A stretch of DNA of 34,751 nt, from assembly GCA_902762795.1 (NCBI GenBank), contig CACWPM010000031.1, forward strand, positions 1-34,751, written 5' to 3'. How positions within the stretch are numbered: position 1 is the stretch's first letter; every line of letters starts with the position of its first letter. The notes beneath the pieces were generated by a model. That model was given only the letters and a program-made list of their open reading frames with translations. It had not been told where the DNA came from and ran no database searches. Below are positions 1 to 34,751 of the stretch, one piece after another. The translations under genes and the position numbers were made by a program. Source of the DNA: Fibrobacter succinogenes (GTDB lineage Bacteria > Fibrobacterota > Fibrobacteria > Fibrobacterales > Fibrobacteraceae).

Positions 1-60
1 TCAAATCTAACCAAGAGTTTTTTGCTTTCTCAAGGACGCAACGCCAGAAGGCTCTATGGA

Positions 61-84
61 ACCACCAGCCTAGCTGGTGGTTTT
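61..84 (+). terminator. Rho-independent terminator of an off-window gene
   Basis: A perfect 9-bp stem ACCACCAGC / GCTGGTGGT with a 3-nt loop is followed by TTTT on the plus strand. It probably ends a plus-strand transcript that begins before the window. I recognise no gene in bases 1-60. Confidence 0.75.
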
Positions 85-93
85 CGTTTATAC

Positions 94-123
94 AAAAAAA
101 AATGGGACTTGCGTCCCATTTTT
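94..123 (-). terminator. Terminator of the M6 metalloprotease gene
   Basis: On the minus strand an 11-bp stem (AAAAATGGGAC / GTCCCATTTTT, loop GCAA) runs into a T tract. The stem starts right at the stop codon of the metalloprotease, so terminator and stop codon overlap. Confidence 0.8.
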
Positions 124-2302
124 ACTTCACACGAATCTTTTCGGTTTTCAAAAGTCGACCGCCAACTTCAAGTGTCGCGATTACGAACATTTTTCCACGT
201 AGCGCGTCCATGTGAATATCGCAGGATTTGTCATTAAATGTTTCGGACAAAAGAAGCGTTCCATTGACATCGAACAAAAGCACCGTTTTGCGTCCATCAA
301 AATTTGCATTCACGCTCAGTGTGCGATTCGCCACAGAGAAGTGAACCGACGACGGAACAACAGTTCCTATAGGAATCACGACCCTTTCTGAAGACGAGCT
401 CGATTGTATTGGAATTTTCTCACTCGAAGAACTCTGGGCCTTGGACGAACTGGAGCGAGCCGCAGAAGAGGAACTCTTTGCCGAGCTGCTCGATTTGGCA
501 ACGGACGAAGAGCTTACGCTCGACGAGGATACGGTCTTGCTCGATGAAGAGACTGCCTTACTAGACGAAGATTTTGCGACACTCGATGACGAGGACTTCG
601 CGAGGCTTGAAGAGGAGCTTTCCTCGACCGGAGCAACACGGTTCCCACGAGTTTTGAAGGTGAGGGTGCTATCGACAATCTTGATGTCATAAACTTCAAG
701 GCCAAGGCTATCGCCACTCCACGTCACAAATCCGTTAAAGCTACTAACGCTGCTCGTCGGGAAAGCATCATTTTTTGCTGTAAAAGAGTCCGCCTTCCCG
801 TCAGCTTCAATCAAGTCCACACGCATGGGGTCCGACGTATTGACTTCGTTATACATCCACTTCGTACGATCGTAATATATGTGCCAAATCAGCATTCCCT
901 TGCCAGGAAGGCCTATGTCGAATCCTTTTTTCACCCTGAAATCGACAAAGTAATATTCGTTATCGTTCTTTGATGTCAACACAAGGCCATCGTTTTCTTG
1001 AACAGCATTCAATACAAATGTCGTATCAGAAATTTCCAAGCGTCTCGGTTCAAGCCAGCCCAGACTAAAGCGCTCAAACGCAGACATATTTGCAGGAGAG
1101 CACGATGTCGTATTCAATTTATTCGATGGACAGTTGTAGGAGCCGGCATCCATGAGGTCCCATTGTCCCGGTGTGTAGCGGGCCTTCGAGTGAGTATCAT
1201 TGACATTCACATCATAATGGTCCTGAAGTCCGAGCACATGGCTAAACTCATGGCAAAAAGTACCGATACCGTTCAAGGCATCTGTGTTTTTGCGATACAT
1301 ATATGACTGGCCGTCAATTTCCGGAGAACAAGCATAGCGGTACATGGACATGTTTCGAGTAAGACGTTTGTTTATATTGTACGAATGCGGCCAAATGGCA
1401 GATTGCACATCCGTATCCGCAGAACCGACTCCGGCATAAATCATATAAACAAAATCAACAACTTTATCACCATCGCTGTCATAGGGCGTAAAATCCATCC
1501 CGACGGCAACAAGCGAATCCATCGCCTCACTGAGCGCCTTGACGGCACCTGCCGCCATGTTGTTCGGATCCACTAGAGCGCCATACGAATCGCGTTTTCC
1601 TTTTAGCGTTATCGGGCCGGCCACATCAAAAGACGGTTTATACTTTCCTGATGAATTTGCAATAAAGAAATCCCTTACGCTACCACTCATAGAGTAATTG
1701 GAATAGCCTTCCTTATTGAGGTAATCCAGGTATTCTTCACTTGCATTATCGCGTTTGAACTTTATATCGCTAAATTGGACAAGAACGACAAGCCCACGGA
1801 CTTCGCCTTCTTTCTTCACGGAATTTAGCGCCGGGCGAGTCGGCCAATTTGTGTTTTTAGTGGTCTCGCTACGGCCACCCCAGCCACCTCTTTCATTCGC
1901 CATCTGTGGAGACGACGATTGGAGCATCATCGATTGGGATTCACGCTCTTTTTCGCGGGATTCGCGATATTTTTGACGGAATTTTTCAAGAATTTGGCGA
2001 GAATCGCGCTTTTTAAGGAAATTCAGCTCTTTCTGGCCACGCTTGGACTTGGCATGGACTCTCACGCCTGTCTTTTTGCCATATTCATCGGCATAGTTCC
2101 AATAGCCGTCCGCATCGCGGACAACAAGTACGCTATCTTCGCCAGTGAGCGTGTAGTTAAAATGTTCGTTTCCAAACTTGCGAATTTGAACAACGGAACC
2201 ATCCGGCTGCGTTGAATTGATAAGAAAAGGCGCTGCTTTAACGGCCCACGCCGAGGCCGACCCAATCAAGGAACTGATTAAAAGAAATTTCCAACAACTC
2301 AT
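122..2302 (-). CDS. Secreted M6-family (immune inhibitor A-like) metalloprotease with poly-Ser linker
   Basis: Probable exported zinc endopeptidase of 726 aa. The start at 2302 gives a classic signal peptide (MSCWKFLLISSLIGSASAWA). An in-frame ATG 12 codons earlier exists, but a TATATA-rich promoter-like stretch lies between the two. The zinc motif HEFSHVLGLQD (residues about 351-361) has the HExxHxxGxxD form of M6/metzincin-like proteases; the region before it is propeptide-like, with a charged coiled stretch. After the catalytic part comes a linker of about 80 residues made of SSSS blocks separated by AK/VAK/KAV, then a C-terminal beta domain of about 84 residues ending in KIRVK, comparable to the C-terminal tails of the mannanases in this window. 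Such linkers are typical of Fibrobacter surface proteins. The substrate is unknown; surface-protein processing or nitrogen scavenging are both possible. Confidence 0.85.
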   Translation of the reverse strand: MSCWKFLLISSLIGSASAWAVKAAPFLINSTQPDGSVVQIRKFGNEHFNYTLTGEDSVLVVRDADGYWNYADEYGKKTGVRVHAKSKRGQKELNFLKKRDSRQILEKFRQKYRESREKERESQSMMLQSSSPQMANERGGWGGRSETTKNTNWPTRPALNSVKKEGEVRGLVVLVQFSDIKFKRDNASEEYLDYLNKEGYSNYSMSGSVRDFFIANSSGKYKPSFDVAGPITLKGKRDSYGALVDPNNMAAGAVKALSEAMDSLVAVGMDFTPYDSDGDKVVDFVYMIYAGVGSADTDVQSAIWPHSYNINKRLTRNMSMYRYACSPEIDGQSYMYRKNTDALNGIGTFCHEFSHVLGLQDHYDVNVNDTHSKARYTPGQWDLMDAGSYNCPSNKLNTTSCSPANMSAFERFSLGWLEPRRLEISDTTFVLNAVQENDGLVLTSKNDNEYYFVDFRVKKGFDIGLPGKGMLIWHIYYDRTKWMYNEVNTSDPMRVDLIEADGKADSFTAKNDAFPTSSVSSFNGFVTWSGDSLGLEVYDIKIVDSTLTFKTRGNRVAPVEESSSSSLAKSSSSSVAKSSSSKAVSSSSKTVSSSSVSSSSVAKSSSSAKSSSSAARSSSSKAQSSSSEKIPIQSSSSSERVVIPIGTVVPSSVHFSVANRTLSVNANFDGRKTVLLFDVNGTLLLSETFNDKSCDIHMDALRGKMFVIATLEVGGRLLKTEKIRVK

Positions 2303-2325
2303 GACATAAACATATATAATGAACA
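2303..2325 (-). promoter_or_regulatory. Putative -10 region of the metalloprotease gene
   Basis: The minus strand reads TTATATATG 8-10 nt before the ATG at 2302, with no Shine-Dalgarno. It resembles the TATNTT elements seen at other genes here and supports the 2302 start over the upstream ATG. The exact hexamer is ambiguous. Confidence 0.35.
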
Positions 2326-2410
2326 TGAGATTCGCCAAACGGCAACGTAATTTTTTACAAGATTTCCGTTGAAATGACCGTAATAAATATCAACAAACAG
2401 ATAAAAAAAC

Positions 2411-3295
2411 TTACATTTTTGATACAGCAAGCAAAGCGGCACCACCAAGAATGATCGTAGTCGCTATGGAAAGCCTAATTCGTTCCAATTTTGTCGGATA
2501 TTCATGAAAAACGACAACGCCCCAAAGCAGGTTGACCAACAAATTCAGTTGTGTAAGCGGATAGCCCACAGCATAGCCCAGGGCGCCTTTCGTGTCAATC
2601 GCCCAAAAACAGCCATGTTGCCCAATCACCCACAAAAAGCCCATGAAAACGGATGCTATTGAAGGCGCGACCCGGTATTCAAAAGGGGAGCGGCGCTTGA
2701 TACTCAGAATTACAACCAAAAGCTCTGCCGCCATAAAAATTCCAAGCGTAAAGGAACTCATGAATTCTAACAAAGGTATTTCGGTAAACTTATACGGAAT
2801 AAGGAACAAGCCGAATATGGCGCCGGCCAAAAGGGACCGCCAATTTTTTAAAATGCGCCCTTGAGGCGGAGCAAGCATTTTCAGCCCCAAAAGCAAAAGA
2901 AGGATTGCTGGAATCGAAAAATAAAGCAGGGTAGTTTCCGAAAAGACAATCACGCCGCTCAAAAACGAAGCGAGGATACTCATGCCCATCGAGCGGACTC
3001 CGGCTCCGGTCAAGTCCTCGACCTTAACCGCCCAAAAACAAAAAGCTCCCGCGATGACCCACAGAAAGCCACAAAGGATACCGACCGGCAAGAAGCACAA
3101 CGTGCCCGTCGCAAGCGAAATAATCAGTTCGCCAACAGCAAGCCCGAGCGCAACGCACGAAAGGTACGCCCAAGACGAAAACTTCGGCCACGCCTTGAGC
3201 GGAACCATGTAAGTGCCAAACGCAAAAACAGCAAGGACGACGCCCAGATAGCTATTTCCCAATGCAGAACCCCGCAAAAATCTTTTGTAAAACAT
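2411..3295 (-). CDS. GRP/DMT-type sugar permease (GlcU/RhaT-like), 10 TM
   Basis: Integral membrane protein of 294 aa with about ten hydrophobic segments, the usual size of the glucose/ribose porter (GRP) family in the drug/metabolite transporter superfamily. Family-like features are the repeated GFLWVIGxxxCFWA-type segments in each half and the YPLTQLNLLVNLLWGVVVF stretch near residue 245. It would import a sugar by ion symport across the inner membrane; the substrate cannot be read from sequence. Its 5' end overlaps the 3' end of mnmE by 44 nt if the ATG at 3295 is used. A TTG at 3262, 7 nt after GGGG and overlapping the mnmE stop, is an alternative start. Either way it should be translationally coupled to mnmE. 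Confidence 0.75.
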   Translation of the reverse strand: MFYKRFLRGSALGNSYLGVVLAVFAFGTYMVPLKAWPKFSSWAYLSCVALGLAVGELIISLATGTLCFLPVGILCGFLWVIAGAFCFWAVKVEDLTGAGVRSMGMSILASFLSGVIVFSETTLLYFSIPAILLLLLGLKMLAPPQGRILKNWRSLLAGAIFGLFLIPYKFTEIPLLEFMSSFTLGIFMAAELLVVILSIKRRSPFEYRVAPSIASVFMGFLWVIGQHGCFWAIDTKGALGYAVGYPLTQLNLLVNLLWGVVVFHEYPTKLERIRLSIATTIILGGAALLAVSKM

Positions 3296-4718
3296 CTTCG
3301 GACGAAATTTCGCCCGTTATACTCTGGAGCGAACGGCGCACAAGCTGCATTTCGAACGCCAAGAGTTCCACCGCCGGATTGGTGCGGATAAGCGAAAGCA
3401 CTCGGTCAATACCCGCAAGGGCTTCTTCGAGGCAGGTCTTTTCGCGTTCGCTCGTGATCCAAAGGTCCTCGGAATTTTCAATTTTCTTGAAAAGCGCTGC
3501 GTTCATGGCGCGCTTGAGTTCCGCGAGGCCCTCGCCCGTTTTCGAGGAAACGTGAATACTCTCGTCTTTCGTCTTTGTACTTTCGCTTCGCTCAAGTACC
3601 AAATGCTGAGCTCGGTCATATTCATGCAAGCATGGCTGCGACACAAGCTCTTCGCATTTGTCATCTAACAAGTCACTCTTCGAAACGACGACAAGGTCGG
3701 GCTGGAGACCCTTCGACTCCACTTCGTTTCGCTCAGGATGATAAAATGCGCCGCGCTCGTCTAAACTGCCGTCGAGGACCAAAATTTTCATGTCGGCTTC
3801 GGCGAGAATTTCCTTGCTCTTTTCCATGCTAAGAGCGTCGAGAGCGTCGGTCGCCTTGTCCGCGATACCGGCGGTATCGACCAGGCGGATTTCACCCCCG
3901 TCCAGGAACAAACGGACTTCTACAAAGTCGCGGGTAGTGCCGGGGATGTTGCTCACCAGGATGCGGTCTTCGCCGAGGAGAGCGTTCACGAGGCTTGACT
4001 TGCCTGCATTCGGGGCACCGTACAAAACAGCAAGCGGCAATCGGCTGACCGCCGCCTTGCCCTTGAAACTTTTCAAAATGGATTCTACGCTTTCGCGGAT
4101 GGCTGCGATTTTTACGCCCCAAGTCGCATAATCCGGGTCGGCTTCTTCTTCGGCAAAATCGACATCAAGTTCGAGGCGCGCCGAGATGTCCATCACCTGT
4201 TCCGTGAGCGTCCTGACTTTTTTCGAGAGCGCGCCGCCGAGCAAGCGATGGGCGTTCTTGAGCTCGTCGCGGTTTGCGCTGTGGATAACATCGGCAACGG
4301 ATTCGGCCTGCACCAAGTCCATGCGACCGTTCAAAAAAGCGCGGCGCGTGTATTCACCCGGTTCCGCCAAACGTACGCCATCAACGCTCTTGATGACTTG
4401 AATCAATTCGCGGACGATGATCGGGTTCCCGTGCGGATAAAGTTCCAGAACATCTTCGCCTGTGTAAGAATTCGGAGCTTCGAAAAAAATGTACAGGAGA
4501 CTGTCGACGACTTGCGCCGTTTTGCGGTCATCGCCGACCATTGTACGATAGTCGCGAGCCGTCGCAAGCTTTGCCTCTCGGGGCTTCAAATTTTTGAGCG
4601 CCGATTCACCGAAAAGCAGGCGCATAACTTCGCGCACCTTAGGACCGCTTACGCGAATAGCGGCAACGGCACTTACGCCCGCAGGCGTCATCGGGGCAAC
4701 AATCGTTTGGGAATCCAT
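3252..4718 (-). CDS. mnmE: tRNA modification GTPase MnmE (TrmE) with repeat-derived inserts
   Basis: MnmE works with MnmG to place the (carboxymethyl)aminomethyl group on wobble uridine of certain tRNAs. The 488-aa product has the N-terminal folate-binding domain, the helical domain and an inserted G domain: G1 GAPNAGKSS (234-242), G2 GTTRD (260-264), G3 DTAG (281-284), G4 SKSD (346-349), and the C-terminal FCIGK (484-488) with its catalytic Cys. The family is usually about 450-460 aa. The extra length lies in the G domain: residues about 324-337 and 353-385 are encoded by copies of dispersed palindromic repeats also found between genes (see findings). All G motifs are intact, so the protein is probably functional. 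A TATCTT hexamer 7 nt before the ATG and no Shine-Dalgarno suggest a leaderless mRNA. The sugar permease gene follows with overlap. Confidence 0.97.
   Translation of the reverse strand: MDSQTIVAPMTPAGVSAVAAIRVSGPKVREVMRLLFGESALKNLKPREAKLATARDYRTMVGDDRKTAQVVDSLLYIFFEAPNSYTGEDVLELYPHGNPIIVRELIQVIKSVDGVRLAEPGEYTRRAFLNGRMDLVQAESVADVIHSANRDELKNAHRLLGGALSKKVRTLTEQVMDISARLELDVDFAEEEADPDYATWGVKIAAIRESVESILKSFKGKAAVSRLPLAVLYGAPNAGKSSLVNALLGEDRILVSNIPGTTRDFVEVRLFLDGGEIRLVDTAGIADKATDALDALSMEKSKEILAEADMKILVLDGSLDERGAFYHPERNEVESKGLQPDLVVVSKSDLLDDKCEELVSQPCLHEYDRAQHLVLERSESTKTKDESIHVSSKTGEGLAELKRAMNAALFKKIENSEDLWITSEREKTCLEEALAGIDRVLSLIRTNPAVELLAFEMQLVRRSLQSITGEISSEDVLQKIFAGFCIGK
3577..3664. repeat. Dispersed repeat family B, in frame inside mnmE
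   Basis: Begins with a GTACTT / AAGTAC hairpin and continues as GCTCAAGTACCAAATGCTGA. This matches the intergenic copy at 34365-34442, the first 20 bases being identical and most of the remaining roughly 55 matching. The inner hairpin here is CATGC/GCATG; in the other copy it is CCAAGC/GCTTGG, a compensated change. It encodes MnmE residues about 353-380, between G4 and the next helix. Confidence 0.8.
3708..3748. repeat. Dispersed repeat family A, in frame inside mnmE
   Basis: Has the form CCCTTCGACT-n-TTCGCTCAGGATGA, as in the intergenic copy at 34260-34286 and the copy inside coaBC at 32149-32189. It encodes MnmE residues about 324-337 in the G3-G4 loop. Confidence 0.8.
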
Positions 4719-4725
4719 GAAGCGA

Positions 4726-4731
4726 AAGATA
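4726..4731 (-). promoter_or_regulatory. -10-like hexamer of mnmE, leaderless spacing
   Basis: TATCTT lies exactly 7 nt before the mnmE ATG (4718). Initiation at the usual distance from a -10 element would fall on the A of ATG. No Shine-Dalgarno is present. Confidence 0.5.
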
Positions 4732-4801
4732 GTTTTTTTAGTTGGTAGAACTTAGAGCTTAGCAATCTAAAAAGGATGAAATTGAAAAAAGGGCGAAAAT
4801 T

Positions 4802-5040
4802 ACGTAAAAAATGGTCTATTTTCAAAAAAAATGACGTAAAATTTTAACGTTGTCTGTAACTTTTTATGAAGTTTGCAGGATTTTGGAGGCAAATTTTTCA
4901 AAAACAGGCGGAAACAGGTATTTTTTTAAAGGAAAAAACAGCCCGGTGCCATCAAAATACGGCATTTTCACCCAAAAATGGTTAGTTTGCATGAAATTTT
5001 ACGTAAAGAAACGGAATTTCCCCATCATTTTGACGTAAAA
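4802..5040. repeat. Two ACGTAAA pairs with the same 32-bp spacing
   Basis: ACGTAAA occurs at 4802, 4834, 5001 and 5033, i.e. two pairs each 32 bp apart. The second member of each pair is TGACGTAAAA, and the first members extend into the palindromes TTACGTAA and TTTACGTAAA. They could be paired protein-binding sites or remnants of a duplicated element. Confidence 0.4.
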
Positions 5041-5177
5041 AAAGGCAAAAAAAACAAATTCAAGAAAAATCGCGCTACCGCAAACAAATTAACATCATTC
5101 CCATCCCTGCAACCTAGAACTCCTAGAAAGCATTTTTCTAAATCATCCCACACTCTTTCGTCTCTCGTCTGTAGCGA

Positions 5178-5234
5178 GCCTGCAAGCGTCATCGGGGCTA
5201 CAATCGTTCGGGAATCCATGAGGCGAAAAATTGT
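5178..5234 (-). pseudogene. Decayed duplicate of the mnmE 5' end
   Basis: About 57 bp align to the mnmE start region (4676-4732) with roughly 50 identities, including the start codon and the first 14 codons (MDSRTIVAPMTLAG against MDSQTIVAPMTPAG). Homology stops on both sides: downstream the reading continues into unrelated sequence, and the -10 TATCTT has become AATTTT. It cannot encode MnmE and is either a gene remnant or part of a mobile repeat that captured the mnmE start. Confidence 0.7.
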
Positions 5235-5430
5235 AATTAGCAGTTAGTCATTAGATAATAATCGCGGCTTCGCCGCAGTAGACAGTAGGCAGTAAACAGA
5301 TATTCGTAAACAGGTTTATATTCGCGACTTCGCTGCAAATGATAAAAAACATTTTTTCTTTTGCGCCTTTGGCGCCTAATTGACCTAACACCTACAACCT
5401 ACAACCTATAACCATTCATGTTCTAATTGC

Positions 5431-5436
5431 TATCTT
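5431..5436 (+). promoter_or_regulatory. -10-like hexamer of the epimerase gene, leaderless spacing
   Basis: TATCTT lies exactly 7 nt before the ATG at 5444, with AACCACC between. There is no Shine-Dalgarno, so a leaderless transcript is predicted. Confidence 0.5.
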
Positions 5437-5443
5437 AACCACC

Positions 5444-6442
5444 ATGAGCAACTTCAAACTTATTTCCCGCCCCATAGGCACTGTGCAGTGCTTTGTTTTG
5501 CAGCGCGACGACGGCGCTGAATTTGAAATTTTGAGCGGTTACGGCGCAGGCCTCAACGCTTGGCGCATTCCCGACAACAACGGCAAGCTCCAAGACCTCC
5601 TTTTCGGCTACCGCGAAGGCGACGACATCTTCAAAATCGGCCCGAACACAAACGCCGGTTGCAGACTCGCCCCGTTCCCGGGACGCGTGGCCTACGCCAA
5701 ATTCAACTGGAACGGTAACGATTACCAACTTGTCAACAACGTGAGCTGGGCGCCGCACGCCCTCCACGGCTTTTTGCAGAACAAGGAATGGAGCCTCTTC
5801 AGTTTCGAAAGCGATAACGAAAAATGCGTCGCGACATTCGGCATCGACTGGCCGGGCGCCTTCACCGGATTTCCGTTTCCCTTCCGCGCAGTCAACAAGG
5901 TGACGTTCATGGGCGAAAGCTACAGTGTCGAATCGACTGTCACGAACATCGGTTCTGGCGAGCTCCCCTACTCCGAAGGCTGGCACCCCTATTACACGCT
6001 CGGCGAAAAAATCAACGGTCTCCAGATGGCCCTCCCAGAAACAAACCTCGCAATTCTCGACAAGGCGGACATCCCGACGGGCGAATTCAAACCAGACACC
6101 CGCTTTGTGGGCGGCAGACTCATCGGCGACGAATTTATCAACGATTGCTTTTGTCTAAACCAGGGCGAATTCACGTTCGTTTCAAAAAACAATAAAAATT
6201 TTGAGAACATTTTAGCAATTACAGAGCTTAAAAGCGCATCCAAAGATCTACAAATTTGGCAAAAGGCCGGCGACGGACAATATAACGCCATCCAGATTTA
6301 CACTCCGCCTGACCGCATGAGCATAGCCATCGAGCCAATGACCGCGGAACCCGACACACTGAACCACCACCGCGATCTAATTGTCATTAAGCCAGGCGAA
6401 AGCCGCACATTCATTTTTGGAGCAAAGTTCCAAAATCTTTAA
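5444..6442 (+). CDS. Aldose 1-epimerase family protein (GalM-like)
   Basis: The 332-aa protein matches the galactose mutarotase-like beta-sandwich fold: NAGCRLAPFPGRVAYAKF (substrate-binding Asn-Arg region, about 70-87), HALHGF (about 105-110, first catalytic-type His), SEGWHPYY (about 179-186, second His) and the C-terminal acidic segment IAIEPMTAEPDT, which carries the likely catalytic Glu. The family interconverts alpha and beta anomers of aldoses or hexose-6-phosphates. No signal peptide is seen, so it is cytoplasmic. It sits just upstream of three mannanase-type genes, which fits sugar processing, but its own promoter and a terminator before the GH26 gene suggest a separate transcript. 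The exact sugar is unknown. Confidence 0.85.
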   Translation: MSNFKLISRPIGTVQCFVLQRDDGAEFEILSGYGAGLNAWRIPDNNGKLQDLLFGYREGDDIFKIGPNTNAGCRLAPFPGRVAYAKFNWNGNDYQLVNNVSWAPHALHGFLQNKEWSLFSFESDNEKCVATFGIDWPGAFTGFPFPFRAVNKVTFMGESYSVESTVTNIGSGELPYSEGWHPYYTLGEKINGLQMALPETNLAILDKADIPTGEFKPDTRFVGGRLIGDEFINDCFCLNQGEFTFVSKNNKNFENILAITELKSASKDLQIWQKAGDGQYNAIQIYTPPDRMSIAIEPMTAEPDTLNHHRDLIVIKPGESRTFIFGAKFQNL

Positions 6443-6504
6443 AATTGTGACGTAGCGCACATCTAAAACATACAACAACACATTTAAACATATTTTTTCC
6501 TTTC

Positions 6505-6536
6505 AAGCGAAATTGCCATTGCATTTTCGCTTTTTT
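6505..6536 (+). terminator. Terminator of the epimerase gene
   Basis: Stem AAGCGAAA / TTTCGCTT with a short loop is followed by a T run, about 60 nt after the epimerase stop. The -10-like element of the next gene begins immediately after it. Confidence 0.65.
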
Positions 6537-6539
6537 CAT

Positions 6540-6568
6540 TATATTTTTGAGAACATATAATTAAGGAG
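6540..6568 (+). promoter_or_regulatory. -10-like element and Shine-Dalgarno of the first GH26 gene
   Basis: TATATTTTTG at 6540-6549 would start transcription near 6552, giving a leader of about 22 nt. AAGGAG at 6563-6568 lies 5 nt before the ATG at 6574. This is the leadered arrangement, in contrast to the leaderless genes nearby. Confidence 0.5.
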
Positions 6569-6573
6569 TGTAA

Positions 6574-8901
6574 ATGGGATTCAAAAAAGTTTTTCTCGCA
6601 TGCAGCCTTTCCGCTGCCTGCACCGCATTCGCCGCCCCGTATGAAGCCGAAAACGCAGACATCACCAAAGACGCAGCAGTCGCCACGAGCACAGCAGCTT
6701 CGGGCGGTAAGTATGTCAAGATGAATGGCGGCGACATCACTTTTTCAAAGGTGACCGTAGAAAAAGCAGGCAAGTACACCATCGTGCTCCATTACATGAA
6801 CAATTACGGCGGGTCCAAGATCAACAACGTCGAAGCCGGCGGAGCCTCCTCTGCCGTGACGTTCGACGTGACCGACAAGGGCAAATTTGCTGACGTCGAA
6901 ACCGTCATGAACCTCGCCGCCGGAGAGAACACCATCGCCATCACCAATAGCTGGGGCTGGATTGACCTGGATTACATCGAAATCAAGGAATATCAGGCCA
7001 AGGCGTTCAATCTCTGCAACGCTCCCGTGACCAAGAACGCGACCCCCGCCGCGAAAAAACTTTACAACTTCCTCGTCAACAACTTCGGCAAAAAGACCAT
7101 CTCCGGCGTGATGACCGGCAACATGGACGCCTATACCGCAGGCGACTTCACCACGCACGAAGACGTCCAAGCCGTATTCAAGGCCGGCGGCAAGTACCCC
7201 GCACTCATCGGCACGGACCTCATGAACGCCACAGGCGCCAACAAGAACGACGGCTGGTTCCAGGGATACACCGAAAAGGCCATCAACGTTGCAAAGACCA
7301 CCTGGAAAAAGGGCGGCATTCCGGCATTCACATGGCACTGGCGCCCCGGTGACGAAGCGGAATTCTATACAAAAGCAGCAAATCGCGACGGCTCCACCGA
7401 TTTCGATTTCACCGAAGCATTCATCACAGGGACCACAACCTGGGATACACTCTCTACAGCCTACAAGGCCATTGTCGCAGACATCGATCTCGTCTCCAAT
7501 ATTTTCCTCGACCTCCAGAAAGAAGGCGTCGCCGCCATTTTCCGCCCGCTTCACGAATCCGCCGGTAACTGGTTCTGGTGGAGCTCTCACACAGGCAAGC
7601 AATTTGCAGCCCTCTACCAGTTGCTCTACGAACGCATGGTGTTCAAGAACGGAGTGAACAACCTCATTTGGGACTTCAACCCGAAGGACGCAGCAGCAAC
7701 GTCCTGGACGCCGGGCGAAACCTACTACGACATATTGAGCGTGGACATTTACAACGCCGCAAACGACCACCAGAGCAACAGCGCAGCCTTCATCGATCTC
7801 ACGAACAAGGCAGGAACCAACAAAATTATTTCACTCAGCGAAAACGGCCCCATTCCAGACGTTGACAAAATGTACGAAGACGGCGCTACATGGAGCTGGT
7901 GGATGCCGTGGTACGAATCCTGGTCTTCAGGTTACGTGAGCCAAACGGCTGCCGACGTGTGGACAAAAAACCTCTCCGACGAACGCATCATCACCCTCGA
8001 TGAAATGCCGGGCTGGGACAACTACAACGAAGCCGCAAACGCAACCAACACTTGCCCGACTTCCACTCAAAACGCGAAGTTCGGAGCAGACACCGCCAAG
8101 GCCAACGCCGAAAACGTGGACCTCCTCATGGGAGTCACGTTCAAGGCTTTCAACGACAGCGGCGCCAACATCGAATTCCAGAAAATTCCCGACCTGACCG
8201 GCGCCAAAAGCATCACCATCGAAATCGAGAACAAGGGCTCCGGCGGCGAAAACAACGGCATCTGGGTCGGTCTCGCCTTCGTCCGCGACGGTTCGAAGGA
8301 CAAGGAATGGACCTGGGAACAATCCGCTTCTGACGGCTGCTGGCTCAACGACGGCGCCAAGGGCACTTGCGAATTCGACATCACGAGTTACACCGATGCT
8401 GGCGGCAACGAAAAGCCGATGGACTTGAACAACCTCTTCTCCGTCACGTTGATCGTGGGCGGCGCCGCGGGTTTCAACGGCCTCGTGCTCTTCGACAACA
8501 TGGTCACCGATAACGGCAAAGTCATCAGCGGTTTCAACAAGAAATCAGAATTGTTCAAGACCGCCGACCAAAGCAAGGCCCACGTCACAAGCATAGAGCT
8601 CTATAACAAGGACGGCACACCGGCAACAGCTGCGCTCAAGCCCTTTGCCACCACAAGAAACGCTAGTTTGATAGTAAACGGTCGCAACATATCGTTCCAT
8701 ACAAACGCCTCCGGTTTTGCAAGCATCGACGTGTTCAACATGATCGGCAAGCGCATCGCCGCGCTCCACCGTGGAAACCTAAACGCAGGCGACCACACGT
8801 TCAGTCTCCAGAACCTTACTAAGGGTCAGTACATTATCCGCGTCAAAGGCGTAGGAATCGGGGCCGGAAGCGCCGCTACCCAGAAGGTTATCATCAAATA
8901 G
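6574..8901 (+). CDS. Secreted beta-mannanase: CBM35 - GH26 - carbohydrate-binding-like domain - C-terminal sorting-like domain
   Basis: Extracellular or surface enzyme of 775 aa. Signal peptide 1-20 (ending TAFA); CBM35 about 21-140 (YEAENA start, GGKYVKM, SWGWIDLDYIEI end); GH26 catalytic domain about 150-490. The acid/base is E328 in RPLHE, followed by the GNWFWW aromatic strip; the nucleophile is E423 in LSENG. GH26 enzymes are mostly endo-beta-1,4-mannanases with retaining chemistry. A second beta-sandwich domain (about 505-660, WTWEQSASDGCW core) has a counterpart in the neighbouring GH5 protein and probably binds carbohydrate. The last 80 residues (VDVFNMIGK-type core, KGQYIIRVKG, final KVIIK) resemble the type IX-like C-terminal domains common on Fibrobacter secreted enzymes. 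Mannan is the most likely substrate; other beta-glycans are possible. Confidence 0.9.
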   Translation: MGFKKVFLACSLSAACTAFAAPYEAENADITKDAAVATSTAASGGKYVKMNGGDITFSKVTVEKAGKYTIVLHYMNNYGGSKINNVEAGGASSAVTFDVTDKGKFADVETVMNLAAGENTIAITNSWGWIDLDYIEIKEYQAKAFNLCNAPVTKNATPAAKKLYNFLVNNFGKKTISGVMTGNMDAYTAGDFTTHEDVQAVFKAGGKYPALIGTDLMNATGANKNDGWFQGYTEKAINVAKTTWKKGGIPAFTWHWRPGDEAEFYTKAANRDGSTDFDFTEAFITGTTTWDTLSTAYKAIVADIDLVSNIFLDLQKEGVAAIFRPLHESAGNWFWWSSHTGKQFAALYQLLYERMVFKNGVNNLIWDFNPKDAAATSWTPGETYYDILSVDIYNAANDHQSNSAAFIDLTNKAGTNKIISLSENGPIPDVDKMYEDGATWSWWMPWYESWSSGYVSQTAADVWTKNLSDERIITLDEMPGWDNYNEAANATNTCPTSTQNAKFGADTAKANAENVDLLMGVTFKAFNDSGANIEFQKIPDLTGAKSITIEIENKGSGGENNGIWVGLAFVRDGSKDKEWTWEQSASDGCWLNDGAKGTCEFDITSYTDAGGNEKPMDLNNLFSVTLIVGGAAGFNGLVLFDNMVTDNGKVISGFNKKSELFKTADQSKAHVTSIELYNKDGTPATAALKPFATTRNASLIVNGRNISFHTNASGFASIDVFNMIGKRIAALHRGNLNAGDHTFSLQNLTKGQYIIRVKGVGIGAGSAATQKVIIK

Positions 8902-8927
8902 ATTCTAACACATAAAGCTAAATACCC

Positions 8928-8956
8928 AAAGGTGACCGTGCAAGCGGTCACCTTTT
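8928..8956 (+). terminator. Terminator of the first GH26 gene
   Basis: Perfect 11-bp stem AAAGGTGACCG / CGGTCACCTTT with a 6-nt loop and trailing T residues, 27 nt after the stop codon. Confidence 0.85.
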
Positions 8957-9050
8957 CCGTTTTCATGTGCACTTCATCACATCACGCCCCGCCAGGTCAC
9001 CGAAACACCTTATAATCCCGTGAAAAATTTGCACTCCATCACCCCTAATA

Positions 9051-9078
9051 TTGACATCGTTTTTTACGAGAATATCTT
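9051..9078 (+). promoter_or_regulatory. Candidate promoter of the GH5 gene
   Basis: TTGACA (9051-9056), a 16-nt spacer and TATCTT (9073-9078). The predicted start is near 9085, leaving an unusually long leader of about 145 nt before the ATG at 9231. I see no known riboswitch in that leader. Confidence 0.5.
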
Positions 9079-9230
9079 TATTTAGGCGCTTGCAGCCCTT
9101 TTCCCGAGGGGATATTCAAGTGTGGACATTTCAGAATTTTTTGTCCACAGGCAAAGCTCCTCAATTTACTGTTTTAAAGGGATTTTTATTTATTTTAAGG
9201 CAAAAAAAGCTTGTGAAAACGGAGTATTCA

Positions 9231-11117
9231 ATGAACATAGCCAAGACATTAATCGCCGCATCACTTCTCGGAACAGCCGCATTTGCAGCGCCGGGCCTCA
9301 CGGTGAACGGCACGGACTTGCAATACAACGGAAAGAAGATTTTCTTCTCGGGCACAAATCTCGCCTGGAGCGACTACAACTCCGATGTGGGAGCAAGCCC
9401 GCTCGACGAAAACGCTTGGCGCAAGGCAGTCGAGGGCACGCGTGCCGCTGGTGGCAACGCTATCCGCTGGTGGCTTTTCAACAACATGAGCCAAAGCCCG
9501 ACGATTGATGAAACGACGCACCTGGTTACAGGTCCCAAGGAAAATACCATCGCCAACATGAAGAAGGCTTTGGACATTGCCGAAGAATATGGCGTGATGG
9601 TTTCGATGTGCCTCTTTAGCCACAACCTGATGGAACCGGGCCAGTGGGGGCTCTACAACGAGAAGCTCGATATCACGGCAAACGAATTGCTATTCGAAGA
9701 CGAGGGCACCAAGGCTTTTATTGACAAAGTACTCATCCCGGTCGTCAAAGAAATCGGCAACCACAAAGCGCTCATGACATGGGAAGTCTTTAACGAACCC
9801 GAAGGCATGACAAGCGAATGCAGCGGCTGGACTACGAAAAAAATGTCGCTTGCCAAAATCCAGAAATTCACAAACAAAGTCGCAGCAGCAATCCACACGA
9901 CAAATCCGGAGTTGCTCGTTTCGACAGGTAGCGTAAACATCAAGTATCAAAAACACTGGAACGACGCAGCGCTCATCGAAGCGGGTGGCGAAGCCAAGGG
10001 TACACTGGACTTTTTCCAGACGCACTATTATCCGTACTATCAAGACGACAATATCAGCCCGTTCGTAAACACAGCCGCACAGATGGCAACAAAGTTTAGT
10101 TACGACAACAAGCCGATGATCATTGGTGAATTCCCGGCGAGCGGATGGGCCGGCGATACATACCGTTCAAGTTTCGCCGCCAAGACGCAAATCACCACGG
10201 AAGAATGCTACCGCAAGGCTTTCGATGGCGGATACGCAGGCGCCCTTGCATGGCAATACATCGGCGACAAGACAGAATCACAGTTTGGCGGATACAGCTA
10301 CACGATTGACCCGGCTCTCGACGCCATGAAGAAACTCGCTGCGACAGAAGAAGCTAGCATCAAGATCAAGGACGTGACCATTGAAGGTGGCAACGGCGGA
10401 AACGGTATGATGGCAGTGACCTACGGCGCCGACAACGCACAGGTGGAATACCAGAACAAGGGTGGCTGGGATCTCTCGGGAGCGACAACGCTTACGTGGA
10501 CCGCCAAAAATAACGGCGCATCCGATGCAGACCTTTATCTTATCTTCAAACTCACCGATGCATGGACCTGGACTGAAACGGACGGAAGCTGCAAAGTTCC
10601 GACAGGCGAAAAGGTCACCTGTTCCATCGACATCTCCAGCTTTGCCGACCGCAACAAGACTCTCAGCATCACGTTCGCAAACTACGCCGCAGGCTACACA
10701 GGCACCGTGATTTACGACGACATCAAAGCCGGTTCAACAACATTGTTCGATTTCAACCAAGATAAGTACGATGCTTTTAAACGCGGTTACGAAAACACAG
10801 AAGAGATGATTCCTGAAATCAAGATTGTGTTTGACGAGAACTACGTCTACGGGAAAACAACGTTGAACAAGAGCAGAATGGCCGCGGCATCAAAATTCAT
10901 CATTTCCGGCAATAAGATTATGCTCGATACAAAAGCTCAAGGGCATGTCAGCGTTGACGTTTTCGGCATGAACGGTAGAATAGTGGCAACGCTCTTCAGC
11001 GGAAAACTAGGAGCAGGCCATTACATGTTCAGTCTCGAAGATATGCCGAAAGGCCAGTATATCGTGCGCATGAAGGGGGCTGGCATCACGACCACGCAGC
11101 CCGTGATTATCAAATAA
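9231..11117 (+). CDS. Secreted GH5 endo-glycanase, probable beta-mannanase, with C-terminal binding and sorting-like domains
   Basis: The start at 9231 follows GGAG by 6 nt and gives signal peptide MNIAKTLIAASLLGTAAFA, for a 628-aa product. A longer reading from a TTG at 9051 lacks support. GH5 (beta/alpha)8 barrel, residues about 21-355: the family arginine region GGNAIRWW (74-81), acid/base E189 in WEVFNEP, HYYPYY (265-270) and nucleophile E300 in IIGEFPASG. The sequence type resembles mannanase subfamilies, but cellulase or other activity cannot be excluded. It is followed by a beta-sandwich module (about 370-520, WTWTETDGSC core) related to the one in the GH26 protein upstream, and a C-terminal domain ending KGQYIVRMKG...PVIIK. 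The last codons and the first bases after the stop also match the upstream GH26 gene, pointing to module exchange. Confidence 0.88.
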   Translation: MNIAKTLIAASLLGTAAFAAPGLTVNGTDLQYNGKKIFFSGTNLAWSDYNSDVGASPLDENAWRKAVEGTRAAGGNAIRWWLFNNMSQSPTIDETTHLVTGPKENTIANMKKALDIAEEYGVMVSMCLFSHNLMEPGQWGLYNEKLDITANELLFEDEGTKAFIDKVLIPVVKEIGNHKALMTWEVFNEPEGMTSECSGWTTKKMSLAKIQKFTNKVAAAIHTTNPELLVSTGSVNIKYQKHWNDAALIEAGGEAKGTLDFFQTHYYPYYQDDNISPFVNTAAQMATKFSYDNKPMIIGEFPASGWAGDTYRSSFAAKTQITTEECYRKAFDGGYAGALAWQYIGDKTESQFGGYSYTIDPALDAMKKLAATEEASIKIKDVTIEGGNGGNGMMAVTYGADNAQVEYQNKGGWDLSGATTLTWTAKNNGASDADLYLIFKLTDAWTWTETDGSCKVPTGEKVTCSIDISSFADRNKTLSITFANYAAGYTGTVIYDDIKAGSTTLFDFNQDKYDAFKRGYENTEEMIPEIKIVFDENYVYGKTTLNKSRMAAASKFIISGNKIMLDTKAQGHVSVDVFGMNGRIVATLFSGKLGAGHYMFSLEDMPKGQYIVRMKGAGITTTQPVIIK

Positions 11118-11137
11118 ATTTCTAACCACAAAGCGAC

Positions 11138-11171
11138 AAGAGTCTCGGATGCACTTCGAGACTCTTTTTTA
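11138..11171 (+). terminator. Terminator of the GH5 gene
   Basis: 10-bp stem AAGAGTCTCG / CGAGACTCTT, 9-nt loop and a T tract, about 20 nt after the stop. Confidence 0.85.
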
Positions 11172-11266
11172 TAACACTAAATTCGCAATACGACATAAAG
11201 ATTACAGCGACAAAAAACTTTGATTTTAAAGCACAAGAATATAAATTTATCCTATAGGATTATGGA

Positions 11267-13078
11267 ATGTTTATGAAGATTTTTAACTACACCGATTATG
11301 CTGCCGTAACAGCGATTGCGGCATTTGCAACCACGGCGTTTGCCGCCGGCACTCCCATCCGCATCGAAGCCGAAGACGCCGTCCTCGCCGATGACCACAA
11401 AGTAGTCGTGACCGAAGACGCGAAAGCTTCAGGCGGAAAATTTGTTCAAATGAAAGACGGGGATCTTGAATTCAAGGTAACCGTCCCGACGGCAGGCTAT
11501 TACACGCTCTGGACGCATTACCAACTGCCAACAGAATCGGGAAGCAAGATCCAGAACTTGACAGTGAACGATGTATCCGCCGGACAAATTTCATTCGGCA
11601 CATCCGATGATTTCAAAACAATCAAGGGCGCAGGCAAAATCAAGCTCACCGCAGGCGAAAACAAGATTGGTATCGTCCACAGTTGGGGTTGGGTCAATCT
11701 CGACTACATTGAACTCACGGAATACGAAGCAAGCCCGTGGAATTTACCCATGAATCCCGTCACACCGGAACCGACCGAAAGTGCGCAAAAACTTTACAAC
11801 TTCTTGTTCAACAATTTCGGCAAGCACGTGATTAGCGGTGTCATGACGGAACGCCCGTTCGAAAACGACGGTCAATACACCCCACAAAATTACAATACGC
11901 AAACCGAACTCAGCTACATCAACAAGGCAAGTGGTAAAAACGTAGTTCTCGTGGGCTTTGACTTTTTGCACACCACCGGCAAGAACTCCGAAGAACAGTG
12001 GTATCAGGGATACACGCACGCGTCTCTCGAAATGGCAAAGACCGTCTGGCAAGCAGGCGGCATCCCGGCATTCAACTGGCATTGGAAAGATCCTACAAAA
12101 AAAATCGAAGCATTCTACACACAGTCAGGTAACAGCACGAGCTATACCGAGTTCAGCATAAACAAGGCGTACGACGAGGCGACCGGCAAGTGGAAAACCG
12201 ATAGCGATGCCTACAAGGCCATCGTTCGAGACATGGAAATCGTGGCAGACTCGCTGTCGAGATTACAAAAAGAAGGCGTTGCCCTCATTTGGCGCCCGCT
12301 CCATGAAGCTAGCGGCAAGTGGTTCTGGTGGGGAACCGACGGCGCAAAGCCGTGCGTCGCATTGTACAAGCTCATGTTCGATGTTTTCGTAAACCAAAAA
12401 GGGCTCCACAATTTAATTTGGGTGTGGACGACCGACGAAGCGACTGACGCCCTTGACTGGTATCCGGGCGATGAATACGTGGATATCGTGGGCCGCGACT
12501 ACTATTACTACCCGCGCGAATCCAACCACTCTAGCCTTGTCGGGAGTTTCGAAACCGTCAAGGAAATGTTCGGTGGCAGAAAGATTGTGACGCTCAGCGA
12601 AAACGGTTCCGTGCCCTACCCCGACGAAATGAAAGAAGACGGCGCAAACTGGAGCTGGTTCATGCCCTGGTACGGCGATTACGCGATGGAAGGCTGGGCA
12701 AACGACAACAATGCCGAAAGTTGGAAAAAGGTGATGAACAACGAATACACCCTGACACTCGAAGACATGCCGGGCTGGGACAAGTACGAAATCACGCCCC
12801 CGCCAACGACAAGAATCAAGGGACGGTCACCTGCCGAAAAGCCCTCTGCAAGTTTGTCTGTCATCGGTAAAAATCTGCACATCAACATTCCGAACGCAAC
12901 TGGAGCGAACGCAACAACAAGAGTCTCGCTCCACGACATACAAGGTCATCAAGTGATGAATCGCACAATTACCGCATCAAACATCATCATCAGCCTGAAA
13001 AATTTTGTTTCTGGACCGTACATCGTAAAAATCAAGGGTCAAAATTTTACACATACCTCAAGAATTTATGTCAAATAG
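11267..13078 (+). CDS. Secreted beta-mannanase: CBM35 - GH26 - short C-terminal domain
   Basis: A 603-aa paralogue of the GH26 enzyme at 6574 with the same order of first modules: signal peptide 1-26 (ending TTAFA), CBM35 about 30-153 (IRIEAEDAVL start, SWGWVNLDYIEL end), GH26 about 165-520. The acid/base is E347 in RPLHE with the following KWFWWG; the nucleophile is E445 in LSENG. It lacks the extra beta-sandwich module of its paralogue and keeps only a C-terminal sorting-like domain of about 70 residues that ends in RIYVK. An ATG two codons downstream is an alternative start; AGGA lies 7 nt before the first ATG. The pair of GH26 paralogues flanking a GH5 gene suggests local duplication and division of labour on mannan. 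Confidence 0.9.
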   Translation: MFMKIFNYTDYAAVTAIAAFATTAFAAGTPIRIEAEDAVLADDHKVVVTEDAKASGGKFVQMKDGDLEFKVTVPTAGYYTLWTHYQLPTESGSKIQNLTVNDVSAGQISFGTSDDFKTIKGAGKIKLTAGENKIGIVHSWGWVNLDYIELTEYEASPWNLPMNPVTPEPTESAQKLYNFLFNNFGKHVISGVMTERPFENDGQYTPQNYNTQTELSYINKASGKNVVLVGFDFLHTTGKNSEEQWYQGYTHASLEMAKTVWQAGGIPAFNWHWKDPTKKIEAFYTQSGNSTSYTEFSINKAYDEATGKWKTDSDAYKAIVRDMEIVADSLSRLQKEGVALIWRPLHEASGKWFWWGTDGAKPCVALYKLMFDVFVNQKGLHNLIWVWTTDEATDALDWYPGDEYVDIVGRDYYYYPRESNHSSLVGSFETVKEMFGGRKIVTLSENGSVPYPDEMKEDGANWSWFMPWYGDYAMEGWANDNNAESWKKVMNNEYTLTLEDMPGWDKYEITPPPTTRIKGRSPAEKPSASLSVIGKNLHINIPNATGANATTRVSLHDIQGHQVMNRTITASNIIISLKNFVSGPYIVKIKGQNFTHTSRIYVK

Positions 13079-13120
13079 ATAAGACACGCCTAAAATAACG
13101 TGCGCTACAACATGTATTTT

Positions 13121-13150
13121 AAAAAAAAGGTTCATTTTTGAACCTTTTTT
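13121..13150 (+). terminator. Terminator of the second GH26 gene
   Basis: Perfect 11-bp stem AAAAAAGGTTC / GAACCTTTTTT with a 6-nt loop. The -10-like hexamer of the next gene starts 2 nt after it, so the two transcription units abut. Confidence 0.85.
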
Positions 13151-13151
13151 C

Positions 13152-13157
13152 TATTTT
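13152..13157 (+). promoter_or_regulatory. -10-like hexamer of the GH57 operon, leaderless spacing
   Basis: TATTTT lies exactly 7 nt before the ATG at 13165 and directly behind the terminator of the gene upstream. No Shine-Dalgarno is present. Confidence 0.5.
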
Positions 13158-13164
13158 TGTTAGC

Positions 13165-15585
13165 ATGACCGAAAAGAATCCCCTTTACTTTACCATTCAC
13201 GGACACTTTTATCAACCTCCTCGCGAGAACCCCTGGACCGGAGTCATTGAAAACCAGCCCAGCGCACGCCCGTTCCACGACTGGAACGACAGAATAGCAA
13301 GCGAGTGTTACAGCCCGAACTCCGCTAGCCGTATTTTAAATTCCAAAGGCAAAATTGTCGATATTGTCAACAACTACGATTTTATGAGCTTCAACATCGG
13401 CCCGACCCTCATGGGTTGGATCCGTTCCAACACGCCCGACACATACAAGCGTATTCAGGAAGCCGACAAACGCAGCCAAGAACGCATGAACGGGCACGGT
13501 AACGCCATTGCTCAAGTCTATAACCACATCATCATGCCGCTCGCAAGCGAGCAGGACAAGCGCACCCAAATCCGCTGGGGCATCGAAGACTTCAAGTTCC
13601 ATTTCGGTCGCATGCCCGAAGCCATGTGGCTTGCCGAAACCGCCATCAATTTTGAAACAGTCGTCGAACTCATCAAGGCAGGCATCAAGTTCACCATTCT
13701 CTCGCCCACACAAGCAGACAAGTTCCGCAAGCTTGGCGAAAAGAAATGGACCGATTGCAGCCACACCGACATCGACACAACGCGCCCGTACCGCATCTAC
13801 CCGCGCGACAAAGAAGGCAACCTCGTCTGTGACGGTTATCTCGACGTGTTCTTCTACAACCCATGGCTCTCTAGCGCTGTAGGTTTCGAGCACTTGCTCC
13901 GCGATGCAGGCACATTCGGACACCGCATCCAGAGCGCCTGGGATTCGAACCGCAGCGATCCTCAACTCGTAAGCATCGGCACCGATGGCGAATCTTACGG
14001 TCACCATGAACCGTTTGGCGACATGTGCGCCGCGTGGCTTTACAACAAGTTTGCCCAGCAGAACAACATGGTCCCCGTCAACTACGGTTGGTTCCTCGAA
14101 AAATTCCCGCCCAAGCACGAAGTCGAACTCAAGAATTTCTATGGCGAAGGATGCGCCTGGAGTTGTGCCCACGGTGTCGGTCGCTGGTACAGAGACTGCG
14201 GCTGCTCCACCGGCGGTGGCCCCGACTGGAACCAGAAATGGAGAGGCCCGCTCCGCGATGCATTCAACCACCTGAAAGAAGTAGCAGACAATATTTTCGT
14301 CCGCGAATTCGAAAAGATTTCGAAAATTGATCCGTGGGAAGCGCGCAACAATTACATCCAAGTTCTTGTAGCGCCCGAAGACGAATCCCGCAAGGAAAAA
14401 TACCTCCAGGAAACGCTCAAGGAACCCGACAATCAAGAAATCCGCGCCAAGGCTATTCGGCTTCTCGAAATACAGAAGTTCTGCCTTTTCAGTTTCACTA
14501 GCTGCGGTTGGTTTTTCAACGACATCGAAGGTCTTGAACCGGTACAGAACATGCGTTACGCCCTCCGCGCGATGCAGCTCTTAAAGCCGTTCCTCCCCAT
14601 GGGAGATAACCTCAAGAGCGAAATTCTCTACATCCTCGCACGAGCCACGAGTAACGAGCACAAGTGGAACGGCGCCGAAGTTTTCACGAAGTACGCCGAA
14701 GAAAACGTACCGTCCGTCATCAAGCAGATGGCAGAACGCGCAGCAATTTACCACCTCGAACTCGAAGACGATTACCTTAACAAGGATACCCGCATCACGG
14801 CAACGAAGATTGCGTCCCGCCGCCGCCAAACACTGGTGAGAACGTCTTACGAAGATCAAGATCTTGGCGAATCCTGCGTAACCACGAACTTGGTCGTCAC
14901 AGACCAGCTGAGCCGCGTGAATATCGTCGTCGCGATGGGCGAAGAAAAGGAAAGTGGCCTCACGTTTGTTGAAAATTCGAACATGACGACGGAACAGCTC
15001 CACGAGCTCTACCCGACAGCATACGTTGTCCGCATGAGCAATCTCGCGAGCGATTCTCTCAAGCGCATCAACCAGCTTTCGACGCAGATGCACCTCGAGA
15101 ACATCACAAAGTCGTTCTCCGGCTTTGCGCTGAACCATGGCATTTCCATCGACAGCCTTGCCGACCCGGACCACACTCTGCCGGATACCATGCGCAAGAT
15201 CCTCACCGTGGAAATCAATGCCCGAATTCACCATGCGGCACTCCAGCTTTTGAACGAGCACAACAAGGCCATCATCGATGAAATCAAGGAACTCATCACC
15301 GAAGCAACAGCACTGAACACAAAGTACAGTTTCGGTGGGCTCGGTCACATGTTTTTCCACAAACTTACATTGCTCATCGACGAAGTTGCAAAGAAGTACG
15401 ATGAAAAGACGCTCAACTACATCACGGACCTCATTACGGTCGCCGATTGGTTGAACCTCTATATCAACAAGACCGCTCTTGAAAACTACGTCTTTGGTTT
15501 CTACAAGGATTACAAGGCTGAACCGAAGGGAAAGTTCGCGGCCCTCAAGCCCATGTTCCTATGGTTGAATTTTGAGGTCGCTTAA
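13165..15585 (+). CDS. GH57 family glycoside hydrolase with DUF3536 region
   Basis: Cytoplasmic 806-aa protein without signal peptide. The GH57 N-terminal signature HGHFYQPPRENPW (13-24) is followed by WLAETA (155-160), whose Glu158 fits the family nucleophile, and GTDGESYGHHEPFGD (272-286), whose Asp274 fits the acid/base. A conserved Cys-rich stretch (CAWSCAHGVGRWYRDCGC) follows, and the long helical C-terminal half corresponds to DUF3536. GH57 enzymes act on alpha-1,4/1,6-glucans (amylase, branching, glucanotransferase); the role of DUF3536 members is not settled, with glycogen metabolism a reasonable guess. A start 9 codons earlier (TTG) would lie in the preceding terminator and is rejected. 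The stop overlaps the start of the next gene (TAATG), so the two are co-translated. Confidence 0.88.
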   Translation: MTEKNPLYFTIHGHFYQPPRENPWTGVIENQPSARPFHDWNDRIASECYSPNSASRILNSKGKIVDIVNNYDFMSFNIGPTLMGWIRSNTPDTYKRIQEADKRSQERMNGHGNAIAQVYNHIIMPLASEQDKRTQIRWGIEDFKFHFGRMPEAMWLAETAINFETVVELIKAGIKFTILSPTQADKFRKLGEKKWTDCSHTDIDTTRPYRIYPRDKEGNLVCDGYLDVFFYNPWLSSAVGFEHLLRDAGTFGHRIQSAWDSNRSDPQLVSIGTDGESYGHHEPFGDMCAAWLYNKFAQQNNMVPVNYGWFLEKFPPKHEVELKNFYGEGCAWSCAHGVGRWYRDCGCSTGGGPDWNQKWRGPLRDAFNHLKEVADNIFVREFEKISKIDPWEARNNYIQVLVAPEDESRKEKYLQETLKEPDNQEIRAKAIRLLEIQKFCLFSFTSCGWFFNDIEGLEPVQNMRYALRAMQLLKPFLPMGDNLKSEILYILARATSNEHKWNGAEVFTKYAEENVPSVIKQMAERAAIYHLELEDDYLNKDTRITATKIASRRRQTLVRTSYEDQDLGESCVTTNLVVTDQLSRVNIVVAMGEEKESGLTFVENSNMTTEQLHELYPTAYVVRMSNLASDSLKRINQLSTQMHLENITKSFSGFALNHGISIDSLADPDHTLPDTMRKILTVEINARIHHAALQLLNEHNKAIIDEIKELITEATALNTKYSFGGLGHMFFHKLTLLIDEVAKKYDEKTLNYITDLITVADWLNLYINKTALENYVFGFYKDYKAEPKGKFAALKPMFLWLNFEVA

Positions 15586-16106
15586 TGTATAAACTGTCAC
15601 GTGCACCGCTAATTTCGGCGCGGCAAATCGACAAGCGCCTGGAAGTACTCGCCCAAGAGTTAAAGGCGTGCAATTTTGACATTATTTTATCAGCACTCAC
15701 CGGTAGCTACATGTTCACGGCAGACATATCTCGCCGCATAGCTAGCCCCAGTTTGCAAATAGCTTTCATCAAGGCCTCAAGCTACGGCAATTCTACCGAA
15801 TCGCAAGGGAAAGTCAAAATCAGAGGACTTGAAAACATCGATATCAAGGACAAACACATTCTGATAATCGATGATATACTTGACACGGGAAACACGATGT
15901 ACACCCTCGTGCAAACCCTCGCGGAATTAAATCCCGCCTCCATCAAGACTTGTGTACTGTTGAATAAGGAATCGAGACGAACGGTTGATTGTCACGCCGA
16001 TTTCGTCGGTTTTGAAATAGAAAATAAATTTGTGGTCGGTTACGGGCTTGACTATGCAAATGAGTACCGTACCCTTCCCGAAATATGGACTCTTGAAGAA
16101 GTATGA
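15585..16106 (+). CDS. Hypoxanthine(-guanine) phosphoribosyltransferase family protein
   Basis: 173-aa type I phosphoribosyltransferase. The PRPP-binding loop is IIDDILDTGNTM (94-105), and the C-terminal FVVGYGLDYANEYRTLPEI is typical of bacterial Hpt, where it contacts the purine base. The usual Lys-Gly near the N-terminus is Thr-Gly here (ALTGSYMF, 37-44). It would salvage hypoxanthine or guanine to IMP or GMP in the cytoplasm. It starts on the last base of the GH57 stop codon and its own stop overlaps the next start by 4 nt (ATGA), so it sits in the middle of a coupled three-gene operon. Confidence 0.88.
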   Translation: MYKLSRAPLISARQIDKRLEVLAQELKACNFDIILSALTGSYMFTADISRRIASPSLQIAFIKASSYGNSTESQGKVKIRGLENIDIKDKHILIIDDILDTGNTMYTLVQTLAELNPASIKTCVLLNKESRRTVDCHADFVGFEIENKFVVGYGLDYANEYRTLPEIWTLEEV

Positions 16107-16627
16107 CAGAAGAAAACAACAACACAAACGAAAATGACGATTTGAACGAAGTCAAGAAACATGCGACCATGACGTTTGCGGCCATCGAACGCAGTTTGCA
16201 TAGAATGACTTATCGAAAGAGGAACACAATCCGCATCATCGTTTGCCTGATTTTTTTCATTGCAGGCTATCAAGCAAACAAGCTGTTCAGTAGCAAAATT
16301 CCAACAGAAAAAATTATCGAAAAGATTGCCGCACAACCGGATCTTCCAAACAAATGCAAGTACCGTTACGACCGTTCCATGGAATACGCCATCATGCATG
16401 AATGCGTTTTCTCTCATGACACGCCAACGGACGAAGTCAAGTTGATCCAGCGCATCAATTACTGCTCTTGCGCCTTGGAACGTGTACAAAAAAAGAAGCC
16501 CTTCCAGAAAATGTTCGAAAACAATCTGGAGGACTTCACATTCAAAATTCGAGAAGAGATTTTGTGCAAGGACGAAAAGATTCCACCGGCTTTGGAAATA
16601 GAATCCGAATCATCCAACACAAAATAA
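16103..16627 (+). CDS. Small single-pass membrane protein, function unknown
   Basis: 174 aa, not recognised. An acidic, Asn-rich N-terminus (1-20) precedes a basic stretch (RMTYRKR) and one transmembrane helix (about 43-58). The remaining 115 residues would then lie outside the cytoplasm by the positive-inside rule, and contain five cysteines (85, 101, 121, 123, 155), possibly disulfide-linked. It overlaps the upstream phosphoribosyltransferase gene by 4 nt, which supports it as real. Its stop lies 4 bp from the stop of queA on the opposite strand, with no room for a terminator between them. Confidence 0.75.
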   Translation: MTEENNNTNENDDLNEVKKHATMTFAAIERSLHRMTYRKRNTIRIIVCLIFFIAGYQANKLFSSKIPTEKIIEKIAAQPDLPNKCKYRYDRSMEYAIMHECVFSHDTPTDEVKLIQRINYCSCALERVQKKKPFQKMFENNLEDFTFKIREEILCKDEKIPPALEIESESSNTK

Positions 16628-16631
16628 TTTC

Positions 16632-17678
16632 TTATAAAATAAGCATTCCATCGCCGTAACTGAACAGTTTAAGTTTATTCTCTACAGCCATTTTATAAGC
16701 AGCAAGCGTATTTTCACGACCATAGAATGCGGATACCAGCAAAATGAGGGAACTTTTCGGCCAATGGAAATTGGTTAAAAGTCCATCGACAAGCTTATAC
16801 TTGTATCCCGGATAAAAGAAAGCGTAAGTCACGCCCTTTTGCGGTTTCAAGAAGCCATTCGCATCGGCAATCGTCTCGACCACACGCGTACTAGTCGTAC
16901 CGACAGTCACAATGCGGCCGCCACTACGTTTGGCGCTGTTGATGATGTCGGCATTCTCCTTGGTGAGTTCGTAATGTTCGCCATGCATCTTGTGCTGCGA
17001 AAAATCTTCGACCGAAATATTTTGGAATGTTCCCGGCCCCACATGGAGAGTGACTTCAGCGACATGAACGCCCTTAGCCTTCAAGTCCTCGAGCATTTTT
17101 TCGCTAAAATGGAGACTCGCTGTCGGAGCCGCCACAGCGCCAGCATACTTTGCAAAAATCGTCTGGTACGCTTTTTTATCGTCTTCATCATCGGGGCGGT
17201 CTATGTAAGGCGGCAGCGGAACGTGCCCTTCCTTGTTCATGACCTCTTCCATTTCGGCAGGAGTTTTTTCAAAGCGTAGAACGCGGTTACCGTCTTCTTC
17301 ATGAACTTCTTCCACAAAAGTGCGCACACCAGCAAGCTTGAGTTCGCGACCGACTTGGAACGCCTTACCCGGGTGCACTTTTGCTTCAAAACGAGCCTCG
17401 CCCGTTTGTGACGGGTTTAGCGCCTGAACCAAGAGCACCTCCACTTGTCCGCCAAATTGCGTTTCGCCATAAAGACGCGCCGGAATCACCTTTGTATTGT
17501 TCACCACGAGACAATCGCCCGGACGGAACAATTCGATGATTTCCGGAGCCTTCATGATGCGTCGTTCGCCGCCATCCTTCGGGCAATACAAAATATGGGT
17601 TTTGCCTTTCCCTGCCGTACGAGAAGCAATCAGTTCTTTCGGGAATTCAAAGTTATAATCAGAAAGACGGTAATTCAT
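16632..17678 (-). CDS. queA: S-adenosylmethionine:tRNA ribosyltransferase-isomerase QueA
   Basis: 348 aa, the normal family length. QueA transfers and isomerises the ribosyl part of SAM to make epoxyqueuosine in tRNAs with a GUN anticodon. Recognisable stretches are the N-terminal YNFEFPKELIA, VVNNTKVIPARLYG, APTASLHFS, TLHVGPGTFQNI and TNFHWPKSSLILLVSAF. The start at 17678 is set by homology and by GAAGG shortly upstream; a longer reading frame to 17786 lies inside the preceding gene. It begins 2 nt after the stop of the WYL regulator gene, so the two are co-transcribed. A queuosine pathway gene behind a WYL regulator is probably just operon sharing. Confidence 0.95.
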   Translation of the reverse strand: MNYRLSDYNFEFPKELIASRTAGKGKTHILYCPKDGGERRIMKAPEIIELFRPGDCLVVNNTKVIPARLYGETQFGGQVEVLLVQALNPSQTGEARFEAKVHPGKAFQVGRELKLAGVRTFVEEVHEEDGNRVLRFEKTPAEMEEVMNKEGHVPLPPYIDRPDDEDDKKAYQTIFAKYAGAVAAPTASLHFSEKMLEDLKAKGVHVAEVTLHVGPGTFQNISVEDFSQHKMHGEHYELTKENADIINSAKRSGGRIVTVGTTSTRVVETIADANGFLKPQKGVTYAFFYPGYKYKLVDGLLTNFHWPKSSLILLVSAFYGRENTLAAYKMAVENKLKLFSYGDGMLIL

Positions 17679-17680
17679 TA

Positions 17681-18664
17681 CTACGCCTTCATTTCCTTCA
17701 ATGTTGTTTTCAGTCGTTCCAGCATTTCCGTTTTCAAGGATTCCGGCTTCACGATTTTTACATCCGGAAGGACGCCGAACAGCCATGTTTTAAAGTCCGG
17801 AGTCAAGCGGAGTTTCAAAGTCACGACCATGTTTTTCTCTTTATCCTCAGAAATTTCAGCAACAGGAGAGAAACGAGACTTGTTAAACTGAGTCTTGAGC
17901 CAACCCGACTTGATGACAAGCGTAATCGTCTGCGGATTTTCTGTCGAGACATACTTTCCAAACGCATACTTGTAATGTTCGTAAACGCAGAATGGTTCAC
18001 GCAATTTTATTGCACTAACATTTGTCTGCAATACGTTCATGATATTTTCGACAAGATAATTTTTAAACACATGCGTTTCTGGATAAGTTTCATCCGCAGC
18101 AATCAAGTAAAGCGTATCGACACGCATTACAAGCTTTATCGGGCTAACTTCCTTCGTTTCCTTTTCCGTTCCTTCATTCGTACTTTTATATGTTATACGA
18201 ATCTTAAACCCTTCACGAATAGCGTTCAAAAGTCTCGATACAGTCGAATCCTGGGCTTTATGATCGCAGAACGGGCCATAATCCATAATGTAGTTCGGAT
18301 CAAGCGTTATCGCTTCGGCCTTGAAGCCATCGGGATCTGTGGTTTGCATCGAAGAAATTACGCTATCGATGAGCTTTCTATTTTTCAAGTCAAGCGGAGT
18401 CGTATCATTCATCGTCTTTTTCAGTTTTTCAAGCTGCTTAACGATTTTTTGGTTAAAATCAACCTTCTGCTCGGTTTGAATAACATAGAACGTTTCACCA
18501 TCTTTTTTGAATTTATGTAGCCCGCAATTTTCTTGCTCCAGCGCATTCAAATGACGGAAAATTGTTCTAGGACCGCAGTCCATAGCATCTGCAAGCATCG
18601 AGACCGTCATCGGAACGCGAAGTTTGCATTTTATCTTGTTTATTTTTTCGTATCCAGTTGCCAT
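17681..18664 (-). CDS. WYL-domain transcriptional regulator
   Basis: 327 aa. The N-terminal winged-helix DNA-binding region (about 1-60) contains SMLADAMDCGPRTIFRHLNAL. A WYL domain spans about 145-235, with ITYKSTNEG...EVSPIKLVMRVDTLYLIAADE matching the usual Tyr, SPxxL and YLIA pattern, and a C-terminal WCX-like extension follows. WYL proteins bind nucleic acid or nucleotide ligands and often control DNA-damage or defence genes. No defence gene is adjacent here: the gene lies between a BON-repeat protein (15 nt upstream) and queA (2 nt downstream). Its targets are unknown and autoregulation of this operon is plausible. Confidence 0.85.
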   Translation of the reverse strand: MATGYEKINKIKCKLRVPMTVSMLADAMDCGPRTIFRHLNALEQENCGLHKFKKDGETFYVIQTEQKVDFNQKIVKQLEKLKKTMNDTTPLDLKNRKLIDSVISSMQTTDPDGFKAEAITLDPNYIMDYGPFCDHKAQDSTVSRLLNAIREGFKIRITYKSTNEGTEKETKEVSPIKLVMRVDTLYLIAADETYPETHVFKNYLVENIMNVLQTNVSAIKLREPFCVYEHYKYAFGKYVSTENPQTITLVIKSGWLKTQFNKSRFSPVAEISEDKEKNMVVTLKLRLTPDFKTWLFGVLPDVKIVKPESLKTEMLERLKTTLKEMKA

Positions 18665-18679
18665 AATGATTCCCCCAAT

Positions 18680-19927
18680 TTAAGCCTTAGATATCCTAAG
18701 GCGGTTCCCAACAGCTACAGACCGCGCAAAACCAGCAACAGCCAATAGCGCAAATTCTCTTTGAATAATATTGGTTACCCTTCCCTCCACCAAGAAGCGT
18801 TTTCCAACATACGTTACGTGGACAAATGAATTTTTCAAGAATCTATAAGTTGCCAGTTTGTTCATAATCCGGCGACAAAGATCCCGTTTCCCAAGATTTT
18901 CCTTTAAGATAGCAGTTCCGTGCATATTCAACGAAATAATGCCCGGAACGCTCTCTATCCGAGATTTCAATTCTTCAGGATAAACTTCATCCTCGTAAAA
19001 GAAAGTCACCTTCGCGGCTCCTGACTTGACTTTAACACTATACTTAAAAATAGGATGGACGGCATCGTCCATGATATTCCAAATACTTTGTTCCAAGTCA
19101 GCATCGGAAATTTTGGAATTTTTCCGCACACGAACCATGTTGACACAGCCACGCAAGCCGGCAATACCGACAACGCTCGTCTGGATAGCATGTTTCGTAG
19201 CAAGGCTATTCACAAATCCGCGTAAGTAGACTATTCCTTGTCCCGCCTCAACCGAGATGTCTTCGCCAAGCCCATTAGACAACAATTCAAGTCGCTTATG
19301 CACAACAGAGACAACCTCGTCATTCGGCGGATTTTCCGCATATCGCGGAAAGCTCATAAAAACGATCAATCCATCATCCATTTTCACAACAAGTTTGTCC
19401 TTAGTTTCATCCTTGACGACACCTATGGCAACACCAAATTGTTTACGAAGAACATGATAGATATGATCACCAAGCAAAGTATGCACGCACTGGGCGGGCA
19501 AGAGCCTGTACCCATCCGGCGCGACTTCATGTCCGATCGGAATTTTCGGTCCCTCGTACTTTTCATCAGAAAGTCCGTTTTTATAGACAACAACTTCCCT
19601 CTCGCTCGACTGGAAAAAACTCTTCACCAAGCAAGGGCGCCGTGCCCCTTCAAAGTAAAGCCAATCCCCCGGAAATATTCGGTTGTGTCCATAGACTTTC
19701 GCATACTCTGATTGTACGTCATCCTTATGGCAAAACGCAAATTCCTGCGAAAAAGCCACATGGATAGTCCCGCAGTGCGTACAAACGCATAGCAGCGGGA
19801 TTCCGCGTTCCATTCCCCCATACGTTGAATACTCTTCCATGGCACAAACATCATGGACAACTGCCTGCCGGCATTGCCGACAGTACAACTGCTGCGAGTA
19901 TAACTTATAAGGGAAAAATTGACGCAT
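18680..19927 (-). CDS. Zinc-ribbon protein with BON-like repeats, function unknown
   Basis: 415 aa. The N-terminus has a CxxC pair (C16, C19) and a second (C49, C52), a zinc-ribbon pattern. A middle region of about 140 residues is not recognised. The C-terminal half has one fairly clear BON-type unit (about 205-268: ISVEAGQGIVYLRGFVNS followed by a VVGIAGLRGCVNMVRV pattern) and two weaker ones (about 275-335 and 345-412). BON domains normally occur in periplasmic or membrane-binding proteins such as OsmY, but no signal peptide is seen, so this one looks cytoplasmic. It heads the BON-WYL-queA gene string. The 118 bp upstream, to gltX, consist of repeats and no clear promoter or terminator. Confidence 0.7.
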   Translation of the reverse strand: MRQFFPYKLYSQQLYCRQCRQAVVHDVCAMEEYSTYGGMERGIPLLCVCTHCGTIHVAFSQEFAFCHKDDVQSEYAKVYGHNRIFPGDWLYFEGARRPCLVKSFFQSSEREVVVYKNGLSDEKYEGPKIPIGHEVAPDGYRLLPAQCVHTLLGDHIYHVLRKQFGVAIGVVKDETKDKLVVKMDDGLIVFMSFPRYAENPPNDEVVSVVHKRLELLSNGLGEDISVEAGQGIVYLRGFVNSLATKHAIQTSVVGIAGLRGCVNMVRVRKNSKISDADLEQSIWNIMDDAVHPIFKYSVKVKSGAAKVTFFYEDEVYPEELKSRIESVPGIISLNMHGTAILKENLGKRDLCRRIMNKLATYRFLKNSFVHVTYVGKRFLVEGRVTNIIQREFALLAVAGFARSVAVGNRLRISKA

Positions 19928-19931
19928 TTTT

Positions 19932-20040
19932 TAGCGGCTCCGCCGCAGTTGGCAGAACTTAGTTGGCAGAACTTAGAGAGATTGCTACGCTTCGCTCACC
20001 ATGACGTTACTCTAAGTTCTAAGATCTAAGTTCTAAGTTC
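19932..20040. repeat. Composite repeat cluster between gltX and the BON gene
   Basis: Contains the hairpin GCGGCTCCGCCGC followed by AGTT and two GGCAGAACTTAG units, a family A-like copy (GCTTCGCTCACCATGAC, about 19988-20005), and then several TAAGTTCT units that are inverted relative to AACTTAG. The same GCGGCTYCGCCGCAGT start occurs at 5263-5278, and AACTTAG recurs at 4749. No coding capacity. Confidence 0.75.
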
Positions 20041-20045
20041 TCTTT

Positions 20046-21506
20046 TTATTTCATCATCGGAAGCGCCACGTCAATGCGACGAAGCACCTCTTCCTTTCCA
20101 ATAAGTTCGAACATTTCCCAGAGGCCTGGGCCTGCGGTCACGCCAGACACGGCAAGGCGCGGAGCGCCCACGAGTTCACCGACCTTGTGGCCGCAACGTT
20201 CAGCCAAATCATAGAAAGCCTTTTCAATCACCGGAGTCTTGAAGTCTTCGATGGAAGCCAAAGCTTCGCGAACGAGCGTCGCTAGTTCCCTAGAGCCTTC
20301 GCCGAAGTGCTTCTTGGCCCCCTTTTCGTCGTAGGTCGTCGGAGCCACAAAGAAGTACACGGCCATGTCGGCGAGGTCCTGCACAAAGTGGGCGCGCGGC
20401 TTGAGCTGTTTCACGATTTCGTCGAGGCGAGCTTCGGGTTCGTTGGAAAGGTCGATACCCTTCGCGGCGAGGCCTTCCTTCATGATTCCCTTGAGGAACG
20501 CGTCGTCGCACATGTGAATGTGCTGGCCGTTCATCCACTGCAACTTCTTCTCGTCGAAGCTTGCGGACTTCGGGTTGATACGTTCGAGCGTAAAGCTGTC
20601 GACCATTTCCTTGATGGTCATGACTTCGCGGTCGTCGCCCGGGTTCCAGCCGAGAAGCGCCAAGTAGTTCACGAGCGTTTCGGGCAGGTAGCCGAGGTCG
20701 CGGAAGTCACCCACGGAGGCGGCCCCCTTGCGCTTGGAAAGCTTGCCGCCGTTCTTGTCGAGGATCACCGGCAGGTGGCACCATACGGGCGGCTGCCAGC
20801 CAAAGGCCTTGTACAGGAGTTCGTGCTTCGGCGTGGAGCTGATCCATTCGTCGCCGCGGAGCACGTGCGTCGTACCCATGAGGTGGTCGTCCACGACGCT
20901 TGCAAAATGGTATGTCGGGTAACCGTCGCGCTTGATGAGCACGAGGTCGTCCAAGAGTTCGTTCTGGTAGCTGATGTGGCCGCGGATCATGTCATCGAAT
21001 TCGGTGACGCCAGTTTCCGGCACCTTGAAGCGGATCACGGCCTTTTCGCCGGCGGCAATGCGGGCCTCGGCTTCTTCGCGGGAAATATTACGGCAGTGGC
21101 GGTCGTAACCAGTGACCGGCACGTGAGACTTTTCCTGTTCGGCACGGACTTCCTGCAGGCGTTCTTCGGTGCAGAAGCAGTAGTAAGCGCAACCCGCATC
21201 CAAGAGCTTCTTGATTTCGCGGTGGTAAATATCCAAGCGTTCGCTCTGGAAATACGGACCGCAGTCGCCTTCGCAACCCGGACCTTCGTCCCACTGGAGG
21301 CCAAGCCACTTGAGGTCGCGCATCAAGTCATGGAGAGCCGTTTCGTTATAGCGCTTGCGATCTGTATCTTCAATACGCAAGTAGAACGTGCCCCCCATGT
21401 GTTTGGCAAAAAAGTAGTTGTAGATAGCGGTACGTGCACCACCCACATGCAAGTAACCCGTTGGGCTCGGGGCAAAGCGCACACGAACAGGACTTTTTTC
21501 AGTCAT
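20046..21506 (-). CDS. gltX: Glutamyl-tRNA synthetase
   Basis: 486 aa, a normal class I GluRS. It charges tRNA-Glu, and possibly tRNA-Gln in a non-discriminating form. The HIGH-type motif is FAPSPTGYLHVGG (11-23) and the KMSKS-type motif is KLSKR (255-259). C110, C112 and C138 in CAYYCFCTEE and GYDRHCRN may form the zinc site known in some GluRS. The start at 21506 follows GAGGAATTT; upstream ATG codons out to 21638 would run through the promoter. A TATTTT hexamer at 21544-21549 gives a short leader of about 30 nt. No terminator is visible after the stop, so read-through into the BON-WYL-queA genes is possible. Confidence 0.97.
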   Translation of the reverse strand: MTEKSPVRVRFAPSPTGYLHVGGARTAIYNYFFAKHMGGTFYLRIEDTDRKRYNETALHDLMRDLKWLGLQWDEGPGCEGDCGPYFQSERLDIYHREIKKLLDAGCAYYCFCTEERLQEVRAEQEKSHVPVTGYDRHCRNISREEAEARIAAGEKAVIRFKVPETGVTEFDDMIRGHISYQNELLDDLVLIKRDGYPTYHFASVVDDHLMGTTHVLRGDEWISSTPKHELLYKAFGWQPPVWCHLPVILDKNGGKLSKRKGAASVGDFRDLGYLPETLVNYLALLGWNPGDDREVMTIKEMVDSFTLERINPKSASFDEKKLQWMNGQHIHMCDDAFLKGIMKEGLAAKGIDLSNEPEARLDEIVKQLKPRAHFVQDLADMAVYFFVAPTTYDEKGAKKHFGEGSRELATLVREALASIEDFKTPVIEKAFYDLAERCGHKVGELVGAPRLAVSGVTAGPGLWEMFELIGKEEVLRRIDVALPMMK

Positions 21507-21543
21507 AAATTCCTCGTTAAAACCATTTTTCCTTTTGTGACAG

Positions 21544-21549
21544 AAAATA
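21544..21549 (-). promoter_or_regulatory. -10-like hexamer of gltX
   Basis: The minus strand reads CTATTTTCTG. The predicted transcript start is near 21537, leaving room for the GAGGAA Shine-Dalgarno before the ATG at 21506. Confidence 0.4.
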
Positions 21550-21734
21550 GCAAATTCCATTGTCCATATTTTTATCATCCCCCGCACACACAAGGTTTTC
21601 CCAACAGCGCCGACCCGACATGCTTTCAAAATTCTCACAGGAATGTTACGTACCTTATTTATAAAGAAATTTTCATAAACTTCCTAATAATAAACGCAGA
21701 GATGGACTTGACAGAAAACAACCGTATAAAATTT

Positions 21735-21766
21735 CTAACTTTGCACTGAACCCCTTACATTAAGGA
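21735..21766 (+). promoter_or_regulatory. -10-like element and Shine-Dalgarno of the symporter gene
   Basis: CTAACTTTGC at 21735-21744 matches TAnnTTTG, the -7 element described for Bacteroidota. AGGA lies 8-9 nt before the ATG at 21773. A TTGACA occurs at about 21708, 22 nt before the TAACTT. Confidence 0.4.
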
Positions 21767-21772
21767 TATCTT

Positions 21773-23209
21773 ATGGAAGCACTCAATTCCATTCTCGATT
21801 CTATCGACAGTTTCGTCTGGGGAATCCCTCTCATCGTCATTATCCTATTCGTAGGCATTCTCCTGACAATCAGGCTAGGATGCCTGCAAGTCATGAACTT
21901 GCACAATGCGCTCCGCTTCATGTTGCACAACGAGAAAGACGGCGCAGGCGAGGTTTCAAGCTTTGGCGCCCTCTGCACAGCCTTAGCAGCCACAATCGGC
22001 ACAGGAAATATCGTCGGCGTAGCAACGGCCATCGGTACAGGCGGTCCAGGCGCACTGTTCTGGATGGAAGTCGCCGCATTCCTCGGCATGGCAACCAAAT
22101 ACGCCGAAGGCGTTCTTGCAGTCAAATACCGCAAAATGGGAAGTGACGGCAAAGTTCTCGGCGGACCGTTCTACTATATCGAAACAGGCATCAAGGAACG
22201 CTTCGGCTGGAACATGAAATGGCTGGCCGTGATATTCGCCGTTTTTGGCATGTGCGCAGGCCTCTTCGGTATCGGCACCATCACGCAGGTGAACGGCATC
22301 ACGAGCGCCATGGCACGACTCACGCCGAACGCCATTGAATTTATAAACATCGGCGGGAACTCCGTGAGCATAACGACCGCCATCACAGGCCTTCTCGTCA
22401 CCGCATTCTCCGCCACCGTGATTATCGGCGGCCTCAAGCGCATTGCAAAGGTTTCGACTTACATTGTTCCCATCATGGCGATTGTCTACATTTTCGCCTG
22501 CCTGCTGCTTCTGCTCCTCAACTTTTCGCACATCACCATCGCGATTGAAACAATTGTCCGTGCAGCCTTTAACCCCTCCGCCGTAACGGGTGGCGTTGTC
22601 GGCTCCATATTCATAGCCATGCAAAGAGGCATCGCCCGCGGCATTTTCAGCAACGAAGCAGGACTCGGTTCGGCCCCGATCGCAGCAGCTGCCGCAAAGA
22701 CAAAGGAACCGGTGCGTCAAGGTCTCGTTTGCATGACAGGCACATTCTTCGATACGATTATTATTTGTACGATGACAGGTCTTGCCATTGTCGTTTCAGG
22801 CGCCTGGGATCCAAAGCTCGGGCTCGAAGGCGTGAACATCACGATGGAAGCATTCTCTCGTGGCCTAGCCATCATTCCTGGAGGCGCAGCGATTGCTCCT
22901 TACTTCCTCGCAATAGCGCTCGTGTTCTTTGCTTTCACGACCATTCTCGGATGGGCGTACTACTCCGAAAAATGCTTACAGTACCTGGTCGGGCGCAAAA
23001 GCAAGAAAGCCATACTCACCTACCGCTGGCTCTACATCTTCGCGATTTTCATCGGCCCCTACCTCACGGTAAGTGCCGTCTGGACAAGCGCCGACATATT
23101 CAACGGTCTCATGGCCTTCCCGAACCTTGTCGCTCTTATCCTCCTCTCCGGAATTGTAGCGAACGAAACAAAAACGTTCCTTGCAAAATTCAAGAAAGAT
23201 AAGATTTAA
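21773..23209 (+). CDS. Sodium:alanine (AGCS family) amino acid symporter
   Basis: 478-aa inner-membrane protein with about ten or more hydrophobic helices. AGCS signatures are GALCTALAATIGTGNIVGVATAI (about 65-87), GPGALFWMEVAAFLGMATKYAE, GGPFYYIE and GIFSNEAGLGSAPIAAAAA (about 293-311). The family imports alanine, glycine or related amino acids with sodium. It has its own promoter, divergent from gltX, and a strong terminator after it, so it is monocistronic. Substrate choice among Ala, Gly or Gln cannot be read directly. Confidence 0.93.
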   Translation: MEALNSILDSIDSFVWGIPLIVIILFVGILLTIRLGCLQVMNLHNALRFMLHNEKDGAGEVSSFGALCTALAATIGTGNIVGVATAIGTGGPGALFWMEVAAFLGMATKYAEGVLAVKYRKMGSDGKVLGGPFYYIETGIKERFGWNMKWLAVIFAVFGMCAGLFGIGTITQVNGITSAMARLTPNAIEFINIGGNSVSITTAITGLLVTAFSATVIIGGLKRIAKVSTYIVPIMAIVYIFACLLLLLLNFSHITIAIETIVRAAFNPSAVTGGVVGSIFIAMQRGIARGIFSNEAGLGSAPIAAAAAKTKEPVRQGLVCMTGTFFDTIIICTMTGLAIVVSGAWDPKLGLEGVNITMEAFSRGLAIIPGGAAIAPYFLAIALVFFAFTTILGWAYYSEKCLQYLVGRKSKKAILTYRWLYIFAIFIGPYLTVSAVWTSADIFNGLMAFPNLVALILLSGIVANETKTFLAKFKKDKI

Positions 23210-23233
23210 AACAAAAAAAACTTCCCGTTGAAG

Positions 23234-23265
23234 CCCCGAAAGCACAGTTCACTTTCGGGGTTTTT
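23234..23265 (+). terminator. Terminator of the symporter gene
   Basis: 9-bp stem CCCCGAAAG / CTTTCGGGG, 9-nt loop, then TTTTT. The lipoprotein gene on the other strand stops at 23297, so it may also serve that gene. Confidence 0.85.
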
Positions 23266-23296
23266 ATTTCACTTTCGTTTTTTTATAGGCGGTATT

Positions 23297-24487
23297 CTAA
23301 AACCAATCAGCAGAGCACTTCGTATCCCTGCTAAATTTCATCGTAACCGGTTTACCTTTACAAACCTCAGCATCAACAGCTTCAACGGCAACAAAAGGAC
23401 CCTTCAAAGTATCTCCGGTACTAATCGCCACAGTGAAATTCCCTGTTGCACGGCAATTTAAAGTGCATTGAAAAACCGATTCATCACCCACAATCGCCAC
23501 GAAATGTTCCCCCTCAGGGAAATCTATGGCACCGCTATCTCTAGGGACTTCAATAACGTATTCAACGCCATTTACCTGAACTTCGGGACAATTTACAACA
23601 ACAGAAACACTGTCGTCATTTGTAACTTTAAGCTTCGGGACATATCCCGAATGCTCCGTATTAAATGTCTTGGTATAAATGGTACCACCCAACGTTCCAT
23701 TCCATTCATACGATAAAGTTTGACCTTCTCCGGTACTGCAACCAGAAACAGACCACGAAACTTCAGGATTTTTGAAATAGTTCACGGAAGGAGATTTCGT
23801 AGTACAATTGCATCCTGTAATCTGCCGACCATTCACCTGAAGCGGGGAACAGTCAACACTATATTTTTTTCCCTCCGCCGTAGTAAGGAGAAGATTTGCG
23901 GTTTTCTCACCCTTCGTTGCATAGGCGACGGTATCGTTCATACCATAAGAGCCCGTCCTCTCATATGTTTCTGATGAAGCTCCAGGAGTAGACCATTTAA
24001 ACGAGGATTTCAACAAGTCCATGGCAGAAACTTCGCCGCCAGCCGTGTATTTCCAATAAATTTTTTCGTCGAGAGGAACAGATGCTAATGCAGAATCCGT
24101 TTGCAACGAAATTGCAGCGCAGGTTCCATTATCGCCTGTAATAACAGCCGGTTCCGAACTTGAAGACGATTCTTCCGGAACAGACGAAGATTTGACTTCA
24201 GGAATAGCAGAAGACGAAGAACTGGATTTCGCGGTCTTTCTAGAGCTAGAAGACTTTACCCTACCCTTTACTGAGGAACTCGAAGATTCCGCAAAGCACT
24301 CCTTACAATGCGATTTCATGTAAGAGATATTTAAACCGGCCAACGTATCGGGGTCAATTTCGTCATGGGATACCCATCCCAATAATTTATCACCGTCATC
24401 GGGTTCGTATATTTGTCCGCTTCCACAGGCCCAAAAGGCCATGGCGACACCGCAAGCAAAGACTCCGGAAATAATCTTTCTATCCAT
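23297..24487 (-). CDS. Poly-Ser-linker lipoprotein, paralogue 1
   Basis: 396 aa, function unknown. The lipoprotein signal ends in AFWAC (Cys21), followed by GSG. An acidic segment of about 45 residues with a CKEC pair follows, then a poly-Ser linker (about 68-112), then about 280 residues of beta-rich sequence with many cysteines and repeated PKD/Ig-like patterns (WKYTAGGEVS, SYEWNG, TKTFNTEHSGYVPKLKV). It is clearly homologous to the protein at 24613-25890 in the signal, the linker position and the first two thirds of the beta region; the C-terminal thirds diverge. It is probably anchored in the outer membrane and surface-exposed. AAGGGG precedes the ATG and a TATATT hexamer lies at 24523-24528. 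Binding or adhesion is a guess. Confidence 0.8.
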   Translation of the reverse strand: MDRKIISGVFACGVAMAFWACGSGQIYEPDDGDKLLGWVSHDEIDPDTLAGLNISYMKSHCKECFAESSSSSVKGRVKSSSSRKTAKSSSSSSAIPEVKSSSVPEESSSSSEPAVITGDNGTCAAISLQTDSALASVPLDEKIYWKYTAGGEVSAMDLLKSSFKWSTPGASSETYERTGSYGMNDTVAYATKGEKTANLLLTTAEGKKYSVDCSPLQVNGRQITGCNCTTKSPSVNYFKNPEVSWSVSGCSTGEGQTLSYEWNGTLGGTIYTKTFNTEHSGYVPKLKVTNDDSVSVVVNCPEVQVNGVEYVIEVPRDSGAIDFPEGEHFVAIVGDESVFQCTLNCRATGNFTVAISTGDTLKGPFVAVEAVDAEVCKGKPVTMKFSRDTKCSADWF

Positions 24488-24522
24488 AAAAACCCCTTGG
24501 CAAAACGACCTTAACCCAGCAA

Positions 24523-24528
24523 AATATA
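24523..24528 (-). promoter_or_regulatory. -10-like hexamer of lipoprotein paralogue 1
   Basis: CTATATTTTGC on the minus strand, giving a leader of about 30 nt that contains the AAGGGG Shine-Dalgarno. The upstream gene has its own terminator, so independent transcription is expected. Confidence 0.4.
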
Positions 24529-24560
24529 GAATGTGTTTTTTTGATTGTAGAAATTAACAA

Positions 24561-24588
24561 AAAAAGACCTTCCATAGAAGGTCTTTTT
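24561..24588 (-). terminator. Terminator of lipoprotein paralogue 2
   Basis: 12-bp stem AAAAAGACCTTC / GAAGGTCTTTTT with a 4-nt loop, and T tracts on both strands, 24 nt after the stop at 24613. Confidence 0.85.
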
Positions 24589-24612
24589 CCGCATTTTCGA
24601 AAAATTTTCAAA

Positions 24613-25890
24613 TTACTGGATGCCACAAGTAGCCGGAACATCAAGAACAAATTCCAAGGAAGTTCCAGTGACAAGCGTGCCTGCCGGCATAGTTGCCGTA
24701 ATATAGTCACCACCCTTAAGTGCAACCTTGCTAACAGATCCAGCCTTGCTAACAGTTCCGTTAAGAGCTCCTGATGGGGAATCATCGCGACTAACATTGC
24801 AGAACACGGTGTTGTTGTAAGCATCAACCATCAGAACAACATTCGAAGAACCCTTGGGGAGCTTAATCGCACCGGCACCCTGGGTCGTTGTAATCTTGTA
24901 TTCCGGACCATACGTAAGTTTCACAGCCGGACATGTAACTTCCTTCAAAGTATTGTCGTTATTAGCAACCTTGAGCGTCGGTGCATATCCCGGATGTTCG
25001 TCATCGAAAGTCTTGGTGTAAACAGAGTCGCCCGGGAGACCATCCCATTCATACGAAAGAGTAAGACCTGCACCCGTAGAGCAGCCCGATACAGTCCATG
25101 ACACATTCGGAGTGGCAGTATAATCCACCGAAGTCGCCTCCGTAGAGCACTTGCAACCCCTAATCGGGGCGCCGTTCACCTGAACCGGACCACAACTGAT
25201 ATTATAGACGCCACCCTTTTCCTTTGTAAGAGTTAACGTAGCAGACTTAGGACCAGAAATTGCATAGGCAACGGTATCGTTTGTACCATAAGAGCCTGTT
25301 CTCTCATATGTTTCTGATGTAGCACCTGGAGTAGCCCATTTAAACGAAGCCTTTAACACGTCCAAAGTCGAAACTTCGCCGCCAGCCGTGTATTTCCAAT
25401 AGAACTTTTCACCAAGTTCAACCGATACAACAGGTTTCTGGGTTGTAATTGAAGTTGCAACGCAAGTTCCATTATTGCCATTATTAATGGGAACCGAACT
25501 AGAAGACGACTTTATTATTATCGGATCCGAGGAAGACGACGAATGACGATGATGCCCTCCATCAGACGAGGATGAAGAACTATTCACAATTATAGGCGTA
25601 GAGGATGACGAGACTGAAGAACTGGATTGCGGCTGCGGTCTTGAGCTAGAAGACCTCTGGGGTCTATCTCTCTTGGACGAAGAACTTGAAGATTCGCCAA
25701 CGTTGCACTCTAAACAGTTCTTTTTCATTTCAGCAACATTGAGTCCATCCGTATTATCCGGATCGTCTTCCGGCATATAACCAAGATAATCGTCGTCAGC
25801 AGTGTGATCCAAAATTTCACCACTTCCGCAAGCCCAAAAACTTGCAGCAACACCCAAAATAATCATTCCAGCATAAATCTTTTTATTCAT
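24613..25890 (-). CDS. Poly-Ser-linker lipoprotein, paralogue 2
   Basis: 425 aa, function unknown. The lipobox SFWAC has Cys21, followed by GSGEI. An acidic segment with a CLEC pair precedes a long linker (about 66-137) of Ser blocks broken by Arg/Pro/Gln and a GGHHRH stretch. The beta-rich region with paired cysteines shares WKYTAGGEVS, YERTGSYG and SYEWDG patterns with paralogue 1, so the two arose by tandem duplication. AAGAGG precedes the ATG. A terminator on each side makes it its own transcript. The variable linker and C-terminus combined with a conserved core suggest a surface protein under diversification. It may bind carbohydrate or act as a structural envelope protein; neither is shown. 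Confidence 0.8.
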   Translation of the reverse strand: MNKKIYAGMIILGVAASFWACGSGEILDHTADDDYLGYMPEDDPDNTDGLNVAEMKKNCLECNVGESSSSSSKRDRPQRSSSSRPQPQSSSSVSSSSTPIIVNSSSSSSDGGHHRHSSSSSDPIIIKSSSSSVPINNGNNGTCVATSITTQKPVVSVELGEKFYWKYTAGGEVSTLDVLKASFKWATPGATSETYERTGSYGTNDTVAYAISGPKSATLTLTKEKGGVYNISCGPVQVNGAPIRGCKCSTEATSVDYTATPNVSWTVSGCSTGAGLTLSYEWDGLPGDSVYTKTFDDEHPGYAPTLKVANNDNTLKEVTCPAVKLTYGPEYKITTTQGAGAIKLPKGSSNVVLMVDAYNNTVFCNVSRDDSPSGALNGTVSKAGSVSKVALKGGDYITATMPAGTLVTGTSLEFVLDVPATCGIQ

Positions 25891-25972
25891 AAAAAACCTC
25901 TTAACGAAAAATAACTTAAATCAATTCAATATGCAAATGCTATAAATGTTTTTTTATTCTATGCGCAAGCAA

Positions 25973-26003
25973 AAACACCCCGAAAATCTGTTCCGGAGTG
26001 TTT
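25973..26003 (-). terminator. Terminator of the dnaB-mla-lipoprotein operon
   Basis: On the minus strand AAACACTCCG pairs with CGGGGTGTTT (one G-U pair), followed by TTG. It lies 38 nt after the lipoprotein stop at 26042. Confidence 0.65.
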
Positions 26004-26041
26004 GTAAAAATAATTATACACTCAAATTGTTACGGATTTGG

Positions 26042-27205
26042 TTAATCGATGACAACAGGAGGTTTATCGGGCGATTTCGAAGAACTCGATACAGCATTCG
26101 AGGAAGAACTTTCCTGGGGTTCTTCCGAAGATGAACTGACCGCCTTGGCAAGAACTTCAAGCAGCGCCTCACCTTCCATATCGGTATCGCAAGCAATAGT
26201 CCCCTGCTTAGCAAACTGCACCATCGTTTCCTTTGTCCCCACTGTAGAATATGTCACAGTAATCCTCGTGCTTCCATTTCCATTCTGTTCACCCCGGACA
26301 TAGGTGTTTCCATCACCCAAATAAGTCCATTTATGGAAACCTTCAAGGACATTGCCATTTTCATCAGCGATGTACCAGTCAACTTCTTCTCCGACATAGA
26401 CCTTGGACTTGCTTACGGCGCAATGGCCTTCCGGAATCGAACTAGACGAAGACTTCGCCGAAGACGAAGATCTGACCTTGGACGAGGAGGAAGCCTCGAC
26501 AGAAGAAGAAGAGCCCGGATCTTCACCAACATTAAATACAGTTAAATTATCACAGTCAAATTCATGATTCCCAAAGTTAAGCACGGGACCTGACTTGAAA
26601 CCTTTTTCCGTAAACTTCACCGCAATTTCCGGCAAGCCCACTCCGGAAAGAGCTCCATCAACGAGTCCTTTCCGAACCTCGTCAGAGACATCGTTCCATA
26701 CAAAGTTTGCAGATTCCAAAGTTCCCTCATTAGGCTGGTAACGCCAAACAATCGTATCTCCAACACGAACAACATTTGGCTTAATCAAGTCGCACTTGCC
26801 GCCAATTCCCTGCGGTTCCTTGGAGCTACTGGAGAGGTTTTTCGATGAACTGGAAGTCTTGGAGCTGCTGCTTCCGCCGGAGCTCGAAGAGACTCCAGAG
26901 CTGCTAGATTCCACCTTACTCGAGCTAGAGGATTTTGAATCCGAGCTCGTCCCATTCTTGGAAGAACTGCTCTTGTCTTCGCCATTTTTGGAACTACTGC
27001 TCTTGATACGTTCGGACTTGCAATCCTTTTGACCCTCGCAGTATTTCAAGAACGGTTCTACAAAAACGCTGTCGTTCGTTTCTTCAATTTTTTTTCTCGC
27101 AATTTCATCTGCATTTGTGACATCGACTATATCACCTTCAGCACAAGCCCACAAGAATGCCATTGCAGACGAGAGAAGTAACGGTAATACTTTTTTCCTT
27201 TCCAT
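26042..27205 (-). CDS. Poly-Ser-linker lipoprotein 3, at the end of the mla operon
   Basis: 387 aa, function unknown. Lipobox FLWAC with Cys21. There are three Ser-rich linkers (about 68-133, 232-258 and 355-380) separating two beta-rich domains that each start with a Cys motif (GKCDLIKPNVVRVGDTIVWRY and GHCAVSKSKVYVGEEVDWYI). The two domains look like a repeated Ig/PKD-like unit. It is more distant from the two lipoproteins downstream but has the same layout. The ATG lies 23 nt after the stop of mlaF, with GTGGGG as Shine-Dalgarno and no terminator between, so it is probably co-transcribed with dnaB-mlaE-mlaF. Whether it takes part in lipid transport is unknown. Confidence 0.78.
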   Translation of the reverse strand: MERKKVLPLLLSSAMAFLWACAEGDIVDVTNADEIARKKIEETNDSVFVEPFLKYCEGQKDCKSERIKSSSSKNGEDKSSSSKNGTSSDSKSSSSSKVESSSSGVSSSSGGSSSSKTSSSSKNLSSSSKEPQGIGGKCDLIKPNVVRVGDTIVWRYQPNEGTLESANFVWNDVSDEVRKGLVDGALSGVGLPEIAVKFTEKGFKSGPVLNFGNHEFDCDNLTVFNVGEDPGSSSSVEASSSSKVRSSSSAKSSSSSIPEGHCAVSKSKVYVGEEVDWYIADENGNVLEGFHKWTYLGDGNTYVRGEQNGNGSTRITVTYSTVGTKETMVQFAKQGTIACDTDMEGEALLEVLAKAVSSSSEEPQESSSSNAVSSSSKSPDKPPVVID

Positions 27206-27228
27206 AATTTTTCCCCACTCTTTAAAAC

Positions 27229-28023
27229 CTAATCCTGATTTTCTCCATCTACCGAAATTTTACGCTGCCCCGTAATGAACTGGTGCACATACGGGTTGCT
27301 TGTATTCTTGATTTCATCGACAGTCCCCACTTCGATGATTCTTCCATTCAAGAGCATGGCAATTCGGTCGGCCACCTTGAATGCACTCACCATGTCGTGC
27401 GTTACCACGACAGACGTGACCCCGAGCTTGCTCTGCATATCGAGAATAAGATCGTTAATCACATCACTCGTAATCGGGTCAAGCCCCGTTGTCGGTTCAT
27501 CGTACAAAAGAATCTCCGGGTTCAGGGCAATCGCCCTAGCAAGCGCGACGCGCTTACGCATACCGCCCGAAAGTTCTGAGGGCATCTTTGTACGGAACGA
27601 CGGCACGAGGTTGATCATCTGAAGCTTTTCGGTCACCACGTTCTGGATCTCGGCTTCAGACATTTCAGGGTGATGTTCGCGCAAGGCAAAGGCGATATTC
27701 TCGCCCGTGTCCATGGAATCGAACAAGGCGCCCATTTGGAACAACATACCCATCTTGCGACGGATCGTTCGCGTATCGAAAAACTGCGGCGTACTAATGG
27801 TCACGCCGTCAACCACGACTTCGCCTCCATCCGGCTGCAAAAGTCCAATCATATGCTTTAGGATAACGGACTTGCCGCCACCGGACTTACCGATAATCAC
27901 CATGGTCTCGCCACGGCGAATATCCAAGTTCACATCTTCAAGAACGGTCTGAGGGCCAAAGGACTTTTTAAGCCCCTTGAGTCGAATAGCAATATCATTT
28001 GGATCGATTTTTACATTCGGCAT
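27229..28023 (-). CDS. mlaF: ABC transporter ATP-binding protein, MlaF type
   Basis: 264 aa. Walker A GKSGGGKS (45-52), Q-loop region MLFQMGALFDSM (93-104), signature LSGGM (151-155), Walker B ILLYDEP (171-177), then TTGLDP. The FDSMDTGENIAF stretch and the GGMRKRVALARAI signature are typical of the MlaF/Mkl group that powers phospholipid transport between the inner and outer membranes. It follows mlaE by 8 nt. No MlaD (MCE), MlaB or MlaC gene is in the window, so those parts must lie elsewhere or be replaced. Confidence 0.93.
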   Translation of the reverse strand: MPNVKIDPNDIAIRLKGLKKSFGPQTVLEDVNLDIRRGETMVIIGKSGGGKSVILKHMIGLLQPDGGEVVVDGVTISTPQFFDTRTIRRKMGMLFQMGALFDSMDTGENIAFALREHHPEMSEAEIQNVVTEKLQMINLVPSFRTKMPSELSGGMRKRVALARAIALNPEILLYDEPTTGLDPITSDVINDLILDMQSKLGVTSVVVTHDMVSAFKVADRIAMLLNGRIIEVGTVDEIKNTSNPYVHQFITGQRKISVDGENQD

Positions 28024-28031
28024 AGCACCCT

Positions 28032-28814
28032 CTAGAAGAACATGAACGCATCAAGAATAAAGTCAGAAACCAAAATCATAAGGCAACTAGAAACCACAAC
28101 ACTCATCGTCGCAAGTCCCACACCATGCGCCCCCGGTTTGGAATGCGTTCCGTGGTAGTAAGCGAGTACAAAAATGATCGTACCAAATACAATCGACTTG
28201 ATAATCCCCGCCCACAAGTCCAAATTTTCGAACAGGTACTGCATACCGGTCGAATAAGTGTAAGTCGTGATATCCAGAGCAAGCACACAGACAATCCAAC
28301 CGCCAATTAACGCGAGCGCATTCGAAATCATGGTCAGACAAGGGATCATCGTCAGAAACGCAAAGAAGCGCGGCATCGCAAGGTAGCGGTACGGATCAAG
28401 ACCGAGCACCACATATGCAGAGAGTTCTTCTTTTTCCTTCATGGAACCGATTTCGGCGGCAACGGCACTGCCCACACGGCCCGAAAGCACAATCGCGGTA
28501 AGCAAGGGGCCAAGTTCAATCAGCACCATCTTGCATGCGGCAGTTCCCACAAACTTGTCCGAAACAAGATTGTGAAATTCAAATTCAGCCATAATCGTTG
28601 CGACCATGCCCGTAAAGATAGACGTCACGAACAAAAGCGGGAGCGACGAGACACCTACAGAAATCATCTCTTTTACAATCAGCGCCGGATTCTTGTGAAT
28701 AAAGCGGAACTGCTTGATCGTAACGAACAAGATGCAAATACACTCGCCCACCGATGCAATCGCATCGACAATCTTTTGTCCTATCCAGTATATCGGCGTC
28801 AAAATCAACGGCAT
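28032..28814 (-). CDS. mlaE: MlaE-type lipid ABC transporter permease
   Basis: 260-aa inner-membrane permease with about five or six hydrophobic segments. The MlaE signature is visible as LIELGPLLTAIVLSGRVGSAVAAEIGSM, followed by a GLDPYRYLAMPRF stretch (about residues 138-150). The common TEQIDAL portion reads KEELSAY here. It is the membrane partner of MlaF just downstream and probably moves phospholipid. The start lies 9 nt after the dnaB stop, so the two are expected to be co-transcribed. Confidence 0.92.
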   Translation of the reverse strand: MPLILTPIYWIGQKIVDAIASVGECICILFVTIKQFRFIHKNPALIVKEMISVGVSSLPLLFVTSIFTGMVATIMAEFEFHNLVSDKFVGTAACKMVLIELGPLLTAIVLSGRVGSAVAAEIGSMKEKEELSAYVVLGLDPYRYLAMPRFFAFLTMIPCLTMISNALALIGGWIVCVLALDITTYTYSTGMQYLFENLDLWAGIIKSIVFGTIIFVLAYYHGTHSKPGAHGVGLATMSVVVSSCLMILVSDFILDAFMFF

Positions 28815-28823
28815 AGCACTTCC

Positions 28824-30248
28824 TTAAAACTCACCAAAGTCGGCAACCTGCGGGCCGCCGCCATCGCCATCCGAACTATACTGATAATCTTCGTCGCCTT
28901 CCATGCCCTGCTGATCCGTCGCATCGTAGAACGTCGTATATTCTGGCACAAAGCTCATGTCTATATCTTTTACGGAACCGTTACGGTGCTTGGCGACAAT
29001 GAGCGTCGCCTTGTATCGATCTTCATCCTTGTGCGTCTGCACGAACGGGCGTTCCACGAACCACACCATGTCGGCATCCTGTTCGATAGAACCGGATTCA
29101 CGCAAGTCCGAAAGCTGCGGACGTTCACGACCTTTTTCTTCGACCTTACGACTGAGCTGGGCAAGCGCAATGACCGGGATGCTCAATTCCTTCGCCAAAA
29201 TCTTGAGACCACGGGAAATCGCACCGATAGCGACTGCACGGTTTTCTTCCTTGCCAGTCTTCATCAACTGCAAGTAGTCAATGATAAGGAGATCAAGATG
29301 ACCCTTGTGCTTGAGTTGCCGCGCCTTGCTCATGAGTTCCATAATGCCAAGGTCGGCGTTATCATCGACAAACAGCGGAGCCTGGTTAATTGGGGTCACG
29401 GAAGCGATAATCTTCTTGATTTCGTCAGAGTTGAGCTTACCGTTGCGGAGCCTGCTCTGATCGACTTGCGCCTGCGAACAAAGCAGACGTTGGGCAAGCT
29501 GGATGCCGTCCATTTCCAGGCTGAAGAACGCGACGTTCTTGCCGTAGCGAATGGATGCGTTTGCGGCAACGGTCAAAGCGAAAGACGTTTTTCCGACACC
29601 AGGGCGAGCCGCAAGAATAATCAGGTCGGAATTCTGGAGACCGTTCGTAAGTTCGTCCAATTCCGTAATGCCTGTAGGCACGCCAGTGAGTCCGCCTTCC
29701 CTGCGGTTATTGATGCGTTCCAAAAGAGGCGCCACGAAATTGTCGATAGACTTTAAGGTGTTGCGCACCTGGTTATCGGCTATCGCGAAAATATCACGCT
29801 CTGCATCTTGCAGTACATTGTCCGGCGTCGAAGCAGGATCCATCGACTTGCGGATGATATCAGAAGACGTGCGAATGAGTTTGCGGAGCACCGCCTTGTT
29901 GCGAAGGTGTTCCAACTGCCACGGAACATTCGCCGACGATGCAACGGATTCCATCAATTCAAAGATGTATTCGCGGCCACCGACAATATCGAGCTTACCC
30001 ATCTTCGTGAGTTCTGCAGAAAGCGTTACAGGATCGATAGGTGTGACGGCTTTGTTCAAACTACAAAGCGCATTCCAAATAAGTTGATGACGTTCCAAGT
30101 AAAAAAAGTCATCGTCACTGATGGACATCACCGCAGAGCCCATCACTTCGGGGTCACGCAAAATACCACCTAGTAGACAACGCTCCGCCTCGATATCGGC
30201 GGGCATTTGGCGACCATCAAACGACTTGGATTTATTTTCTTCTGACAT
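28824..30248 (-). CDS. dnaB: Replicative DNA helicase DnaB
   Basis: 474 aa. The N-terminal DnaB domain (about 15-115, DIEAERCLLGGIL) is followed by a linker helix and the RecA-like helicase domain: Walker A ARPGVGKTS (214-222), Walker B LLIIDYLQLM (320-329) and the arginine-finger/DnaB motif SDLRESGSIEQDAD. It unwinds DNA as a hexamer at the replication fork. The tail is acidic and Gly-rich (EDYQYSSDGDGGG). There is no intein. It is the first gene of a probable operon with mlaE, mlaF and lipoprotein 3. A TATATT-like element lies at 30260-30270, about 15 nt before the ATG. Confidence 0.97.
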   Translation of the reverse strand: MSEENKSKSFDGRQMPADIEAERCLLGGILRDPEVMGSAVMSISDDDFFYLERHQLIWNALCSLNKAVTPIDPVTLSAELTKMGKLDIVGGREYIFELMESVASSANVPWQLEHLRNKAVLRKLIRTSSDIIRKSMDPASTPDNVLQDAERDIFAIADNQVRNTLKSIDNFVAPLLERINNRREGGLTGVPTGITELDELTNGLQNSDLIILAARPGVGKTSFALTVAANASIRYGKNVAFFSLEMDGIQLAQRLLCSQAQVDQSRLRNGKLNSDEIKKIIASVTPINQAPLFVDDNADLGIMELMSKARQLKHKGHLDLLIIDYLQLMKTGKEENRAVAIGAISRGLKILAKELSIPVIALAQLSRKVEEKGRERPQLSDLRESGSIEQDADMVWFVERPFVQTHKDEDRYKATLIVAKHRNGSVKDIDMSFVPEYTTFYDATDQQGMEGDEDYQYSSDGDGGGPQVADFGEF

Positions 30249-30259
30249 AACTATACTAT

Positions 30260-30270
30260 GTTAAATATAC
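30260..30270 (-). promoter_or_regulatory. -10-like element of dnaB
   Basis: The minus strand reads GTATATTTAAC about 12 nt before the dnaB ATG, similar to the other TATNTT elements. A second TATAGT lies right at the start codon, so the assignment is uncertain. Confidence 0.35.
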
Positions 30271-30332
30271 AATAAAACTTTACATAGGATTTTGGGGAAG
30301 GCACGAAATCGGGGGGAAATGTGCCATAAAAA

Positions 30333-30362
30333 GAGATACCCCATCGAGTGGGGCATGACAAT
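30333..30362 (-). terminator. Hairpin repeat, probable terminator of the coaBC-UDG-like operon
   Basis: The minus strand reads GTCATGCCCCACTCGATGG and continues GGTATCTCTTTTTATGG: a CCCCA/TGGGG hairpin followed by a T-rich run, about 80 nt after the stop of the UDG-like gene. The GTCATGCCCC...GGGGTATC form matches the REP-like elements at 33021-33047 and 33071-33096, so a dispersed repeat may be serving as terminator. Confidence 0.55.
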
Positions 30363-30387
30363 GCGTCTGGGGAGACAAAGCGACTGC

Positions 30388-30430
30388 GAGAGTACGCGGG
30401 CACACAATGCTTTTCGAGAGTACGCAGGAT
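30388..30430. repeat. Short direct repeat CGAGAGTACGC
   Basis: GCGAGAGTACGCGGG at 30387 and TCGAGAGTACGCAGG at 30413 are spaced 26 bp apart, just past the UDG-like stop codon on the minus strand. The rest of the 190-bp gap 30249-30439 holds only the hairpin repeat and the dnaB leader. Confidence 0.5.
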
Positions 30431-30439
30431 AATGCGCGA

Positions 30440-31399
30440 CTACTTTGCAGCAGTGAAAAGGCCGCTGCGAGGAATATGAACTTTCCACGTGAGCCATTTA
30501 AGCTGCTTGTCCGTTGTCATCGCGTAGGCATCGACAAGCGAAACAGTCTTTGTACCGTTGAAATCAAGCGCCGTACCGGCAAGATCGTTGAAATTCTTGC
30601 CCTTGCTGAACACATCATAGAAAAGCGGTTCACCGAAAGTCATCATGATTTCAGGTGCAATAAAGGAAAGTTCCTTTGTTAGCATTCGGCGGAGTGACGC
30701 GAGCAGGATCGGAGATAGTGCTCGCGGAGCATCCTTGTAGAAATACGTAACGCCAAGAGATTCCGGAGCGTAGCCGAGGCTTCCGAACAAACGCACAAGC
30801 ATCTCGCCCGTCGGAGATTGGAAAAAGTTGCCGGTCGGCTCACCCGCCTTAGGGGCTGCAAGCAAAATCAAGAGGCGCGGGTGCTCCGGACCTTCGTAGC
30901 GAACAACGTTCGCGGAACGCGCATAAAGCGCATCTGCCTTGAGCGCATCGTAGAAGGCGCCGATGGAATCGGCAAGTTCGTATGCGGCGGTAGTCTTCTT
31001 GACGGCGCGAGGAGCTATGGTCACCGCGGCATCAAGCTGCGGTTTGGATGATGGAGCAGGGCGTGCGGGAGCTATCGCAGAAGCAGATTGCTGGAACGCA
31101 GATGGCGCAGGCGCTTGGAATGCTGGCTGCGGAAAAGAAGGCTGCGCAGAGTTTGCAAAAGGCGCCGGATTCGCGGGGAACGGAGCGGGATTCGCAGGAG
31201 CTGAGCGCTGCGGGAATGGCGCCGGGTTCGCCGGACGCATCATTTGCGGCATCGGATTTGCGGGGCGGGCGCCAGCAGGAACGACGGACTTTTTGCGAGT
31301 CAATGTCCATGGTTCATCGAGGAGCAAGTCCTCCTCGCCCATGTCCATTTGGCCTTGCAGATATTTGCGAAGTTCGCTAAAATCAAATTCTTCGGGCAT
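30440..31399 (-). CDS. Uracil-DNA glycosylase-superfamily-like protein with Pro/Ala-rich N-terminus
   Basis: 319 aa. The first 30 residues are acidic. Residues about 45-120 are low complexity, rich in Pro, Ala and Phe, with repeats of ANPAPF. The C-terminal 185 residues follow the order of family 4 uracil-DNA glycosylases: a LLILLAAPKAGEPTGNFFQSPTGEMLVRLFGSLGY stretch in the place of the active-site loop, VTYFYKDAPRAL in the place of the KCRPP region, and IAPEIMMTFGEPLF in the place of the ALG motif. The usual GEGPG active-site motif and the iron-sulfur cysteines are missing, so catalysis on uracil is doubtful. It may be a degenerate DNA-binding relative. GAGG precedes the ATG, and it starts 9 nt after coaBC in the same operon. 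The family call is from pattern only. Confidence 0.5.
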   Translation of the reverse strand: MPEEFDFSELRKYLQGQMDMGEEDLLLDEPWTLTRKKSVVPAGARPANPMPQMMRPANPAPFPQRSAPANPAPFPANPAPFANSAQPSFPQPAFQAPAPSAFQQSASAIAPARPAPSSKPQLDAAVTIAPRAVKKTTAAYELADSIGAFYDALKADALYARSANVVRYEGPEHPRLLILLAAPKAGEPTGNFFQSPTGEMLVRLFGSLGYAPESLGVTYFYKDAPRALSPILLASLRRMLTKELSFIAPEIMMTFGEPLFYDVFSKGKNFNDLAGTALDFNGTKTVSLVDAYAMTTDKQLKWLTWKVHIPRSGLFTAAK

Positions 31400-31408
31400 G
31401 TCGTTCCT

Positions 31409-32749
31409 CTAAGCGTTCTTTAACTTATCTAAGCTAAAATCTACAATTTCTTGCGCCAAATCGATTTTCGAGCCCATCTTCATTTCAGGAATTTCAACCT
31501 CGGCAACGTTACGGGAGTCGCAAGCGTTTTGTGCATTGCGGGAGTTCGCGCGAATCAAAGTGTAACGGACTTCGTCAAAACCAAAACCGCTGTTCGCCGC
31601 CACGGGGGCATTGAGGAGGAGCGCATCGGCACCGCTCTTCTTGAGCTTTTCGGCGGCATGTTCCTTGAAATGATCCGTCTCAAGCGCAAAGCCGATAACG
31701 ACCTGGCCCGCACACTTTTGTGCAACGCTGTCGCGCAAGATGTTCGGATTCGGTTCCAGTTCCAAGACGAGCTGGCTACGGCTATCCTTGATTTTTTCGG
31801 TAGCGGCTACTTTCGGGCGGTAATCGGCCACGGCAGCGCAATGCACGAGCACATCGGCATTTTTCATCTGTTCGAGAACAGCCTTGTGCATATCGCAGGC
31901 GCTACGAATTTTCGTCACGTGAACGGCGCCAGGGAATTCCGCTTCCATCGGGCCTGCGACAACGCTCACGTCAAAGCCGTTCGCAAGAAACGTCGCCGCA
32001 ATCGCAACGGCAGTCTTTCCGCTGCTGCGGTTGCTAATGTAGCGCACTGGGTCAATAGCTTCTTCGGTGCGGCCAGCCGTGATAAGGACCTTCTTGCCGT
32101 AACCGGGAAGCGTCGGATTCACTTCATTTTCAGCAGGAAGAGTTTGAAGATCCTTCGACTTCGCGCGCGGCGCTTCGCTCAGGATGACACCTCTCTCGTC
32201 TTTCGTCTCTCGTCTCTTCTCTAAATACGCGACGATTTCTGCAGGGTCGAGGAGGCGGCCTTTGCCAACTTCGCCACAGGCAAGCTCGCCCGCCGGGCTA
32301 TCCATCACGAACGTGTTTTCAAAACTGCGGAGCGTTTCGAGGTTGCGCTTAACCGCCGGGGAATTGAACATCGCGACATTCATCGCAGGGGCGATAAAAC
32401 GCGGGCCCGTGCAGCTCATAAAGCAGAGGCTCACAGGGTCATCGGCTATGCCATAGACAAACTTTCCGATGACATTCGCGGTCGCCGGAACAACGAGATA
32501 AAGGTCGGCCCAACGCGGAAAATCGATGTGCTGGAACGGGCGCGCTTCAACGGCACCATTTTTCAAGTAAACGGGGCACTTGGAGAGGCTCGCGAACGTG
32601 AGCGGAGCGACAAACTGCGTGGCGGCTTCGGTCATGCAGACGCGCACTTCAGCGCCTCTCTTTTGCAACAGGCGCAAGAGTTCACAAGATTTGTAGGCGG
32701 CAATTCCGCCCGAGACTCCAAGAAGAATTTTCTTTCCAGCGAGGTTCAT
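31409..32749 (-). CDS. coaBC: Bifunctional phosphopantothenoylcysteine decarboxylase/synthetase CoaBC (Dfp)
   Basis: 446 aa. Makes 4'-phosphopantetheine from 4'-phosphopantothenate and cysteine for CoA synthesis. The CoaC flavoprotein domain (1-175) has GVSGGIAAYK (11-20), the catalytic His74 in HIDFPRWAD, PAMN (121-124) and Cys158 in GELACGEVGKGR. The CoaB domain (219-446) has LITAGRTEEAIDPVRYISN, NRSSGK, HCAAVADYRP and LEPNPNIL. The family is usually near 400 aa. The excess includes residues about 179-203 between the domains, encoded by a dispersed palindromic repeat. The start at 32749 is chosen by homology: reading on to 32929 would translate the tandem repeats. TATCTT is 7 nt before the ATG, without Shine-Dalgarno. 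Confidence 0.96.
   Translation of the reverse strand: MNLAGKKILLGVSGGIAAYKSCELLRLLQKRGAEVRVCMTEAATQFVAPLTFASLSKCPVYLKNGAVEARPFQHIDFPRWADLYLVVPATANVIGKFVYGIADDPVSLCFMSCTGPRFIAPAMNVAMFNSPAVKRNLETLRSFENTFVMDSPAGELACGEVGKGRLLDPAEIVAYLEKRRETKDERGVILSEAPRAKSKDLQTLPAENEVNPTLPGYGKKVLITAGRTEEAIDPVRYISNRSSGKTAVAIAATFLANGFDVSVVAGPMEAEFPGAVHVTKIRSACDMHKAVLEQMKNADVLVHCAAVADYRPKVAATEKIKDSRSQLVLELEPNPNILRDSVAQKCAGQVVIGFALETDHFKEHAAEKLKKSGADALLLNAPVAANSGFGFDEVRYTLIRANSRNAQNACDSRNVAEVEIPEMKMGSKIDLAQEIVDFSLDKLKNA
32147..32212. repeat. Dispersed repeat family A with CTCTCGTCTTTCGTCTC tail, in frame inside coaBC
   Basis: ATCCTTCGACT...GCTTCGCTCAGGATGAC (32149-32187) is followed by CTCTCGTCTTTCGTCTCTCG. The first part matches 34260-34286 and 3708-3748. 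The pyrimidine-rich tail resembles sequence beside the repeat in mnmE (CTCTCGTCTTTCGTCTTTG, 3560-3578) and at 5154-5170. It falls exactly between the CoaC and CoaB domains. Confidence 0.8.
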
Positions 32750-32756
32750 AAAACGC

Positions 32757-32762
32757 AAGATA
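32757..32762 (-). promoter_or_regulatory. -10-like hexamer of coaBC, leaderless spacing
   Basis: TATCTT lies exactly 7 nt before the ATG (32749), with GCGTTTT between and no Shine-Dalgarno. The -35 region would fall in the first unit of the adjacent 77-bp tandem repeat. Confidence 0.5.
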
Positions 32763-32767
32763 GAAAA

Positions 32768-32998
32768 GTGTGCAAGGCGAGAGAAGCGCGAAAATTTATT
32801 TTCGCATTTCCGAGCCGTAGCCACGGACGCCAAAGGCGTCAAAAGTGTGCAAGGCGAGAGAAGCGCAAAAACTTGTTTTTGCATTTCCGAGCCGAAGCCA
32901 CGGACGCCGTAGGCGTCAAAAGCGCACAAGGCGAGTGATGCGCGAAAACTCGTTTTCGCATATCCGAGCCGTAGCAGCGGACGCTGTAGGCGTCAATT
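32768..32998. repeat. Three 77-bp tandem repeats with two hairpins each
   Basis: Units at 32768-32844, 32845-32921 and 32922-32998 are contiguous and of identical length. Each starts GYGYRCAAGGCGAG. Each has a first hairpin (GCGAAAAT/ATTTTCGC, GCAAAAAC/GTTTTTGC and GCGAAAAC/GTTTTCGC in units 1-3) and a second hairpin (GACGCC-AAA-GGCGTC, GACGCC-GTA-GGCGTC and GACGCT-GTA-GGCGTC). Base changes in the first stem are compensated on the other arm. A 15-nt match to the unit start recurs at 33099-33113. Confidence 0.92.
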
Positions 32999-33020
32999 TC
33001 TGCAATTCAGGATGTGAAAG

Positions 33021-33113
33021 GTGACCCCGCAACAAGTGCGGGGTGACAGCGTAGAATGAATGTTTAAGGCGATCCCGACACTAAGGCCGGGGTGACTGAG
33101 CAAGGCGAGAGAA
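33021..33113. repeat. Two REP-like hairpins plus a truncated 77-bp unit
   Basis: GTGACCCCGCAACAAGTGCG with GGGTGAC (33021-33047) and GATCCCGACACTAAGGCCGG with GGTGAC (33071-33096) are two copies of one hairpin element. GCAAGGCGAGAGAAG (33099-33113) equals the start of the 77-bp units. The second half overlaps the 3' end of the acyltransferase gene. Confidence 0.75.
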
Positions 33114-34157
33114 GAACTTAACAATTGTATCGCTTATTCGCTTTAAAATCCAAGAAGCAAATAATATGGCACCCATAGTCAGCCCCAGCAGTACCATGAC
33201 ATTCCATTCCGTAAAGTTCCAGTGCATTCTTTCGAAAATTTTGACAAAAGCCATTTGAGCCCATACAATGCCCACATGCTGCACTAAAAACACACAATAC
33301 GAAAGCGTCGCAAGTTTTTGAACAGTAAGGTCAATCATTTTATAACGCAACAAAAACGGAGCTACATATAACACCACCACAAACAGAGCAATGGCGGCTA
33401 CAGCCCCCAAGCAATCTGTATTGATTCGACCAGGGATATCGACAAACGTGAGCACAACAAACACTAAAGCCAAAACCAAAACGAGTCGCAAATCTTTTAA
33501 TCGATCCAAGTTTTCGACCAGCATAAAACCGATGCAAAATTTCAAAGATAAAGTCACAGGTAAGGCGCCAAACACATCATCATATTCTGCAGGAATCAAG
33601 TATTGACAAGAATAAAGCACCGCAAGAGTAGACAATGTCAAATAGGGCCTATGATGGTAGCATTTGGCAAGCAACGGAAACAATAAGTACAAAAGCACAA
33701 TGGCCCCAACAAACCAGTCCCCGCAAAAAACATAGGTATCAACGCCATACTGCCGAATGTAGCCATCAAAGCCCACTATCGTAAACAACAACTTAAGCGG
33801 ATGCCCCATAAAGAATACGTTGCCATCCGCCATAAAATGGCGGATCATCGTCAAGGGAATATAAAGACTCAAAATCCAAAACGGCGGATAGATTGTCTTG
33901 AAACGCTTTATATAAAATTCCTTAAAAGCACTTTCTTCAGAAAAACCGATTGTTCCATACTTTTTATAAAGTAGCCCTCCCGAAAGAGCTATAAAAAGTG
34001 TAACAGCAATATTCCCAAAATCATAGTTTACTGTTTTACAGAACAAATTAAAGCAAGGGATACCCTCTGCTACATATTGCAATGCGAAATGGTATGTAAC
34101 CACAAACAACATTGCCAACACACGCAAAACATCTAATTCTTGAATACGTTTTTGCAT
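33081..34157 (-). CDS. Acyltransferase family 3 membrane protein (OafA/YrhL-like)
   Basis: 358-aa multi-spanning protein with about ten hydrophobic segments. The N-terminal IQELDVLRVLAMLFVVTYHF carries the acyltransferase-3 pattern of an Arg in helix 1 and the conserved His. LFIALSGGLLYKKYG and FYIKRFKTIYPPFW (about 80-93) are also family-typical. Members transfer acetyl or other acyl groups to sugars of envelope polysaccharides. The last residues (FFSRLAQSPRP) are encoded by dispersed repeat sequence, so the natural C-terminus was probably replaced by repeat insertion. TATTTT lies 6 nt before the ATG, without Shine-Dalgarno. It appears to be a single gene, with no carbohydrate-synthesis neighbours. 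Confidence 0.85.
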   Translation of the reverse strand: MQKRIQELDVLRVLAMLFVVTYHFALQYVAEGIPCFNLFCKTVNYDFGNIAVTLFIALSGGLLYKKYGTIGFSEESAFKEFYIKRFKTIYPPFWILSLYIPLTMIRHFMADGNVFFMGHPLKLLFTIVGFDGYIRQYGVDTYVFCGDWFVGAIVLLYLLFPLLAKCYHHRPYLTLSTLAVLYSCQYLIPAEYDDVFGALPVTLSLKFCIGFMLVENLDRLKDLRLVLVLALVFVVLTFVDIPGRINTDCLGAVAAIALFVVVLYVAPFLLRYKMIDLTVQKLATLSYCVFLVQHVGIVWAQMAFVKIFERMHWNFTEWNVMVLLGLTMGAILFASWILKRISDTIVKFFSRLAQSPRP

Positions 34158-34163
34158 AAAGTT

Positions 34164-34169
34164 AAAATA
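34164..34169 (-). promoter_or_regulatory. -10-like hexamer of the acyltransferase gene, leaderless spacing
   Basis: TATTTT lies 6 nt before the ATG at 34157, with AACTTT between and no Shine-Dalgarno. Confidence 0.45.
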
Positions 34170-34183
34170 GCAAACTAACTAAA

Positions 34184-34218
34184 AAAAGAAATCCCGCAGT
34201 CGCCTGCGGGATTTCTTT
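34184..34218 (-). terminator. Terminator of the rpsA transcript
   Basis: Perfect 15-bp stem AAAGAAATCCCGCAG / CTGCGGGATTTCTTT with a 4-nt loop and a long T run on the minus strand. It lies about 240 nt beyond the rpsA stop codon, with repeat sequence in between, and directly before the acyltransferase promoter. Confidence 0.85.
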
Positions 34219-34259
34219 AAGCTTGTGAAGATGTTGGTTAGCAATAGCTAGACTTAACT

Positions 34260-34446
34260 GGATCCTTCGACTTCGCTCAGGATGACATTACTGTCTACTT
34301 GTACTCTCGCTTCTCCCCACAGAGGATAACTCAACTAAGGCAATAAATTGCCGAGTTTCGTATAGCTCAAGTACCAAATGCTGACCTCGGTCATGCCCAA
34401 GCAAGCTTGGTCGCGACGCTCGGCCTATGCATTTGTCCTACTGCCT
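34260..34446. repeat. Composite repeat: family A and family B copies in the rpsA 3' region
   Basis: The family A copy (GATCCTTCGACTTCGCTCAG followed by GATGAC, 34260-34286) is followed by CTGTCTACTTGTACTCTCGC (34291-34310), and the family B copy (GCTCAAGTACCAAATGCTGA onward, 34365-34442) ends in CTACTGCCTACTT. Nothing else is seen between the rpsA stop and its terminator. Confidence 0.8.
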
Positions 34447-34459
34447 ACTTCCAACTAAA

Positions 34460-34751
34460 TTAAGCTTCAGCTTCTTCGGACTTTTCAGCCTTCTTCTTGG
34501 AAGCCTTCTTCTTCGGAGCAACAGCTTCGCCAATCGTGGTGCCGTTTTCGCCCGGCTTGTGGGAGTCCATCCAAGCCTTGAGTTCAGCGGATTCACGGTT
34601 CTTGAAGTAGTCAACAACGGAGAGGTAGATCTTGCGGTTGTTCTGATCGATTTCGGTCACGACAGCCGGAACTTCGTCGCCAACCTTGAATGCATCGGCC
34701 GGAACCTTGATGTATTCAGCGGTGAGCTTGGAGACCGGGATGAAGCCTTCG
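34460..34751 (-). CDS. rpsA: 30S ribosomal protein S1, C-terminal part (cut by the window edge)
   Basis: 97 codons are visible and the gene continues past 34751. EGFIPVSKL...VGDEVPAVVTEIDQNNRKIYLSVVDY is the second half of an S1 RNA-binding domain of the type found in ribosomal protein S1, which helps load mRNA on the 30S subunit. The tail after the domain is Lys- and Glu-rich (APKKKASKKKAEKSEEAEA), as in several S1 proteins. The terminator is displaced by about 240 nt of repeat sequence. Confidence 0.85.
   Translation of the reverse strand, partial: EGFIPVSKLTAEYIKVPADAFKVGDEVPAVVTEIDQNNRKIYLSVVDYFKNRESAELKAWMDSHKPGENGTTIGEAVAPKKKASKKKAEKSEEAEA

Follow-up and report, generated by a model that had tools for sequence, protein, structure and literature searches.

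Rickettsia palindromic elements (RPEs) are palindromes of 105-146 bp (PMC2229807) that lie both between genes and in frame within unrelated conserved proteins (reviewed in PMC2229807 and PMC6649704). For one of them, which lies in guanylate kinase, translation as part of an active enzyme has been demonstrated (PMC2229807), and repeats have also been found in the genes for tRNA pseudouridine synthase B and uvrB of R. conorii (PMC3733652). The CGTC-tagged REPs described by Di Nocera et al. (2013) are spread over five phyla, include RPE-4 and RPE-6, have intragenic copies, in truB and uvrB among others, and lack a dedicated transposase; Fibrobacter is not mentioned among their hosts (PMC3733652). 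For the GTAG REPs, association with RAYT (REP-associated tyrosine transposase) defines the REP/RAYT system (PMC2817692).

The literature that we searched, with subscription journals mostly outside it, held no account of such repeats in Fibrobacter. A further comparison is offered by the small dispersed repeats (SDRs) of Nostoc, described by Elhai et al. (Genome Res, 2008); these cyanobacterial repeats are reportedly 21-27 nt long, show compensatory changes, often lie in tandem heptamers and are nested within each other. Here we analysed a 34,751-nt stretch of Fibrobacter succinogenes DNA (the window), contig 31 in a genome of 3.93 Mb and 89 contigs labelled G000, and describe two dispersed repeats, A and B, that lie in frame in its mnmE gene.

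Repeats A and B within mnmE

The repeats occupy two loops of MnmE, hereafter site 1 (the loop before SKSD) and site 2 (the loop between SKSD and SSKTG):

3252-4718, minus strand: mnmE (tRNA modification GTPase), host of the inserts, 488 aa
3708-3743, minus strand: repeat A insert, loop site 1, between VLDGS and PDLVVVSKSD; translated HPERNEVESKG
3576-3660, minus strand: repeat B insert, 85 nt, site 2, between SKSDL and SSKTG; model match 3597-3662, 78.5 bits
3577-3599, minus strand: B tail hairpin in mnmE, GTACTTGAGCGAAGCGAAAGTAC; A-type, but with a different stem
3559-3575, minus strand: period-7 (heptamer) array AAGACGAAAGACGAGAG, loop site 2

A preliminary description of this DNA had placed A and B correctly and had left the period-7 array, a third component, unmentioned. 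It had also called the two families unrelated; they are separate repeats, but not wholly unrelated, since B ends in an A-type hairpin. The frame stays open across both repeats. Pfam detected the domains PF10396, PF12631 and PF01926 in the protein of the window, which ends in FCIGK, in agreement with the earlier statement that the GTPase motifs and the C-terminal end are intact; solved homologues in the PDB are 3gee, 9hip and 1xzp. The span from ADMK to the G5 region measures 91 codons in G000 and 49 codons in the congener where it is shortest; together, A, B and the arrays thus lengthen the G000 MnmE by about 40 residues, compared with the former figure of about 35.

Repeat A, a palindrome similar to CGTC-tagged REPs

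The mnmE copy of A resembles a CGTC-tagged REP with an enlarged centre. The A core, TCATCCTGAGCGAA, lies on the minus strand with 0 mismatches at 3728-3741, at 32174-32187 (coaBC) and at 34272-34285, which confirms the copies previously reported in coaBC and near 34260-34286:

32147-32188, minus strand: repeat A, in frame in coaBC, translated VILSEAPRAKSKDL; the heptamer peptide RETKDERG precedes it
34261-34287, minus strand: intergenic copy of repeat A, with the A core match

Genome-wide, the core was found at 56 sites with at most one mismatch, against 0 for the reversed pattern. One end of A carries an unpaired tag, TGTC or CGTC, in 22 of the 25 copies from the same genome and in 122 of 133 from other genomes. 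The stem ATCCT...AGGAT has A-T and T-A as its first two pairs, which outside Fibrobacter are fixed by the search pattern itself. A CCA tail was present in 6/25 own copies and 6/133 elsewhere, most copies having CTN.

The A 23-mer, CATCCTGAGCGAAGCGAAGGATC, occurs exactly in at least 118 stretches with unrelated flanks (L111-L228), compared with a calculated chance expectation of about 0.007 matches in 2.57e11 bases of uniform composition. Among the matches listed are Firmicutes, Bacteroidota, Acidobacteria, Nitrospirota, Planctomycetota, Chloroflexi, Patescibacteria, Verrucomicrobiota, Proteobacteria and one archaeal bin, many of the sources being metagenome bins, so that single taxon assignments are uncertain.

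The A hairpin alone has a DNA folding energy that is not exceptional compared with shuffled sequences (z -0.47), and the mnmE copy folds poorly as RNA (z 0.5). Because the folding energy is ordinary, the structural case for A is made by its inverted repeat together with the variants of the B tail hairpin. In both A and the B tail, the tip is d(GCGAAGC), with tandem G.A pairs beneath. Structures have been solved for d(GCGAAGC) as a DNA hairpin (1KR8 and 1PQT; PMC5430850), so single-stranded DNA is a plausible working form, which suggests that A and the B tail may act as single-stranded DNA.

Repeat B, a structured hairpin of Fibrobacter

The mnmE copy of B consists of a core hairpin, CAAATGC...GCATTTG, and the tail hairpin, and it stands between GA and AAGACGA of the array; the covariance model recognised it as a 66-position structured element (E 5.3e-19). 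The window holds further copies:

34375-34435, minus strand: B core hairpin, intergenic copy; model match 34372-34437, 86.5 bits
34300-34374, minus strand: tail hairpin of the same intergenic copy, split by a nested element (about 34312-34364)
32764-32994, plus strand: three tandem B-type copies, 77 nt each; model matches 32766-32827, 32843-32904 and 32920-32981

The intergenic copy is conserved, as had been claimed, being 78% identical to the mnmE copy (3581-3662 against 34356-34437); its extent is refined to 34300-34435, nested element included. The tandem copies lie just upstream of the likely coaBC start and have the inner pairs GAA/TTC where B has GTC/GAC.

In the 3.93-Mb genome, B gave 41 BLAST matches and 126 covariance-model matches (E up to 0.01), so both repeats have the many further copies that a genome search had been expected to reveal. 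With stricter filters, B was found in all 25 Fibrobacter genomes, at 8-109 copies each. One marginal match was obtained in 16 other Fibrobacterota, and the B model had 0 matches in 80 A-carrying loci (590 kb) from other phyla. Judging from these searches, B is a hairpin restricted to Fibrobacter. An Rfam search of the window gave no match.

B measures 61-88 nt overall (core hairpin 61 nt; about 85 nt with the tail hairpin). Its core has an outer 7-bp stem, an internal GGCGAGNGTCGC / ATGACCGAGCC with GA facing GA, and a variable inner stem. In 19 copies, 93.3% of the cells paired and 17 of the 22 pairs were changed on both sides; the informative measure is the covariation, 0.527 against 0.184 in shuffled and at most 0.116 in slid alignments, the structure having been drawn from the same 19 sequences. 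The B tail shares the centre GA-GCGAAGC-GA with A and differs in its stem, whose sequence varies among B tails with compensation; the tails pair at 100%, a figure inflated by the inverted-repeat requirement used to pick them, which leaves the diversity of the stems as the one informative aspect. Nested in the tail hairpin is a third element of about 52 nt, present in the window's intergenic copy and in the G013 copies L263 and L266 and missing from L262. At the G013 loci L259-L266, the B copies make up a near-identical subfamily whose GTAG-type array flanks are shared, which suggests that B was amplified recently in G013.

Entry of B into heptamer arrays

A filled and an empty site can be compared in cobA-hemD, where a stretch of 210 nt in G000 corresponds to 138 nt in G004 and G001. 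The extra 72 nt are B, between the units AGTCGGA and AGTAGGA: G000 reads AGTAGACAGTAGGAAGTCGGA, then CAAATGC...CATTCA (72 nt), then AGTAGGAAGTGATTCTGTCATCC, and in both G004 and G001 these two flanks are joined with no such insert between them. This insertion is a multiple of three, lies at the junction of heptamer units, and left no target duplication beyond one or two unassignable bases; the array adjoined A already before B entered. In mnmE, the G000 arrangement of TTAGATGA, B and AAGACGAAAGACGAGAG corresponds to TTAGACGAAAGACGAGAG in G001, where site 2 has a longer array, TTAGACGAAAGACGAGAGACGAGAGACGAAAGA, and no B.

Across 85 copies, the flanks of B matched themselves at a lag of seven with a frequency of 0.373 on the left and 0.340 on the right, compared with 0.244 in control DNA at least 1 kb from B copies. 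The arrays flanking B are of two main kinds, GACGARA and AGTAGGA/AGTAGAC; the other arrays of the mnmE loops (GAATTCG/GAGTTCG, AACAATT and CTCGAAC) are of period 7 by eye. These results showed that B enters tandem heptamer arrays without detectable target duplication. Further arrays of the AGAACTTAG type, apparently of period 7 and inverted in part, were seen at 19945-20034 and 4738-4757.

Two variable loops of MnmE

We compared the MnmE frames of G000, 22 congeners and 7 order- or class-level relatives. Among the 22 congeners, length differences are concentrated in the two G-domain loops, and all 22 frames spanning them are open and in frame. The loops of most congeners hold dispersed repeats of differing kind (A, B, antisense A or period-7 arrays) or almost nothing. 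At site 1, A is present in G000 and G001, a heptamer array plus A in G004, B in another arrangement in G006, a different repeat (VIARERSDRGN) in G008 and G023, and a period-7 array (EQLTINNEQLL) in G024. At site 2, G000 has B plus the heptamer array, G001 the array without B, G006 no insert, G007 several antisense A-type copies, and G024 a CHCERSEAIS repeat. Both loops are nearly empty in G003 and G017. In some congeners, such as G021, the loop residues are not recognisably derived from repeats, and free variation in loop length contributes as well.

None of these repeats was found in MnmE of the 7 relatives outside the genus, where the loops are short (somewhat longer at site 1 in G037); as far as these relatives reach, the inserts are thus not residues shared with distant MnmE proteins. 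The alignment of congeners, which had been proposed as a check, shows the repeats present, absent or replaced at the same two loops, and this pattern, the lack of the inserts in the relatives, the exact filled/empty pair and the many intergenic copies support the preliminary reading of an RPE-like in-frame insertion. The accompanying idea that A and B travel together is not supported: in mnmE, G001 and G004 have A but lack B, G006 carries B at site 1, and the cobA-hemD copy of B joined an array that already lay beside A. The two repeats co-occur in repeat islands, though they are separable.

In an AlphaFold model computed from an alignment, pLDDT fell below 50 at MnmE residues 321-334 and 353-384 and in the seven C-terminal residues, most other positions being modelled with higher confidence. 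The stretches 321-334 and 353-384 fall inside the two insert loops, so the inserts most likely form disordered surface loops.

Other host proteins and the reading frame of B

The dispersed repeats are intergenic and also lie in frame in mnmE, coaBC, truB, cobA-hemD, uvrB, an SNF2-type helicase gene and a PHP-domain protein gene. The names MnmE and CoaBC come from Pfam, and the other proteins are what we take them to be from reading their sequences. In TruB and CobA-HemD, the repeats stand at specific loops and differ between species as in MnmE; the coaBC linker holds A in the G000 window and B in G020 (L303); and in G000, repeat-encoded segments occur also in UvrB, the SNF2-type helicase, the PHP-domain protein and others. 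Orthologous sites without the insert were found in relatives in the mnmE, truB and cobA-hemD comparisons.

B is read in one and the same sense frame in seven genes, namely mnmE, cobA-hemD, the PHP protein and SNF2-type helicase genes, truB (G004), coaBC (G020) and an unidentified gene in L313, with 3-5 of the 6 frames open. If open frames were equally usable, the calculated chance of such agreement is about 1 in 2,700. Read in the sense frame, B gives a hydrophilic peptide, and selection on this peptide would be a simple reason for the shared frame. Most of the 85 B copies examined, which are not a random sample, lie outside genes; 12 of the 85 are within a frame that continues for 45 codons or more to either side, several such frames probably being due to chance.

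Copies of B at gene ends

In three genes, B lies just after the stop codon, between two copies of the 3' coding end:

L268-L275, L298, L306 and L003: gene-end B copies (valS, SSS-type transporter, radical-SAM)

This arrangement was found for valS in G000, G001, G005, G019 and G020 (more complex in G011), for the SSS-type transporter in G005, G012, G023 and G015, and for the radical-SAM gene in G004, G006 and G019. The gene is completed by the first copy of the 3' end, which shows many synonymous differences. The second copy is the native end, now displaced; in G005 it is followed by the downstream sequence seen in G010, a genome without the insertion. The inserted unit is about 140 nt long and, in the valS type 2 and transporter cases, 98-100% identical between species, compared with 90-91% for the upstream flanks and 66-81% for the displaced ends, identities that rest on small numbers. 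G001, G011 and G012 each have more than one valS C-terminal coding region.

These arrangements raise the possibility, a doubtful one in our judgement, that B is the mark of a class of tiny, site-specific mobile units that carry a rescue gene end; gene conversion is a rival explanation for the near-identity of the units. If such a class exists, its members would amount to minimal homing-like elements able to restore the very gene into which they are inserted. The 5' region of mnmE may be a mirror-image case:

5178-5234, minus strand: second, displaced mnmE 5' end, comprising the leader and codons 1-15; 57 nt, 88% identical to 4677-4733
5148-5172, minus strand: heptamer array CTACAGACGAGAGACGAAAGAG, adjoining the displaced mnmE 5' end

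About 430 nt separate this displaced end from the functional start, and when this spacer was tested as a high-copy element it proved not to be one.

Origin of the inserts

The observations to be explained are the dispersal of the repeats, their covarying hairpins, presence or absence by species, the exact insertion into an array, the preserved frame and the low-confidence loops. We consider it highly probable that A and B are small non-autonomous selfish repeats that were inserted in mnmE and kept where frame and loops tolerate them. A would be a palindrome of the CGTC-tagged REP type inserted in mnmE, and B a Fibrobacter-specific hairpin that enters heptamer arrays without duplicating its target; both would be retained because the frame is kept and the loops tolerate extra residues. 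The insert peptides would be translated and nearly neutral, and the hairpins would be mobilised in trans by an enzyme. That this enzyme acts on single-stranded DNA is the weakest step, possible rather than probable.

A benefit to the host, with the repeats serving as RNA or DNA elements that stabilise transcripts, tune translation or provide topoisomerase or termination sites, also within mRNAs, would fit the strong covariation of the B core and tail, and REPs have been proposed as RNA elements (PMC3733652); however, occupancy, repeat type and position in mnmE change by species and the G003 loops are nearly empty, and we regard this explanation as unlikely. Mobilisation of A and B as REPs by RAYT is less probable still. 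Both are high-copy palindromes and B often follows GTAGGA, but GTAG is part of one of two heptamer array types, the other being GACGA. No mobilising enzyme was found among the Y1 transposases (PF01797), which occur in only 8 of 25 Fibrobacter genomes; neither A nor B was present in the DNA around the gene at the 12 Fibrobacter Y1 loci inspected, and most B-rich genomes, such as G006 with 102 B copies, had no Y1 match. A link of RAYT or Y1 to A or B is thus unsupported.

About equally improbable is that the loops are hypervariable low-complexity protein sequence, shaped by slippage and substitution, with a secondary likeness to repeats. The period-7 arrays at the sites could grow in this way, and the loop residues of a few congeners match no repeat seen here; yet B in mnmE is a structured element (78.5 bits, E 5.3e-19) with copies elsewhere, and the 72-nt filled/empty pair fits a one-step insertion and by itself largely refutes this explanation. 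Finally, the inserts, being hairpins within coding regions, might be bypassed and not translated, like the palindromic elements of Magnusiomyces mitochondria (PMC6649704). Skipping needs neither open frames, found in 22 of 22 congeners, nor a shared frame of the in-gene B copies, and we give this reading hardly any chance. The preferred reading thus remains that of selfish repeats kept where the protein tolerates them.

Comparison with described systems

The phenomenon is known already; what is new is the hairpin family, the genus and the striking recurrence. Judged by their dispersal and their absence from orthologous sites, A and B belong to an RPE-like class, translation of the inserts in a working protein being predicted. 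The genus Fibrobacter thereby joins the alpha-proteobacterial parasites that gave the first descriptions of protein-coding palindromes. In MnmE, TruB, CobA-HemD and CoaBC, a given loop was entered by one repeat in one species and by another elsewhere, a natural experiment on what selfish peptides cost and what becomes of them in a single fold, and the clean insertion into a heptamer array makes the mobilisation of small repeats testable.

Like RPEs, the Fibrobacter repeats are palindromic and lie both between genes and in frame in unrelated conserved proteins. Unlike them, they occur in another phylum, are inserted into heptamer arrays and have been replaced at one loop between species; B, at about 72-88 nt against 105-146 bp, is also shorter. 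A shares with the CGTC-tagged REPs its tag, a palindrome with AT at both ends, intragenic copies and the lack of a known dedicated transposase, but its mnmE copy has an enlarged centre and a CCA tail is found in a minority of copies; the A 23-mer reaches more phyla and an archaeal bin, compared with the five phyla of those REPs. With GTAG REPs, A and B have in common that they are short high-copy palindromes with covarying stems, whereas the tag and structure of B differ and no rayt gene flanked by A or B was found. Compared by description, B differs from the Nostoc SDRs in its 61-88 nt, its elaborate conserved core and its presence also in conserved proteins. As these SDRs are reported, however, B resembles them in its heptamer arrays, compensatory changes and nesting, and they are the closest match to its placement.
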